Positions 1-55,613 of a DNA stretch of 55,613 nucleotides are shown here, piece by piece (position 1 is the stretch's first letter; each line of letters begins with the position of its first letter). The DNA is from a virus. The stretch spans positions 1 to 55,613 of the IMG/VR virus record IMGVR_UViG_3300042938_000869, one strand, 5' to 3'. The notes under the pieces were generated by a model, which was given only the letters and a program-made list of their open reading frames with translations, ran no database searches and was not told where the DNA came from. The position numbers and the translations under genes were made by a program.

Positions 1-573
1 AACCTTGGTGTTGACGAACAACACGCCGTCGGCTGCCTGTGTCGTCAAACCCTCGGCCCGCTTGTGGAGCTTGAGATCATAACGCTTGTAGGGCTGGGAT
101 CCGGGCTCCTCGTGATCTTTCGCCAATGCGAGGGCCAGCCAGATGATCGTCATCCGCCGCTCACGACGCAAGAAGTCGCAGATCTCGATCAGCTGCTGCC
201 AATGTGTATCGGCAATGATGTAGCCCTTGCCATACCCCGGCGTCTCGATGCTGGCCCACTGGTTGGCCACGCACACGTCGCGCCAGATCATCGGCTCGAG
301 GGCGTCGAGGCTGTCTAGAACCAGCGTCTTAAACTGGTTCTTGTCGCTGTTCAGGGCCTCCAGCGCCTGCAGCAACTGATCCCACGACGTGATTTCACCA
401 AAGCCCGTGGTTTCAATGCCTACCGGGGGGCGCTCAGGCGCGATCTGAATGTAGACCGGGTCCGGTGCCTCCAGCGCCAGAGAGGTCTTGCCCATGCCCG
501 CAGTGCCATAGACCAGCAGCATGGGTTCCAGCGTATTGCTGGACCTTTTGAGGCTCTCCAATGAGATTGCCAT
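1..573 (-). CDS. Sak4-like single-strand annealing/recombination ATPase, N-terminal part (split by contig ends)
   Basis: RecA-like AAA ATPase of the phage Sak4 type. The translation starts MAISLESLKRSS and carries a Walker A motif GTAGMGKTS about 30 residues in, a hydrophobic strand ending in D (LVLDSLDAL) as Walker B, and the family-typical YKRYDLKLHKRAEGL late in the domain. The ATG overlaps the stop of the upstream gene (TAATG), so the two are translationally coupled. The reading frame is open to the window edge. The missing C-terminus is found at 55427-55613 on the same strand. Known role of the family: phage-encoded annealing/strand exchange with a phage ssDNA-binding protein; here that partner is inferred to be the DUF669-like product. 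Confidence 0.85.
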   Translation of the reverse strand, partial: MAISLESLKRSSNTLEPMLLVYGTAGMGKTSLALEAPDPVYIQIAPERPPVGIETTGFGEITSWDQLLQALEALNSDKNQFKTLVLDSLDALEPMIWRDVCVANQWASIETPGYGKGYIIADTHWQQLIEICDFLRRERRMTIIWLALALAKDHEEPGSQPYKRYDLKLHKRAEGLTTQAADGVLFVNTKV

Positions 574-836
574 TACTCGTTCTCCAGATCTTTTTGGATG
601 TCATAGACGGCATCGGTCAGCGCATCGCACAGGTGAGCGATGAGCGCGGCGCGATCAAATTTTGCATGCGTGACGATGTGTGGGAATTTGTTGCGAAAGG
701 ACCGTTCGATCAGGTCCGCAAACTCGGGCAGAGCGGCAGTCGCCCAATTGTCGATGTCTTCGCTCTGGGTACGCTCGCCGTATCCAAGGTACGCGTCAAA
801 AGCGTAGCTGGGCGCAGTGTCAGGCAGATTGTGCAT
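573..836 (-). CDS. Small protein of unknown function, first gene of the leftward operon
   Basis: About 87 residues starting MHNLPDTAPSYAFDAYLG; acidic, predicted mostly helical, no family recognised. Its stop overlaps the ATG of the Sak4 gene, so it is probably co-translated with the recombination ATPase. I chose the ATG at 836 because an in-frame GTG at 899 lies on top of a candidate leftward -10 element and has no purine-rich ribosome site. The Shine-Dalgarno sequence for 836 (GAG about 10 nt upstream) is weak, so the start is uncertain. Confidence 0.6.
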   Translation of the reverse strand: MHNLPDTAPSYAFDAYLGYGERTQSEDIDNWATAALPEFADLIERSFRNKFPHIVTHAKFDRAALIAHLCDALTDAVYDIQKDLENE

Positions 837-902
837 TTCAGAAGCTCGTTCGTTAGTTCGTTGGGTAGGTAGGCTGTGCCCGCATCTCGGGCTGACCACA
901 TC

Positions 903-931
903 GATTTAGGAGGCCATTCAGAACCAGTCAA
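903..931 (-). promoter_or_regulatory. Candidate leftward early promoter
   Basis: Read on the minus strand: TTGACT (931-926), a 17-bp spacer, then TAAATC (908-903). It would start transcription near 896, upstream of the leftward recombination operon. Sigma-70-like by eye only; it sits in the only divergent gap of the window. Confidence 0.4.
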
Positions 932-948
932 CATTATTTTTTCAGAAA

Positions 949-1014
949 ATGTAAAAAAGAAGGTGGACGTCGGGCTAGGCTCCGAGCCATGATGCGAGGG
1001 CACTTTTTTTACAT
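949..1014. promoter_or_regulatory. Divergent control region with an inverted pair ATGTAAAAAAG / CTTTTTTTACAT
   Basis: The gap between the leftward and rightward early operons holds ATGTAAAAAAG at 949-959 and its near-exact reverse complement CTTTTTTTACAT at 1003-1014 (one extra T). Each contains the TGTAAA half-site seen as full palindromes at 4565, 5111, 5140, 6153 and inside terS. Between the arms lies a smaller perfect repeat GGCTC-C-GAGCC (978-988). Inferred to be operator half-sites or a loop for an early regulator. No convincing rightward -35/-10 pair was found here. Confidence 0.4.
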
Positions 1015-1023
1015 GAGGAGATC

Positions 1024-1233
1024 ATGAACGAACTTTACAAATGGTTTCAGGTTGAGCGCGGTAGGCGCTCCATGCTTGCCGCCCTGCTGGGTCTGAGCCC
1101 CAGCACCATCTCTCACTGGCAGAAACGGGGCGTGGTGCCTTTTTGGCGCGCGGTTGCGATATCGGAAATTACCGGGATTCCGCGCTGGCAACTTAGGCCG
1201 GACATTTACGAGGATCCGGACCGTGGAGCGTAA
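1024..1233 (+). CDS. YdaS/Cro-like helix-turn-helix regulator
   Basis: 69 residues. Residues about 15-50 (MLAALLGLSPSTISHWQKRG followed by VPFWRAVAISEITG) have the look of a Cro/YdaS helix-turn-helix, including the SPSTISHWQ recognition helix and the later helix that contacts the previous one. Good ribosome site GAGGAG before the ATG. First gene of the rightward early operon and facing the leftward operon, the usual place of a phage switch regulator. It is a candidate ligand for the TGTAAA-N5-TTTACA sites, but that is inference. Its last codons overlap the start of the GcrA gene. Confidence 0.75.
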   Translation: MNELYKWFQVERGRRSMLAALLGLSPSTISHWQKRGVVPFWRAVAISEITGIPRWQLRPDIYEDPDRGA

Positions 1234-1762
1234 CAGGGGGCAGACAGAGTGGCTGCCAGAGCAGGTCGATGAACTAAAAAAGCTGTGGCACGAGGGCAAA
1301 AGCGCCACGGTCGTAGCTCAGGAGATGAGTAGAATGTTTGGGCTGAAAATTACCCGAAATGCCATTATTGGCAAAATTCACCGGCTGGTCCACGCTGGCG
1401 TCATGCTCGCCCGTGGGAATAGTCGGCCACAGGAGGCCAAGGATCGTACGAGCCGCCCGCGTCGTCCCAAGGTGCAGGCTCAGGTCACCGCCCCTGCTCC
1501 GGTGGCGAGGCAGACGGCCCCGGTAAAGGTCGCTCCGACAGTGCCCATCAAGGGAAACGTCATTGCCTTTCAGATGAAAGAGAAAAAGACCGGGCCGGGT
1601 CTGCTGGAAGACGTGAGCGGGTGCCTCTATTCCGTTGGTGTCAACGCGAAAAACCAGCACGTGTTTTGCAATGCTGAAAAGCAGGACGGGTCCGCCTACT
1701 GCCCTGATCATCACGCAATGTGCTACCTCCCGACGGCTCCGGTTAAAATTCGGAAAGCATAA
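1223..1762 (+). CDS. gcrA: GcrA-like cell-cycle regulator
   Basis: About 179 residues. The N-terminus (WLPEQVDELKKLWHEGKS, then ITRNAIIGKIHRL) matches the GcrA DNA-binding homeodomain-like region, and the C-terminus has the matching cysteine-containing module (GCLYSVG, FCNAEKQDGSAYCPDHH). In alphaproteobacteria GcrA binds sigma-70 domain 2 and activates promoters carrying CcrM-methylated GANTC sites. A phage copy could steer host sigma-70 holoenzyme to phage promoters or mimic S-phase conditions. The GTG at 1223 was chosen because it has GAGG upstream and overlaps the previous stop; the longer frame from 1154 would sit inside the upstream gene. The central segment, rich in Pro, Ala and Arg, looks like a flexible linker. 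Confidence 0.9.
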   Translation: MERNRGQTEWLPEQVDELKKLWHEGKSATVVAQEMSRMFGLKITRNAIIGKIHRLVHAGVMLARGNSRPQEAKDRTSRPRRPKVQAQVTAPAPVARQTAPVKVAPTVPIKGNVIAFQMKEKKTGPGLLEDVSGCLYSVGVNAKNQHVFCNAEKQDGSAYCPDHHAMCYLPTAPVKIRKA

Positions 1763-1765
1763 GAA

Positions 1766-2206
1766 ATGGCGGGCGTTCTAGTCGGGCGCCGGTCGAAAGA
1801 CCCCACGATCTGCGGCGTGTGCGCTCGAGAGGCGATCACGCTATGCATTTCTGGCCGCTCAAAAAAACTGCAGCCCATGTGGATGTGTGGGCTTTGCTCA
1901 ATCAAACTAGCAATGAAGGTGGCCCACAATATGAGCCCGATCCGTCTGGAAGAGAATGAAGCTAAGGCCCTCGACGAAGCAATTCGCGAGCACATGCAGG
2001 ACATTGTGGCTGCGGTCATGGCTACGCTGTGGGAAAACGACATCAGGGATCTCGACGCCATTACGGCGGAGCGTTTCGCGCCCATGGTAGAGAAGATTTA
2101 CGAAGGCGGCGACTTCAAGAACGCATTGGTTAACACGCTGATCAGCTACAGCAACAAAATGCGTCTCAACCTGACGGTCGAAAAGCCCGATGACGTTCCT
2201 TTTTGA
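1766..2206 (+). CDS. Zinc-finger-like protein of unknown function
   Basis: 146 residues. Two CxxC knuckles near the N-terminus (ICGVCARE and MCGLCSIK) suggest one bound zinc; the rest is acidic and helical. The layout resembles small alphaproteobacterial phage proteins annotated DUF6511, which I could not verify. It follows gcrA by 3 bp and overlaps the extended frame of the primase gene, so it is part of the early replication operon. Confidence 0.75.
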   Translation: MAGVLVGRRSKDPTICGVCAREAITLCISGRSKKLQPMWMCGLCSIKLAMKVAHNMSPIRLEENEAKALDEAIREHMQDIVAAVMATLWENDIRDLDAITAERFAPMVEKIYEGGDFKNALVNTLISYSNKMRLNLTVEKPDDVPF

Positions 2207-2229
2207 TTATGCGCTCTGGAGAGATCGTC

Positions 2230-4569
2230 ATGTTAGCAGCGACAGAGCCTCGCTCGCCTTTCGACGCAGCTTGGCAGCAGCTGGCAGCTAACGGCTACTC
2301 AGTTCTGCCAGTCGCACCAAACAGCAAGGCTCCGTCCGAGTACCGGGCGGGGCATTGGTATCCCATGAAAAAGTGGGAACAGTTTCGAAACGATCCGGCA
2401 AAGCCGTTCGTCGCCAAAATGTGGGCGGCTTGGCCGGACTGCAACATTGGCATTCTCACCGGCACCAAGGCCACGGCCACGCACATGGTTGCGGCGGTGG
2501 ATTACGATACCGATGACCCTGACGTCCTAGCGGACCTTGAGAGCGCCCTACCAGCCTCTCCCGTCAAGAAGAAGGGCCGTCGCGGCTACACTGCCTTCTA
2601 CCTTGTGCCGCTTCGCACCAAGGGGTTCCGCACGGCCATTGTCGAGCTTCTGACAGACACTCGACAGACAGTGATCCCGCCCAGCGTCCACCCCGACACT
2701 GGCCAGCCATACACGTGGATGGGTCCGAGCACCCTGCTCACCACCCCCGCACACAGTTTGCCGGTTCTCACTGATGACGACATCGAGCGCTTCATCGAGC
2801 AGGTCGAGGTGCTGACCAAAAAGCCGGTATCTCCTCCCCCTCATCAGGCGCAGCTGATCCAGCTTCCCGACGACGAGCAGAAATTCTGGCGTGTGCTCAA
2901 CAACACGGCTTACGCCAATCTTGATCGCTGGGTGCCGGATCTGAACCTGCATACGTGCTCGCGCACGTCGACCGGCAGCTACAAGGCTGTGGCGCATTGG
3001 CGGGCATCGAGCACGGGCCGGTCGTTGTCGGAGAGAAGCGCCAACCTCTCGATCATGCCGGGGCAGGGCGCTCGAGATTTTGGGACCGGCGACAGCTACA
3101 CGGCCATCGATCTGACCATGAAGGCCCTCGATCTGCCGCTCGATGACGCCGTGAAATTTTTGACGTCGCGGCTTGGCATGGGGGTTGAGAGGTTTGACGT
3201 GCCCGCCCTGCAGTTCGAGCAGTCAGCCTATCCGGAAATTCCGGTGAGTTCCGAGGAGGTCGCATTCGACCCCGTAACCGGCGAGGTGCTCGAGGAGGCT
3301 GTGAGCGCGGCCCCCATCGCTCTAGATCTGAATTCGTTCGACGAGATCCCTGCCCACTTGCTCCACCCAAGCGGGCTGCTGGGCGAGATCATGGACTGGA
3401 TCGTTGGCGGCTCACGTCGCCCCTCCCGCGCGCTGGCACTTGGCCCGGCCATCGGCGTGGTAGGCACGCTCGTGGGCAATGGCGTGGTCGGTCCGACTGA
3501 TAGCGCGACCCACACCTACATCATCGGCTTGGCGCCGTCGGGGGCGGGCAAGGACTACCCGCTGCAGTGCATCAAGAGGCTTATGGGCGCGGCAAATCTG
3601 AAGCACTTGCTTGGTCCGTCCGAATTCATCAGCATGCCGTCCGTGGTCAATTTTCTCCAGCGTCAGCCGCTGTCGATCTGCGCGATGGACGAAATCGGGG
3701 CGTGGCTCAAGCGCCTGAGCAACAAGAATGCTTCGGGCTATGAGGCATCGATCAGCAAGATCCTCCGCACCATCTGGGGCATCAGCTTTGAGAGCTACCT
3801 CACTCCGGAGTGGGCTCAGCGGGCCAGCACGGAGGTTCAGAACCCAGCGCTCAGCCTATATGGGGTGAGCACCATCGAGGAATTTTATGAGGGTCTGGAA
3901 GGCGGAGACATCCGCAACGGCTTCCTGAACCGCTTCCTCATTTTTTCGACCAGCAAAACAGCGGACGATCAAGACCCACAGCACGGGAGAGACGTTCCCG
4001 ATGATCTGGCTTTGAAGCTGGCAACGCTCAGGAATATGGCCATGCAGCTGAGCCCGTCTGATTTGACGTCGCCTATCGGGGCGCCTCGATCAGCCAAGAA
4101 ACTGGTCTGGAACGGGGGGAGGGGCCCTTGGAACGACCTATCAGCAGAGGTCAAGAAGATCCGTGAGGATAACAGCCGAGACCCCTTTTTCGCCCGTACC
4201 GGGGAGATGGCGGTGCGTCTGGCGACCATCTGCGCGATGGGGTGCGGTCGGCTCGAGGTCCACAAGGAGGACATGCAGTGGGGGCGCGAATTAGCCATGT
4301 GGTCGGCACAGAACATGGAGAACGCCGCCGCTGGATACATGGCCGAAAACGAGAACCAAAAAACGTATAACCGGGTCATCCGGATGATCGAGACGGCGCC
4401 AAACAAGAGCCTGCACCGCCGGATACTGCTGCAGAAATTGCGCGGTGCGGTGAAAGCTCGAGATCTGGAGGAGCTTCTAAAGAGCGCCATCGACAGCGGC
4501 GTGATTGAGGAAACCAAGAAGATCCCCGCTCAGGGCGGAAAGCCGTCCGTAGTGTACCGGGTGATGTAA
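2230..4569 (+). CDS. Bifunctional primase-polymerase / ATPase replication protein
   Basis: About 779 residues. The first 200 residues look like the prim-pol (archaeo-eukaryotic primase) domain: NGYSVLPVAPNSKAP at the start, a NIGILTG strand and the acidic VAAVDYDTDDPD stretch that would bind metal. The C-terminal half carries a P-loop GLAPSGAGKDYPLQ near residue 432 and AMDEIGAWL as Walker B, as in DUF3987-type helicase-like domains. It probably primes and unwinds at the phage origin. I chose the ATG at 2230 because GGAG lies 8 nt upstream; TTG 2203 and ATG 2209 lack a ribosome site. No separate DNA polymerase gene is present in the window. Confidence 0.85.
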   Translation: MLAATEPRSPFDAAWQQLAANGYSVLPVAPNSKAPSEYRAGHWYPMKKWEQFRNDPAKPFVAKMWAAWPDCNIGILTGTKATATHMVAAVDYDTDDPDVLADLESALPASPVKKKGRRGYTAFYLVPLRTKGFRTAIVELLTDTRQTVIPPSVHPDTGQPYTWMGPSTLLTTPAHSLPVLTDDDIERFIEQVEVLTKKPVSPPPHQAQLIQLPDDEQKFWRVLNNTAYANLDRWVPDLNLHTCSRTSTGSYKAVAHWRASSTGRSLSERSANLSIMPGQGARDFGTGDSYTAIDLTMKALDLPLDDAVKFLTSRLGMGVERFDVPALQFEQSAYPEIPVSSEEVAFDPVTGEVLEEAVSAAPIALDLNSFDEIPAHLLHPSGLLGEIMDWIVGGSRRPSRALALGPAIGVVGTLVGNGVVGPTDSATHTYIIGLAPSGAGKDYPLQCIKRLMGAANLKHLLGPSEFISMPSVVNFLQRQPLSICAMDEIGAWLKRLSNKNASGYEASISKILRTIWGISFESYLTPEWAQRASTEVQNPALSLYGVSTIEEFYEGLEGGDIRNGFLNRFLIFSTSKTADDQDPQHGRDVPDDLALKLATLRNMAMQLSPSDLTSPIGAPRSAKKLVWNGGRGPWNDLSAEVKKIREDNSRDPFFARTGEMAVRLATICAMGCGRLEVHKEDMQWGRELAMWSAQNMENAAAGYMAENENQKTYNRVIRMIETAPNKSLHRRILLQKLRGAVKARDLEELLKSAIDSGVIEETKKIPAQGGKPSVVYRVM

Positions 4570-4604
4570 AATAATTTGACAAGGATGATGGGTCGATCTA
4601 TAAG
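4565..4604 (+). promoter_or_regulatory. Operator O1 and sigma-70-like promoter
   Basis: TGTAAA-ATAAT-TTGACA at 4565-4581 is an imperfect palindrome whose right arm is also a perfect -35 (TTGACA, 4576-4581). A 17-bp spacer leads to TATAAG (4599-4604). The operator also overlaps the TAA stop of the primase gene. A protein bound here would cover the -35. Drives the small gene at 4654 and probably its followers. Confidence 0.65.
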
Positions 4605-4635
4605 GGGGTCATGGCGGTGCCGCTGTGGCCCCCTT
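4602..4635 (+). other. Leader inverted repeats downstream of the O1 promoter
   Basis: AAGGGGG (4602-4608) is matched by CCCCCTT (4629-4635). Inside it CATGGCG and CGCTGTG (4610-4627) can pair with two wobbles around a GTGC loop. With a start near 4611 only the inner stem would be transcribed in full, as a 5' cap-like hairpin 30 nt ahead of the ribosome site. A similar hairpin follows the third early promoter (6202-6218). Confidence 0.45.
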
Positions 4636-4653
4636 AACGTCTGGAGAGACACC

Positions 4654-4884
4654 ATGGCAAATCATTCCATCAACGTCTGGAACTACATCGACCGCGTCTG
4701 GGTGCGTGCGCCGCTCCCCCTCGATTGGTCTTTTGGCAAGTGCATTATCTACTGCGAGCACAAGCGCATTGAGGGAATTGAGTGCTACGTCGATGGCGAT
4801 CTGATCGGCGAGCTTGCGGCTAAGACCGGGGCCTCCCGAGCAGCCGCCGAAATCGAGTTCGAACGTCCGGAGTGGGCCGCGTAA
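4654..4884 (+). CDS. Small early protein, unknown
   Basis: 76 residues starting MANHSINVWNYIDRVW; rich in Trp, no family recognised. Strong ribosome site CTGGAGAGACACC before the ATG; the longer frame from 4576 would start inside the promoter. First gene after operator/promoter O1, so expressed early and under that control. Confidence 0.7.
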   Translation: MANHSINVWNYIDRVWVRAPLPLDWSFGKCIIYCEHKRIEGIECYVDGDLIGELAAKTGASRAAAEIEFERPEWAA

Positions 4885-4916
4885 GCGGCCCTCGCCTTTT
4901 GGAAGGAGAGAGAAAC

Positions 4917-5120
4917 ATGTTTGGGTTCAAGAAGAAAAACAGTGTCGTGGCCTACAAGGGATACGTGATCCGAGAGGGGTATTTTCCTTCTACCGATAGG
5001 GTTTGGTTCTGGCAGCATGACGACGCTGAGGCTGAACACGACCAGCGCCGGGGGTGGTCCTACAGCCTGATCGACGCCAAGGCCGATATCGATGACCAGA
5101 TCGCAGAGGGTGTAAAATAA
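4917..5120 (+). CDS. Small early protein, unknown
   Basis: 67 residues (MFGFKKKNSVVAYKGYVIREG...). A basic N-terminus leads into a short aromatic-rich beta-like segment (VWFWQHDD). Ribosome site GGAAGGAGAG just upstream. The final codons GTA AAA TAA lie inside operator O2, so the 3' end of the gene is shared with control DNA of the next transcript. Confidence 0.7.
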   Translation: MFGFKKKNSVVAYKGYVIREGYFPSTDRVWFWQHDDAEAEHDQRRGWSYSLIDAKADIDDQIAEGVK

Positions 5121-5162
5121 TTAGACCGAGGCATTGACCTGTAAAATAATTTAACATACAAA
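5111..5162 (+). promoter_or_regulatory. Tandem operators O2 and O3 with a promoter whose spacer is the operator
   Basis: O2 is TGTAAA-ATAAT-TAGACC (5111-5127, right arm degenerate). O3 is TGTAAA-ATAAT-TTAACA (5140-5156). The two centres are 29 bp apart, near three helical turns. TTGACC (5134-5139) and TACAAA (5157-5162) flank O3 exactly, so the 17-bp operator is the 17-bp promoter spacer. This promoter would drive the gene at 5190. Confidence 0.6.
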
Positions 5163-5189
5163 GGGTGCATCGAAGCAGGGAGACGACAA

Positions 5190-5399
5190 ATGACCAAGAC
5201 CTTCAACATCCGCATCGAAGCCGACCGCGCAGCCCTTGAAGCTTCTGGCTACTTTTGGGCGCTGACTGAGCGGCACGGCTGGGACATCTACCTCGTTGTC
5301 AGCAAGCACCGCACGTACGAAGCCGCAGAGAAGGCAGCCAAGGGCCGAGAGTTCAGGATCCGCGACGTGCGAGACACCACGTCAACCCGGGCGGCCTGA
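5190..5399 (+). CDS. Small early protein, unknown
   Basis: 69 residues, MTKTFNIRIEADRAALEASG...; a predicted alpha/beta mini-domain with no recognised family. Ribosome site GGGAG about 10 nt upstream. It is the first gene after the O2/O3 promoter. Confidence 0.7.
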   Translation: MTKTFNIRIEADRAALEASGYFWALTERHGWDIYLVVSKHRTYEAAEKAAKGREFRIRDVRDTTSTRAA

Positions 5400-5444
5400 C
5401 ACCTATCGATCACCTGCAACCACCTACCACTAGGGAGAACTACC

Positions 5445-5783
5445 ATGTCCAAGCTGAAAACCATCTCCATCCCCTGCAAGGGCGAAACTCGCGAGATGAC
5501 CGGCACCGTTGCGATCCTGCCCATCGGCGAGCGCAAAGTGCGCTTCCTGATCGAGCGCAAAGAAGACGGCTCGCTGGGATCGCTGACGCACTACGCCTCT
5601 GGTTTCGCTTTTACGCGCAGCCTGAACCACTACGCTGTGTCGTTCCTTGTCCAGCACGGCACCTATGCCCGCCGACCCTCTCCGCGCGAGCTCGCCGAGG
5701 CAGCGATTGCCGATGCTGTGTTCTCTATCGGCATCGACAAGGTTCTGGCGACAATCGACGCCGCGCCGATTCTCAACCGCTAA
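5445..5783 (+). CDS. Small early protein, unknown
   Basis: 112 residues, MSKLKTISIPCKGETREMTG...; beta-rich first half, helical second half (PSPRELAEAAIADAVFSIG). Ribosome site AGGGAG upstream. No family recognised. Part of the run of small early genes behind the O2/O3 promoter. Confidence 0.7.
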   Translation: MSKLKTISIPCKGETREMTGTVAILPIGERKVRFLIERKEDGSLGSLTHYASGFAFTRSLNHYAVSFLVQHGTYARRPSPRELAEAAIADAVFSIGIDKVLATIDAAPILNR

Positions 5784-5800
5784 CCCGCAGGAGATCCCCC

Positions 5801-5953
5801 ATGAATATCACCACGACATGGCACAATTCCAACCCCGACACCGTATGGAACCGCCTCGCCGCGAAGCTTGGTCGGCCCCCCACGGACGCTGAGGTCACCG
5901 CCGAGGTGCGGCGCATCCTAGCCGAAGGGCGCGCACAGGTGGGCCGCAAGTGA
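5801..5953 (+). CDS. Very small early protein, unknown
   Basis: 50 residues, MNITTTWHNSNPDTVWNRL...; the second half (RPPTDAEVTAEVRRILAEG) is a predicted helix pair. Ribosome site GCAGGAGATC upstream. Its TGA overlaps the GTG of the next gene, as expected for a real coupled gene despite its size. Confidence 0.65.
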   Translation: MNITTTWHNSNPDTVWNRLAAKLGRPPTDAEVTAEVRRILAEGRAQVGRK

Positions 5954-6162
5954 TCACTACGCACAAGATCCTAAAGGCCATCGGGTGCCCGATCCTTAAC
6001 CTCTATAAGGGCAAGGGCTACTGGTATTTCATCTATGACGACCTCGACCTGAACGTACACGCGAGCAGCTCGATCTATGTCATGAACTTGAACGACGCGA
6101 GCCTCGAACTCTGGATCGAAGAGGGAAAGGCGCTTATCGAATACGCATCTCGTGTAAAATGA
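5950..6162 (+). CDS. Small early protein, unknown
   Basis: 70 residues starting at a GTG (5950) that overlaps the previous TGA; AGGTGG upstream acts as ribosome site. Sequence MITTHKILKAIGCPILNLYKGKGYWYFIYDDL has the flavour of the small YWYF-containing proteins seen in many phages, function unknown. Its stop codon lies inside operator O4. Confidence 0.7.
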   Translation: MITTHKILKAIGCPILNLYKGKGYWYFIYDDLDLNVHASSSIYVMNLNDASLELWIEEGKALIEYASRVK

Positions 6163-6190
6163 CTTTACATCATGGAAGCGATCCTATAGG
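6153..6190 (+). promoter_or_regulatory. Operator O4 (perfect palindrome) with candidate promoter
   Basis: TGTAAA-ATGAC-TTTACA at 6153-6169 is a perfect 6-5-6 palindrome and defines the operator family best. As in O1 its right arm can serve as -35 (TTTACA), with TATAGG at 6185-6190; the 15-bp spacing is short, so promoter strength may depend on an activator. It overlaps the stop codon of the preceding gene. Confidence 0.55.
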
Positions 6191-6201
6191 GTCACTTCAT
6201 C

Positions 6202-6218
6202 GGCGGAACGGTTCCGCC
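6202..6218 (+). other. Leader hairpin after the O4 promoter
   Basis: GGCGGAA-CGG-TTCCGCC: a perfect 7-bp stem with a 3-nt loop a few bases after the expected transcript start and before the ribosome site CTGGAGACC of the gene at 6238. Same relative position as the hairpin after O1. Probably stabilises the mRNA 5' end or tunes translation. Confidence 0.45.
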
Positions 6219-6237
6219 CAACCTCTGGAGACCAACT

Positions 6238-6525
6238 ATGAACATCGCAACTGCCGGTTACATCATCCACGACAACAACCACGTCATCCACGGCGCGGGG
6301 GCATCGGTTGACGAGGCATGGCACTACGTTAAGGCCGACCTCGACCGCCCGCTCGACGCTGAGGGGAACCCCGTAGACGACGAAACGTGGTTCGAGTTCT
6401 TCTACGTCCGCCCCGTTTCGTATGAGTTGCTCGACGCTATCTATGAGCGCGGCGGCGACCTGCTCTGGGACAATGACGGCTATGTCGCCAACATTTACCG
6501 GGGCGAAGATCCCGACAGCATCTGA
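6238..6525 (+). CDS. Small early protein, unknown
   Basis: 95 residues, acidic, MNIATAGYIIHDNNHVIHGAG... The pattern of a short beta meander followed by a helix (ASVDEAWHYVKADL) resembles phage proteins of unknown function with a DEAW-type helix. Ribosome site CTGGAGACCAACT before ATG, almost identical to that of the next gene, suggesting local duplication of the leader. Confidence 0.7.
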   Translation: MNIATAGYIIHDNNHVIHGAGASVDEAWHYVKADLDRPLDAEGNPVDDETWFEFFYVRPVSYELLDAIYERGGDLLWDNDGYVANIYRGEDPDSI

Positions 6526-6547
6526 CCCTCAATTCTGGAGACCAACT

Positions 6548-6856
6548 ATGAACACCGCAAACTCTATCGAACAACTGAAGCGCGAGGCTCTGGCCGGTCT
6601 GGACCGCCTAGACGCCACGCTGGCGAACATGCCGCCTCTTCCGAAGATTGTCACCACCCACGATTACCCGCCCATTCCTATCCGCACTCGCGACTGGTGC
6701 GCCTACTTCGACGGCGAAGAGGAGGCAGGCAACTACGGCTACGGCGCTACCCGTGAGGAAGCCATCGCTGATTTCGTGGCGACCTGCGTCGAGGACGACA
6801 GAGTGTCCCCGGCTGAAGCGCTCCGGTTGATCGACGCCGCCTGTGCGGCTGTTTGA
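6548..6856 (+). CDS. Small early protein, unknown
   Basis: 102 residues, MNTANSIEQLKREALAGLD...; a coiled-coil-like N-terminal helix, then a WCAYFDGEEEAGNYGYG segment and a helix TREEAIADFVATCVE. The last part is the signature of the small RHS-like/HicB-like alpha/beta folds (strand, then EA-containing helix), but I would not name a function. The start at 6548 has the same CTGGAGACCAACT leader as the previous gene. Confidence 0.7.
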   Translation: MNTANSIEQLKREALAGLDRLDATLANMPPLPKIVTTHDYPPIPIRTRDWCAYFDGEEEAGNYGYGATREEAIADFVATCVEDDRVSPAEALRLIDAACAAV

Positions 6857-6868
6857 AGGGAGGACGAT

Positions 6869-7429
6869 ATGAAGAGCAAGACAACCGATTTTATTAGCCG
6901 TTCGTTCAGACAAGACTTCCCGCAGTTTGTGGATCGCGCGACTGCGCTGGGTGTCCGCATCTCGCTGTCGCCCGGCAAACGCAACGGCGCGCCACGGGCC
7001 TACTGGCTTGACGGGTATCGGCAACTAACCGGTTACATTCTCAAGAAGGGCAACCTGCCTTTCACGCACGACGATGCGGTCGCGAATATCGACAAGGCGC
7101 TGACCGAGATCGAGCAAGGCCGCGCCGAAGTCATGAGCATGAATCTCAGCGAAAGATTCGCCGCCGTCATGGCCGAAATGAGAAAGATAACGCCTCAGTA
7201 CCGAATGATCGGCGAGGTGCATTTGCCATCCGGTGACAAAGGACACTGCTTTTTCGTGCAGCCATTCACCGGCGACGTAAATCTGCGCGGTGTTGGCACG
7301 GTTGCGAAAGCAAAGGCCGAATTCAGATCGGGCGAGCACTACGCCGATCAGTTTGCGCGGTTCTGCGACCTGCTTGAAGCGGATTACCAGTTTCGAGCTA
7401 GTGGCCCTGTAGAGGGGAAGACGATATGA
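6869..7429 (+). CDS. Hypothetical phage protein
   Basis: 186 residues, MKSKTTDFISRSFRQDFPQFVDRA...; no family recognised. Ribosome site GGGAGG upstream. The last codons overlap the ATG of a one-helix membrane peptide (ATGA). Larger than its neighbours and evenly mixed alpha/beta in composition. Confidence 0.7.
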   Translation: MKSKTTDFISRSFRQDFPQFVDRATALGVRISLSPGKRNGAPRAYWLDGYRQLTGYILKKGNLPFTHDDAVANIDKALTEIEQGRAEVMSMNLSERFAAVMAEMRKITPQYRMIGEVHLPSGDKGHCFFVQPFTGDVNLRGVGTVAKAKAEFRSGEHYADQFARFCDLLEADYQFRASGPVEGKTI

Positions 7430-7530
7430 AGCTCTGGCACTCAGGCGACCTGAGCGACCTCGCCATCTACCTCATCGGCATGGCCTGCGTTGGCGCGGTC
7501 CTGCTGGCTATAGCGATAGGTGCAGTATGA
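7426..7530 (+). CDS. Single-pass membrane micropeptide
   Basis: 34 residues, MKLWHSGDLSDLAIYLIG..., with one long hydrophobic stretch (about residues 12-34) that reads as a transmembrane helix. ATGA overlaps at both ends (7426-7429 and 7527-7530) make a coupled translation unit and support a real gene. Possible roles include inner-membrane remodelling or superinfection exclusion; none can be shown here. Confidence 0.6.
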   Translation: MKLWHSGDLSDLAIYLIGMACVGAVLLAIAIGAV

Positions 7531-7796
7531 CCACACCCCCGCCATACCGCACCCCATGCTCAAGCCCGTTCGACGCGGTCCAAACCGTATTCGCCAAAGC
7601 CGAGCGGCTGGGAATGTCCGTGGAGGACGTTTCCACGCGGTCAGGCTATAGCGCGGACACGGTGCACAACATGCGCCGCCCACGGACAAGCCGCGCGAAC
7701 GGGAGCGGCCTAAACCCATCACTGCGGATGGTAATCGACATGGCTGAGGTCGTCGGGCTGAAGATTGTCGCGGTTCCGATTGAGGAGAAAAAATGA
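7527..7796 (+). CDS. HTH (XRE-like) DNA-binding protein A
   Basis: 89 residues. VFAKAERLGMSVEDVSTRSGYSADTVHNM looks like a helix-turn-helix and is followed by a helix (PSLRMVIDMAEVVGL). It aligns by eye with the protein at 9322 (same spacing of the ERL, S-G and A/S-D/S-T residues and of the final LAE/MAE helix), so the two are probably paralogues. Coupled by ATGA to both neighbours. Confidence 0.7.
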   Translation: MTTPPPYRTPCSSPFDAVQTVFAKAERLGMSVEDVSTRSGYSADTVHNMRRPRTSRANGSGLNPSLRMVIDMAEVVGLKIVAVPIEEKK

Positions 7797-7990
7797 ACCA
7801 CCCCAACCCCGGCAGCGATGAGGCCGTCGCGCGCGGCTGCAGGTGCCCAGTCATCGATAACGGGCGCGGTCGCGGCTACATGGGGCAACCCGATATTTTT
7901 GTGTTGTCCGCCGACTGTCCGCTGCATTGGCCGCCAAAAGAAAAAGAACCGAAGACTAAAACCATCGACCGAAAAGGAAAAAAGACATGA
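7793..7990 (+). CDS. Small cysteine-containing phage protein
   Basis: 65 residues, MNHPNPGSDEAVARGCRCPVIDN... with a CRCP knuckle and a later DCPLH. This is the common phage and prophage family with GCxCPV-N-GRG-YMG and a terminal C-P-H; its function is not known. The basic, Lys-rich tail is probably disordered. ATGA coupling on both sides. Confidence 0.75.
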   Translation: MNHPNPGSDEAVARGCRCPVIDNGRGRGYMGQPDIFVLSADCPLHWPPKEKEPKTKTIDRKGKKT

Positions 7991-8331
7991 ACACCAAGAA
8001 GCCGACCACCACAATCAGCAAGACGACTACCGGCGTCACCGAGTTCGTCGAACACTCGACCGACGTGCAACTCGCCCCCATGCCCTCGAGCGTCCGCCCC
8101 TACATCCTCGAGAGTTCCGAGTTCGACGCCTTCCTCTACTCCAAGCGGTCCGCCGCCATGCGCGAGATCGAGGATGTCGACGCCGAGATCTCACGCCTCC
8201 AGACCGAGATCGACGCCCGCCTCGACCGCCGACAAGACTTGATGGCAATCGTCATCCGCGTCGAAACAGCGCTCAATACGACGCCCACTCGCCCGGCGCC
8301 GCAGTTGACCGAGCGGGGGCAGGGGAATTGA
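7987..8331 (+). CDS. Coiled-coil protein, unknown
   Basis: 114 residues; the middle (AMREIEDVDAEISRLQTEIDAR and onward) is a clear heptad-type coiled coil, flanked by Thr-rich and Pro-rich ends. Good ribosome site AAAAGGAAAAAAG. No enzymatic motif. Start overlaps the preceding TGA. Confidence 0.7.
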   Translation: MNTKKPTTTISKTTTGVTEFVEHSTDVQLAPMPSSVRPYILESSEFDAFLYSKRSAAMREIEDVDAEISRLQTEIDARLDRRQDLMAIVIRVETALNTTPTRPAPQLTERGQGN

Positions 8332-8576
8332 GCGCCGAGAGCAAGCCGTTAGTCATGCCCGATCTCTACGCCTCCCCTCAGCCTGAAGCCTATGGGGTGA
8401 GGGCGGAAATCGAAGCGTTGCTTGACGCCTACGATGCCGAGACGACTGCACTGCCCTTGGGCCACGAAATGCCGACGCGCGGGTCGTCCACCTACAATTG
8501 GCGCCGGGCGATTGTTGAAGACCTTCGCAAGCTAGCCGCCCTATCCCACACCGAACAGGGGGAGCCCACCCCATGA
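8328..8576 (+). CDS. Small protein, unknown, probable TTG start
   Basis: About 82 residues. A TTG at 8328 overlaps the TGA of the upstream gene and follows GGGGCAGGGGAA, a good ribosome site; the first ATG (8355) would leave out nine codons. The product is acidic and helical (YGVRAEIEALLDAYDAETT, then a W-containing segment). The GTG/TTG overlap style is the same as at 9839, 13967 and 12061. Confidence 0.6.
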   Translation: MSAESKPLVMPDLYASPQPEAYGVRAEIEALLDAYDAETTALPLGHEMPTRGSSTYNWRRAIVEDLRKLAALSHTEQGEPTP

Positions 8577-9325
8577 CCCAATCCAGTACCGATAGCTCAC
8601 TGGTGGAGAGACTTCGAAAGGGGACTGCCTACTTTTGGCCAGACACCAGCATCACCGACTTTTCGTCACTCATGTCCGAAGCCGCCTCGCGCATCTCCAC
8701 CCTTGAGCGTGAACTGGAGGAGGCGAGGGCGGAACCACCCGTGACTGATATCAAGGAGCTTGCGGCTCGGATGCAGCAGACGCTTGACCACGCGCAGGCC
8801 ACAGGCCCAAACCCGACTTCGCAGCGGGCGCTTGAGTATCGCCTAGCTCAAGCTATCAATGCCCTCGCCTCCACTCCCTCCCCCGCACCAGCGGAAAGCG
8901 GGGCGGTGGCGTGGTACTGGTGGCACAATCCGCTTGATCAGGCGCCGAGTTGGTGGTGGGGCGAGAAACGCCCAGATCACGCCCCCGCACGCGCAAAGCC
9001 CCTCTACGACCACCCAGCCCCATCTGCTTCTATGGGGAGGGTGACGGTCAAGGCGTTGGAGTGGGAGGCTTACGGGGGCAGGTGGCGCGCTTCCTCGCCC
9101 GGCATCACGGTTCTGAAGTACATCGTCAACCCTGACAAGGCGGGGGGCTTCTATGTGTCGGTCAACGGTCAACCCCTAACCAGCAAGTACGCCACGACTG
9201 ATGCCGCGAAGGCAGCAGCCCAATCCCATTTTGCCGCCGCTATTTTTGCCGCCCTTGACTCCCCTCCCATCAAAGCGGGGGAGGCTGTGCCAGCCCGCTC
9301 CGCCGACCGGGAGGGCGGGGAATGA
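8573..9325 (+). CDS. Hypothetical phage protein with C-terminal VKALEWE domain
   Basis: 250 residues. An N-terminal helical part with a coiled-coil segment (ISTLERELEEARAE), a Trp-rich linker, then a C-terminal module VTVKALEWEAYGGRWRA...GGFYVSVNGQPL...ATTDAAKAAAQSHF. That module is common as a repeat in alphaproteobacterial phages and prophages; its function is unknown. Overlaps both neighbours by four bases. Confidence 0.7.
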   Translation: MTQSSTDSSLVERLRKGTAYFWPDTSITDFSSLMSEAASRISTLERELEEARAEPPVTDIKELAARMQQTLDHAQATGPNPTSQRALEYRLAQAINALASTPSPAPAESGAVAWYWWHNPLDQAPSWWWGEKRPDHAPARAKPLYDHPAPSASMGRVTVKALEWEAYGGRWRASSPGITVLKYIVNPDKAGGFYVSVNGQPLTSKYATTDAAKAAAQSHFAAAIFAALDSPPIKAGEAVPARSADREGGE

Positions 9326-9579
9326 ACGGTCGTCGAGAAGGCAAACCTCTCAAGCCCAACACCACCTACGATCCGCTGCTCCGGCAGATCTTCACCGAGC
9401 AGGAGCGGCTCAACGTTTCGTCGAGGCTGCTGGCCAACATATCGGGGGTTCCGGCGAGCACCATCGAGGATCTACGACACCCCTCGCTCGACAAGGGCAA
9501 GCGCGTGCCTCTGCACCAAGTCCGCCGACTTGCTGAAGCACTGGATTTCGAATTTCCCGACCGCATGCGAAAGCGTTGA
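9322..9579 (+). CDS. HTH (XRE-like) DNA-binding protein B
   Basis: 85 residues. FTEQERLNVSSRLLANISGVPASTIEDLRHP is a helix-turn-helix, followed by VPLHQVRRLAEALDFEF, the usual fourth helix of XRE domains. Probable paralogue of the protein at 7527. ATGA overlap with the preceding gene. Either could bind the TGTAAA operators. Confidence 0.7.
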   Translation: MNGRREGKPLKPNTTYDPLLRQIFTEQERLNVSSRLLANISGVPASTIEDLRHPSLDKGKRVPLHQVRRLAEALDFEFPDRMRKR

Positions 9580-9636
9580 CCAATGACAGCCCTCGACCGC
9601 TTTCGCCCCCATCAGGCCCATCAAGGATCCATTGAG

Positions 9637-9846
9637 ATGAACGACATGCCCACCAAGAGCGCCATGGATGTGGTCGACCTGCTTGTGAGGGCGTGGCCAT
9701 CCGCCCCCAACCGCACGGTCACCGTCGAGGAGGCTGAGTTGCTCAACGTTACGCTGGTCAGCCTGCTAGACACGATCCGTACGGCGGGGGTCGAGATGCC
9801 CTCGGTCAGCGTCAAGGTCGGGTCTAATTGGGTGCATTTTGGCTGA
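9637..9846 (+). CDS. Small protein, unknown
   Basis: About 69 residues, MNDMPTKSAMDVVDLLVRAWPSAPNRTVT.... The start at 9637 has AAGGA nine bases upstream; an in-frame ATG at 9583 sits 3 bp after the previous stop but has no ribosome site. Two predicted helices and a C-terminal strand (VSVKVGSNWVHFG). Function unknown. Confidence 0.55.
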   Translation: MNDMPTKSAMDVVDLLVRAWPSAPNRTVTVEEAELLNVTLVSLLDTIRTAGVEMPSVSVKVGSNWVHFG

Positions 9847-10522
9847 CCGGTTCTTTGAGATAAACAAGGACGGCGCCCCGCACATCGCCTGCTCTGCGTG
9901 TAGTGCCGTGGAGCAGGCCGGGAGAGCCTCTAGGCATGGCAAGAACCTGCCGCCTGAAGCCATCACCAAGTTCCTCCGCAACAAGGGCTGGACCGTCGGC
10001 AGCACGCCCCGCAAGGATCTCTGCCCGGCCTGTGCCGCAACCACCCGCAAGACCGCAATGAAGGAGACGTCCGTGCCTCATGACACCAAGGTTGTCGAGA
10101 TCAAGCCGAAGCTCAACGGCATCAGCGAACTGCCGCCCCGCGAAATGACCCGCGAGGATCGGCGCATCGTCTTTGCCAAGATCGAGGAAGTGTACCTCGA
10201 TGAGACCACCGGCTACATCAAGGACTGGAACGACGAACGCGTGGCCAAGGATCTCAACTGCCCTCGAAAGTGGGTCGAGACCATCCGCGATGAGAATTTT
10301 GGACCGGCGCACGCCGCCCTCAACCCGCAGGTGCTGGTCCTGCTCGATGAGATCGACGGCGCCGTAATTATGGTCAACAAAATCGCCACGGACACAGCGG
10401 AATTCAACAAAAAAGTTAACGACATGGTAACCGAAGCAGCCACCCTCAACACGCGTGCCAGCACTATCCTTACGCAGGTCCAGACCCTGCGGGCCGAGTT
10501 GAAGAAGATCACGGGGCGCTAA
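9839..10522 (+). CDS. Zinc-ribbon protein with C-terminal coiled coil
   Basis: 227 residues from a TTG overlapping the previous stop. The first 65 residues are the recurrent phage zinc module: CSACSAVEQ, then NLPPEAITKFLRNKGWTVG and DLCPACA, giving CxxC...CxxC. The middle part (ERVAKDLNCPRKWVETIRDENFG) reads like a winged-helix recognition helix, and the last 70 residues are a coiled coil. Plausibly a DNA-binding regulator that multimerises; not shown. Confidence 0.75.
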   Translation: MADRFFEINKDGAPHIACSACSAVEQAGRASRHGKNLPPEAITKFLRNKGWTVGSTPRKDLCPACAATTRKTAMKETSVPHDTKVVEIKPKLNGISELPPREMTREDRRIVFAKIEEVYLDETTGYIKDWNDERVAKDLNCPRKWVETIRDENFGPAHAALNPQVLVLLDEIDGAVIMVNKIATDTAEFNKKVNDMVTEAATLNTRASTILTQVQTLRAELKKITGR

Positions 10523-10523
10523 A

Positions 10524-10607
10524 ATGATGGCTGAACGCAACGCAATCTGGGCTCTCCTCGCCGCTCTGGGTACGGTTTTGCTCGCCTACTTACTCGTTAG
10601 TCTCTAG
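10524..10607 (+). CDS. Single-pass membrane micropeptide
   Basis: 27 residues, MMAERNAIWALLAALGTVLL..., almost entirely one transmembrane helix. The ATG lies 1 bp after the previous TAA. Very short, so support rests on context and the clean hydrophobic profile; a chance ORF cannot be excluded. Confidence 0.4.
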   Translation: MMAERNAIWALLAALGTVLLAYLLVSL

Positions 10608-10639
10608 GCTAAACCTCGAAACTTCTAGAAAAGAAAAAC

Positions 10640-10873
10640 ATGACATCTAACATACGCGTCGTTGAGTACACAGAACCCGGCATGGCTCCCTGCTCTCTTG
10701 TTATGAGGCCGATCCCCGCGCTCCGCCTCTCGCGCAAGCTGTGGCAGCTGAAGATCCCCTGCAGCGTCTCTGACATGGACGGGATGCAGCTGGCCACGGC
10801 AAAGGAGATCGACGCTCTGATGCGGAAAATCCAATCCCGATACGGCGACAAGGCGAAGGCGCAGGACGAATGA
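10640..10873 (+). CDS. Small protein, unknown
   Basis: 77 residues, MTSNIRVVEYTEPGMAPCSLVM..., basic C-terminal half (ALMRKIQSRYGDKAKAQ). Only a weak A-rich ribosome site (AGAAAAG). Its stop overlaps the ATG of an HTH gene, which supports it being real. Confidence 0.6.
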   Translation: MTSNIRVVEYTEPGMAPCSLVMRPIPALRLSRKLWQLKIPCSVSDMDGMQLATAKEIDALMRKIQSRYGDKAKAQDE

Positions 10874-11121
10874 GCAAGTCTCCCAAGACAACCATGAGCG
10901 CAGACGACTTCAGGGCGTGGGCGCTGGCTATGGTCGAAAAGGGCATCGTGCAGAGGGAGGCAGACCTCCCCGCCCTGCTTGGGATCACCCGGCAGGGGTT
11001 CTGGCTGATGAAGAAGCGTGGCGCCGACTGCAGGACGGATCTCGCCTGCGGGGCCCTCATCATGAAGCGAAAACCATGGTCCAAAACAGCGTCTACGGGC
11101 ACGGGTTCGACGTCGACCTGA
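10870..11121 (+). CDS. HTH protein (Cro-like), last early gene
   Basis: 83 residues. MSADDFRAWALAMVEKGIVQREADLPALLGITRQGFWLM is the pattern of the phage family that starts S-x-E-x-F-R-A-W and carries a Cro-like helix-turn-helix, followed by the typical helix DLACGALIM. Last gene before the 427-bp non-coding region, so a candidate regulator of the late transcript or of the repeat array. Ser/Thr-rich tail is probably disordered. Confidence 0.7.
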   Translation: MSKSPKTTMSADDFRAWALAMVEKGIVQREADLPALLGITRQGFWLMKKRGADCRTDLACGALIMKRKPWSKTASTGTGSTST

Positions 11122-11166
11122 GAGCTTTTTGATGGCCCGAAAACGAGCTATTCGACCTAAAAATCA

Positions 11167-11188
11167 GGGGCCATTTGGCCCCTTTTTT
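11167..11188 (+). terminator. Rho-independent terminator of the early operon
   Basis: GGGGCC-ATTT-GGCCCC followed by TTTTTT. A second, outer pair GCCCGAAAACG (11135-11145) and CGTTTTTCGGGC (11190-11201) encloses it, giving a nested structure. It closes the rightward early operon. Confidence 0.85.
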
Positions 11189-11213
11189 ACGTTTTTCGGG
11201 CACTGACCTCGGG

Positions 11214-11455
11214 ATCGATGTTAGCAGAGGGTCGGAGGGGCAAAAGTGCCAATGTTAGTGCTAACATCGATCAAAGTTTACGGGGGGTCTGCTAACACCG
11301 CTGGAAGGCCTAAACCCTTGTAAAATAAGGTATATATATATGATGATATATCATTGTTATCAATGTTTACTCTATCTCTATGTCTTCAAATAAAAGGGTT
11401 TTAATAGGGGCCTTAGAAGAGAGGGGCTAACATCGCTAACATTGCTAACATCGAT
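11214..11455 (+). repeat. Iteron-like CTAACA repeat array around an AT-rich segment (candidate origin or packaging site)
   Basis: Seven copies of a CTAACA-core repeat. Minus orientation: 11214-11225 (ATCGATGTTAGC) and 11252-11258. Plus orientation: 11260-11271 (GCTAACATCGAT), 11291-11300, and three in tandem at 11426-11434, 11435-11443 and 11444-11455 with a 9-bp period. Copies two and three form TGTTAG-TG-CTAACA. Between the groups, 11318-11402 is very AT-rich and contains TGTAAAATAA (11319-11328), the palindrome ATGATATATCAT (11343-11354) and CATTG-TTAT-CAATG (11352-11365). No coding sequence is seen from 11122 to 11548. Repeats beside an unwinding-prone stretch are the classic plan of an iteron origin; the position right before terS would equally suit a TerS binding site. 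Confidence 0.7.
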
Positions 11456-11548
11456 CTCGCCAAAAAGGGGGTGGTGCAGGGCACGGCGAGAGGGGGGTGC
11501 ATTGGGTGACCCGGCGCGCTATATTCGGGGCAACAAAGGAGGCCGATT

Positions 11549-12064
11549 ATGACCCCACGGAAGAAGCCGGAAGATCGCCTGCCGCTCGGTCGACCGTCGG
11601 ACTACAGGCCCGAGTTTTGCGAGACGGCCATTGCAATGGGCCAGAATGGCGCGTCAAAGGTCGACATCGCCGATGCGCTCGACACCACTGTAAAAACTAT
11701 TTACAATTGGATGGCGCAGTATCCAGATTTTCTACGCGCTATGGAACGTGCCGAGCAGAAAGCTGAGGTCTGGTGGGCAGAGCAGGGCAAGAAAGCTTTG
11801 TGGACGCCGGGCTTCAATTCGTCGGTTTGGTCCCGCTCGATGGCTGCCCGTTTTCCGAGGTCGTGGCGCGAGAACAAAAACGTGGAACTCAGCGGCAAGG
11901 ATGGCGCGCCTATCGAGATGGACGTCACCACGACGCTGAACATCGACCAGCTGTCGACGCGTGCGCTGGAGGCCCTCGAGGAGGCGCTGGAGATCATCGC
12001 TGCGGGCGATGAGATCGACGAGGTGGAGGAAGACGACGATGATGAGGGGGGTAGCCTGCAGTGA
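11549..12064 (+). CDS. terS: Terminase small subunit
   Basis: 171 residues. GRPSDYRPEFCETAIAMGQNG then IADALDTTVKTIYNWMAQYP is the N-terminal helix-turn-helix of this family; AEVWWAEQGKKAL begins the oligomerisation region; the tail is strongly acidic (DEIDEVEEDDDDEGG). It recognises the packaging site and feeds DNA to TerL. Ribosome site AAAGGAGG is strong. Unusually it is separated from terL by five genes. A perfect TGTAAA-N5-TTTACA palindrome lies inside the HTH codons. Confidence 0.85.
   Translation: MTPRKKPEDRLPLGRPSDYRPEFCETAIAMGQNGASKVDIADALDTTVKTIYNWMAQYPDFLRAMERAEQKAEVWWAEQGKKALWTPGFNSSVWSRSMAARFPRSWRENKNVELSGKDGAPIEMDVTTTLNIDQLSTRALEALEEALEIIAAGDEIDEVEEDDDDEGGSLQ
11689..11705. promoter_or_regulatory. 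Palindrome of the operator family inside terS
   Basis: TGTAAA-AACTA-TTTACA, the same 6-5-6 arms as O4 (6153-6169), here within codons for TVKTIYNW of TerS. May be chance codon choice, an operator for late repression, or a TerS/pac contact point. Confidence 0.3.
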
Positions 12065-12501
12065 GGCCGACGTACGAAACTGAGCAGGATAGGGCCCGCG
12101 AGGCGCGGGTGGGTCAGTACCTGTCGGACCAGTGGGCGTGTCAGGTCTTCAAGCTGAAGCCGTACTACGGGGTGGACTACGCGGTCTTCACCGAGGGCAG
12201 GATGCGGGGCGTGATGGAGATCAAGTGCCGCACCTACACCAGCCAGCAGCTGGATGGCATGGGCGGGCTAATCCTGAGCGCTCACAAGTGGGCGAACGCG
12301 GCGCAGTGGCATAGCGTCCACAAGATGGCGTTTGTGCTGGCGCTCGATTTGCCCGATGGGTTGTTCACGCTGACCGTTACGCCGGACGACGCTTGGCCCG
12401 TGTATCCTCTGATTTTGGGAGGACGCACTGATCGAGGGGATGAGCACGACGTTGAGCCATGCTGCCTGATTCCGATGTCAGGGTTCGTCCTGCAGGCCTA
12501 G
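12061..12501 (+). CDS. Putative PD-(D/E)XK-type nuclease
   Basis: 146 residues from a GTG overlapping the terS stop. VDYAVFTEGRMRGVMEIKCRT gives the D-(X)n-E-x-K core of PD-(D/E)XK nucleases (D in VDYA, EIK in VMEIK), with a following Gln/Asn-containing helix. Similar small proteins beside terminase genes are often annotated as phage nucleases. It could trim or nick DNA during packaging, or take part in recombination. The motif is visible; the function is inferred. Confidence 0.6.
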   Translation: MRPTYETEQDRAREARVGQYLSDQWACQVFKLKPYYGVDYAVFTEGRMRGVMEIKCRTYTSQQLDGMGGLILSAHKWANAAQWHSVHKMAFVLALDLPDGLFTLTVTPDDAWPVYPLILGGRTDRGDEHDVEPCCLIPMSGFVLQA

Positions 12502-12705
12502 CAGGCTGGTGTTGTACGCCGCGAGGCCGAGCTTGATCAGGCGCCGCACGGCGTCGGTGCGCTTGAGCCCCACCTGAGCAGCGTACTGGTCGATGGCATC
12601 GCCCAATCCGGGGCGCACCATGACGTTGACCTGCACGCCGATACCGATTGCGGGGCGGCCCGGGCGGCCTCGTTTTTTTCTCGAATTATTCGCTTGCGTT
12701 GTCAT
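12478..12705 (-). CDS. Ribbon-helix-helix regulator on the opposite strand
   Basis: 75 residues. VQVNVMVRPGLGDAIDQY (strand and first helix) and TDAVRRLIKLGLAAY (second helix) are the Arc/CopG ribbon-helix-helix pattern; the N-terminus is basic (KKRGRPGRPA). Good ribosome site AGAGGA. Its 3' end overlaps the nuclease gene by 24 bp, and it is the only leftward gene within the late region. Probably autoregulatory or an antagonist of late transcription; no partner toxin lies beside it. Confidence 0.75.
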   Translation of the reverse strand: MTTQANNSRKKRGRPGRPAIGIGVQVNVMVRPGLGDAIDQYAAQVGLKRTDAVRRLIKLGLAAYNTSLLGLQDEP

Positions 12706-12769
12706 GAGCTATCCTCTAGAACAAACCCATAGGCGCAATCAAGTGCCCCAACGCGAATAGGATGCCATC

Positions 12770-13084
12770 ATGACCAACCAGTTCCACAACCACTCGCTCG
12801 CCCAGCTTGCCGACCTCTACGGCGACATCGACGTGCAGATCAAGGCGCTGACCGAGGCCAAGGCTGCCGTGCGTGCCGAGTTCGAGGCCCGCAACGCCGA
12901 CGCTGACCGCATCGACGGCGAGACCTTCTACGTGAATTTCGCCCTGCGCGAGACCAAGACGCTCGACAAGAAGGCCGTTGAGGCCGAGCTTGGCGCCGAC
13001 TGGATCGCTGCTAACAGCAAGTCTACCGCGTCGGTCGTGCTGACCGTCAACGTCATCAAGGCGGCCCTCGCAAAGCGGGCCTAA
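12770..13084 (+). CDS. Small phage protein with coiled-coil N-terminus
   Basis: 104 residues. LADLYGDIDVQIKALTEAKAAVRAEFEA is coiled-coil-like; the second half (TFYVNFALRETKTLDKKAVEAELG) resembles a family widely found in alphaproteobacterial phages without a known function. Ribosome site AGGA. Followed directly by a terminator. Confidence 0.7.
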   Translation: MTNQFHNHSLAQLADLYGDIDVQIKALTEAKAAVRAEFEARNADADRIDGETFYVNFALRETKTLDKKAVEAELGADWIAANSKSTASVVLTVNVIKAALAKRA

Positions 13085-13091
13085 CCTGCGA

Positions 13092-13122
13092 GCGCCCGGT
13101 GTTGGAGAGCCCGGGCGCTTTT
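13092..13122 (+). terminator. Rho-independent terminator
   Basis: GCGCCCGG (13092-13099), an 11-nt loop, CCGGGCGC (13111-13118), then TTTT. Eight GC-rich pairs straight after the gene ending at 13084. Confidence 0.8.
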
Positions 13123-13125
13123 CCA

Positions 13126-13347
13126 TTAGGTCGGACCCTCCCTCTCGACCTAATGCGCGTCCGGTGACCACGTTCTGCGTACACCGGACGCGCTCCCAGT
13201 ATTTCGTGCTCCCCGCCTGCTGGGGGTCATGGTGTCGGCGTGCGTTGGACCATCCTGCGTGTGCCGGTTTGCAGCAGGGCTGTTAGACGGTGAGTGAGCC
13301 ATAACCCCGTCAGCCGGTGGGCGCGTCTCCTGCGCGCCGCGACCGGC
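13126..13347 (+). repeat. Run of strong inverted repeats in a non-coding gap
   Basis: No gene is seen from 13085 to 13372. After the terminator come TTAGGTCG/CGACCTAA (13126-13133 and 13146-13153), then a 12-bp stem GCGCGTCCGGTG/CACCGGACGCGC (13155-13166 and 13182-13193), and finally a nested pair GCCGGT/ACCGGC (13313-13318, 13342-13347) around GGCGCG/CGCGCC (13320-13325, 13333-13338). None has a T-tract. I found no tRNA cloverleaf. Could be a small structured RNA or mRNA processing sites. Confidence 0.5.
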
Positions 13348-13372
13348 ACTTCACCCCATAACGGAGATCATC

Positions 13373-13744
13373 ATGACCGACAGCACAATGGTGGAGCGCG
13401 TAGCGAAGGCGATTGGCGATGAATGCTATGGCTGGGTTGACGCGAGAGAAACGCCGAAAACATGGGCCATCTCGGTGGACGCCGCCCGCGCCGCTATCGA
13501 AGCCATCGCCGTCCCACCAACACCCCATATCAGGAGAACGGAAAGCATGATCACCGACGACTACGTCGACAAGCTGTACGCTGAGATTTACAAAAAGGAC
13601 GTTGAGATCGCCCGCCTCAATGCCGAGGTTTCTCGGCTGATCGGGCTTCTGGAGATGAGCGGGAGGCTGATGAAGCTGATGGAGACGCGGGGTCGGTTTG
13701 ACGCTAAGACGGAACCGAAAACAATGGAGAGTTCTCATGCCTGA
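13373..13744 (+). CDS. Hypothetical phage protein
   Basis: 123 residues. The first part (MVERVAKAIGDECYGWVDARE...AARAAIEAI) is a frequent opening of small alphaproteobacterial phage proteins; the second half contains a coiled coil (KDVEIARLNAEVSRLIGLLEM). Ribosome site GGAG. It overlaps the next start by eight bases. Confidence 0.7.
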   Translation: MTDSTMVERVAKAIGDECYGWVDARETPKTWAISVDAARAAIEAIAVPPTPHIRRTESMITDDYVDKLYAEIYKKDVEIARLNAEVSRLIGLLEMSGRLMKLMETRGRFDAKTEPKTMESSHA

Positions 13745-13970
13745 TGTAGCGGATTACATCGAGCGCGTTCACGATCAGATCGATATGATGCGGATTACCG
13801 CCAAGCTGATGCAGTCGGCGGAGGAGGGCGAAAGGTTCGAGTTGGGGTCTCACGGCCCGGTCCTGCTCGTCACCTTCGCGGGCATGATGAACAGCATGGC
13901 CAACAGCATTCAGGAAAACCTGAAGGATCTCGATCTCGCCATCTCGATCTTTGGGCATCACAAAACGTGA
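13737..13970 (+). CDS. Small helical protein upstream of terL, unknown
   Basis: 77 residues, MPDVADYIERVHDQIDMM...; all-helical and acidic. The ATG at 13737 has GGAGAG upstream, while the longer frame from 13698 does not. Its stop overlaps the GTG of terL, so it is coupled to terminase synthesis. Confidence 0.65.
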   Translation: MPDVADYIERVHDQIDMMRITAKLMQSAEEGERFELGSHGPVLLVTFAGMMNSMANSIQENLKDLDLAISIFGHHKT

Positions 13971-15628
13971 AGCTGGTTCGCCACCCGGCCATCGCCAAGC
14001 TCACAGGAAGCTCTGCCCCGATTGACGTCGAGGCGGAGCTTGATCGTATCCGCAAGCGCAAGTGCGAACTGTCCCTGTCCGCGTTCGTGAAGCAGTCGTG
14101 GTCGATCATCGAGCCCGGGCAGGCATACGTCCACGGGTGGCACATCGACTTCATCTGCTCGCATCTGGAGGCCATCACAAACGGGCACATGCTCGAGGAT
14201 GGGACGCCGTATAACCGGCTTCTGGTTAACGTTCCGCCCGGGACTATGAAATCGTTGCTCATTGGCGTGTTCTGGCCTGCGTGGGAGTGGGGGCCCCGAA
14301 ACATGCCTCACCTGCGCTATGTGTGCGCCTCACACTCTCAGGAGCTGGCCGTGCGTGACGGGCTCCGCATGCGGAGGCTGGTCCAGTCCGAGTGGTACCA
14401 AAAGCACTGGGGCGACCGGGTGAAGTTGACCGGCGACCAGAACCAGAAGACCAAGTTCGAGAACATGGCCACGGGGTTCCGTCAGGCTGCAGCCGCCGGG
14501 TCGATCACGGGATCTCGAGGTGACCGTGTGATCATCGACGACCCGCTGTCAGTGGATGACGCCGCGTCGGAGGCGGTGCGTACCAGCACCAACACGTGGT
14601 TTCTGGAGGCCGTGCCGACCCGCCTGAACAACCCCAAGTCGTCGGCCATTGTCGTGGTGATGCAGCGCCTGCACGAGGAGGACGTGTCGGGCGTGATCCT
14701 CGAGAAGGATCTGGGATACGATCACATCATGCTGCCCATGCGGTACGACCCGAGCCGCTCCATGCCGACTGTGCTGGGTTACGCCGACCCCCGGGAAATG
14801 GATGGGGAGCTTCTGTTTCCGCAGCGGTTCCCCGTCGAGGTGGTCGACCGCGACGAAAAGGCGATGGGCCCATATGCGACCGCCGGGCAGTTCCAGCAGA
14901 CGCCAGAGCCTCGAGGCGGCGGCATCATCAAGCGGGAGTGGTGGCAGCTGTGGGATCACGACGTGTACCCCGCCATGGACTATGTCGTGGCCAGCCTCGA
15001 CACCGCCTACACCGAGAAGACCGAGAACGACATGTCGGCCCTGACCGTGTGGGGGATATTCTCGTCCGACACGGTGGCCACGCCAACCAAGGTGGTGTCC
15101 CGCAACGGCACGCTGTACGAGATGGCGATCAATGAGGGGCGCTCCTACGCGGAGCAGCACGCGAAGCTGGTCATGATCTCCGCATGGGCTGACAGGCTCC
15201 CCCTGCACGAATTGGTCAACAAGGTTGCCCTAACGTGCAAGCGTATGCGTGTGGATCTGCTGCTGGTCGAGGGCAAGGCGTCGGGTATTTCGGTGGCTCA
15301 GGAGCTTCGGCGCCTTTACGGGGGCGAAGATTTCGGGGTGCAGCTGATCAACCCCGGGGCTCAGGACAAGATGGCCCGCCTGTATTCGGTTCAGCACCTG
15401 TTCGCGGAGGGGATGATCTACGCCCCCGACAGGGCGTGGGCCGATCAGGTGATCACACAGTGCGCGCAGTTCCCCCGCGCCAAGCACGACGACCTCGTCG
15501 ATACCGTATCTCAGGCGCTGCGCCACATGCGGACCAACGGCCTGCTGACCAGATCCGCTGAGCATTTGCAGCAGATCGAGGAAAGCTCCCGCGCGAAGCC
15601 CGCAATCAAACCCCTTTACGATGTTTGA
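13967..15628 (+). CDS. terL: Terminase large subunit
   Basis: 553 residues from a GTG overlapping the upstream stop. ATPase half: NVPPGTMKSLL (Walker A-like, about residue 88), RYVCASHSQELAVRDG (motif after the P-loop), VIIDDPLS (Walker B, about residue 188). Nuclease half: VASLDTAYTEK (first catalytic Asp, about residue 342), DLLLVEGKASG and DDLVDTVSQAL (last acidic motif, about residue 507). It is the motor that pumps and cuts concatemeric DNA at the portal. Size is normal for the family. Confidence 0.95.
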   Translation: MKLVRHPAIAKLTGSSAPIDVEAELDRIRKRKCELSLSAFVKQSWSIIEPGQAYVHGWHIDFICSHLEAITNGHMLEDGTPYNRLLVNVPPGTMKSLLIGVFWPAWEWGPRNMPHLRYVCASHSQELAVRDGLRMRRLVQSEWYQKHWGDRVKLTGDQNQKTKFENMATGFRQAAAAGSITGSRGDRVIIDDPLSVDDAASEAVRTSTNTWFLEAVPTRLNNPKSSAIVVVMQRLHEEDVSGVILEKDLGYDHIMLPMRYDPSRSMPTVLGYADPREMDGELLFPQRFPVEVVDRDEKAMGPYATAGQFQQTPEPRGGGIIKREWWQLWDHDVYPAMDYVVASLDTAYTEKTENDMSALTVWGIFSSDTVATPTKVVSRNGTLYEMAINEGRSYAEQHAKLVMISAWADRLPLHELVNKVALTCKRMRVDLLLVEGKASGISVAQELRRLYGGEDFGVQLINPGAQDKMARLYSVQHLFAEGMIYAPDRAWADQVITQCAQFPRAKHDDLVDTVSQALRHMRTNGLLTRSAEHLQQIEESSRAKPAIKPLYDV

Positions 15629-15677
15629 CGGTTTGGATATGAAATGGGGGTTGTTTGATCTCCTCCTTTGAAGCACT

Positions 15678-15706
15678 AGGCGCGCCCTAACCGGTGCGCC
15701 TTTTTT
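15678..15706 (+). terminator. Rho-independent terminator after terL
   Basis: AGGCGC, a 12-nt loop, GCGCCT, then a run of T (15701-15706). Separates terL from the portal transcript. The 129-bp gap also contains GCACCACGTGC but no clear promoter. Confidence 0.75.
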
Positions 15707-15757
15707 CTTTCGGCACCACGTGCTACCGTTGTCCAAATTTCAGTCGGGAATGCAAAC

Positions 15758-18121
15758 ATGGCCTTGACCCCCGGTCTCTCCCCCTCTCTTCGCCTCGTGG
15801 ACCCTGAGAAGGACGAAGCCACCACCCATGTTGGAGACGCCGAAATCGTCGTTGAAGACGCCGACGAAGGGTCTGACACGCCAGACTACGACGAAAAGGG
15901 CAACATCCTGAGCATCGAGCACCCCGACGGCTCGATCACGGTGTCGTTGGACGGTCGACCGGTCGAGGATGCGGCCAATGACGACAATCCCGAGGGCTGG
16001 TTCGACAATCTGGTCGACAAAATCGACGACATGGAGCTTAGCCGCATTTCTGAGGATCTGCTGCGTGGCGTTGATGAGGACGTCACCAGCCGCACGTCGT
16101 GGATCCAAGAGCGCGCCAGCGGGCTGAAGCTGCTTGGCCTGCAGATCGAGCTTCCGACTACGCAGGGAACCACTGATGGCGCCCCTGTGGAGGGGATGAG
16201 CCGTGTGCGGCACCCCATGCTGCTGGAAGCCGTGCTGCGCTTTCAGGCCAATGCCCGGTCCGAGTTGCTGCCGACCGACGGCCCGGTGAAGATTCGCGAG
16301 GACAACAACAACGCCGACCTCAATTCCGATCAGCTTGCCAGCGCGCTCGAGCTAGACCTGAACCATTACCTGACGTCGACGGCAACGGAGTACTACCCGG
16401 ACACCGACCGCATGCTGTTCATGCTTGGCTTCGGCGGGTCCGCGTTCAAGAAGATTTACTTCTGCCCGCTGCGCGGTCGACCGGTGTCCGAAAGCGTGGA
16501 CGCCGATGACCTGATCGTCAACAACTCGGCCACTGACCTCGGCAACGCCAAGCGCATCACCCATCGGATCATGATGCGGGCGAGCACCGTACGCCGGATG
16601 CAGATCCTCGGCGTGTACAAGGACGAAGACCTGTCGACGCCCAACGAGCAGAAACAGGACAGCGTCCGCGATCAGAAGAAGGCCATTCAGGGCATCATGC
16701 CCAACTCAATCCGCCCGGATGACCGAGATCGCGAGATCTACGAGATCTACTGCGAGTTGGATATCCGTGGGTTTGAGCACAAGCGTAAGGGAAAGGTTAC
16801 GGGTCTCGAGATCCCGTATATTGTCACCGTCGACGTGTCGTCCCGCAAGGTGCTGTCCGTCGTCCGGAACTACGACGAAGAAACCAAGGAATTGCCCAAG
16901 GCCCGGCAGAACTTCGTGGCCTACCAGTTTGTGCCCGGTCTGGGGTTCTACGGCATCGGGCTGCTGCACATCCTCGGCAATACCACCAACGCCGTCACCG
17001 CCGCGTGGCGTGAGATGCTGGACGCTGGCATGTTCGCCAGCTTCCCCGGCTTCCTGATGGCCGACACGGGCGCTCGCCAGAACACCAACATCTTTAGAGT
17101 TCCGCCCGGCGGTGGTGCGCTGGTGAAGACGGGCGGCATGCCCATTAACCAAGCCATCATGCCCCTGCCGTACAAGGAGCCGTCTCAGGCGCTGATGGCT
17201 CTGGTCGAGAACATGGCCCAGACGGGCATGCGGATCGGCGGCACATCCGAGATGCAGGTTGGCGAGGGTCGCGCCGACGCTCCGGTCGGCACCACGCTGG
17301 CCATGATCGAGCAGTCCACCAAGGTGCTGAACTCGGTCCACAAGCGCATGCACGCGGCTCAGGCGCAGGAGTTCACCCTGCTGGCGCGGTGCTTCAAGGA
17401 GCACCCGGAAAGCTTCTGGCAGACCAACAATCGCCCGGCATACCCGTGGGACGAACAGACGTTCCTGATGGCGCTGGAATACGTCGATGGGCTGATGGTG
17501 CCGCAGGCGGATCCCAATACCTCCAGCCACGCTCAGCGCGTGATGAAGATCATGGCGCTGAAGCAGCTTCAGGCGGCGAACCCGACTATGTATGACCCCA
17601 TCGCGGTCGACAGGGCAGCGCTGCAGGCGATTGGCTGGAACAATCCTGAGCAGTTCATGGCTCCGCCCTCGGCTCAGGGCAAGCCTCCGCCGGAAATGCA
17701 GCAGGCAATTGCCAAGGCTCAGGTCGAGAAGCAGGACGCTGACACCAAGGCGTTCGCGGCCAAGTCCAAGGCTCAGACGGACATGATCCGGGCTCAGGCT
17801 GAGATGGCCAAGGCCCAGCAGCAGCCCGCGCAGGGCGCCGGTCTGGCGCCGCAGGATCCGTTCAAGGAAAAGCAGCTTGCCCTGAAGGAGCAGCAGATGC
17901 AGTTCCAGCAGGCCCGTGCTGCGGCTGACGATCAGAACCGTGATTTGGACAGGCAGGCTGACGTAACCATGGAGAAGATGCGGCTCGAGGGGGATGCAAT
18001 CAAGGCGTCGTCCGAGCACGCCCACAAGCGTGGACTGGCAGGCGACAAGATCTTGGCCGAGCACATCCGCCATGCCCACGAGCTGTCTGCCCGCACCTCT
18101 GGCGAAGGCACCGAGATATGA
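15758..18121 (+). CDS. Portal protein
   Basis: 787 residues, large and acidic at the N-terminus (DEGSDTPDYDEKGN). Recognised by the middle region typical of podovirus portals: RVRHPMLLEAVLRFQANARSE, then LDLNHYLTSTATEYYPDTDR, LFMLGFGGSAFKK and the later ADAPVGTTLAMIEQSTKVL. The C-terminal 170 residues are Gln/Ala/Lys-rich coiled coil (barrel or tail). It forms the dodecameric DNA gate to which TerL and the head-tail adaptors dock. Ends with an ATGA overlap into the next gene. Confidence 0.9.
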   Translation: MALTPGLSPSLRLVDPEKDEATTHVGDAEIVVEDADEGSDTPDYDEKGNILSIEHPDGSITVSLDGRPVEDAANDDNPEGWFDNLVDKIDDMELSRISEDLLRGVDEDVTSRTSWIQERASGLKLLGLQIELPTTQGTTDGAPVEGMSRVRHPMLLEAVLRFQANARSELLPTDGPVKIREDNNNADLNSDQLASALELDLNHYLTSTATEYYPDTDRMLFMLGFGGSAFKKIYFCPLRGRPVSESVDADDLIVNNSATDLGNAKRITHRIMMRASTVRRMQILGVYKDEDLSTPNEQKQDSVRDQKKAIQGIMPNSIRPDDRDREIYEIYCELDIRGFEHKRKGKVTGLEIPYIVTVDVSSRKVLSVVRNYDEETKELPKARQNFVAYQFVPGLGFYGIGLLHILGNTTNAVTAAWREMLDAGMFASFPGFLMADTGARQNTNIFRVPPGGGALVKTGGMPINQAIMPLPYKEPSQALMALVENMAQTGMRIGGTSEMQVGEGRADAPVGTTLAMIEQSTKVLNSVHKRMHAAQAQEFTLLARCFKEHPESFWQTNNRPAYPWDEQTFLMALEYVDGLMVPQADPNTSSHAQRVMKIMALKQLQAANPTMYDPIAVDRAALQAIGWNNPEQFMAPPSAQGKPPPEMQQAIAKAQVEKQDADTKAFAAKSKAQTDMIRAQAEMAKAQQQPAQGAGLAPQDPFKEKQLALKEQQMQFQQARAAADDQNRDLDRQADVTMEKMRLEGDAIKASSEHAHKRGLAGDKILAEHIRHAHELSARTSGEGTEI

Positions 18122-20139
18122 AGAAGATCACCCGCAGGGCCCTCCTGACTGCAAAGGCATATCGCCCCGGGAAGGCAAGCGGGGGGTATGCTGACGGCGG
18201 CACGCCCGGAAACCTCCCTGCCCGCGTCGTCAACTTCAAGAATTTCTACTCCCGTGGCGCTGAAGCCGCCCGGCAATTGAGCCAGAAGAAGGGCTCCCCG
18301 CAGCAGATGCGCGCCATGCTGGTGAAGGCTGGCGTCAAGCCCGAGGAATTCACCCAGTCAGGCTTCGACGAGGCGTTTTCGGGCAAGCCCAGCGTGACCT
18401 CAGAGGAGCTATTCCAGCACTTCTATAAAAAGATGCCCAACATCGGTGTGGATAAGTTGTTGAGCGAAGACCACTCCAGCTACGACCCCACCGATCCAGA
18501 CGCCGAGGAGACGGCTCAGTTCGAGGATTACACCCTCCCCGGGCATACCAATTACCGCGAGCATCGGTTGAAGCTGCCTGAGACTAACAACAATTTCGAA
18601 GAGAACAATCACTGGCCCGGGCACAAGAATGTGGTGGCCCATATCCGCATGGCCGACCGCATCGAGCCTCCCTCCCATAAGGCGGGTGATCGAATAGTCG
18701 AGAAGATGCTGTCCGATCCAAACCTCACCCAGTCGCTGGGGACGGAGCCCGCCAACTGGGGCAGTGGCGCCCCTGACCTAGCGGTAAGTCGGGGGACCAT
18801 CACCAAAGAGGAAGCGCAGAACCTGTCCCGCGCTTGGGGTTGGCGCAACAATGCGATGAAGGGCTACAAGCCCCCGCGCGCCCTGCACGTCGAGGAGATC
18901 CAGTCTGACTGGGGGCAGGCAGGGCGCAAGCACGGGTTTCAGGATCCAAGCGTTGATGGTCCGTCTGACCGCAACAAGCCGCCGCAGGGTCCCTTTGTCA
19001 ATTCAACGCAGGGCTGGACCAGCCTCGTGCTCAAGCATGCGCTAACCGAGGCGGTAAACGGCGGCTACAACAAGCTGGTGTTCTCTCCCGGGCAGGCGAA
19101 CGCCGACATGTACGGCTTCGATGAGGAGCGGGGGAGCGGCATGAAGTCGTTCTACGATCAAATAATCCCGGCCCAGATGAACAAGCTGGTCAAGAGCCTC
19201 GACCCCGACCACCCCGGGGTGCAGATGTTCTCGCATGACCTGCCAGCCGATTACACCCACACCCGCGCTGCAGGCTATAAGGGCCACGCCCTCGAGATCA
19301 CCGACGGCTTGCGGGACGCCGTCAAACAGGGACTGCCGATGTACAAGGATGGGGGTGAGGTGGAGGGGAAAGAAGGTGGAGATTCGCCAGCCCAAAATGC
19401 GGCTGACCATATCGCACTTTTGCTCCGCGAAGACCGCGCCAAGGAAGTCACTGATGACCTGATGGGTCAGGCTGACCCGAAGCGTCTCCATGAGCATTAT
19501 GAGAGCGGCAACACCGGCATGCAGATGCCGATGGACGAAGATAGCCGCATGGATAGGGCGAAAGCTCTTGGTTTTGACGTAAAAGCATATCGAGGGCAAA
19601 CCGGAGACCCGGGGGCGTCCTTGAATACTGTTAGGACAGAAGGAAAAACTGCTGGAACGGGGGCTTGGGCAACGTCTGACCCAGATATAGCTGCGACATA
19701 TTCCGGCAGGGAAAACCCCGTCTCAATCCCCATGATGATTAAATCGGGTGAATATCAAGCCCATGATTTTGGTGGGAGATTTTGGGGGGATAGTCCGGAA
19801 GGAAAGACCACGGATGAGTTGGCCCGTGCTTCAAGCGCTCCGGGGGTCCAATTCAAAAACATCACTGATGTTGGACCGTATCTTTGGAACCGCGCAAATG
19901 TTCAAAAACGAATTCCTGAGACGGCTGACAGTTTTGCCATAAAAGACCCAAAAACAGTCAGGTCGAGGTTTGCCCGGTTTGATCCGCGCTTGGCGCATTT
20001 GTCACATCTGAGCGCGGCAACTGGTGGCACGATATCTGAAAAGGCTAACGGCGGGGGCGTTAACCGGCATCTGGTAAATTCCACTAATCCCGTGGTACAC
20101 AAAGCCATGGCTTTGGCCCGCAACCTCACGAGGCGGTAA
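18118..20139 (+). CDS. Polyvalent virion protein with ADP-ribosyltransferase-like C-terminal domain
   Basis: 673 residues. N-terminal tail KKITRRALLTAKAYRPG followed by GGYADGG. Residues about 220-425 form a domain with ALHVEEIQSDWGQAGRKHG, WTSLVLKHALTEAV, YNKLVFSPGQAN and a closing ITDGLRDAVKQGLPMY, common in phage polyvalent proteins and of unknown activity. Residues about 470-645 (DVKAYRGQTGD, GAWATSDPDIAATYSG, GVQFKNITDVGPY, TVRSRFARFDPR) match the ADP-ribosyltransferase of polyvalent proteins (ART-PolyVal): YRG as the NAD-contacting Arg and ATS in the place of STS. The catalytic Glu could not be placed. The C-terminus ends in GGGV plus a helix VVHKAMALARNL. DNA coding the ART part is visibly more AT-rich. 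Inferred to be packaged and injected. Confidence 0.7.
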   Translation: MKKITRRALLTAKAYRPGKASGGYADGGTPGNLPARVVNFKNFYSRGAEAARQLSQKKGSPQQMRAMLVKAGVKPEEFTQSGFDEAFSGKPSVTSEELFQHFYKKMPNIGVDKLLSEDHSSYDPTDPDAEETAQFEDYTLPGHTNYREHRLKLPETNNNFEENNHWPGHKNVVAHIRMADRIEPPSHKAGDRIVEKMLSDPNLTQSLGTEPANWGSGAPDLAVSRGTITKEEAQNLSRAWGWRNNAMKGYKPPRALHVEEIQSDWGQAGRKHGFQDPSVDGPSDRNKPPQGPFVNSTQGWTSLVLKHALTEAVNGGYNKLVFSPGQANADMYGFDEERGSGMKSFYDQIIPAQMNKLVKSLDPDHPGVQMFSHDLPADYTHTRAAGYKGHALEITDGLRDAVKQGLPMYKDGGEVEGKEGGDSPAQNAADHIALLLREDRAKEVTDDLMGQADPKRLHEHYESGNTGMQMPMDEDSRMDRAKALGFDVKAYRGQTGDPGASLNTVRTEGKTAGTGAWATSDPDIAATYSGRENPVSIPMMIKSGEYQAHDFGGRFWGDSPEGKTTDELARASSAPGVQFKNITDVGPYLWNRANVQKRIPETADSFAIKDPKTVRSRFARFDPRLAHLSHLSAATGGTISEKANGGGVNRHLVNSTNPVVHKAMALARNLTRR

Positions 20140-22280
20140 TGGACGACAAGATTTCCCGGGCAATTAACGCGGCCAAGAAGCTTGGTGTCTCGATGAGCTA
20201 TGCGCGGGGGGGTACGCCTCCGCAGCAGGACATGCATACCATGGCCCGGGCATTGGAGCAGGTGCGCGGCACCAACATCGGGCGTCAGGTCGGCATGTAC
20301 CAGAACCAGCCCGCTGGTGAGGCTTTGCAGAGCCTGTACGGGGATCTCATGAGCCTTGCCCGGCAAGGGGCGCCGGGGCGCAGGTGGTACGAAAAGTCGA
20401 GCAAGCGCATCCTCGACTATTTTCATGGCGACAAGAACGAGGCCGACAAGTTCGCCCAGCTTATCGCCATCTACAGCCCGCAGACGACCGTGCCGGTGAA
20501 CACCGGCAACGCTATGAAGGCTTACAACCGCGCGCAAGCTGGTGAGCAGCTTTGGAACGGCGACATCATTGATCGTGACAGGACGTTTGGCAGCATCAAA
20601 GAGGCGAACGAATACTCGCGCAGCATTGGTGGTGAAGGCGCTGGCATCACCAAAGTGCCGCTCGATGATAGCGGAAAGCGGTTCTTGATCGCTCGGCACA
20701 AGCCCGGCAGCTATGAAAACATTGCCACGGCTGACCGCGATCTCAAAGCTCACCTGCTGATGAACGAAAATGTTCCGTTTGAAGGTCGCAAGACCAACAA
20801 TTTCTGGAACAACCTTATGGTTCACATCGACCCGAAGCGGTTGCAGGGCTCGACGCAGGATTTGTGGATGGCTCACGCCTTCGGTTTCCCCGACACGGCG
20901 GTAGGATCTGGTCAGAAGTACACCTTCATGGAGGATATGACCAAGAAGCTGGCCGACGAACTAGGCTGGCGTCCGCATCAGGTGCAGGCGGCGATCTGGA
21001 CGGCCATTAAGACCCGCATGGAGGGTGCCTCTAACGATGCCAAGCGCGAAGCTGTGAACCGAGGCATGGCGCAGATGGTGCCCGGCAATGGTGGCGCATC
21101 TCGGTTTGAGATCCATCCCGGTCGGGAAGACGATTTTTCCGAGCTTCACCGCGAAATGGCGCTGGGCAAGAAAGTGACCCGCAAGGATATCATCAGCAGC
21201 GCCCGAGATTTCTCTGACTTCCTTGATCAAAACCTTGGTTACGTGTCGTGGGAAAGCGCCCCCAGCAAGCAGATTGGCCACCTTAACGGCATTGAGCAGC
21301 TTCCTTCGGCGGCAAAGGCCGAATATCACGGCATGGTTTCAAAGGCATTGCAGGACGAAAAGGGTAACGATCTGCTTGCCAAGTTTCTTCGCATCATGTC
21401 GCCGGGCGGAGTTGATGCCAGTGGCTATTGGCAAGGCGCTTCCAACCCCCAGACGCATATGATGGCGGGCTCTACTCGCGTTAAAGGCGCGTTGCAGAGC
21501 CCCGATATAGACGAATCGTCTAAAAAGATGATGGAGTTATATGCCGCAGCCAAGGGCTTGCTGCATAAACAGGACGGCGTGGGGTATCACCGCCCCTATT
21601 ACAACCCCAAGGTGACGCAGGCGAACGGCATCGAATTTAACTTCGATAATGATGTCACTCCGGATCATATCGTTCGCCTCGGCAAGCACGTGGATGCGCT
21701 TTCCGGTGGCAATGCGGCAGTTATTCCTATAAACAATAGGACTGTTCGCATGCTGAATTTCGGCATTCCGGGCACTGAAAAAGATCAAAGGCCATTCCAC
21801 AAGGCCATGACGACGGCGGTCCAGAGCGCCTTTCCCAACACCCACAACGCTGATGCCAAGATTTTCGCCTCTGATGGCGATTTGATTGGAAACGATTGGA
21901 GTAAAAATCAAAATGGCGAAGATTACATCCGTAAAATTGGCGGGTCCGGACGATCCGATCTTCTCGAATACGTATCAACTGTTCTCGCCCCACGGCTCCA
22001 AGAGGTTGACCGCGCATTCGCCCAAAAACACGGGCTCCAAGTCGACCCCCAAGTCGAAAAAGCAATAGCTACCGCTCACTTGCACCCTCTTGCTGGTGGA
22101 AATCCGGCTTCTCAGCTTGCTCCCGCGCCTCAGCCTTTGACGACTGAATCCACGCAGCCTAATATGCCAACCACCCCGCCAAAATTTAAGCGGGGTGGTT
22201 TTGTGCATTCAAAATTCGGCACTGATGCTGTCCAGAACGCCGTGAAAATCGCAAGGCAGCTTAAACGGGGACGCCCGTAA
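20139..22280 (+). CDS. Second polyvalent virion protein, unknown domain
   Basis: 713 residues, TAATG-coupled to the previous gene. Starts with a helix DKISRAINAAKKLG and ARGGTPP. Residues about 70-130 (PGRRWYEKSSKRILDYFHGD, KFAQLIAIYSPQTTVPVNTGNAMKAY) resemble a phage domain sometimes listed as DUF7178, unverified; KTNNFWNNLMVHIDP, VTIDLWMAHAFG-like and GWRPHQVQAAIWTAIKTRME suggest an alpha-helical enzyme domain. The C-terminus is Pro-rich, then KRGGFVHSKFGTDAVQNAVKIARQLKR, matching the tail of its neighbour. Position after the portal and the shared tail point to an injected virion component. Confidence 0.65.
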   Translation: MDDKISRAINAAKKLGVSMSYARGGTPPQQDMHTMARALEQVRGTNIGRQVGMYQNQPAGEALQSLYGDLMSLARQGAPGRRWYEKSSKRILDYFHGDKNEADKFAQLIAIYSPQTTVPVNTGNAMKAYNRAQAGEQLWNGDIIDRDRTFGSIKEANEYSRSIGGEGAGITKVPLDDSGKRFLIARHKPGSYENIATADRDLKAHLLMNENVPFEGRKTNNFWNNLMVHIDPKRLQGSTQDLWMAHAFGFPDTAVGSGQKYTFMEDMTKKLADELGWRPHQVQAAIWTAIKTRMEGASNDAKREAVNRGMAQMVPGNGGASRFEIHPGREDDFSELHREMALGKKVTRKDIISSARDFSDFLDQNLGYVSWESAPSKQIGHLNGIEQLPSAAKAEYHGMVSKALQDEKGNDLLAKFLRIMSPGGVDASGYWQGASNPQTHMMAGSTRVKGALQSPDIDESSKKMMELYAAAKGLLHKQDGVGYHRPYYNPKVTQANGIEFNFDNDVTPDHIVRLGKHVDALSGGNAAVIPINNRTVRMLNFGIPGTEKDQRPFHKAMTTAVQSAFPNTHNADAKIFASDGDLIGNDWSKNQNGEDYIRKIGGSGRSDLLEYVSTVLAPRLQEVDRAFAQKHGLQVDPQVEKAIATAHLHPLAGGNPASQLAPAPQPLTTESTQPNMPTTPPKFKRGGFVHSKFGTDAVQNAVKIARQLKRGRP
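22171..22202 (+). terminator. Terminator-like hairpin inside the coding sequence
   Basis: CCACCCCGC, a 10-nt loop, GCGGGGTGG, then TTTT: nine perfect pairs lying in the last 37 codons of the preceding gene. The 3' arm encodes the KRGG motif. It has all parts of an intrinsic terminator, so some transcripts may stop before the gene ends. Confidence 0.45.
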
Positions 22281-22301
22281 CCTAGCTAGGAGCATGCTCT
22301 T

Positions 22302-23633
22302 ATGAGCGAAATGGCGAAAACGGCCCGCAAGGCTATGAAGGAGAAGGCGCAGGGTCGTGCTGCGCCTACCAAGGGAAGCATCGACGCTTCTGGCTGGACC
22401 GAGCCCACGATGAACACCAACGCGAAGGTGGGTATGCGCCCGATCTCGCGTCGTGCGTTCAAGCAGGGCGGCAAGGTTGAGGGTGCGAACGGCGCCCAGC
22501 ATGCCGGCAAGAAGCCGCGCAAGGGCAAGAACTATGGCGGCGAAATGGGCACGCCTGAGTTTGGTCCCGAAGAGGCTGCCCGGATGGCCCGCGAGGCCAA
22601 AATTCGCCGCCTCATCGAAGAAGATGAGGCCGCAAATGCCCCGGTTCCGATGCCGCGCCTTAAGCGTGGCACTGCGAAGCCGCCAATGCCGATGCCGCGT
22701 CGTGACCGCATGCTCGATCAGCTGCCGACGGACCGCCCGTTTGCGCCCGAGAAGCGTGGTGGCCGCACCAACCGCAAGGATGGTGGCAAGGCCCTGACCG
22801 CCGACAGCCTGATGAACCGCGATCTGAAGGAAGCCAACGAAGAGCGCGGCTATCCCCATACCGGCGGCTACAAGAAGGGCGGCAAGATCCACGAAGACGC
22901 CGCCATGGACAAGAAGCTGATCAAGGCCGAGATGTCCAAGCACGGCAAGGGCTGCACCTGTAAGGCTTGTGGTGGGCGTGCGGGCAAAAAGGACGGCGGT
23001 CCCATGGACTACCTGAGCCCCGCAGCCATGGCCATGAAAGACCCCAAGATGCTTTCCCCTGCCGCAATGCTGATGGGCTCAATGGGGAAGAAGAAGGGTG
23101 GCAAGGTCCATGAGGATGCTGCCATGGACAAGAAGCTCATCAAGGCCGAGATGTCCAAGCATGCCAAGGGGTGTACCTGCAAGGCTTGTGGCGGCAGCGC
23201 AGGCTATAAGTCTGGTGGCGTGGCTGATCCGTCGGGGACGCGCCCGACTGGTGGTCGGATGGCTCGCAAGAGCGGCGGTCGCGCCAAGGGCAAGACCAAC
23301 ATTCACATCAACATCATTGCCGGTGAGAAGCATCCGGAGGGCATGGCGCCTCCGATGGGTACCCCCGGCCCGATGCCGCGCCCGCCTATGCCTGTCGCCC
23401 CTCCGATGGCTGGCGGCGCTGGTATGCCTCCCATGGGTCCGCCCCCCGGCCTCATGGGAGGCGCTCCTCCTCCGGGTCTCGGCGTTCCGCCCCCGGCTAT
23501 GGGCCCAATGGCGCGTAAGGCCGGTGGCCGTGTTGGTAACCGCACCTATAGCTCCTACAAGGATATGGATGCGGGTGCCGGTGGTGGCCTCGGTCGGCTT
23601 GAGAAGACCGAGATCCAGAAGAAGAGGAATTAA
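22302..23633 (+). CDS. Lys/Gly-rich protein with two CxCxxC repeats and a proline-rich segment
   Basis: 443 residues, very basic. It carries many Gly-Gly motifs (KQGGKVEG, KKGGKIHE, KKGGKVHE, RKSGGRAKG, RKAGGRVG). Two near-identical copies of about 36 residues, each with HEDAAMDKKLIKAEMSKH then KGCTCKACGG, could each bind zinc or be joined by metal. Residues about 345-400 are Pro/Met/Gly-rich. No known family. Strong AGGAG ribosome site. It sits between the polyvalent proteins and the chaperonin/scaffold genes, so a head-interior or DNA-condensing role is possible but unproven. Confidence 0.7.
   Translation: MSEMAKTARKAMKEKAQGRAAPTKGSIDASGWTEPTMNTNAKVGMRPISRRAFKQGGKVEGANGAQHAGKKPRKGKNYGGEMGTPEFGPEEAARMAREAKIRRLIEEDEAANAPVPMPRLKRGTAKPPMPMPRRDRMLDQLPTDRPFAPEKRGGRTNRKDGGKALTADSLMNRDLKEANEERGYPHTGGYKKGGKIHEDAAMDKKLIKAEMSKHGKGCTCKACGGRAGKKDGGPMDYLSPAAMAMKDPKMLSPAAMLMGSMGKKKGGKVHEDAAMDKKLIKAEMSKHAKGCTCKACGGSAGYKSGGVADPSGTRPTGGRMARKSGGRAKGKTNIHINIIAGEKHPEGMAPPMGTPGPMPRPPMPVAPPMAGGAGMPPMGPPPGLMGGAPPPGLGVPPPAMGPMARKAGGRVGNRTYSSYKDMDAGAGGGLGRLEKTEIQKKRN
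22866..23193 (+). repeat. Imperfect direct repeat (two copies about 110 bp)
   Basis: Copies at 22866-22977 and about 23083-23193 encode the KKGGK-HEDAAMDKKLIKAEMSKH-KGCTCKACGG unit. They differ mainly at third codon positions, which means the protein sequence has been kept while the DNA diverged. Confidence 0.75.
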
Positions 23634-23697
23634 CACGTCGGTGGTCATGCTCTGACGTGTTACGGGGGCGGGGTTTTCTCTCCAGAGCCTCGCCCCC
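23632..23697 (+). other. Two hairpins in the gap before the chaperonin cluster
   Basis: AACACGTC/GACGTGTT (23632-23639 and 23654-23661) and GGGGGCG/CGCCCCC (23664-23670 and 23691-23697). No T-tract follows, so an mRNA processing or stabilising element is likelier than a terminator. Confidence 0.4.
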
Positions 23698-23722
23698 ACC
23701 AACTTGGAGAGATGGAGAGATT

Positions 23723-23908
23723 ATGGAGAGATTAGCTTCGGAGCTTCAGAGGCTCATTGAGCAGAATATCGAGGCGCTTCGTGACAGCGTCTGCGCTGGC
23801 CTGCTGGCAGACATGCAGGACTACAAAAAACTCACAGGGCAGATCGAGGGGTTACGCATGGCGTTGACTTTGCTCGAGGCAGCGCGTGAGAATGTACTGA
23901 AACGTTGA
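23723..23908 (+). CDS. Small helical protein, unknown
   Basis: 61 residues, MERLASELQRLIEQNIEALRD..., fully helical and coiled-coil-like, with LTGQIEGLRMALTLLEAARENVL at the end, reminiscent of small head-assembly proteins that precede scaffold genes. Ribosome site GGAGAGATGGAGAG; the longer frame from 23657 lacks one. Confidence 0.65.
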   Translation: MERLASELQRLIEQNIEALRDSVCAGLLADMQDYKKLTGQIEGLRMALTLLEAARENVLKR

Positions 23909-23919
23909 TGGAGAGAAAC

Positions 23920-24306
23920 GTGCCTATCACTTCAATGCATCACGACGAGGATCCTGCGAAGGACATCGTTGACAGAGTTGGGAATATTTCCGGCTTCGAC
24001 CTGTTTGGCCCCAAGGTGCTGGTCGCAATTTACGTGCGCCCTGAAAAGACCAAGGGCGGCATCTACCTCACTGACAAAGTCCGTGACGAAGACCTATATC
24101 AGGGGAAAGTCGGCTATGTGCTGAAGGTTGGCCCCGGCGCCTTTGCCGACAGCGAGTGGTTTGGAAACGTCCAGATCAAGGCGGGCGACTGGGTTGGTTT
24201 CCGCGCCTCGGATGGCGCCACACTGGTCGTCAATGGCGTGAATTGCCGGTTGCTGGAAGATGTCCGCATCTACGGCAAGGCTTCGCACCCCGATTTGATT
24301 TTCTGA
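23920..24306 (+). CDS. GroES-like co-chaperonin
   Basis: About 128 residues. GPKVLVAIYVRPEKTKGGIYLTD is the GroES N-terminal strand with its mobile-loop region (compare the host KRxEEETKTAGGI), followed by GKVGYVLKVGPGAF and KAGDWVGFRASDG. As with T4 gp31, a phage GroES would cap host GroEL and allow folding of a bulky capsid protein. The GTG at 23920 follows GGAGAG; ATG 23908 and TTG 23905 have no ribosome site. Lies immediately before the scaffold and capsid genes. No phage GroEL in the window. Confidence 0.85.
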   Translation: MPITSMHHDEDPAKDIVDRVGNISGFDLFGPKVLVAIYVRPEKTKGGIYLTDKVRDEDLYQGKVGYVLKVGPGAFADSEWFGNVQIKAGDWVGFRASDGATLVVNGVNCRLLEDVRIYGKASHPDLIF

Positions 24307-24316
24307 GGAGAGGCTT

Positions 24317-25207
24317 GTGTCCGATAAAAACGAAGGCGACATTGAAATTGTGCTGAAGGACGACGCTGCACCTGAAAAGGAGCAGGATATCGTTCTAGCC
24401 GACGATAAGGCGTCAGAAGGCAAGCCCGAGCTATCCCCCGAGGATGGCATCAGGGAGCTAAAGGTCAGCCTTGAGCGTGAGCGTCAGGCCCGCGTGGAAG
24501 CAGAGCGCAGGGCTCAGCAGCAGGCAGCGCAGGCCCATCTGATGACCCGTGAGGTCGAGGATAACCAGCGCCAGATGCTCTCAAGCGCGCTGGAGATGGT
24601 GAACAGCGAGCGCGTCATGCTCCGGTCTCAGTATGCCGAGGCTATGTCGCAGGGCAATTATGCCATGGTGGCAGAGATCAACGACCGCATGAACGATCTG
24701 GCCGTAAAGGCCAACGTGATCGAGCAGGGCCGTGACGCCATGGAGGGCCAGCAGAAGCAGCAGAAGCAGCCGGTACAGCAGCAGCAGCCCTATGCCGGTG
24801 ACCCTGTCGAGGTTTTCGCGGCCCAGCTTACGCCTAGATCTGCCTCGTGGGTGCGCGAACACCCTGAGTTCGTCCGTGACCAGAAGCTCAATCGCAAAAT
24901 GCTGGCCGCACACGAGCTTGCCGTGGCGGATGGTATTTCCCCGGACAGCGATGAGTACTTCGATCACGTCGAGGGCACCCTTGGCGTGAACCGGGCGGCT
25001 GATCAGGAGGAAGCCCCAAAACACCAGCGCCGTGCGGCTCCGGCAATCGCCCCTGTGACCCGCGCCAGCATGAATGGCGATGGAAGTCGTCCCAATGTTG
25101 TCCGTTTGAGCGCAGAGCAGCGTGAGATGGCTTCAATAATGGGCATGACCCCCGAGGAATATGCCCGGAACATGCGAGATTTGAAGCGCGAAGGGCGCAT
25201 GAACTGA
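24317..25207 (+). CDS. Scaffolding protein (probable)
   Basis: 296 residues from a GTG with GAGGAGAG upstream. Acidic N-terminus (EKEQDIVLADDKASEG), long coiled coil with Gln-rich linker (LERERQARVEAERRAQQQ), and a basic helical C-terminus (SAEQREMASIMGMTPEEYARNMRDLKREG), the layout of P22-type scaffolds whose C-terminal helix-turn-helix docks to the coat. Position between portal and major capsid genes supports it. It would fill the procapsid and leave before DNA enters. Confidence 0.8.
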   Translation: MSDKNEGDIEIVLKDDAAPEKEQDIVLADDKASEGKPELSPEDGIRELKVSLERERQARVEAERRAQQQAAQAHLMTREVEDNQRQMLSSALEMVNSERVMLRSQYAEAMSQGNYAMVAEINDRMNDLAVKANVIEQGRDAMEGQQKQQKQPVQQQQPYAGDPVEVFAAQLTPRSASWVREHPEFVRDQKLNRKMLAAHELAVADGISPDSDEYFDHVEGTLGVNRAADQEEAPKHQRRAAPAIAPVTRASMNGDGSRPNVVRLSAEQREMASIMGMTPEEYARNMRDLKREGRMN

Positions 25208-25218
25208 TGGAGAGAGAT

Positions 25219-25740
25219 ATGGAAGACGCAAAGATTGTGAAGCCGACGGCGGACCCGAAAAAGAGCCGCCTGTCGTCTCTTCAGTCCGCAAAAAAGCGCG
25301 CTGATGAGATCCGCCAGCACGGCGGTGATCTGGAAGACGGCACCGATGACTTCTGGGTCGACGCCAACAGCATTCCTGACGGCTGGACCTACGAGTGGAA
25401 GCGGTTCACCGTCTTCGGGCAGGAGGATCCGTCCTATCAGGTGGCGCTTCGCCGCTCTGGCTGGGAGCCTGTCCCTGCCTCCCGGCACCCCGAGATGATG
25501 CCGATTGGTTATGCCGGTGACGACATCATCCTCCGCAAGGGCATGATGCTGATGGAGCGCCCGAAGGAGATTACGGACGAGATCCGCCTGAAGGAAAAGA
25601 AGGCTGCCCGCGATCAGGTCCGCGTGAAGGAGCAGCAGCTTAATGAGGCCCCTGCGGGGCAGTTTGAGCGCAGCAACAAGGACGCACCGCTGGCCAAGGT
25701 GAAGAAGGCCTTTGAGCCGATCCCGATTCCCGAGGATTGA
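25219..25740 (+). CDS. Conserved phage head-region protein, unknown
   Basis: 173 residues, MEDAKIVKPTADPKKSRLSS... The core (DGWTYEWKRFTVFGQEDPSYQVALRRSGWEPVPASRHPEM) is seen next to scaffold and capsid genes of other podoviruses, function unknown. The start at 25219 follows GGAGAG; the ATG at 25207 would be within that ribosome site. Ends just before a terminator. Confidence 0.75.
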   Translation: MEDAKIVKPTADPKKSRLSSLQSAKKRADEIRQHGGDLEDGTDDFWVDANSIPDGWTYEWKRFTVFGQEDPSYQVALRRSGWEPVPASRHPEMMPIGYAGDDIILRKGMMLMERPKEITDEIRLKEKKAARDQVRVKEQQLNEAPAGQFERSNKDAPLAKVKKAFEPIPIPED

Positions 25741-25765
25741 TCCTCCCATCACCCTCGATCTACTG

Positions 25766-25789
25766 GGCCCGCTTCGGCGGGCCTTTTTT
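25766..25789 (+). terminator. Rho-independent terminator upstream of the capsid genes
   Basis: GGCCCGC-TTCG-GCGGGCC with a stable UUCG tetraloop, followed by TTTTTT. Closes the portal-scaffold transcript. Confidence 0.9.
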
Positions 25790-25852
25790 CTTGCATCAAA
25801 GCGATGGATGGGGTACAAAAAATTTGTTCACGGCAATGCAAAGCACAATTCC

Positions 25853-25882
25853 GGCTCGTCGCGCAAGTGACGGGCCTTTTTT
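25853..25882 (+). terminator. Second terminator upstream of the capsid genes
   Basis: GGCTCGTC (25853-25860), loop GCGCAAGT, GACGGGCC (25869-25876) with one G-U pair, then TTTTTT. Only 64 bp after the first terminator; the two form a tandem block. Confidence 0.7.
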
Positions 25883-25889
25883 GTATATG

Positions 25890-25918
25890 TTGACAGCATA
25901 ACCAATTCAGGGTTAATT
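25890..25918 (+). promoter_or_regulatory. Promoter for the capsid transcript
   Basis: TTGACA (25890-25895), 17-bp spacer, TTAATT (25913-25918), directly after the tandem terminators and about 100 bp ahead of the first capsid-region gene. A perfect -35 with an AT-rich -10. It gives the capsid genes their own strong transcript. Confidence 0.65.
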
Positions 25919-26015
25919 CGACAAATCCTTCCCCCCGGCGTGGGAAGTTTGATAACCCGGTTTCGTATCGCCCCGGTGCGCGATGATCGAGGCCATCCCT
26001 GAAAAGGTAAATCCC

Positions 26016-26975
26016 ATGGCGAATACCTTCGCTCCGTTTGGGTTCGATCAGTACAAGGGCACCGGTGCTGCGCCGACGTTCGAGCAGGTTCCTGCCGCCA
26101 TTGCTACTGCGAACACGACCCCGATTTTCTCCGGTGACCCGGTTATGCAGGCCGCCAATTCGACTGGCGTCGGCACTGGCTACATCACGCAGGCCACCGG
26201 CCCCGTGACGCTGACCGTTTCGGCAACTGGTATCGCCACCGTGGCGACCGGCGCTATGACGATCACGTTCACCGCGATTTCCAGCGCCACTGCGAATATC
26301 CCGACCTTCGCCTCTACCAATTGGGCGCCTCCGGTTGGCTCGACCATCGTTGTGTCAAATGCCACTGGCGTTCCAAACGGTGCTTTCACGGTCATTTCTG
26401 CGACCTCAACCACTGCTGTGGTTCAGAGCACTACCACTACCGCTGCCACATCGTCGGCTTCCACCCCGGTGGTTACCGTGTTCGTGCCGGTCGCTGGCAT
26501 CTTCGTTGGTTGCAAGTACCTGTCGACCTCGCAGAAGCGCACCGTCTGGTCGGCCTATTGGCCCGGCTCCGATGCGACCGGCGACGTTCTCGCCTATGTC
26601 ATCAGCGACCCGAATGCCCAGTTCCTCGTTCAGACCGCCAATTCGAACACGACGGCGACTGCCGTTGGCGTCGGGTCCGTCGGTCAGAATATCGGCTTCA
26701 ACTGGAACGACAGCACCGCCACGGGCGAAACCAACGGCAACACTGCCAGCGGTCAGTCCACCTTCTTTGCCGATCAGCGCTCGCTGATTGAAAACTCGGC
26801 GGCGGGCTCGCCCAGCAATGCCTACCTGCCGTTCCGTGTCGTTTCCCTTGCCAATTACATCCCGGGCCAGACCAGCCCGCTGGTGAGCGTCAACGGCAAC
26901 GACCCCACCTCTGGTTACAACAGCATCGTTGTTGGTTTCAACAACGCCATGCCGCGTAACTTCAACGGCATTTAA
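26016..26975 (+). CDS. Virion structural protein, probable head decoration/stabilisation
   Basis: 319 residues, MANTFAPFGFDQYKGTGAAPTFEQV... The ends match a family that precedes Mu-gpT-like capsid genes (PVAGIFVGCKYLSTSQKRTVWSAYWPG, then DPNAQFLVQ). Between them about 90 residues (TGPVTLTVSATGIATVATGAMTITF and on) form a Thr/Ser/Ala-rich beta segment like an Ig-type insertion exposed on the shell. The start at 26016 follows AAAGG; the frame upstream to 25983 lacks a ribosome site. Confidence 0.75.
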   Translation: MANTFAPFGFDQYKGTGAAPTFEQVPAAIATANTTPIFSGDPVMQAANSTGVGTGYITQATGPVTLTVSATGIATVATGAMTITFTAISSATANIPTFASTNWAPPVGSTIVVSNATGVPNGAFTVISATSTTAVVQSTTTTAATSSASTPVVTVFVPVAGIFVGCKYLSTSQKRTVWSAYWPGSDATGDVLAYVISDPNAQFLVQTANSNTTATAVGVGSVGQNIGFNWNDSTATGETNGNTASGQSTFFADQRSLIENSAAGSPSNAYLPFRVVSLANYIPGQTSPLVSVNGNDPTSGYNSIVVGFNNAMPRNFNGI

Positions 26976-26988
26976 GGAGTAGGTTAAA

Positions 26989-27900
26989 ATGGCTGTTAAT
27001 CTTTCAGCAATCAAAGACCTTCTCCTCCCCGGTCTGCGGGGCGTTGAGGGCAAGTACGAGATGATCCCATCTCAGTACGACAAGATCTTCACCAAGCACG
27101 ACAGCAAGATGGCTCTCGAGCGTACCGCCGAAATGCGGTACCTCGGCCTCGCGCAGCTGAAGACCGAGGGCGGCCAGACCGCCTTCGACAACGGCGCTGG
27201 CGAACGCTACGTGTACAATCAGGAACACGTGGAAATCGGTCTGGGCTACGCCATCACTCGCAAGGCGATTGATGACAACCTCTACAAGACCCAGTTCCAC
27301 CCGTCGAACCTCGGTCTGATTGAGAGCTTCCAGCAGACCAAGGAAATCTACGGCGCGTCGATCCTGAACACGGCTACCACCTACAACAACAGCGTTGGCG
27401 GTGATGGCAAGTCTCTGATCGCCACCGATCACCCGATTGACGGCGGCACTGTTGCCAATCGTCCGTCGGTTGACGTGGACCTGAACGAAGCCACCCTGCT
27501 GAACGGCATGATTGCGGTTCGTACGAGCTTCAAGGATCAGGCTGGTCTGAAGGTCTTCGCGCGTGCCCGCAAGCTCGTCGTTCCGCCGCAGCTTGAGCCG
27601 GTTGCTATCCGCCTTACCCAGACGGAACTGCGTCCGGGCACTGCGGACAACGACGTGAACGCGATCAAGGGCACCAGTGGCGGTCTGCCGGAGGGGTTCC
27701 TCACGAACGACTTCCTGACCTCGTCGCGCAACTGGTTCCTGCTGACCAACATCGATGGTCTCTCCTACATGGAGCGCATCAAGTTCGAGACGGACATGCA
27801 GGTCGACTTCGTGACCGACAACCTTCTGGTGAAGGGTTACGAGCGCTACTCGTTCGGATATTACAATTGGCGTTCCATTTGGGGTTCGCTCCCGTCTTAA
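26989..27900 (+). CDS. Major capsid protein (Mu gpT-like, HK97 fold)
   Basis: 303 residues, MAVNLSAIKDLLLPGLRGVEG.... Recognised by the order of segments: YEMIPSQYDKIFTKHDSK, the charged E-loop-like RYLGLAQLKTEGG, FARARKLVVPPQLEPVAIRL and the closing NWFLLTNIDG...FETDMQVDFVTDNLLVKGYERYSFGYYNWR, all typical of Mu gpT-type coats. Strong AAGGAG ribosome site and highest-quality codon pattern of the window fit an abundant protein. No N-terminal protease domain. Confidence 0.9.
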   Translation: MAVNLSAIKDLLLPGLRGVEGKYEMIPSQYDKIFTKHDSKMALERTAEMRYLGLAQLKTEGGQTAFDNGAGERYVYNQEHVEIGLGYAITRKAIDDNLYKTQFHPSNLGLIESFQQTKEIYGASILNTATTYNNSVGGDGKSLIATDHPIDGGTVANRPSVDVDLNEATLLNGMIAVRTSFKDQAGLKVFARARKLVVPPQLEPVAIRLTQTELRPGTADNDVNAIKGTSGGLPEGFLTNDFLTSSRNWFLLTNIDGLSYMERIKFETDMQVDFVTDNLLVKGYERYSFGYYNWRSIWGSLPS

Positions 27901-27910
27901 TCTGGGCCAA

Positions 27911-27932
27911 GGCCCCTCTTTCGGGAGGGGCC
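27911..27932 (+). terminator. Hairpin after the capsid gene, probable attenuator
   Basis: GGCCCCTC-TTTCGG-GAGGGGCC: eight GC-rich pairs without a U-tract, ten bases after the stop. Likely protects the 3' end of capsid mRNA or lowers read-through into the next genes. Confidence 0.55.
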
Positions 27933-27951
27933 GCAATGAAAGGGAAAGCCA

Positions 27952-28416
27952 ATGGGCGCTTCTCATTTTACTGGCCCTCTTATTTCGGGGCCGATCCTGA
28001 ATACCTCGGGCACCACGCTCGGGCAGGACGTGGCTGACGTCGGCTATGTTATGATGGCTCAGGCTCAGGCAATCACGCAGATTGGCACCTATAGTGCTAC
28101 TGCGGGGTTTGCTACGGGCGTCGTCATCCCGGCCTACAGCCTTATCGTCGGCATTGACTTGCTGGCAACGACGGGGTGGACGGCTGGCAACCTCAGCATT
28201 GGCACATCTTCTGCCTCTACTGAGCTTTCCGTTGCCACTGCGCCCACCGCTATTGGGTTTTCTGCTCTGTCCCCCGGGACCGATGCCACGCGCACCGGGA
28301 CGTGGATCAGCGTAGGCTCGAGCGATGTTCGCATCTACGTTCTGTCAAGCACCAATGCCACCGGCGGTGTCGGTACGCTTGTCGTTCGTTATGTCCAAGC
28401 CATCAATGCCCCGTAA
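27952..28416 (+). CDS. Virion structural protein (head fibre/decoration-like)
   Basis: 154 residues, MGASHFTGPLISGPILN..., beta-rich and Gly/Thr/Ser-rich (VGIDLLATTGWTAGNLSIGTSS). This opening is shared by small virion proteins coded just after capsid genes in related phages; they are thought to decorate head or neck. Good ribosome site AGGGA. Confidence 0.7.
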   Translation: MGASHFTGPLISGPILNTSGTTLGQDVADVGYVMMAQAQAITQIGTYSATAGFATGVVIPAYSLIVGIDLLATTGWTAGNLSIGTSSASTELSVATAPTAIGFSALSPGTDATRTGTWISVGSSDVRIYVLSSTNATGGVGTLVVRYVQAINAP

Positions 28417-28432
28417 TCCGTAGGAGGATCAT

Positions 28433-28729
28433 ATGAAGGGTCGTAAGGGTCGTGCCACGGGTGGCGATGCCACTGTGGGCACCAAAGAGTACGAGCAGGA
28501 TCTTGCTCACAAGAACCAGCGTTACACCTACCAGAGCAAGGTGAACGACGCTGCCGAAGAGCGTAAGCACGGTGGCAAGACGGTCGGCAAGGCTGACGGG
28601 ATTGCTGCCAAGAAGCACGGCGGGCGCATGGCGCGCAAGTCGGGCGGCCGCACGGGTTCCAACATGAACCCGCTGTCTTCGGCTGCTTCGGGTACCGCCC
28701 CCACCGGGCGCAAGCTCCAGATGAACTAA
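28433..28729 (+). CDS. Small basic Gly-Gly-motif protein
   Basis: 98 residues, pI high (MKGRKGRATGGDATVG). Contains KHGGKTVGK and KHGGRMARKSGGRTG, the same linear motifs as in the 443-residue protein and the polyvalent proteins. Very strong ribosome site AGGAGG. Ends directly at a terminator. Probably a DNA- or capsid-interior-bound minor protein, by composition only. Confidence 0.7.
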   Translation: MKGRKGRATGGDATVGTKEYEQDLAHKNQRYTYQSKVNDAAEERKHGGKTVGKADGIAAKKHGGRMARKSGGRTGSNMNPLSSAASGTAPTGRKLQMN

Positions 28730-28732
28730 GTG

Positions 28733-28754
28733 GTGGGGCTTCGGCCCCACTTTT
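28733..28754 (+). terminator. Rho-independent terminator
   Basis: GTGGGGC-TTCG-GCCCCAC then TTTT. Ends the capsid transcript; the TTCG loop is the same as in the terminator at 25766. Confidence 0.9.
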
Positions 28755-28770
28755 CTTTCCCGAGGGTAGC

Positions 28771-29046
28771 ATGGCTAAGACACCAGCTTGGGCTAGGGTT
28801 GCCGGGCAGTCCCCCACGGGCGGATTGAATGACAAGGGGCGCGCCTCTTTGAAGGCTGCGGGGCACGACATCAAGATGCCGGTTACCTCAAAACAGGCTC
28901 AAAAATCTGATGCTGATGCCGAAAGGCGAGAAAATTTCAAAAAACGTATGTGCGGCATGAAAAATAAGCTCACTTCTGATAAAGTGGCTATTGATCCAAA
29001 CAGCAGGATCAATAAGTCGCTTAGAAGGTGGGATGTCGAATGCTAA
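28771..29046 (+). CDS. Small basic phage protein (DUF6321-like)
   Basis: 91 residues. AWARVAGQSPTGGLNDKGRASLKAAGHDIKMPV, then KKRMCGMKNKL, matches by memory the small basic family listed as DUF6321 (AWTRKEGKNPxGGLNxKGRAS...). Function unknown; probably associated with packaged DNA. Stop overlaps the endonuclease gene. Confidence 0.7.
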   Translation: MAKTPAWARVAGQSPTGGLNDKGRASLKAAGHDIKMPVTSKQAQKSDADAERRENFKKRMCGMKNKLTSDKVAIDPNSRINKSLRRWDVEC

Positions 29047-29459
29047 CATGTGCCCGCTGCAAGCAGCAGAAACCGGAAACACTGGAATTTTTCCCACCGC
29101 ATAAGCGGAAAACCAATGGGTTGGATAGCTGGTGCCGCACGTGTCGGTCTGAATACAGAAAACAGACTAGGCTCCCTAATGGCATCAAGCCTGAAGAGCA
29201 TAATAGGGCGTACGCCGCCAGAGAAACCGGCGTATGTGTAATATGCGGACAAACTGTTTTTGTCGTTATTGATCACGATCACGCCACGGGCATGGTGCGT
29301 GGGGCTTTATGCACAAACTGCAATCTGGGTTTAGGGCACTTTAAAGATGACCCCGAGCTTCTGGAATTTGCGGCTTTATATCTAAAAGGTCAGTGCGCCT
29401 GCGGTAATTGCAAACCAGTTTGGGGCGGCTTGCCTCTGTTCTCTCACAAGGAACATTAA
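29040..29459 (+). CDS. Endonuclease VII-like HNH nuclease
   Basis: 139 residues. N-terminal zinc knuckles (CARCKQQKP, CRTCRSEYR) precede CVICGQTVFVVIDHDHATGMVRGALCTNCNLGLGHFKDD, the D-H-D-H...G..R..LC..CN signature of the endonuclease VII family (T4 gp49), which cleaves Holliday junctions and branched DNA. The ATG at 29040 overlaps the previous stop; a GTG at 29028 is possible. GC content is visibly lower than in flanking genes. It may be a selfish HNH gene or a true resolvase feeding packaging. Confidence 0.85.
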   Translation: MLTCARCKQQKPETLEFFPPHKRKTNGLDSWCRTCRSEYRKQTRLPNGIKPEEHNRAYAARETGVCVICGQTVFVVIDHDHATGMVRGALCTNCNLGLGHFKDDPELLEFAALYLKGQCACGNCKPVWGGLPLFSHKEH

Positions 29460-29460
29460 A

Positions 29461-29637
29461 ATGCCCATGAAAAAGGACATTCCCGTCTGGGACAAGGGCC
29501 TCCCGAAAGACCACAAATCGAAGCCCATGACGACTAAGCAGGTGGCTCAGGCGAAGGCCATGGCCCGCTCCGCTGGACGGCCCTACCCGAATGCGGTAGA
29601 CAATATCAGGGCTTCAAGAGCCTCTAAAAAGAGCTAA
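29461..29637 (+). CDS. Small conserved phage protein, unknown
   Basis: 58 residues, MPMKKDIPVWDKGLPKDHKS..., with AKAMARSAGRPYPNAVDNIRASR near the end. The GRPYPN-x-VDN-R motif recurs in small phage proteins next to structural genes; role unknown. AAGGA ribosome site. Confidence 0.7.
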   Translation: MPMKKDIPVWDKGLPKDHKSKPMTTKQVAQAKAMARSAGRPYPNAVDNIRASRASKKS

Positions 29638-29655
29638 TTCACAAGGAGCGCGCTG

Positions 29656-30306
29656 ATGCGCCCGATTACTGTCACTGTGGGCCCGCTGGTTGCAGCTTCT
29701 GCAAATGCGATTTGCCTCTCGCAGACCCCGTCGGCAGGCGCTCTGACGCTGAACGGTGCTCTCGCATCTGGCGGCGTGGCAACGCTGGACACGGCCCGTC
29801 GGGTGCTGATCACCTGCACGGGTAATGAGAGCGCCAAGACATTTACGATTACGGGTACGTCGTGGTCTGGTGGCAGCCAGTCTGAGATTTTGGCGGGGTC
29901 TAACGCCAGCACGTCCCAGTCGGTTCTGGATTACAAGACTGTTACCTCGATCACGATCAGCGCGACTGCAGCCAACGCGCTGACTGTGGGCACGAACACC
30001 GTTGCGTCCTCGCCTTGGGTGGCGTTTGACAGCTGGGCAATGCCGATGACGGCCATCCAGTGTACGGTGAGTGGCACGGCTAACTACACCGTCCAGCAGA
30101 CGCTGGATGACCCCAACAGCCTTATCTCGCCTGTAGCTGCTGCTTTGGTGTCGTGGGTCAATCACCCTGATACCAATCTGGTTGGCGCGTCGACGACCGT
30201 GCAGGGCAATTACGGGTACGCTCCCGTGTTTGCGAAAGTAACGCTGAACAGCGGTACGGGCGGGGTGACGGCGACGTTCTCGCAGGCGAGTGTAGTGCCC
30301 TCGTAA
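29656..30306 (+). CDS. Virion structural protein, beta-rich
   Basis: 216 residues, MRPITVTVGPLVAASANAICLSQTPSAG.... Alternating Thr/Ser/Ala beta strands with a VAFDSWAMPMTAIQCTVSGTANYTVQQTLDDP core typical of podovirus structural proteins coded before fibres. Strong ribosome site AAGGAG. Confidence 0.7.
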   Translation: MRPITVTVGPLVAASANAICLSQTPSAGALTLNGALASGGVATLDTARRVLITCTGNESAKTFTITGTSWSGGSQSEILAGSNASTSQSVLDYKTVTSITISATAANALTVGTNTVASSPWVAFDSWAMPMTAIQCTVSGTANYTVQQTLDDPNSLISPVAAALVSWVNHPDTNLVGASTTVQGNYGYAPVFAKVTLNSGTGGVTATFSQASVVPS

Positions 30307-30318
30307 GGAGGCTCGTAA

Positions 30319-32226
30319 ATGCCGGGTCTTTTTACTGGTGCTACTGGCACATGGGGCGGCTTTGCAGGGCTCCTGTACGGCTCAACATCGCTGTCTACAC
30401 CCCCCGGCCTTTTGGCTGATGTGGGCGCGAGCTTTTCCCCGGCCTCGCTGTTCGCTGCTGGCGAGCCGGGCGTCTGGTATGACCCGTCCGACTTCAGCAC
30501 GATGTTTCAGGACAGCGTAGGCACCACGCCCGTAACGGCGGTGGAGCAGCCTGTCGGGCTGTTGCTGGATAAGTCGCAGGGGCTGGTGCTGGGGCCTGAG
30601 TTGGTCACGAATGGTGACTTCAGCAATGGAACGACGGGGTGGGCAAGTGGAACCTCATTTACCTCCACTGCCGCTGTTGTTTCGGGGGAAATGCAGGTCA
30701 CCCCGACTGTTGACTTCGGGCGGCAATATCAAACCATCACCACGGTCGCTGGGCGCTCGTATCGCTTTACCGGCAGTGGTCGGATAGTTTCCGGCGTCGC
30801 GTTCCCTTACGTGGTCGTGAATAGAGCAGCCAGCCAAGGCGACGACCTGATCGTTCAGTATTTCAGCACAACCTCGTTGGTCAACTTTTCGTACGTTTTT
30901 ATCGCAACTCAGGCGACTACCAACATCATTTTGTCATCGCGAACAGGAACGGTAGGCGGTTTCGACAACATCTCCGTCAAACTCCTCCCCGGCAACCACG
31001 CCACGCAGTCCACCTCCGCCTCCCGCCCCGTGCTGAGCGCAAGGGTGAATTTGCTCACGAAGACCGAGCAGTTTGATGATGCGGTGTGGTTGAAATTCGA
31101 CGCGTCCTCGCCTCCTCCTGCTGTATCCGCCCCCGACAATACGACGACAGCGGACAAATTTGTCGAAGGCACAGGATCATCGGTCCATAGGTTCATTCAG
31201 GCGGGGACTATTGTTTCCGGCACTCAGTATTACTTCTCCGTTTACGCACAGGCAGCGGAGCGGACACGGCTATTGTTGCGGAACAACAATGGCAGTACAG
31301 ACGTAGATACGGTATTCGATTTGACAGGAATTGGCTCTGTCGTATCCGGGTCTGGGGATATCACACCTGTTGGCGGCAATTGGTTTCGGATTGTAAGGAC
31401 ATTTACTGCCGTTGCATCCACGACATCTAACTTCATCAGCCAATTTCTTTTAGTGAACACTGGAACCAACACCTCATATACAGGCGACGGCACTTCGGGC
31501 CTTTATCTTTGGGGCGCAGACCTCCGCGTTGCCAACGACGGCGTGAACCTACCCGTCTACCAGCGCGTTAACACCTCCACCGACTACGACACCACGGGCT
31601 TTCCGTATTACCTGCGCTTTGACGGTACGGACGACAGCATGGCGACGAACACGATCACGCCGGGGATCGACAAGGTGCAGGTGTTCGCTGGGGTGCGGAA
31701 GCTGAGTGACACTGGATTTGGCGCTATCGTTGAGCTTAGTGCTGAACTTGCCGCTAATAACGGATCATTCCTAGTAAGAGGCCCAGAAAGCGGCGCAAAT
31801 TATTTTGTGGGTTCAAAAGGCACTTCCACAGTGTTGAGGACGCTCATAACTTATACTGCGCCGATCACCAACATTATTGCAATGGTGTCTAACATTTCTG
31901 GCCCGCTTATCCAGACAAGGATAAATGGATTAACCGTCGACACCTCTACGGCTTCACAAGGCGCCGGTAACTACCTTGCCTACCCACTCTACATAGGTCG
32001 CCGTGGTGGAACCGCACTCCCCTTAAACGGTCGCATTTACAGCCTGATCACCCGCTTCGGCGCAAACCTTGACGCCACCACGATTGACAACACCGAGCAG
32101 TGGATAAGCGGCAAGATGGGCGGCGGCTATTATCCTACAGGCTACGACTTCTTGGTTGACGCCAATGGTGACCAGATCACCGACGCGAGCGACAACCCAC
32201 TCTTCACGCAAGTGATTTACACGTAA
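30319..32226 (+). CDS. Tail fibre/spike with lectin-like (laminin G) domain
   Basis: 635 residues. N-terminus GEPGVWYDPSDFSTMFQDSVGT followed by LVTNGDFSNGTTGWASG, a carbohydrate-binding-module-like opening; second module from about residue 250 (LLTKTEQFDDAVWLKFDAS); C-terminus FPYYLRFDGTDDSMATNTIT through YPLYIGRRGGTALPLNGRIYSLITRFG is a laminin-G/concanavalin-like domain. It probably binds surface polysaccharide of the host. No pectate-lyase or depolymerase active site noticed. Confidence 0.75.
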   Translation: MPGLFTGATGTWGGFAGLLYGSTSLSTPPGLLADVGASFSPASLFAAGEPGVWYDPSDFSTMFQDSVGTTPVTAVEQPVGLLLDKSQGLVLGPELVTNGDFSNGTTGWASGTSFTSTAAVVSGEMQVTPTVDFGRQYQTITTVAGRSYRFTGSGRIVSGVAFPYVVVNRAASQGDDLIVQYFSTTSLVNFSYVFIATQATTNIILSSRTGTVGGFDNISVKLLPGNHATQSTSASRPVLSARVNLLTKTEQFDDAVWLKFDASSPPPAVSAPDNTTTADKFVEGTGSSVHRFIQAGTIVSGTQYYFSVYAQAAERTRLLLRNNNGSTDVDTVFDLTGIGSVVSGSGDITPVGGNWFRIVRTFTAVASTTSNFISQFLLVNTGTNTSYTGDGTSGLYLWGADLRVANDGVNLPVYQRVNTSTDYDTTGFPYYLRFDGTDDSMATNTITPGIDKVQVFAGVRKLSDTGFGAIVELSAELAANNGSFLVRGPESGANYFVGSKGTSTVLRTLITYTAPITNIIAMVSNISGPLIQTRINGLTVDTSTASQGAGNYLAYPLYIGRRGGTALPLNGRIYSLITRFGANLDATTIDNTEQWISGKMGGGYYPTGYDFLVDANGDQITDASDNPLFTQVIYT

Positions 32227-32235
32227 GGACAGAAC

Positions 32236-33456
32236 ATGGCGAACGTCCCGATTTCAGCCTTCACCGTCCCAGCCAATACCGTTGGCATAGGCGCGACTGG
32301 CTACTCCCTCACCGGCTCCTCGTCTGCGAGCTTCATGGACCTTGCGGGAACGTGGAACACGACCGGCACGCCTACGCTCATCAAGGCAAACGTCACCGAC
32401 ACGGCGAGCAATGCGGCTTCGCTGCTGATGGACTTGCAGGTGGGTGGGAACAGTTTGCTCAAGATGAGCAAATCTGGCATCTTAACTTTGGGCTATTCCA
32501 CCCCGGGGATCATTGTCAGCGGCACTGGAAGCCTATACTCGCGCTTCACCACATTTTATGTCGTCGGCACGTCGTCGCTTGACTATTATGCATTTAACAC
32601 TTCTCAGCTAAGAATGGCCAGCAACTTGGGGTTATCGTGGGTGGCTGGTAATGACCCCACCGCAGCCGCAGACCTCACCATCGGTCGCCGTGGCGCAGCC
32701 AACCTCCGCTTCGGCGCTGCCGACGCTGCCGCACCCGTAGCCCAGACGCTCTCCGTCCAGTCCGTCGTTGCAGGCACGACGAACACCGCAGGCGCAGCCC
32801 TCACCATCACCGGCTCGCAGGGCACGGGCACTGGCGCGGGCGGGAGCATCATCTTCCAAGTTGCCCCGGCTGGGTCGTCGGGCACGGCGCAGAATGCGTT
32901 GGCGACGGCGCTTCAGGTCAATGGTAATGGAGGCATCACAGGCCAAGATGGCGCGACTGCCAACACCGTCGCGCTGCGGAATGGTACGGCGGCGCAGGCG
33001 TTTAATCTGTACGGGACATACACGGACGCAAGCAACTATGAGCGGCTAACTGTAAATTTTTCAGGGGGCCAATATAATATTTCTTCAAACGCGCTTGGAA
33101 CAGGCTCCGCACGCGCTGTTGGACTTAGCCTAGGCGCGTCTTTGGGTATTAGTCCTTCAGGAACAACTCCTTTTACTTGGACGGTGACTTCTAGCGGGCA
33201 TTTTCTCGCCAACGCAGACAACAGCTACGACATCGGCGCATCGGGCGCGAGCAGGCCGCGTAGCGTCTATGCCGGAACATCAATCACCCCCGGTCGCGGT
33301 GTAACTGTCGCCACGCTTCCTACGCCCTCGACTGGGATGATCGCCCGCGTGACAGACGCAACGGCTCCCGTAATCGGCGCAACGGTTGCTGGTGGTGGCG
33401 CGGCGTATGCGCTTGTCAATTACAACGGCGCAAACTGGACAGTTATTGGAGTTTAA
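32236..33456 (+). CDS. Tail fibre protein
   Basis: 406 residues, Gly/Ala/Thr-rich beta-solenoid composition. ADLTIGRRGAANLRFGAADAA and NADNSYDIGASGASRPRSVYAGTSI are common fibre-shaft segments near the C-terminal domain, and GMIARVTDATAPVIGATVAGG closes it. It follows the spike directly and precedes small assembly-type genes, so the two likely form one adsorption apparatus. Confidence 0.75.
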   Translation: MANVPISAFTVPANTVGIGATGYSLTGSSSASFMDLAGTWNTTGTPTLIKANVTDTASNAASLLMDLQVGGNSLLKMSKSGILTLGYSTPGIIVSGTGSLYSRFTTFYVVGTSSLDYYAFNTSQLRMASNLGLSWVAGNDPTAAADLTIGRRGAANLRFGAADAAAPVAQTLSVQSVVAGTTNTAGAALTITGSQGTGTGAGGSIIFQVAPAGSSGTAQNALATALQVNGNGGITGQDGATANTVALRNGTAAQAFNLYGTYTDASNYERLTVNFSGGQYNISSNALGTGSARAVGLSLGASLGISPSGTTPFTWTVTSSGHFLANADNSYDIGASGASRPRSVYAGTSITPGRGVTVATLPTPSTGMIARVTDATAPVIGATVAGGGAAYALVNYNGANWTVIGV

Positions 33457-33457
33457 C

Positions 33458-33631
33458 ATGATCACTCTCACCCTGACCCAAGACGAAGTGAATGCCCTCG
33501 GCGCACTGCTGGACGCAGCGGTCAAGGCGACAGGCATTCAAGGTGCCAAGGCCGCCGTGCCGCTCTTCGCCAAGCTGGAGGCCGCCGTGGCCGACGCCAA
33601 CAAGCCCAAAGATACGGAGACTGCGGAATGA
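33458..33631 (+). CDS. Small protein following the fibre gene, unknown
   Basis: 57 residues, MITLTLTQDEVNALGALLDAAVKATG..., a helix-rich miniprotein with this opening found near fibre genes of many phages. Start overlaps nothing but lies 1 bp after the previous stop; upstream frame to 33386 is inside the fibre gene. Confidence 0.65.
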   Translation: MITLTLTQDEVNALGALLDAAVKATGIQGAKAAVPLFAKLEAAVADANKPKDTETAE

Positions 33632-34017
33632 CAATTTCTTACGCTTGGGCCGTCAATCAGATGACCGCTTATCCTGAGTTCGCTGGCCAGCAGGATGTCG
33701 TCTTCCAGATTGCGTGGGTCTGCTCTGCGACGGACGGGACGTACAACGCAGCGGCCTATGGCACGGTCGATGTTACCTATGTCGCTGACAGCCCCTACAC
33801 GCCCTATGAAGACATCACGCTCGAGCAGGCAAACGGCTGGGTGGCAGGCGCGTTGGGCGAGGAAGGCATTGCCAAGGCCTACGCGGATTGCGATGCGGCC
33901 ATTGCCGACCAGAGCGCGCAGGATAAGCCTGTGACACCGCCGCTGCCGTGGAATGTCCCGACGCCTGCGCCAGAGCCTGAGCCCGTGCCTGAGCCTGAGC
34001 CTGAGCCTGAAGAATGA
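33628..34017 (+). CDS. DUF7936-like protein with Pro-Glu tail
   Basis: 129 residues. MTISYAWAVNQMTAYPEFAGQQDVVFQIAWV resembles DUF7936-type proteins next to fibre genes (possible fibre-assembly helpers; not verified). The tail PAPEPEPVPEPEPEPEE comes from hexanucleotide GAGCCT-type repeats and is probably a rigid linker. ATGA coupled on both sides. Confidence 0.65.
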   Translation: MTISYAWAVNQMTAYPEFAGQQDVVFQIAWVCSATDGTYNAAAYGTVDVTYVADSPYTPYEDITLEQANGWVAGALGEEGIAKAYADCDAAIADQSAQDKPVTPPLPWNVPTPAPEPEPVPEPEPEPEE

Positions 34018-34421
34018 GTGACATCTTCCGCACCCTCATCGTCCCGACCGCCAATGTCGCTCTCGCTCGCTCTATCGCGGCCTCATTTGGTCCGGGCGGC
34101 GAGGGTATGTGGATCACACCGCTCAGCGCATCCGGCCTCGAGCCCGCCACGCACTACATCTCTACGGGATACGTCCCGCCTGAGTATGGCTTCCTCGTGC
34201 CCACCCAGACATGGGCGCAGGACGAAGACGGCGACTGGGTGTTGATCAACTCAACTCCGGGCAACCCTGCGGCTGTCTACGATCACTGCATCAATACCGG
34301 CGTATCCTGCACGCAGGCCGACATTGACGCCCTATTCGCGGCGGCTGATGTGACCGAGCAGGAGCCGTTCACCGCGATGGGCCGGATGGGCCTGACCATG
34401 ATCAATGAACCGCTGCTCTAA
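34014..34421 (+). CDS. Conserved phage protein near fibres, unknown
   Basis: 135 residues. IVPTANVALARSIAASFGPGGEGMWITPLSASGLEPATHYISTG is recognisable as a widespread protein coded after fibre genes in alphaproteobacterial phages; no activity known. Start overlaps the previous TGA (ATGAG). Confidence 0.65.
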   Translation: MSDIFRTLIVPTANVALARSIAASFGPGGEGMWITPLSASGLEPATHYISTGYVPPEYGFLVPTQTWAQDEDGDWVLINSTPGNPAAVYDHCINTGVSCTQADIDALFAAADVTEQEPFTAMGRMGLTMINEPLL

Positions 34422-34458
34422 CCGTCTATAACTGGATCAAAGGCAAGGGGACGCAATC

Positions 34459-35154
34459 ATGAACGCGGAGTTCTTCGAGGCAGTGCGGCCATTGTTCGGC
34501 GGCTCGCTCAGCCAAGCCCAAGTGGACGGATTCAAAATCATCTTTGAGGCATGGCGCAAGGTCGGGTCGGGCAACGAGCGGGATCTGGCTTACATACTCG
34601 CGACCGCATACCACGAGACTGCCCGCACCATGCAGCCGGTACGCGAAACGCGCGCTATAACAGACGCCAAGGCGAAAGAGCGGCTAACCAAGGCGTGGAA
34701 GTCCGGCAAGCTTCCGCGGGTCAAATCCGACTATTGGTCGGGCGGCTGGTTCGGTCGCGGGTTCGTTCAGCTCACGCACCGGGAGAACTACGTCAAGGCA
34801 GGCAAAAAGCTCGGCATTGATCTGGTATCCGATCCATCCAAAGCGATGATCCCGGAAGTCTCGGCGCTGATCCTAGTGCGCGGGATGCAAGAGGGATGGT
34901 TTACCGGCATGACGCTGGCCGACGCCGCCGACTTTCGCGAAGCTCGGCGCGTTGTAAATGGCACCGATTGCGCCAGTCAGATTGCCATGTATGCCGATGC
35001 TTTTCTCAGCGCGCTGGATGCAATGGATGATGCGCCTACCATCACCGTGATCGAGCCTAAGCCTAGCGGCACAGGCTGGCTAGTTCTTGCGGCATTGGCC
35101 ATTGCTGGTGTAGTTGTAGGTGCCTACAATTGGATTGTGTCCTTGTTCGGATAA
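34459..35154 (+). CDS. Endolysin, glycoside hydrolase 19 type, with C-terminal membrane helix
   Basis: 231 residues. YILATAYHETARTMQPVRET holds the catalytic Glu of GH19 chitinase-like lysozymes and DYWSGGWFGRGFVQLTHRENYVKAG the second conserved block. It hydrolyses the peptidoglycan backbone at lysis. Residues about 207-228 (GWLVLAALAIAGVVVGAYNWIV) form a transmembrane segment after a Pro-containing linker, unlike ordinary soluble GH19 lysins. It heads the lysis genes. Ribosome site AGGGGA. Confidence 0.9.
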   Translation: MNAEFFEAVRPLFGGSLSQAQVDGFKIIFEAWRKVGSGNERDLAYILATAYHETARTMQPVRETRAITDAKAKERLTKAWKSGKLPRVKSDYWSGGWFGRGFVQLTHRENYVKAGKKLGIDLVSDPSKAMIPEVSALILVRGMQEGWFTGMTLADAADFREARRVVNGTDCASQIAMYADAFLSALDAMDDAPTITVIEPKPSGTGWLVLAALAIAGVVVGAYNWIVSLFG

Positions 35155-35163
35155 GAGGTTGCT

Positions 35164-35361
35164 ATGACCGCTGTCGTCGCACGCATTGCCCTGCGCTACA
35201 TTGCAGGCGCGCTTGTCATCAAGGGGCTGCTGCCGGAGGATAGCGGCCTCGCCACCGATCCAGACGTTCTCAATGTTGTGGAGGTGGCCTTGGGCCTTGC
35301 CATCGGCGCTGCAACAGAGGCTTGGTACGTTATCGCCCGGCGCATGGGGTGGGCGAAGTGA
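35164..35361 (+). CDS. Holin candidate
   Basis: 65 residues, MTAVVARIALRYIAGALVIKG..., two hydrophobic segments (about 5-21 and 40-55) with a short polar loop; ends ARRMGWAK. The family is common directly after endolysin genes in alphaproteobacterial phages. Overlaps the next GTG. Confidence 0.65.
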   Translation: MTAVVARIALRYIAGALVIKGLLPEDSGLATDPDVLNVVEVALGLAIGAATEAWYVIARRMGWAK

Positions 35362-35558
35362 TCCACCTAATCCCCGATTGGCTTGTTCCTCTTCTCCCGT
35401 ACTGGCCGCTGGCGCTAATCGTTGCGGGTGCCGGTCTTGCGTGGCGCATTGCTGGGGCGCCGGGGCTTGCAACGTTTGCCGCAGCCGTTGGCTTTGTTCT
35501 TGGCCGCCGATCAGTTAAGACCGACGCGCCAATCAAGAAAAAGAGGCGGTGGTTCTAA
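35358..35558 (+). CDS. Small membrane protein of the lysis cassette
   Basis: 66 residues from a GTG overlapping the previous stop, with GGGTGGG as ribosome site. Two hydrophobic stretches (WLVPLLPYWPLALIVAGAGL and LATFAAAVGFVLG) and a basic tail KKKRRWF: a holin or holin-partner pattern. Confidence 0.6.
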   Translation: MIHLIPDWLVPLLPYWPLALIVAGAGLAWRIAGAPGLATFAAAVGFVLGRRSVKTDAPIKKKRRWF

Positions 35559-35849
35559 GTGCCAAGTTGGATCGACCTGAAAATCTCACTCGGCAATATC
35601 CTGACCATCGGGTCGGTGATTATCGGCCTGACCATCGGTTGGCAAACGCTAGCATCGGGCGTGCAAACCAATGCAAACGACATTGTAAAACTTGACACCA
35701 AGGTCGCCGATCAGGGCGACAGGCTGGACACGCTCATGACCGAGTTGCAGACCAACCGGATCAACGAAACGGCGCTGCTGACGGAGCTTCGCACAGATAT
35801 GCGCTATTTGAGAGAAGCTATCGATCAGATCAGGAGCGGGCAGAAGTAA
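35559..35849 (+). CDS. Membrane-anchored coiled-coil protein (spanin-like or antiholin)
   Basis: 96 residues from a GTG immediately after the previous stop. One N-terminal transmembrane helix (ILTIGSVIIGLTIGWQTL) followed by a long coiled coil (KLDTKVADQGDRLDTLMTELQ). This is the plan of an inner-membrane spanin or XhlA-type protein. No outer-membrane lipoprotein partner (no lipobox) was seen nearby. Confidence 0.6.
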   Translation: MPSWIDLKISLGNILTIGSVIIGLTIGWQTLASGVQTNANDIVKLDTKVADQGDRLDTLMTELQTNRINETALLTELRTDMRYLREAIDQIRSGQK

Positions 35850-35869
35850 CGCTGCCTTAAGGGGACACA

Positions 35870-36616
35870 ATGACAACGAGCGGCAGCTACAATTTTAACC
35901 CCGGAGTGGGTGAGATTGTGATTTATGCGTATAACCAGATTGGCATCAGGGCCACAAGTCTGGTTCAGGAGCACCTCACCACGGCCAGAATGGCGACCAA
36001 CATGATGTTGGCGAGCTTCAGCAATCAGGGCGTTAACCTGTGGAAGGTTGATCTGGTCACGGTTCCGCTGGTTCAGGGTGTCTCGACCTATGCCGTAGAC
36101 CCTAGCACAGTGGTCATCCTTGATGCCTACGTGACCATCGACAACGGGGCAGGCGCGCCGATTGACCGCATCATCTTGCCCGTCAGCCGCACGGAATACT
36201 CGAGCTACGCCAACAAGCGCCAGCAGGGCTTCACGACGGCCTATTGGTTTGATCGCCTGACCAGCCCCACGGATATGGTCGGCCCGGGTGATAGCGAAGT
36301 CCCCGCCGTGTCCGGCCCGCAGGTGACGCTGTGGCCCGTGCCTGACGGCAGCAGCGCGCAGTACCTCAAGTACTACCGGCTCGTGCAGTCGCAGACCTCA
36401 AACTACGCTAACGGCCAGACGGCTGACATCCCGTTCTTGTGGATGGAGGCGTTCGCTGATGGCCTCGCCTACCGGCTCGCCAAGATCTGGAACCCCCAGA
36501 TGGCCGTTGGCCTGAAGGCAGCAGCTGATGAGGCCTACCAGATAGCGGCGGCTCAGAACGTAGAAACGGCGAATTATTTTATCTCCCCGCAACTCTCTGG
36601 CTACTTCCGGGCCTGA
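35870..36616 (+). CDS. Head-tail adaptor (P22 gp4-like)
   Basis: 248 residues. PGVGEIVIYAYNQIGIRATSLVQEHLTTARMATNMML and LPVSRTEYSSYANKRQQG, PFLWMEAFADGLAYRLAKIWNP match podovirus head-completion or tail tubular A-like adaptors that dock under the portal. Ribosome site AAGGGGA. It follows the lysis genes, an unusual place for adaptor genes. Confidence 0.8.
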   Translation: MTTSGSYNFNPGVGEIVIYAYNQIGIRATSLVQEHLTTARMATNMMLASFSNQGVNLWKVDLVTVPLVQGVSTYAVDPSTVVILDAYVTIDNGAGAPIDRIILPVSRTEYSSYANKRQQGFTTAYWFDRLTSPTDMVGPGDSEVPAVSGPQVTLWPVPDGSSAQYLKYYRLVQSQTSNYANGQTADIPFLWMEAFADGLAYRLAKIWNPQMAVGLKAAADEAYQIAAAQNVETANYFISPQLSGYFRA

Positions 36617-36628
36617 TAGGAGGGGATC

Positions 36629-36943
36629 ATGTCGTACGCGTCTCAGGCCGGTCGGGCCAAAACAGATCCCAGCAACCCGCAGGCTCACGCCATATGCGAC
36701 AGGTGCGGGTTTCGGCACAATCACGTAGACTTGCGCTGGCAGTACGACTGGCGCGGCGCCTCTCTAGCCAACATTCGCTTGCTGGTGTGCAATACCTGTT
36801 ACGACAAGGCGCAGCCACAGCTTCGGGCAATCGTCCTCCCTGCGGATCCTGTACCAATCGCAAATCCGCGTACGCAGGATTTTGTGGCGGCGTCTGCGCC
36901 TAGCGTTCAGAGCGTGTTCCTGAGCGTGCCGCCTGACGATTAA
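36629..36943 (+). CDS. Zinc-ribbon head-tail region protein
   Basis: 104 residues. AICDRCGFRHNHVDLRWQYDWRGASLANIRLLVCNTCYDKAQPQ has a CxxC...CxxC zinc ribbon; this protein is regularly found between the two adaptors in similar phages. Role unknown, probably structural or assembly-related. Confidence 0.7.
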   Translation: MSYASQAGRAKTDPSNPQAHAICDRCGFRHNHVDLRWQYDWRGASLANIRLLVCNTCYDKAQPQLRAIVLPADPVPIANPRTQDFVAASAPSVQSVFLSVPPDD

Positions 36944-36964
36944 GCGCCATGAAAATTCATAGAC

Positions 36965-36994
36965 TTGGTAAAATTGTGCTTGGGCGGCTATATT
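36965..36994 (+). promoter_or_regulatory. Candidate late promoter
   Basis: TTGGTA (36965-36970), an 18-bp spacer, TATATT (36989-36994), predicted start near 37001, 43 bp ahead of the adaptor gene with its AAGGGGTAAGG ribosome site. By eye only. Confidence 0.4.
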
Positions 36995-37043
36995 GGCGGC
37001 AGAACACTCGAAAAGATCGTTTCCACCGTAAAGGGGTAAGGCC

Positions 37044-37793
37044 ATGACCACCGGCTTGAGCTATGACGGCACCGTTGCTGGAACGACCAGCTACGTGGCC
37101 CAGATTGCCAACATGGCCGTAGTGGACCCCACCAACCCCGAATTTCTGGTCACACTTCCGCAGGCGATCACATACGCCGAAAATCGGATGTATCGTGATC
37201 TTGATTTTCTCGTTACCAGCGCCTCAGAAGTGGCCACTCTGACTATCGGGGACAGGAGGCTGCAGCTTGCTGGGTACCCCTTCGTGGTGACCGAGCAGAT
37301 TAACATCATCACTCCTGCCGGTCAGGTTGACCCGGACGGGGTGGCGGCCACGCGGAGCCCGTGCCTGCCCGTCACGAAGGAATTCCTCGACGCGGTCTAT
37401 GGATCGTCTGCCGTGGCGAACCGAGGCGTGCCGCAGTACTTCGCGCCGTTCAACGACAATCTCTTCTATCTGGGCCCGGCCCCTGATGCAGCTTACACGG
37501 TCGAGATTGTGGGGACTGAGCGCCCCGCCAGCATGTCGGCCACGAACCTCAGTACGTTCATCAGCTTGTACCTGCCAGACCTCTTCATCATGGCGTCCAT
37601 GATCTATGTCTCGGCCTACCAGCGCAATTTCTCGTCGGCTGGCGGCAATGATCCGCAGATGCCCATCACCTACGAAACGCAGTACCAGACGCTTCTCAAG
37701 GGGGCGACGGTGGAGGAGGCCCGCAAGAAGTACGAATCTGCCGGGTGGACCTCTCAGTCCCCGGCTGTCGTCGCCTCTCCGACCCGAGGCTAA
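37044..37793 (+). CDS. Phage adaptor protein (tail tubular A-like)
   Basis: 249 residues. VTLPQAITYAENRMYRDLDFL, then RLQLAGYPFVVTEQINI and LPDLFIMASMIYVSAYQRN are typical of the second ring of adaptor subunits that close the head and receive the tail hub. Followed 3 bp later by the hub gene. Confidence 0.8.
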   Translation: MTTGLSYDGTVAGTTSYVAQIANMAVVDPTNPEFLVTLPQAITYAENRMYRDLDFLVTSASEVATLTIGDRRLQLAGYPFVVTEQINIITPAGQVDPDGVAATRSPCLPVTKEFLDAVYGSSAVANRGVPQYFAPFNDNLFYLGPAPDAAYTVEIVGTERPASMSATNLSTFISLYLPDLFIMASMIYVSAYQRNFSSAGGNDPQMPITYETQYQTLLKGATVEEARKKYESAGWTSQSPAVVASPTRG

Positions 37794-37796
37794 ATC

Positions 37797-40121
37797 ATGG
37801 GCCACGCAACGATGCGGCTCGTGCCGGGCGTCGATCAAAACCGGACGCCAACGCTGAACGAGGCTGCGATCTCGTCGTGCAATCTGATCCGGTTCCAGCC
37901 AGATCGGCAGGGCATGGCGTTGCCGCAGAAGCTTGGCGGATGGACCAAGTTTTACAACGGCGTCGTCCCGGGCGTCCCCAGAAACTTGTGGGCGTGGCAG
38001 GACGCTTATGCGGATCCGTATCTGGCAATTGGCTCGACAACCGGCCTGTATGCGGTCGACAGCGGCGGCGCCCTTCTGAGCATCAGCGGGCAGTACTACA
38101 CGGTCAACAAGCCCGTTTCGGTGTCGACCACGGCAGGGTCGGCGACCGTCACCATCGTGGATGACAAGGCCAACATCCTGAGCGGTGACACGGTTTTCAT
38201 CAAGACGCAGATTGCCGTGGGCGGCCTTGTCCTGTTTGGCAACTACCAATGCACGTACGTCGACTCTGACACGTATCAGATCGAGGTTGTCGACGCTGCG
38301 GGGTATCCCGTTTTTGCTACATCGACCGTATCCAGCGGCGGCGCCGTCCCGCAATTCGCCACGGCGATAAATAGCAATATCGTTACGGTAACGCTGGCTA
38401 ACCACGACTATCAGGTAAACCAGTTTTTCCCGGTCTTGGTCCCCACGACTTTTAACGGCGTCACTCTGTCGGGCAACTACGTCATCCAGTCAGTGACGGG
38501 GGCCAACACCTTCACCATCAACGCGTCCAACAGCGCCACGGCGGCTAGCTCTGCCTCCATTAACAGCGGCCTCGCTCAGTACGAGTACTACCTCGGGAAC
38601 ACCGTTGCACCGTCGGCTTCCGGGTTTGGTACAGGCGAGTTTGGCATCGGCACTTTTGGTATCGGCACCATTCCATCGAATGGTCGCGAGTACGCCATCG
38701 TCAACGTGCAGCCCTCCACGCCGTCTGCCGGATTCGTGACCTACACCATCGGCACTTCAGGCAATCGCGCACTGATTGAAGTGCCCGCCGGGTCCGAGTT
38801 CACGGTTTCAGGCGTGATCCCCTCAAACTACAACAGCATCAACCCGTTCAGCGTGGTTTCGTCGACGCGGGGGAGCCTCTCGGGCAACACCAGCACGCTC
38901 GTAATCGCATCAACCGAAACAGGTGCGTACACATCGGGTGGCAAGCTCACCTTCACCAGCTACGCCACAGGCAGCGCCACGGATTGGTCCTTGGGCAATT
39001 GGGGCGAGACGCTGATCTCCTGCCCCCGCAACAACGGCATCTATCAGTGGGATCCGCAGCTAGGCTCCGAAAGCTCCGCCCTGATCCCCACGGCGCCTAT
39101 TGTCAATCAGGGCATGTTCATCGCCATGCCGCAGCGCCAGATCGTCGCCTACGGGTCGACCTATAATGGCATCCAGCAGCCGCTGCTGGTGCGCTGGTGC
39201 GACATCGGCAACTTCAATATCTGGTCCCCTCAAGTCACGAATCAGGCGGGCTCCTATATCATCCCAAAGGGGTCACGCATTGTCGGCGGCATCCAAGGTC
39301 CGCAGCAGGGCCTGATCTGGACCGACCTCGGCGTCTGGGCCATGCAGTACGTCAGCCAGCCCTACATCTACCAGTTCAACGAGATCGGCGCTGGGTGCGG
39401 GATGGTCGCGGAGAAAGCCGCAGGCGCCATCAATGGCGACGTTTACTGGATGGGCCTGAAGCAGTTCTTCAAGCTCGCTGGCAGCGGCGTCGAGCCGGTG
39501 AATTGCCCGGTCTGGGATGTGGTGTTCCAGAACCTGAATATGGACTACGCAGACAACATCCGCGTGGCGGTGAATTCCAGCTTCCATGAGATTGCGTGGT
39601 ACTACCCGTCGAACGATAGCGTGAACGGCGAGAACGACAGCTACGTGAAGCTGAACGTGCTCATCAACCAGTGGGACTACGGCACGCTGGATCGGTCCGC
39701 TTGGCTCGATCAGAGCGTCCTTGGCCAGCCCATCGGGGCCTCGCCCACGGGGTACATTTACCAGCACGAAATGTCGCTCAACGCCGACGATCAGCCGATG
39801 GCGTCGAGTTTCCGCACGGGCTTCTTTCAGATGTCTGAAGCCGAGCTAAAAATGTTCGTGGATCAGGTCTGGCCCGACATGAAGTGGGGCTATTACAACG
39901 GGGCCCAAAACGCCAACGTGGGCATCACCTTCCATGTGGCGGATTACCCAGACGGGCAGGTCTCGAGCTACGGCCCGTACAACCTGACAGAGGCCACAAC
40001 CTACATCACGCCGCGCTTCCGTGGACGCCTCGTGTCCATCGAGATCTCGAGCAATGACCTGAATACCTTCTGGCGCCTCGGTGGGATAAGGTACCGCCTG
40101 CAACCCGATGGGAAGTTCTGA
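37797..40121 (+). CDS. Tail hub / DNA stabilisation protein (P22 gp10-like)
   Basis: 774 residues. N-terminus PGVDQNRTPTLNEAAISSCNLIRFQPDRQGMALPQKLGGW and the C-terminal run LVRWCDIGNFNIWSP...GAGCGMVAEKAAGAINGDVYWMGLKQFF...YHEIAWYYPS-like are the signature of podovirus tail hub/tubular B proteins, a beta-propeller that plugs DNA in the head. In the middle (about 100-270) lies an extra Thr/Ser-rich beta insertion. Completes the tail machine with the adaptors. Confidence 0.85.
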   Translation: MGHATMRLVPGVDQNRTPTLNEAAISSCNLIRFQPDRQGMALPQKLGGWTKFYNGVVPGVPRNLWAWQDAYADPYLAIGSTTGLYAVDSGGALLSISGQYYTVNKPVSVSTTAGSATVTIVDDKANILSGDTVFIKTQIAVGGLVLFGNYQCTYVDSDTYQIEVVDAAGYPVFATSTVSSGGAVPQFATAINSNIVTVTLANHDYQVNQFFPVLVPTTFNGVTLSGNYVIQSVTGANTFTINASNSATAASSASINSGLAQYEYYLGNTVAPSASGFGTGEFGIGTFGIGTIPSNGREYAIVNVQPSTPSAGFVTYTIGTSGNRALIEVPAGSEFTVSGVIPSNYNSINPFSVVSSTRGSLSGNTSTLVIASTETGAYTSGGKLTFTSYATGSATDWSLGNWGETLISCPRNNGIYQWDPQLGSESSALIPTAPIVNQGMFIAMPQRQIVAYGSTYNGIQQPLLVRWCDIGNFNIWSPQVTNQAGSYIIPKGSRIVGGIQGPQQGLIWTDLGVWAMQYVSQPYIYQFNEIGAGCGMVAEKAAGAINGDVYWMGLKQFFKLAGSGVEPVNCPVWDVVFQNLNMDYADNIRVAVNSSFHEIAWYYPSNDSVNGENDSYVKLNVLINQWDYGTLDRSAWLDQSVLGQPIGASPTGYIYQHEMSLNADDQPMASSFRTGFFQMSEAELKMFVDQVWPDMKWGYYNGAQNANVGITFHVADYPDGQVSSYGPYNLTEATTYITPRFRGRLVSIEISSNDLNTFWRLGGIRYRLQPDGKF

Positions 40122-40534
40122 TGCCCGCCAGTCTCGACGATATCCTCACAACCCAGAAAAACGGCGTGGTGGCGATCAACACGCTGGGCAACTACGTCAA
40201 CAACATACTGACCTTCACAAAAGGCAGCAGCCTGTCGCGGGTTCCGATGACGACCGGAACGACGATCCTCTACACCGTGAACCCGGGCCTGCAGTTCACC
40301 GTGAACGACATCGAGATCTGCAACACGTCGGCTGCCCCTGCGACCTTTACGATCTATCTGGTGCCAGCTGGAGGGAGCGCGAGCGCGGGCAACGCGCTGT
40401 TCTTTAGCGCCCCAATTCCGGGCAACACGACCGTTCAGTGGACGGGCAATCAAGTGTTGAGCGCTGGTGGAACGATCCAAGCCTCGGCTTCGGCAACGAC
40501 TGTGACCGTCATGTTCAACGGAGGGCAGGGCTGA
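40121..40534 (+). CDS. Small virion structural protein
   Basis: 137 residues, MPASLDDILTTQKNGVVAINTLGNYVNNI.... Beta-rich second half (TTILYTVNPGLQFTVNDIEICN). The opening matches a recurrent tail-region protein of podoviruses. Coupled on both sides by stop/start overlaps. Confidence 0.7.
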   Translation: MPASLDDILTTQKNGVVAINTLGNYVNNILTFTKGSSLSRVPMTTGTTILYTVNPGLQFTVNDIEICNTSAAPATFTIYLVPAGGSASAGNALFFSAPIPGNTTVQWTGNQVLSAGGTIQASASATTVTVMFNGGQG

Positions 40535-41814
40535 TGGCCATCACCGTTTATCCGCCGTATGGATCCTCCAGCACGAAACCCAGTTATGTCGCGTTTGGCG
40601 GCACGACCGTTGACGCTTTCGGGCGCCTCCGGGTGTCTGAGCCGTACACGCTGTTCGACAGCCAGTCGCGCTATGCCGCTGACCCGGCGTATAGCTATTC
40701 GACGTCTGGGACGGGCGCGACGACGACATGGCAGACCAATAAATCGTCGGTAAACCTCTATCCCGGCACCAGTTCTGCAGGCAGCGCCGTAGCCCAGTCG
40801 TTCCGTTCGTTTCCGTACCAGCCCGGGAAGAGCCTGCTAACGCTCCAGACCTTCACTCTGGCGGCGCAGCAGACGGGGCTGACGCAGCGCGTCGGGCTAT
40901 TCAACACCGCCAACGGCATCTATCTGGAGCAGGCTGGCACGTCTCTGCCGACCGGCGTTTCACTCAACATCAGAAGCGCCAGCGGCTCTGGAAACCAGCA
41001 GGCGCTGAAGAGCGCATGGAACGTTGATAAATTCGACGGCACCGGCCCCAGCGGCGTAACGCTCGATCTGACCAAGACACAGATCTTCTTCATCGACATC
41101 GAGTGGCTTGGCGTCGGTTCCGTTCGTTGCGGGTTTGTCGTTAATGGCATGCTGTACGTGGCCCACGTCTTCAATAATGCCAACGTCCAGTCGTTCGTCT
41201 ACATGACCACGGCCATCCTGCCGCTGCGGTTCGAAATCACGACCACGTCGATCCCCACTGGCACGCCTGTCCTGCAGCAAATCTGCTCCAGCGTCATCTC
41301 CGAGGGCGGCTACGAGCAAACGTCGCAGGTATATAACGCTCGGGTGACGACGGCCTACGCGTCAACCCTTACGACCACCTTTGTGCCTCTGATCTCCATA
41401 CGGTTGAATTCAAGCTTTCTGGGCGCAATCGTGATCCCGTCTGCCATCACGGGGTTCCCGCTGGCTAATGGAGATTATGAGTTTGCTTTGGTTAAGAATG
41501 CCACCGGCTTGACCAGCGCCTCATGGGCCACGACGCTCGCCGCCGGGCAGGTGGACGTGGACACCGCTGCCACGGCGATGACAATTGCCTCCACAGATCA
41601 GATCGTGCAACAGAGCTTTGCGACCTCGTCTTCCCAGTCGACGACCCGTGCCGATCTCGCGACTGGATATAACTGGGATTTGCAGCTTGGCGTCTCGTTG
41701 GCTAACGTGAGCGACACTTACACGCTTGCAGCCCGCACGGTTCACGGAACAGCCGCCCCCGGCAGCACTGGCGTGGCCGTTGGTAATATCGCCTTCTACA
41801 ACCTAACGGTGTGA
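40534..41814 (+). CDS. Virion structural protein (tail-associated)
   Basis: 426 residues, MAITVYPPYGSSSTKPSYVAFGGTTVDAFGRLRVSEPYTLFDSQ.... This opening, with DAFGRLRVSEP and LFDSK/QxxY, marks a large family of phage structural proteins attached to the tail or neck. The ATG at 40534 overlaps the previous stop; the frame upstream is a shadow. Confidence 0.75.
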   Translation: MAITVYPPYGSSSTKPSYVAFGGTTVDAFGRLRVSEPYTLFDSQSRYAADPAYSYSTSGTGATTTWQTNKSSVNLYPGTSSAGSAVAQSFRSFPYQPGKSLLTLQTFTLAAQQTGLTQRVGLFNTANGIYLEQAGTSLPTGVSLNIRSASGSGNQQALKSAWNVDKFDGTGPSGVTLDLTKTQIFFIDIEWLGVGSVRCGFVVNGMLYVAHVFNNANVQSFVYMTTAILPLRFEITTTSIPTGTPVLQQICSSVISEGGYEQTSQVYNARVTTAYASTLTTTFVPLISIRLNSSFLGAIVIPSAITGFPLANGDYEFALVKNATGLTSASWATTLAAGQVDVDTAATAMTIASTDQIVQQSFATSSSQSTTRADLATGYNWDLQLGVSLANVSDTYTLAARTVHGTAAPGSTGVAVGNIAFYNLTV

Positions 41815-41815
41815 C

Positions 41816-42406
41816 ATGCCCCTTAAGCGCGGAAATTCGCAAGAAACGATAAGCGGCAACATCAGCGAGATGATGCACGCCGGGCGCCCGCAGGGGCAGG
41901 CTGTCGCGGCTGCGCTGAGCACGGCGCGCGAGGCACATGCTCGAGGATCTCAGGTCGCACGGCCCAAGGGCGGCGCCATGGGGAAGGTTCATGTTGGGCC
42001 GATCCACAGCAACGTGGCGGGGCGCACCGATCACCTGCCGATGCACGTGAAGTCCGGATCTTACGTGATCCCGGCGGATATCATCTCGGCCATGGGCGAA
42101 GGCAACAGCATGGCCGGGTTCAAGATTGCCAACAGCATCTTCAGCAAAATGCCTTACGGGGCTTCAGAGATTGGGGCAGGGATGCCTTACGACGCGCCCG
42201 CCGTCGCAAAAGCGGGTGGTGGTGAGGTGGACACGGTGCCCATCGTCGCCGCTGGTGGAGAGTACGTTATTCCTCCGGAGGATGTCGTGAAGATCGGGGA
42301 AGGAGACCTCGATCATGGGCATCGGATTCTGGATGAGTTCGTAAAAAAGTATCGGGCAAAGACCATCAAGACCCTGCAAAAGCTACCGGGTCCAAAAGTC
42401 GATTAA
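41816..42406 (+). CDS. Virion-cluster protein with Gly-Gly motifs
   Basis: 196 residues. KRGNSQETISGNISEMMHAGRPQGQAVAAALSTAR is a common small-domain opening (DUF6496-like by memory); then HLPMHVKSGSYVIPADIISAMGEGNS and GGEYVIPPEDVVKIGEGDLDHGHRILDEFVKKYR, two copies of a strand-Y-V-I-P-helix unit. Includes KGGAMGKV and AGGGEV. Function unknown. Confidence 0.75.
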   Translation: MPLKRGNSQETISGNISEMMHAGRPQGQAVAAALSTAREAHARGSQVARPKGGAMGKVHVGPIHSNVAGRTDHLPMHVKSGSYVIPADIISAMGEGNSMAGFKIANSIFSKMPYGASEIGAGMPYDAPAVAKAGGGEVDTVPIVAAGGEYVIPPEDVVKIGEGDLDHGHRILDEFVKKYRAKTIKTLQKLPGPKVD

Positions 42407-42416
42407 AGGAAAAAGC

Positions 42417-42923
42417 ATGACAGACGCCGCAGACGCCCCCGCAGTTCGTGTAGGAACCCCCGCAGACCTCGACGGCATGATGCATCTGGCGCTCGACGCC
42501 ACGCAGGAAAACGCATTCATCTCTCCGGACGTCTCCAAGCTCCTCAAAACCATGTGGGGTGCTCTAACTAGGCAGAACGGCATCGTGGGGATTATTGGAA
42601 AGCCGGGCGAGGCTTTTGAAGGAGCCATCCTTTTGGTTTTTGGAGAGCTATGGTACAGTAACGAACCTGTACTGGAAGAACGAGCGGTGTTTGTGGCGCC
42701 AGAATATCGCAACGCGAAGGGTGGACGGGCTCGCAAGCTGTGTGAGTTTGCGAAAACGGCATCCGAAGAGCTTGCTATTCCGCTATCCATCGGGGTGCTT
42801 TCAAACAGTCGGACTGAAGCGAAAATCCGCTTGTATGAGCGGATGTTTGGGCAGCCTGCGGGCGTTTATTTTCTCTATGGGGCCAAGACCGGTCTCAGTG
42901 AACCTTCTAGCGAGATCCCATAA
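42417..42923 (+). CDS. GNAT family N-acetyltransferase
   Basis: 168 residues. RVGTPADLDGMMHLAL at the N-terminus, central strand ERAVFVAPEYRNAKGGRARKLCEFAK carrying motif A (R-x-x-x-G-G-x-A in the pyrophosphate-binding position) and a closing YERMFGQPAGVYFLYG. It transfers acetyl from acetyl-CoA to an unknown amine. Coded between virion genes; related proteins are common in this place in alphaproteobacterial phages. Could modify a virion or host protein. Confidence 0.8.
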   Translation: MTDAADAPAVRVGTPADLDGMMHLALDATQENAFISPDVSKLLKTMWGALTRQNGIVGIIGKPGEAFEGAILLVFGELWYSNEPVLEERAVFVAPEYRNAKGGRARKLCEFAKTASEELAIPLSIGVLSNSRTEAKIRLYERMFGQPAGVYFLYGAKTGLSEPSSEIP

Positions 42924-45900
42924 TGTCTGGCGGCGGAAAAACTCAAACCTCCACATCTTCCGTACAGATTCCGCCGGAGGTGCTGGCTCGCTATAATGCG
43001 GTCAACGCAAGGGCCGAAAACGTAGCCTCAACGCCGTTTCAGGCATATTCCTACGACCCAAGTGCCTTTGTTGCGCCGATGACGGAAACGCAAAATGCGG
43101 CAATTGGCCAGATCGGGCAGGCGTCCGGCATGGCGCAGCCGTACTTCCAGACTGGTGCCGCAGCGACATTGGGGGGTATGGGCCCCGCCAATCTGGGCGA
43201 GCTCGACACCAACAAGTACATGAGCCCGTATCTGCAAAACGTGGTGCAGAGCACGGCGGACATTCTGGGTCAGCAAAACCGGCAGGATATGTCTGGCGCG
43301 CTTGGCACGGCCATCCAGTCAGGCGCTGGGTTTGGCGACCGGTCCGGCATTGCCGCTGCCAACCTGAACCGGCAGCAGATGATGGGCATGGGCAGCACCA
43401 TCGGCAACCTGCTCAATCAGGGCTACATGCAGGCTCAGGGCGTTGCCCAGCAGCAGCAGAGCGCCGACCTTGCGGCCCGGCAGGCGAACCTTGCCCGGCT
43501 GTTGCAGGGCGGGCAGAGCATCGGTCAGTTGGGTGCTGGCGCTCAGGGCGCCGCGCTGGCTGGAAGTCAGGCGCTTCTCGGCGCTGGCACGCAGCAGCAG
43601 CAGACTGAGCAGGCCGGTCTGTCGGCCCTCTACAACCAGTACCAGCAGGAACGCGCCTATCCGTTCCAAACCACTCAGTTCCTTGGCAACATTGGCATGG
43701 GCACTGGTGCGCTGTCCGGCGCAACCACGACGGAAACAAAACCCGCAGGGTTCTTCTCTGGCCTCAAGCGTGGCGGCAAGGTCGTCGAGGGCGTCGGCTA
43801 TCGGCGCGGCGGGATCGTCCCCGAGAGCATGGGCGGTCACGTCAGTGCAGGGCACATGGGCGAGGGCTACGCCGATGGCGGCTCCCCGCAGATGGACTAT
43901 GCCTCCATGGTCATACAGCAGCTTTTTGGCGGCATGGATCCGAATGCGGGGGCCTATGGGCGGGGCTCTGCGGGGATCGGCTCTGGCGGGTTTGTTCCGC
44001 AGGCGAACTTGCCGGTCGGCCAGCTGAATGCGCCCAAGATTTCGCAGAGCGCTCCGCAGACTTCCATCTCTGATTTGGTTGACACCGGTGGAAAGCTTTA
44101 TGAGGGCGCGGAAAACGTCGGAAAATGGTGGGAAGAGAACAATCCCTCGCCGCCTGTTATTGATGAAAACGACCCTCAATTCAAAAATTGGGACCGCGCT
44201 GCTGGCGGGCGCACAACGCGCACGGGGCTCGCCGCTGGCGGCATGCCTTATGACCCCCAGAATACGGGGTACGTGCCGGATAATGCTCCCAAGGAGACGC
44301 CGGAACTGCTTCAGCCGAAAGGCCCGAGCCAAACCCAGAGCGGGCTGAGCAAGGTTGCGGATATTGCTAAAATTGTTGGCGCGTTCATGGCCAACGGCGG
44401 CGTTGCCGGTCGGCATGGGTATGCAGGTGGTGGCCGTCCGGAACCCCTCACTTTGGATCAAGAACTGCTGGAGTATGCGCGCAGAAGGCCCGCGTCCGCG
44501 TTGTTCGATCCGGGTCCGCAGAACTTGCCGCCGGGACCGTTTTCGTACAATCCGAGTCAGCAGAGCTTACCACCGGGGGGCATAACTGTCCCCACTCCGC
44601 GTCAAGAGGTAGCGGAGCTTGCGCGCCAAAAAGCGGCGGCGGCTGAAGCGGAATTTCGGAGGCAGTTGCGCGCCGCTCCCTCAAATTTGGCCGTAGCCAC
44701 ACCGGCTGGCCTTTCCGCCGCTGATGCTGAGCGCATCCGGAGGGAGCACTACACCAGCGTTTATAAAACTCAGCCGGTCGAGCGGATCCTTCCAACTGCA
44801 GGCGATATGTTCCGTCGCAGCTTGGAGATAGCCCCCGAAAATTTGGCTGTAGCCACCCCTGCTGGCCTTTCTGCCGCTGATGCTGAGGGCATCCGGGGGG
44901 AGTACTATACCAGCCTTTATAAAACTCAGCCGGTTGAGCGGTTCAACGCTTTTGGAACGCCGGTGCCAGCGGGTGCGCCTGCAGACGCGGGGGCGATAGC
45001 GGCGACTGATGGCGGCCTGAAGCCAGCAGCGTCACCAGTGCGGGTTGTGGGGGCGCAGCCTGCTGCGACCGAATTCCCGATTGCCCCCTCTTGGACGCTC
45101 CCAGAGGTAACGGCCATCCCCACTGCCGCCGCTGAGACCCCGGACGGGCTTGCTGGCGCGGCATTGCCTGCACCTACCCCCGAGGGGCCAGCCGATCTTA
45201 CGAGCGGCGTGGCAAACGCTGCAGAGCCTATCGCCGGGGCGGAGCCGGGGCTGGCGGCTGGTACTGGGGCCGGGACGCCTACAGTCGCAACTGGAGATCG
45301 CGAGGCTTATTACGCAGCGATCAAGGCGGCTGAGAGCGGGAATAACCCCAACGCTCAGAGTAACACGTCATCTGCTTCTGGCTACTATGGGTTCACGGAC
45401 GGGACGTGGAGCGCGTTGGCGCAAAAGTATCCAGAGGCCGGTCTCACTGCTGACGGGAAGAACGATCCGGCGCAACAGGAGCGGGCAATCCGCCTATTGA
45501 CGGCGGAGAACGAACGCCAGCTTAAAAACGCCGGAATTCCCGCAACTAACGGCAATCTTTATGCTGCACATTTTCTTGGGGCAGGTGCCGCCCCAAGGGT
45601 GCTTAGTGCCCCAGACGGAGCAGCTATCGAAGGGCTGGTTCCGGCGTCCTACATCGCGGCCAATCCGTTTCTTAAAGGCATGACCGTTGGTGAGTTTAAG
45701 CAATGGACCAATGAAAAAAGCTCCGGCGGCGGTGGTGGCGGCGTCGGCACGCTTGGAGACGCAGCGATCACGTCCCCCGACGTAACCGACACCCGCCCCG
45801 ATGGCGGTCGCAACGATCAGCCTGCACCCGGCTTGGGCGGCAAGAACTTTTTTGAGAAGATGATCGATAAGGCTGGCGGCCCAGAGAACATCATCCTGCC

Positions 45901-47035
45901 GTTCCTGTCGGGGCTGGGGAAGATGGCTGGATCGCAGAGCCGGTTCCTCGGTACGGCCATCCTCGAGGGCGTGGGTGGCGGCGCCGAGGCTTATATGAAG
46001 CGTCAGGAACAGCTTGCTAACATCGGGATGACGGAAGCGACGACACGCGGTATCGATATCGAAAACGTCAAGAAAAGTCTTCAGGTTACCGCTCAGGGAA
46101 ATATCATGTGGACCGTCAAAGGCCCCATGAATGCTGTCGAATATTTCCGGCTTAGAGAGGAAGGAAAGGCGCCAGAAACTTTGGGTTATATTCCCGGCCA
46201 GCCGGACCAGAGCGGCACAAATGCGCCCAGCGGTGAAGCTGTTACGCCGCGCGGCACGGAACTTCCTGCAGGGATCAATTTTGGCGACAAATCTATGGAT
46301 TTCGCCAACAACGAACCTCTAGTAGCAAATGGATTGACCGGCGGTGCTGGGTACGAGTTGGCGCTCGAGGCCACTAAAACTTATCAAAGCGCCGTGACCG
46401 GCGCTGCGGCAGCGGCGAGAGACACTGACACATTGACCAGCGATATGGCGGTCAATTTGGCAGATGTAATTGCATCTGACCCGGGAATTTTGAGTTCTCC
46501 GGGTGCAGGGTTCGATGTGCGTGCCAATATCGCAAGCATCCTGAACACGACTGCTCGTGCGTTCAAACTTGATCTGAACTTTTCTCAGGCCGATGAGCAG
46601 GCAGACATCAGCAAGAAAATGCAGTATCTCTTTGCTGCATCGCGCGCTTCGGGGGCGGATCAAAGCTCGAATGCCACGTTTGAAGCCTTGGCAGCGGCCT
46701 TGCCAAACCCCAACATGCCGCCTGAAGCCATAGCTGAGCTTACGGCGTCTATGCTCGTCAACAATCAGCGCTCTAAGGCCCGCCAGTGGCACATGAACAA
46801 GTACAAGCAGAACTCGGGTGGCTTCCTCGCAGATGCGGGCTTTGCCTTTAATCAGGACAACCCCGCCACCGATGCCATGCAGGCAAAGGAGGCAATAAAG
46901 AATTTCATGTTGAAAGACCCCGACATATTTGCGGGGATTATGAAAGGCAAGTATACAGCGCAGGATGTTGATGAAATGTTCCAGCAGTCTGTCGGCATAC
47001 CGGGCATGAGCGGCTATTTGATGGGAAACATCTAA
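42923..47035 (+). CDS. Large internal virion (ejection) protein with muramidase-like domain
   Basis: 1370 residues. Residues 1-270 are Gln/Ala/Gly-rich with repeated helices, ending in PAGFFSGLKRGGKVVEG. Many Gly-Gly motifs follow (YRRGGIVPES, YADGGSPQM, AAGGRTTR, MANGGVAG). About residues 578-675 hold a 52-residue tandem duplication. Residues about 790-930 (AYYAAIKAAESGNNPNAQSNTSSASGYYGFTDGTW...PATNGNLYAAHFLG) are a lysozyme/transglycosylase-like wall-piercing domain with a possible catalytic Glu in KAAESG. The rest is helical. Expected to be packaged and injected first, digesting peptidoglycan locally. Confidence 0.8.
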   Translation: MSGGGKTQTSTSSVQIPPEVLARYNAVNARAENVASTPFQAYSYDPSAFVAPMTETQNAAIGQIGQASGMAQPYFQTGAAATLGGMGPANLGELDTNKYMSPYLQNVVQSTADILGQQNRQDMSGALGTAIQSGAGFGDRSGIAAANLNRQQMMGMGSTIGNLLNQGYMQAQGVAQQQQSADLAARQANLARLLQGGQSIGQLGAGAQGAALAGSQALLGAGTQQQQTEQAGLSALYNQYQQERAYPFQTTQFLGNIGMGTGALSGATTTETKPAGFFSGLKRGGKVVEGVGYRRGGIVPESMGGHVSAGHMGEGYADGGSPQMDYASMVIQQLFGGMDPNAGAYGRGSAGIGSGGFVPQANLPVGQLNAPKISQSAPQTSISDLVDTGGKLYEGAENVGKWWEENNPSPPVIDENDPQFKNWDRAAGGRTTRTGLAAGGMPYDPQNTGYVPDNAPKETPELLQPKGPSQTQSGLSKVADIAKIVGAFMANGGVAGRHGYAGGGRPEPLTLDQELLEYARRRPASALFDPGPQNLPPGPFSYNPSQQSLPPGGITVPTPRQEVAELARQKAAAAEAEFRRQLRAAPSNLAVATPAGLSAADAERIRREHYTSVYKTQPVERILPTAGDMFRRSLEIAPENLAVATPAGLSAADAEGIRGEYYTSLYKTQPVERFNAFGTPVPAGAPADAGAIAATDGGLKPAASPVRVVGAQPAATEFPIAPSWTLPEVTAIPTAAAETPDGLAGAALPAPTPEGPADLTSGVANAAEPIAGAEPGLAAGTGAGTPTVATGDREAYYAAIKAAESGNNPNAQSNTSSASGYYGFTDGTWSALAQKYPEAGLTADGKNDPAQQERAIRLLTAENERQLKNAGIPATNGNLYAAHFLGAGAAPRVLSAPDGAAIEGLVPASYIAANPFLKGMTVGEFKQWTNEKSSGGGGGGVGTLGDAAITSPDVTDTRPDGGRNDQPAPGLGGKNFFEKMIDKAGGPENIILPFLSGLGKMAGSQSRFLGTAILEGVGGGAEAYMKRQEQLANIGMTEATTRGIDIENVKKSLQVTAQGNIMWTVKGPMNAVEYFRLREEGKAPETLGYIPGQPDQSGTNAPSGEAVTPRGTELPAGINFGDKSMDFANNEPLVANGLTGGAGYELALEATKTYQSAVTGAAAAARDTDTLTSDMAVNLADVIASDPGILSSPGAGFDVRANIASILNTTARAFKLDLNFSQADEQADISKKMQYLFAASRASGADQSSNATFEALAAALPNPNMPPEAIAELTASMLVNNQRSKARQWHMNKYKQNSGGFLADAGFAFNQDNPATDAMQAKEAIKNFMLKDPDIFAGIMKGKYTAQDVDEMFQQSVGIPGMSGYLMGNI
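44654..44944 (+). repeat. Tandem 156-bp duplication in the ejection protein gene
   Basis: Two copies, starting at 44654 and 44810, code for FRRxLxxAPxNLAVATPAG... through YYTS-x-YKTQPVER. Third-position changes show that the duplication is not recent. Confidence 0.75.
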
Positions 47036-48964
47036 ATGGCTGGCGAAAATCCATTGCTGAATAGCAATTTCTTCAAGGAGGCTATGCGCCTCAAGGAAGA
47101 AGGCAAAAATCCATTGATGGACATGGGGGGCGAAAAAACCTCGCGCCCCATTGAAGAAGCCGCACCAGCCGCCGCACCCGGATCCGCTGCCCCTGCTTCC
47201 GCCGCGCCAGATGCCGGGCGCCCAGACTTCAAAAACATGAGCATTGGCGAAAGGGCAAACATGAGCATTGGCGAAAAGGCCATGCTTACTATGCAGAATG
47301 TCCCGGAAAGTTTCAGCAAGAATACTGGTGACATCGCGTATGCCGTAACCAACCCCGTAGAAACTGCCGGTGCCCTTTGGAACGTCGGCGAAGGCGCTGT
47401 TTCGAAGGCGGCTGGCGCGCTTGGGTTTGAGCAGGACAAAGCTCAAAAAGCTAAAACCGAAGGTGCTCTGGACGCATCCATCTCGGGCCTCGCCGAAAGG
47501 TTTGGGTCTTGGGAGGGGTTTGAGGAAGCACTTATTACCGATCCAATTGGTGTTCTTATGGATCTTGGAACATTCATCCCATTGGCTGGTGCAGGCGCTA
47601 AAGCTGCGGGGCTGGCCAAGGCAGCCAAAGTCTTGGATACGGCAAAATACCTTGACCCTCTGACCGCCGCCGGAGCCGCCACGAACGCTGTGATGACACC
47701 TGTGCTGGGTACCGCAAAGCATGCTCTTGGTGTGTCCACAGGGACCGGAAAGTCGGTTCTTGATCAAGTTCAAGAGGCAGGCAGAAGCGCCGATCCAAAT
47801 CGTAGGGCCGCTGTGAGCGATTTCGCTCGTGGATCGGGAGACCCAAAAGAAATCATCAATGACGCTCTCCGTGCAGCTAACGAGGGCGATCTGGCTGCCA
47901 AGGCTGAATTTAGGCAGCGCCTTGGCCAGTTGGCACAAGACCCTCTACCGACCACTGCCGTAACAGATGCGCTTCAGAAGGCCCGGGACGGAATTAGCAT
48001 ATCTACTGACCCTAGAACCGGCCTACCAATTGTCCCTGCTGCATATAAATTGGAGCTTGATGCTATTGAAGGTGCCGAAGGGATGCTTCGGAACCATGGG
48101 AACTTTACACCCGAAGGCATGCATGAGTTAAAAGTTGCAATCAATCAGTATTTTAACGATATGGGGGTTGCTCAAGGCCGCTCCAAATCGGGTTTGATGG
48201 GGGGAATCCCTGACGCCATCAAAAAGACGATCAATAGGGTCGACCCCAAATACCAAGAGGCCATGGATTTTTGGGTAGATTACAAGGATAGGATCCGCAA
48301 TCTTTCTGCTGGTTTGGGCCAAAACTCTCGCGCTGGAAGCGCGACCCAGCTTGCGAAAATGATGAAGGAAATGAAGAAGGGCAAAACGCCTCTTCTTGAT
48401 ATCCTCTCTAAATATCCGTCTGGAAAGTATCTGAAGGACAAGCTGGCCGGCGCGTCCATACACGAGCTTTTCCCGAATTGGTTCCAGCAGGCCAATCCGT
48501 TGCTGCAAACTTTGGGCGGCGTCGGCGTCGGCACTGGCGCGGTCCTTGGCATGGTGCCGCATGTTGCGGGTACGATGGCAGCTTCATCCCCTCGCCTAGT
48601 TGGCAGCGCCATGTACGGCGCAGGGGCGGCCCAACGCGCTGGCAAGGTCGCTGCTGACGTGCTGAGAACCCCGACATGGGCAGCCTCCACTCTCGGCGAA
48701 CTCGCGCAAGAACAGTCTGAAGAAAACCCGATCATCAAGACCGAGGCAACACCCGTGCAGAGCGTGCAGGGCAGTATGTTTGCCGGTGGGCGTATCGGGC
48801 GCCGGAGCGGTGGCCGCGTGGGCAATCCGGGGTCTGTTGCGGAAAAGCTTATTAGGGCTGCGGAGCAGGCGAAAAACAGGCATAGTGACGGGACCAGCCC
48901 GCTGCTGAACGTTCCAGATGAGGCCATCACCAAGGCCCTCGCAATTGCGAATGAGAAGATCTGA
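47036..48964 (+). CDS. Internal virion (ejection) protein
   Basis: 642 residues, ATG directly after the previous stop. Helical, Ala/Lys-rich; FGSWEGFEEALITDPIGVLMDLGTFIPLAGAGAKAAG and LGGVGVGTGAVLGMVPHVAG are membrane-active-looking segments. The C-terminus FAGGRIGRRSGGRVG then SVAEKLIRAAEQAKNRHSDGTSPLLNVPDEAITKALAIANE is the tail found in many podovirus ejection proteins of alphaproteobacteria. Presumably part of a trans-envelope channel. Confidence 0.75.
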   Translation: MAGENPLLNSNFFKEAMRLKEEGKNPLMDMGGEKTSRPIEEAAPAAAPGSAAPASAAPDAGRPDFKNMSIGERANMSIGEKAMLTMQNVPESFSKNTGDIAYAVTNPVETAGALWNVGEGAVSKAAGALGFEQDKAQKAKTEGALDASISGLAERFGSWEGFEEALITDPIGVLMDLGTFIPLAGAGAKAAGLAKAAKVLDTAKYLDPLTAAGAATNAVMTPVLGTAKHALGVSTGTGKSVLDQVQEAGRSADPNRRAAVSDFARGSGDPKEIINDALRAANEGDLAAKAEFRQRLGQLAQDPLPTTAVTDALQKARDGISISTDPRTGLPIVPAAYKLELDAIEGAEGMLRNHGNFTPEGMHELKVAINQYFNDMGVAQGRSKSGLMGGIPDAIKKTINRVDPKYQEAMDFWVDYKDRIRNLSAGLGQNSRAGSATQLAKMMKEMKKGKTPLLDILSKYPSGKYLKDKLAGASIHELFPNWFQQANPLLQTLGGVGVGTGAVLGMVPHVAGTMAASSPRLVGSAMYGAGAAQRAGKVAADVLRTPTWAASTLGELAQEQSEENPIIKTEATPVQSVQGSMFAGGRIGRRSGGRVGNPGSVAEKLIRAAEQAKNRHSDGTSPLLNVPDEAITKALAIANEKI

Positions 48965-50712
48965 TGAGCAATAGCATCACCGCCAACAAGAACCTTGTCA
49001 TCCAGACGTACAACACGGCTGATGGCACCCTGCCGACCAGCGCAGTTTTGACCTCTGGGCTGACCTCCGGAACCGCCTACACCACGTGGGATGTGCCGGA
49101 GAATTACAACGCGGCAGCGCTCGATGTGGTGCTGGGTGGCACGGCCACGGTTTCCGTGACTGGCGCGTCCGGCACTGTGGCGCTTACTGCCGACAAGTAC
49201 CAGCCTATGGTCCTGCTGTTCACCGGAACGCTGACTGCCAGCGTGATCTACACGATCCCGTCCGGTGTAGGTGGCACATGGGTCGTCCGAAACAGCACGA
49301 CCGGCAGTTTTACCATTACGCTGTCGAGCCTGACCGCTGGGGCGAGCGCCACCTTTGCTGTGCCGCAGGACGGGCTCCCGTACACAGTTAGCTTGATCGC
49401 AGTGAGCGGCGGTGGCTTTTATATCGGCACGATCACCGATGGCTCGATCACTACGGCGAAGATTGCGGATAGCGCGGTCACTACTGCCAAAATCGCGGAC
49501 AGCGCGGTCACTACGGCCAAGCTCAACAATTACTCGATCACAAACACCAAGCTCCTTCCGAGCGTGATCAATGGCCTGTCTGCGAAAACCACTCTGGCAA
49601 ACGATGATGAGTTTTCGATCTACGACAGCGCCGCTGTCGTCGCCATTTCAACTATCACAATGACCGGCGGTGGCCCGACCTATACGGCTACGGCAACGAC
49701 CGCTGCATCTCATGGGTTGAGCAATGGCGATTCCCTGACGATCTCCGGAGCCACCGGCAACACGTCGGTCAACGGCGTGTTCACAATCACGGTCACCAGT
49801 ACGACCCAGTTTACGTATACGGCGACATCTAACGCAGCCGTCACGGGCTCGCCGGTCTACATACTGAACCCCGGCCTGAAGAAAATCACCTACGCAAATG
49901 TCGCAAGCGCGATGGCGGCTAGCCTCGTAAACACGTTTGCACCCACGCCGGGATATTTGTTTGGTCTTGTTCTTTCAAATAATTCTACGGACGCAACTAA
50001 CGATATCGACGTTTCAGTCGGCGTTACGGTAGACAACACCACCATGGCGAAGATCAGCGTAAGCGCCATCACGAAAAGGCTTGATGCAAATTGGGCCCCC
50101 GGGAACAACAACGGGGGGCGATACTCTGGAGCGGCTATTGCCAACACCACCTACCATGTGTGGGCTGTAGCGCAGACGGACGGATCTGGCGGAGACATCT
50201 ATCTCGATCCCAGCGCGGTTCGATCTACGGTTTTGTCTCATATTCAGGCCGAAGCCGGAGGCTCGCTGTATACCAACGCGCGGCGCATCGGGTCGGTCGT
50301 GCGCGCCAGCGGCGCCATCCGCGCGTTCATCCAGTACGGGGATAATTTTCTCTGGAGCGTGCCCACAGATGACTTCAACGGCACCCCAGCCACCAGCGCG
50401 ACGACGCTGGCGCTTACGCTTCCGACCGGGGTAGTGGTAACGGCGCAGTTGTCGCTTCAGCTTGGGACTACCGTCAGCAATATCGACAGCAAGGTGCTCG
50501 TCACCGCCCTTGCACAGGCTGACACTGACCCGGCATCGATCTATCAGGTTGCAGTGCGAACAGCAGGCGATAACCGAGGGTACGGCAGCGCCGCAACGGT
50601 TCTGGTGCCGACCGATACTTCAGCGCAAGTTAGATATCGTCGGTCGGGAAGCTCCGCCACGCTGTCGCTGCAGACGTTTGGTTGGTTCGATACACGAGGC
50701 CAAACTCAGTAA
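48964..50712 (+). CDS. Tail fibre/collar protein with 11-residue repeats
   Basis: 582 residues, TGATG overlap with the previous gene. Beta-rich N-terminal domain (VVRNSTTGSFTITLSSLTAGASATFAVPQDG), then GSITTAKIADSAVTTAKIADSAVTTAKLNNYSITNTKL, a triple-stranded shaft repeat, and a C-terminal domain rich in Thr, ending LSLQTFGWFDTRGQ. Likely a trimeric side fibre; last gene of the late region. Confidence 0.75.
   Translation: MSNSITANKNLVIQTYNTADGTLPTSAVLTSGLTSGTAYTTWDVPENYNAAALDVVLGGTATVSVTGASGTVALTADKYQPMVLLFTGTLTASVIYTIPSGVGGTWVVRNSTTGSFTITLSSLTAGASATFAVPQDGLPYTVSLIAVSGGGFYIGTITDGSITTAKIADSAVTTAKIADSAVTTAKLNNYSITNTKLLPSVINGLSAKTTLANDDEFSIYDSAAVVAISTITMTGGGPTYTATATTAASHGLSNGDSLTISGATGNTSVNGVFTITVTSTTQFTYTATSNAAVTGSPVYILNPGLKKITYANVASAMAASLVNTFAPTPGYLFGLVLSNNSTDATNDIDVSVGVTVDNTTMAKISVSAITKRLDANWAPGNNNGGRYSGAAIANTTYHVWAVAQTDGSGGDIYLDPSAVRSTVLSHIQAEAGGSLYTNARRIGSVVRASGAIRAFIQYGDNFLWSVPTDDFNGTPATSATTLALTLPTGVVVTAQLSLQLGTTVSNIDSKVLVTALAQADTDPASIYQVAVRTAGDNRGYGSAATVLVPTDTSAQVRYRRSGSSATLSLQTFGWFDTRGQTQ
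49436..49545 (+). repeat. 33-bp tandem repeats coding fibre shaft
   Basis: Repeated unit codes (D/N)-S-x-T-T/N-x-K-I/L-x, the recurrent SITxxKIADSAVTT pattern. Two nearly perfect and two decayed units. Confidence 0.65.
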
Positions 50713-50733
50713 CTAATATTTTACTGAAAACCC

Positions 50734-51138
50734 TTAAATCTCCTCGATCTGGACGACGGTGCGGGCAGCGCTCTCACCGTCATACATTTTCAGCACCCGG
50801 CCATCCACAACAAGCGCGTCGTCCACGTAGACGATGCCGTTGAGGCTATCCCCCACCAGCTTCGCGACGTTGTCCCAGTCGGGCCTGCTGGCCCTGTAAT
50901 GGGCCTCTGCGCGCTTCTTCTGGCTCATCGTCTTGGGATGGGGCCAGTAGGCGTGGATTACCATGCGGACCGGCTTATCGAAGGGAGCCGTGCCGCTCAT
51001 TGCATCATAGGCGATGGTCTGGATGACCGACATGGCCTGCCGCTGTTTACCCGGGGTGAAATGGATCTTCCCATGGGTGCGGGCGCGGGCCCATGCCGTC
51101 GGGATTCCGGGGATGGTAAAAATGATGCTGCGCGTCAC
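50734..51138 (-). CDS. rusA: RusA-like Holliday junction resolvase
   Basis: 134 residues from a GTG overlapping the helicase stop, with AGGAG upstream. RPDWDNVAKLVGDSLNGIVYVDDALVVDG is the RusA motif set: the DNxxK, DxLNG and YxDD acidic residues bind metal. It cleaves four-way junctions symmetrically and clears branched DNA before packaging. Last gene of the leftward operon. A second branch nuclease (endonuclease VII-like) lies among the late genes. Confidence 0.9.
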   Translation of the reverse strand: MTRSIIFTIPGIPTAWARARTHGKIHFTPGKQRQAMSVIQTIAYDAMSGTAPFDKPVRMVIHAYWPHPKTMSQKKRAEAHYRASRPDWDNVAKLVGDSLNGIVYVDDALVVDGRVLKMYDGESAARTVVQIEEI

Positions 51139-52778
51139 GCTGGCACTCCTGCTTTTTCGTACTCAACGGCCTGAACGACCGTAAACCCATTTTCCTCTCC
51201 CACCTTGATGATGGCAGGCTTCTTCAGTTCGTCGAAGCGGTCCAGCGCATGCTGGCTGTTCTCTGGAATGTACCTGCCGCCACCTGCCCGCAGCCAGAAG
51301 CGCTCGGCGTTGGTGCGAGGGAACGAGCCCATGGGATGAGAGAAGCAGATCCACTGGCTGACTTTCCGCCGGTTATTGCCCAATGTGTATGTCAGCTTCA
51401 GTGTTGGCGGCTTCCCGATCTTGAAGTGAATGGACGGCGTTACGTATCGCACTACATCCCACCCGGTGGCGATCATGGCAGGGGTGAGCATCTTTCGCGC
51501 CTTGCTATTTGACAGGATGTCCACATTCATGGGCCGGTCATCGTGTTTCGGCTCCATGTCGCGCTCCCATGCGTGCCCACAATGCGGACACTCCATCAGG
51601 CTGATGTGGACGTATGCCTGACACGCCGGGCATACCTTTACTGGGGGCTCTCCGGGCTCTGCTGCTTTCTTCTTGTCCTTGGTCTCCACCATGTCGACCG
51701 GGCCATGGCGCATGACGTTCCCCGCAAAATCGAGGATTAGACAATCGCGCTTGCCCGGCGCCTTGCGGAACCCGCGCCCAACTTGCTGGATGTAGAGGCC
51801 CGGGCTTTCCGTAGGCCTCAGTAGGGCGATCAGATCAACGTGTGGGACGTTGAAGCCGATGGACAGCACATTGACCGAGGTCAGGGCCTTGATGGCACCA
51901 GCGCGAAAATTGGCGATCAGGCGCTCACGCTCCTTCTTCGGAGTATTGCCGTCTATCTCCTCGGCGGAGATGCCAAGGTCACGCAGAGCATCCCGTACGG
52001 CAATGGCGTGATCGACCCCGGAGCAAAAGCAGAGCCACGCTCGCCGGTTGGCGCCACGCGCCACAATCTCAGTGGCGGCGCGCTTCACCAGATCGTCAGC
52101 CATGGCTGCGCGCTCCAGCTCGCCAGCGATAAACTCGCCACCGCGCCTGTGTACGCCTTTGGTGTTGATCTCTGCCTCGGTGGCCTTCGATACCAGTGGC
52201 GACAGATACCCCTGCTCGATCAGATCTGCGACGTCGGCCTCATAGACGATCTTCTCAAACATGGCGTCATCGCCAGTGTCGAGGCGACCGCTGTCGAGGC
52301 GGTACGGGGTAGCCGTCAGCCCAAGCAGGCGCATGTCAGGGTAGACATTCCGCAGATCGGCAAAGAACTTGCCGTACATGCTCGATGCCTTCCTCGAAAT
52401 AAGGTGCGCCTCGTCTATGAGCGTTAAATCGAATTTCCCCAGCTTCTCGACCTTGTCGTAAACCGACTGGATGCCGCAAAAAATGATCGGGTTCGTGGTG
52501 TCCCGCCGACCGACGCTGGCCGAGAAAATGCCTGCCGGTGCCTCCGGCCAGATGTTCAGCAGTTCGGCGTGGTTCTGCTCGATCAGTTCCTTGCTATGCG
52601 TGATCACGCATACCCGCATTAGCGGATAGTCGTGCAATAGCTCCTGCAGGAATTGGGCGATGATCAGGGACTTGCCGCCGCCGGTCGGGATGACGATCAG
52701 GCCATCGCCGCCGCCATCAAACCAGTGGGCGTACGTGCTATTGATGCTTTCGCGCTGGTATGGCCGAAGTTCAAGCAT
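51135..52778 (-). CDS. SF2 DEAD/DEAH-box helicase with zinc ribbon
   Basis: About 547 residues. Motifs in order: LRPYQRESI (Q-motif-like), IPTGGGKS (I), CVITHSKELI (Ia), LIDEAHL (II, DEAH), LGLTATPYR (III), CFCSGVDHA (IV), SIGFNVPHVD (V), QQVGRGFRK (VI). Then CPACQAYVHISLMECPHCG, a zinc ribbon, and a C-terminal domain (WICFSHPMGSFPRTNAERFWLRAGG) seen in phage replication helicases. It probably opens forks or branches together with RusA. ATG at 52778 overlaps the upstream gene; GTG 52799 is an alternative. Confidence 0.9.
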   Translation of the reverse strand: MLELRPYQRESINSTYAHWFDGGGDGLIVIPTGGGKSLIIAQFLQELLHDYPLMRVCVITHSKELIEQNHAELLNIWPEAPAGIFSASVGRRDTTNPIIFCGIQSVYDKVEKLGKFDLTLIDEAHLISRKASSMYGKFFADLRNVYPDMRLLGLTATPYRLDSGRLDTGDDAMFEKIVYEADVADLIEQGYLSPLVSKATEAEINTKGVHRRGGEFIAGELERAAMADDLVKRAATEIVARGANRRAWLCFCSGVDHAIAVRDALRDLGISAEEIDGNTPKKERERLIANFRAGAIKALTSVNVLSIGFNVPHVDLIALLRPTESPGLYIQQVGRGFRKAPGKRDCLILDFAGNVMRHGPVDMVETKDKKKAAEPGEPPVKVCPACQAYVHISLMECPHCGHAWERDMEPKHDDRPMNVDILSNSKARKMLTPAMIATGWDVVRYVTPSIHFKIGKPPTLKLTYTLGNNRRKVSQWICFSHPMGSFPRTNAERFWLRAGGGRYIPENSQHALDRFDELKKPAIIKVGEENGFTVVQAVEYEKAGVPA

Positions 52779-53106
52779 TGCCTTTGTCCCACAATTCACA
52801 CAAGGTTATGAGATTGACAGTTTGATCATCAAGAATTCTGTAAATTGATTTTCTGCTAGAGCCGAGATCGACCGCCTGATTTATTACAGACAAAAACAAA
52901 TTTCTTGCCTCTGGTATTTGGTAAATTTCTCTTTTGTCTTCGTCCCATGTTGACGAACACAACATAACTTTTCCTTTTTTTCCTAAAGAGAATTTTTCTC
53001 CATCTTTATTGGTCCAGCTTCCTTTGGCTGCTGTGGACAGAAGAGCAGAAGACCAGTCCTTGCTTTTCTCATCTATTTCAATAACAAAAAGTGCTACTTC
53101 TTTCAT
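52771..53106 (-). CDS. AT-rich orphan gene
   Basis: 111 residues, MKEVALFVIEIDEKSKDWSS.... A beta-alpha mini-domain with GEKFSLGKKGKVMLCSSTWDE; no family recognised. Its DNA is far poorer in G+C than the genes around it and uses A/T-ending codons, a sign of recent acquisition. Strong ribosome site GGAGAGAGAG. Lies between the nuclease and helicase genes. Confidence 0.7.
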   Translation of the reverse strand: MKEVALFVIEIDEKSKDWSSALLSTAAKGSWTNKDGEKFSLGKKGKVMLCSSTWDEDKREIYQIPEARNLFLSVINQAVDLGSSRKSIYRILDDQTVNLITLCELWDKGNA

Positions 53107-53120
53107 TTCTCTCTCTCCAG

Positions 53121-54062
53121 TTAGTTATGCGGGCCATCAATGAAGGTGCCGCCGCTCGTTAGCTCGTAGGTAATCTTGAATTCGTTGGTCGCAGATTTCA
53201 GTTTGCCGGGGACGAGGCTCGGGATGTACCGGTGGGCAACGCAGCCCTCTGCCTGAAACTCCCGGCTGGGTTTTTCGTCAAACTTGGCGCAATGAAACTC
53301 CCCTTCAGCGATGGGGGTCGAATGCAGACAGGTTCGACAATTGCGCTTGGCAAACTGGCCTTTGTGGCAGACCGAGAAAGCGTTGCACATCTTGCAGACG
53401 TAAGCCGCCTTGCTGGTCGGATCCTCGAACAGCCGCGCCGGGGGGTTCTGCGCCTGAACGACGCGCTGTCCACGACGCTCGAGCGCCTGCCCCATCGCCG
53501 GGTCGTAGTCGATGATCTCCCCGTAAAGCTCGTCACTGTTCTTGCTGTGGGCGAGGTAGAAGCCTTTATGGATGCCCGAGAAGTGCATGTAGAGCATCAG
53601 CTGCCGCAGGTGCCCCGGCTTGGATGCCTTCACGCCGCCGGTTACCAGCGATTTGAAACTGGTTTCGTTGTGCGTCTTGAACTCCAGTACGGCCCTGCCG
53701 ACGCCGGGGATATCTACAGCGACACCGTCCATGTGCCCCCGCATGTGCCCCGTGCTATCGCGTAGAGCCCACTGCTCGCCGGTCGCCGGATCCCGCTCCT
53801 CAATCTCGATCCCAATGCGCTTGAGATCCTCGATCATGCGGGCTTCCTCGCGGTGCCCGGTCTGGAACAGGCGCAGCAACCGCCCCGAGAATTTCTCTTT
53901 ATCGACGGCCCACCGAAACCCGTACCACAGCGCCCGGTCGCAATCGGGGGCAAACCCGGACATGCCGAGGTACCCCCGAGGCGGCTCATTATTGGCCTTG
54001 GCGTAGTCATCGTAGATCAGGTCGACCATGGTCTGGGCGGCGGTACGGGTAATGGATGCCAT
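53121..54062 (-). CDS. RecB/Cas4-like PD-(D/E)XK exonuclease
   Basis: 313 residues. GHMDGVAVDIPGVGRAVLEFKTHNETSF carries the D...E-x-K core, and HLRQLMLYMHFSGI the following Q-containing helix. One Cys near the N-terminus (PDCDRALWYGF) and a cluster CKMCNAFSVCHKGQF...CRTCLH near the end could ligate an iron-sulphur cluster, as in Cas4/AddB. Predicted to resect DNA ends and feed Sak4. ATG at 54062 overlaps the previous stop. Confidence 0.85.
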   Translation of the reverse strand: MASITRTAAQTMVDLIYDDYAKANNEPPRGYLGMSGFAPDCDRALWYGFRWAVDKEKFSGRLLRLFQTGHREEARMIEDLKRIGIEIEERDPATGEQWALRDSTGHMRGHMDGVAVDIPGVGRAVLEFKTHNETSFKSLVTGGVKASKPGHLRQLMLYMHFSGIHKGFYLAHSKNSDELYGEIIDYDPAMGQALERRGQRVVQAQNPPARLFEDPTSKAAYVCKMCNAFSVCHKGQFAKRNCRTCLHSTPIAEGEFHCAKFDEKPSREFQAEGCVAHRYIPSLVPGKLKSATNEFKITYELTSGGTFIDGPHN

Positions 54063-54355
54063 CAATCAAACTCTACGGGGACGGGCTTCGTGGATACGCG
54101 AGTAGAGGAGGAGACGATGAAGAAGCTATCGTCCAAGGCATCGCCAAGAACCTCCTTCACCTTCTTGGTGTCGAGGCGCCTGCTTTCGCTGGTGGACGCG
54201 CTGACGATCCAATTGTAGCCACGGGTGATCGACAGACCGCGCCGCTTGAACTCGTCCTTGTGCCGGTCAAGCTCCGCCTCATCGGCCTTAAGCTTGAAAT
54301 TCATCTGCCCAATTAGGTCGGCCAGATCGAGGTCCGATATGTTTTCAAAGCTCAT
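54062..54355 (-). CDS. Small protein upstream of the nuclease, unknown
   Basis: 97 residues, MSFENISDLDLADLIGQMNFKLKADEAELDRHKDEF.... The N-terminal half is a coiled coil; the rest beta-rich. Overlaps the nuclease start, so perhaps a partner of it. No recognised family. Confidence 0.65.
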   Translation of the reverse strand: MSFENISDLDLADLIGQMNFKLKADEAELDRHKDEFKRRGLSITRGYNWIVSASTSESRRLDTKKVKEVLGDALDDSFFIVSSSTRVSTKPVPVEFD

Positions 54356-54525
54356 TTTTCGTACTTCTTCTTGATGATGCGAAGCTGGTTGTCTCGGCGC
54401 AGGATGACGTGCAGGGCTTCGAGACAGACCTCTCGTACGGTCGGCCCATCTACCTCATGCAGCCAGTCCCAGTCGCGGATGATGTCCTCGAGCTTCTCGG
54501 TGATGTCGGGCTTTTTCTCACTCAT
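54352..54525 (-). CDS. Very small acidic helical protein, unknown
   Basis: 57 residues, MSEKKPDITEKLEDIIRDWDW.... Starts with GAGGGA as ribosome site; the upstream frame overlaps the preceding gene and is discarded. Helical, ends KKKYEK. Coupled on both sides. Confidence 0.6.
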   Translation of the reverse strand: MSEKKPDITEKLEDIIRDWDWLHEVDGPTVREVCLEALHVILRRDNQLRIIKKKYEK

Positions 54526-54766
54526 CAGAATTTCCCTCATCGGAAAAAGGAATTTTATCGACGACAACCTCCCAAACTGCGTCCATCAATTCCAAAGCGT
54601 CATGCACCAGTTCAACATTGCCTTCACCCAACGCCGGACCCCACGCTTGCCCGACTTTCATCTGAGCTTGGGCTTCGCTGTTTCTGGAGTTGGTCGGGTC
54701 TGCCAGCATGCCCTGCAAGATATGGGCAAAATACATGTTCCAAGTGTCACGCTGCGACATGCTCAT
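54518..54766 (-). CDS. Small protein, unknown
   Basis: 82 residues, MSMSQRDTWNMYFAHILQGM.... Helical and acidic. Strong ribosome site AGGAGATAAAT. Similar sized neighbours of DUF669 genes are common in such phages; no function known. Confidence 0.65.
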   Translation of the reverse strand: MSMSQRDTWNMYFAHILQGMLADPTNSRNSEAQAQMKVGQAWGPALGEGNVELVHDALELMDAVWEVVVDKIPFSDEGNSDE

Positions 54767-54814
54767 ATTTATCTCCTATTGATGGAGACAGGGGCCGTAG
54801 CCCCCGCCTGTTTG

Positions 54815-55414
54815 TTAACGGCGAGCGAAGGGGTTGCCAGCCTGCGGCGTAGCAGGGCGACCAGCGGCGGCCACAGGGGCGGTCGGACGCGACTGTGCAG
54901 TAGACGGCGGCTGAACACGCACCGGGGGCACAACGCTATTCTCGTACGGCCTGTAGCTCGCGATGCTGTTGCGCGGGGGATAGGGCAGGCCCGTCTCCGG
55001 GTTGATTTTCACTTCGCGCTGCCCGAAGGCGTTCTTCACGGTGTCCTGACGGAGCACGACATTGCCAGTGAACGGCATGCGAAGCAGAACGTCGCTGTCT
55101 TCGTAGACGGCATCGGAATTGAGCCCGGTGGCGTCGATCAGAGCGCGAAGCTGGGACATGCCAATCTGGCGGGCCTGCTCGTTCTCGTGCTGAACGTTAT
55201 AGGTCATGAAGAGCTTGCGGCCCGCGTGTTCGCTCCCATCGAGGATGTTGAAGGTCACGTCGAGGCGGGTTCCGGTGTTGTTGCGATTGACAACCAGTTC
55301 AGTGCTTTCAACCTCCATAGGGTACTCACCCTCGGGGAGCGGATCGCGAGAGACTTGGGCTTCGACGGAATTGGGATCGAAACCAGCTTCGTAGAGATCA
55401 TAAAGACGTGCCAT
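54815..55414 (-). CDS. DUF669-like protein, probable ssDNA-binding partner
   Basis: 199 residues. DPLPEGEYPMEVESTELVVNRNNTGTRLDVTFNILDGSEHAGRKLFMTYNVQHEN is the DUF669 pattern (L-P-x-G-E-Y ... L-x-G-x-x-A/G-G-R-K-L), an OB-like fold. Its C-terminus is Pro/Ala-rich and disordered, ending NPFARR. DUF669 genes sit beside Sak4 genes in many phages, in the place of an SSB. AAGGA ribosome site. Confidence 0.8.
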   Translation of the reverse strand: MARLYDLYEAGFDPNSVEAQVSRDPLPEGEYPMEVESTELVVNRNNTGTRLDVTFNILDGSEHAGRKLFMTYNVQHENEQARQIGMSQLRALIDATGLNSDAVYEDSDVLLRMPFTGNVVLRQDTVKNAFGQREVKINPETGLPYPPRNSIASYRPYENSVVPPVRVQPPSTAQSRPTAPVAAAGRPATPQAGNPFARR

Positions 55415-55426
55415 TCGTTTTTCCTT

Positions 55427-55613
55427 TTAGGCTTTCGTGGGTTCAGTAGTGGTGGGCATGTACTTGGCAATCTCTGCCCAAGCCTTGCCCTTGGGCAACA
55501 TAATCGCGTCCGGCATGTTGAACCGGTTCTTGGCGACGAACGCAGGGCGCCCATCGGCAAACAGCCAGCGGGAGCCGCCGCCTTCTGCGTGGATAGCTTT
55601 CTTGCCAAACCCG
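55427..55613 (-). CDS. Sak4-like recombination ATPase, C-terminal part
   Basis: 61 codons, open to the window end: GFGKKAIHAEGG... then RPAFVAKNRFNMPDAIMLP. G-F-x-K-K ... E/D-x-R-P-A-F/Y-x-A-K-N-R-Y-x-L/M-P is the conserved C-terminus of Sak4-like AAA ATPases and is the part missing from the gene at 1-573, on the same strand and in the same order. Joining the two ends directly leaves the frames two bases apart, so at least 2 (2+3n) bases are missing. Confidence 0.8.
   Translation of the reverse strand, partial: GFGKKAIHAEGGGSRWLFADGRPAFVAKNRFNMPDAIMLPKGKAWAEIAKYMPTTTEPTKA

Follow-up and report, generated by a model that had tools for sequence, protein, structure and literature searches.

Our analysis of the window, the whole 55,613-nucleotide stretch of viral DNA considered here, identified positions 11213-11455 as very probably a replication origin, whose iterons would be read by the winged helix of the prim-pol/DUF3987 protein encoded at 2203-4569. 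The array, its conservation, the winged-helix model, the link between helicase gene and array and the covariation of the repeat word were computed directly. The first-pass annotation had described the segment as a candidate origin or pac site; the comparative evidence favoured an origin read by the prim-pol/ATPase, and the alternative of packaging through TerS was not sustained. In the proposed mechanism, for which a self-loading initiator is the parsimonious reading, the C-terminal winged helix would bind CTAACA iterons to either side of the AT-rich segment and the MCM-like AAA+ domain would assemble as rings at the array. These rings would melt the 85-bp AT-rich segment and unwind outward, and the N-terminal prim-pol domain would prime.

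The repeat array and its genome

The window is an IMG/VR virus record classed as linear. Five relatives (L024-L028) run from its last base via approximately 21 bases into its first base, and we therefore interpret it as an almost complete genome of about 55.6 kb, circularly connected and cut at a single place. It carries terS and TerL as well as a large late region that includes a portal-sized gene and a tail fibre, and since it encodes its own virion genes it represents a phage rather than a PICI satellite; a nucleotide search of cultured phages with the window gave no match. The GcrA cell-cycle regulator homologue suggests an alphaproteobacterial host. The prim-pol protein matched Pfam Prim-Pol (PF09250; E 1.3e-18) and phrog_3022 (E 1.7e-68), together with a DUF3987 match (E 7e-6) that falls under Pfam's own cut-off.

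Table 1. Positions in the window of the array components and of the genes discussed with them.
Feature	Position	Strand	Evidence or remark
YdaS/CI-like repressor	1024-1233		
GcrA cell-cycle regulator homologue	1154-1762		Pfam E 1.8e-21; overlaps the YdaS/CI-like repressor gene
Prim-pol + DUF3987 primase-helicase, 788 aa, predicted initiator	2203..4569	+	Pfam, PHROG, AlphaFold2
C-terminal winged helix, about residues 718-788, predicted iteron reader	4354..4566	+	Model and word covariation
Intrinsic terminator, closes the early transcription unit	11166..11183	+	7-pair stem and T-run
Iteron 1, GCTAACATCG	11216..11225	-	
Iteron 2, ACTAACATTG	11250..11259	-	With iteron 3 makes the near-palindrome ATGTTAGTGCTAACAT
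Iteron 3, GCTAACATCG	11260..11269	+	
Iteron 4, GCTAACACCG	11291..11300	+	
AT-rich segment, predicted DNA-unwinding element	11318..11402	.	Lowest-GC 80-mers; similar AT-rich stretch between the iteron sets of relatives
Two degenerate iterons, GTAAACATTG and GATAACAATG	11352..11370	-	9-bp spacing; each 3 mismatches to GCTAACATCG
Iterons 5-7, GCTAACATCG-CTAACATTG-CTAACATCG	11426..11453	+	9-bp period
terS, first late gene, adjoins the putative origin; not thought to be the array reader	11549..12064	+	phrog_309 E 7.9e-24

The layout agreed with the first-pass annotation, which had noted seven CTAACA-core repeats in both orientations, three of them tandem at 9 bp, flanking an AT-rich stretch of about 85 bp just before terS (Table 1); its start at 11122 corresponds to the end of the upstream ORF. 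The minus strand carries two cores (11219, 11253) and the plus strand the other five (11261, 11292, 11427, 11436, 11445), of which the last three have the 9-bp period, and the whole array is situated between the terminator and terS. Six of the seven copies read GCTAACA, a word that occurs 10 times in the whole window against 3.7 expected, its other copies being solitary and dispersed, and exact GCTAACATCG occurs four times within the array and once in the rest of the window. CTAACA forms the densest 6-mer cluster in the whole window (7 per 250 bp), and in 40 local Markov randomisations no 6-mer formed a cluster larger than 6. The segment that separates the iteron groups has an AT content of 78%, and the lowest-GC 80-mers in the 55.6 kb begin at 11316 (GC 0.225). 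No DnaA boxes (TTATNCACA) were found in 11190-11548 with up to two mismatches allowed.

The repeats, whose absence from close relatives had been named beforehand as a refuting observation, were kept in those relatives. L008 and L011 showed no change at any of the 42 core bases, compared with 83% identity for the bases between iterons (101/121 vs L008), and the base after the core was altered in step over several copies (ACATCG to ACACCG; ACATTG to ACAGTG or ACACTG), with T-to-C changes in the degenerate pair of the AT-rich segment that parallel those of the full iterons. Some iteron copies have decayed in L006 and L007. At a greater distance, L028 and L223, with prim-pols 56% identical, possess a ACTAACACT-type array in the same pre-terS gap, with six exact CTAACA cores each and flanks otherwise unlike those of the window, and L222, the sister of L223, retained degraded copies only. 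Within the clade of the window the array and the prim-pol gene are 3.3 to 6.7 kb apart, a separation that probably arose through insertion of small accessory genes. The distance in the window, 6.65 kb, is unlike that of most relatives and counts against the origin reading. A GC-skew check suggested by the first-pass annotation lent weak support: the minimum falls at 10.77 kb, close to the array, but third-codon-position skew has no clean switch, and for that reason GC skew was not taken as proof of an origin.

Arrays behind DUF3987 helicase genes

A profile search for prim-pol/DUF3987 proteins gave 42 loci, followed by 80 viral and 30 bacterial-genome loci, from which 143 usable proteins and 93 representatives were obtained. 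Array detection relied on exact 6-mers, by which diverged arrays are missed, and many contigs were cut. Among the 93 representatives, 18 of 24 strong two-orientation non-coding arrays fell within -150..+1000 bp of the helicase stop codon in comparison to 2.1 expected, and at a looser threshold 27 of 56 did so (4.8 expected), where both expectations presume uniform placement. With these thresholds an array near the gene was lacking in approximately two thirds of the representatives, in part as a result of cut contigs. Many relatives nevertheless have a two-orientation array that immediately follows the helicase gene and surrounds a TATATA-rich stretch, as seen on direct reading of L232-L244. 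The words of these relatives differ from that of the window (CAGGTTC, CGTGACA, GACAAAC, CCTAAAA, GGGACAACC) and likewise flank an AT-rich stretch by the helicase gene; in those cases where the large gene that follows could be identified, it was often antiterminator-like (phrog_6386) and not terS. Prim-pol/DUF3987 relatives 42-49% identical to the query were also found in Pleomorphomonas, Methylobacterium and other Rhizobiales genomes (L340-L346), and these loci are probably prophages.

Of five cultured phages examined, three have such an array, in both orientations and next to AT-rich DNA, immediately after the primase-helicase gene, namely Rhizobium phage RHph_TM3_3_14B (ATTCCA, 8 copies), Pseudomonas phage Baskent_P4_1 (ATCCCC/GGGGAT, 9 copies) and Achromobacter phage Axy19 (CCGAAA, 11 copies), and Sinorhizobium NV1.1.1 and Pseudoalteromonas H40/1 had no array behind the primase gene.

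From 69 window- and locus-derived sequences, AlphaFold2 gave a model of residues 372-788 with pLDDT 93 and pTM 0.90, in which the last 70 residues (model residues 346-416) form a helix-strand-helix-helix-strand-strand winged helix. The best PDB structure matches were MCM helicases (E down to 4.9e-7; TM-scores 0.36-0.48), by which the modelled AAA+ core is MCM-like, a distant AAA+ resemblance. Sequence profiles gave weak matches to MCM3 and, for the last domain, to the RPA32 winged helix.

Repeat word, winged helix and rival readings

The iteron word was extracted automatically as a matrix from 33 arrays and compared with the two parts of the helicase. A partial Mantel test associated word with winged helix given the core (r=0.42, p=0.0002), and word with core given the winged helix gave no association (r=-0.14, p=0.97). 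Because kinship among sequences can inflate Mantel significance, restricted runs are also given, and the winged-helix result persisted when the comparison was limited to strong arrays, to cores <60% identical or to winged helices <55% identical. Individual pairs showed the same tendency: L241 and L234 share the word CGTGACA with cores 48% and winged helices 53% identical, and L234 and L232 have different words with cores 74% and winged helices 47% identical. The word CAGGTTC is common to L233 and L244, where BLAST detected no similarity between the terminase-region proteins and the arrays lie 20 bp and 1.7 kb from the gene. As judged from these sequence comparisons, the repeat word follows winged-helix similarity and not the helicase core. 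A natural near-swap of the reader domain was observed between L234 and L235, with cores 98% and winged helices 79% identical and slightly different words.

CTAACA with 9-bp spacing in both orientations was also found in unrelated phages of 30-69% GC. Such arrays lie beside AAA_25 helicases (L043 group, L045), a DUF927 + Cch-HTH helicase (L042, L084), a DUF3854/DUF5906 helicase (L052) and another prim-pol (L037), as well as upstream of terminase genes (L030, L048, L051, L098). In the one comparison made, the winged helix of the window showed no detectable homology to that of the AAA_25 helicases flanking CTAACA arrays (hhalign probability 0.8%). At least two opposite copies were present at 24 of 72 loci, compared with 4 of 80 for a reversed control motif, and 35 of 72 loci were non-coding compared with 19 of 80. 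Raw counts of CTAACANNNCTAACANNNCTAACA in viral contigs were rejected as evidence, since the reversed motif was even commoner, its matches being mostly coding repeats, and only orientation and coding status separated the two sets. The recurrence of CTAACA may reflect a convergent or an exchanged origin word. Three further observations were made in this survey: L089, among other loci, carries a CTAACA/TGTTAG array of the same spacing in both orientations, L054 has nine CTAACA repeats inside a 488-aa ORF (7425-8891) with no Pfam/PHROG match, an in-gene placement that recalls the lambda O iterons, and the control motif ACAATC/GATTGT forms non-coding two-orientation arrays in L133 and L163 that are possibly other origins.

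The placement directly upstream of terS would also suit a packaging site (pac or cosB) bound by TerS, a reading that we consider unlikely. In the lambda cos region R sites lie around a bend, and the array resembles lambda cosB/pac in having repeats around an AT-rich part upstream of terS; TerS is also common, at about 40% identity, to the CTAACA-bearing L028, L222 and L223, and circularly connected relatives are compatible with pac or cos. However, TerS homologues of 33-41% identity lack a comparable array upstream, the array follows the helicase gene in most DUF3987 relatives, often with phrog_6386 as the next large gene, one repeat word is found with terminases (TerS/TerL) that have no detectable similarity, and CTAACA arrays lie by replication genes with no terS nearby in L037, L042 and L052. 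The distribution of window-type arrays differs from lambda cosB/pac in that it tracks the helicase and not TerS.

A late-gene operator or promoter bound by the YdaS/CI-like repressor, the GcrA homologue or another HTH protein would leave both the helicase-gene link and the winged-helix link unexplained, and is in our judgement very unlikely. The DNA-binding proteins common to CTAACA-bearing phages are the prim-pol, the YdaS-like repressor, the GcrA homologue and TerS, and do not include the other early HTH proteins (7527, 9322) or p10870; that the YdaS-like protein, the GcrA-like protein and TerS share this distribution counts against the prim-pol as reader. The near-palindrome ATGTTAGTGCTAACAT and a location between the early terminator and the late genes also fit an operator, but no second array was found near the repressor's own promoter region, other GCTAACA copies being single, GANTC, the GcrA/CcrM site, does not occur in 11190-11548, and no sigma-70-like promoter was found. 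A promoter may lie inside the putative origin. That the array arose by chance or by a simple functionless repeat expansion appears extremely improbable: randomised sequence does yield 6-mer clusters of up to 6 per 250 bp, and coding DNA of viral contigs commonly contains tandem 9-bp repeats, but the array exceeds the randomisations, has both orientations, and is retained at 56% prim-pol identity, and its conserved cores among diverged spacers contradict this reading.

Known initiators and implications

The predicted arrangement of a helicase initiator that reads its own iterons has several counterparts. SaPI Rep helicases use a C-terminal domain to recognise iterons that lie immediately behind their gene (PMC7581432), and in PICI origins an AT-rich region is always enclosed by two sets of iterons (PMC6092414). 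The window array likewise has short iterons in two sets around a putative AT-rich melting site, and its predicted initiator is a helicase with a modelled C-terminal winged helix as the candidate reader. The differences are that DUF3987 is fused to a prim-pol, in contrast to the DUF927 or Primase_Cterm of Rep, that the host element is a tailed phage, and that the array lies 6.65 kb away instead of directly downstream, although 18 of 24 strong-array relatives fall within range. The array would work like the PICI/SaPI type, yet it is not classified as a PICI origin because of this distance.

In the P4 alpha protein a primase and a helicase are joined to a C-terminal winged helix, which recognises the repeats of the origin (PMC4234260). 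The window protein resembles it in uniting a primase, a helicase and a predicted winged helix in a single chain, but the P4 primase is of the Toprim type, in comparison to Prim-Pol (PF09250) in the window, and the helicase family differs. The P4 origin has a two-part ori/crr layout, which was not seen in the window. SCCmec Cch/Cch2 are self-loading MCM- or D5-like helicases that bind repeats downstream of their gene (PMC7581432), differing in that the primase is a separate protein and the helicases belong to other families; one CTAACA-array phage (L042/L084) does have a DUF927 + Cch-HTH helicase. The pRN1 ORF904 protein unites an archaeo-eukaryotic prim-pol, a helicase and a winged helix with an origin downstream of the gene (PMC4234260), but that origin is a stem-loop without iterons. 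The NrS-1 phage polymerase is similar as a multidomain prim-pol phage replicase, and its HBD domain was matched by the array-bearing cultured relatives Axy19 and Baskent_P4_1 and not by the window protein.

DUF3987 is a predicted mobile-element helicase (PMC5862659), no DUF3987 origin was described in the literature that we found, and a literature search for TGTTAG/CTAACA iterons gave nothing relevant. What is new here is the helicase family (DUF3987) together with a putative origin that borders on terS, 6.6 kb away from the helicase gene. We are evenly divided on a broader proposal, that DUF3987 prim-pol helicases possess a modular, evolvable origin-reading code in which a swap or divergence of the winged helix rewrites the word while core and layout are kept, and that the recurrence of CTAACA at 9 bp with unrelated helicases reflects repeated convergence or exchange of reader domains. 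For the family, dozens of candidate origins are now available for which target words and a reader domain are named, among them those of cultured Pseudomonas, Achromobacter and Rhizobium phages, such that binding, loading and reader-word specificity become directly testable and a route is provided to origins in uncultured phages. If such a code is true, the origin of an uncultured phage could be located, and its reader named, from sequence.
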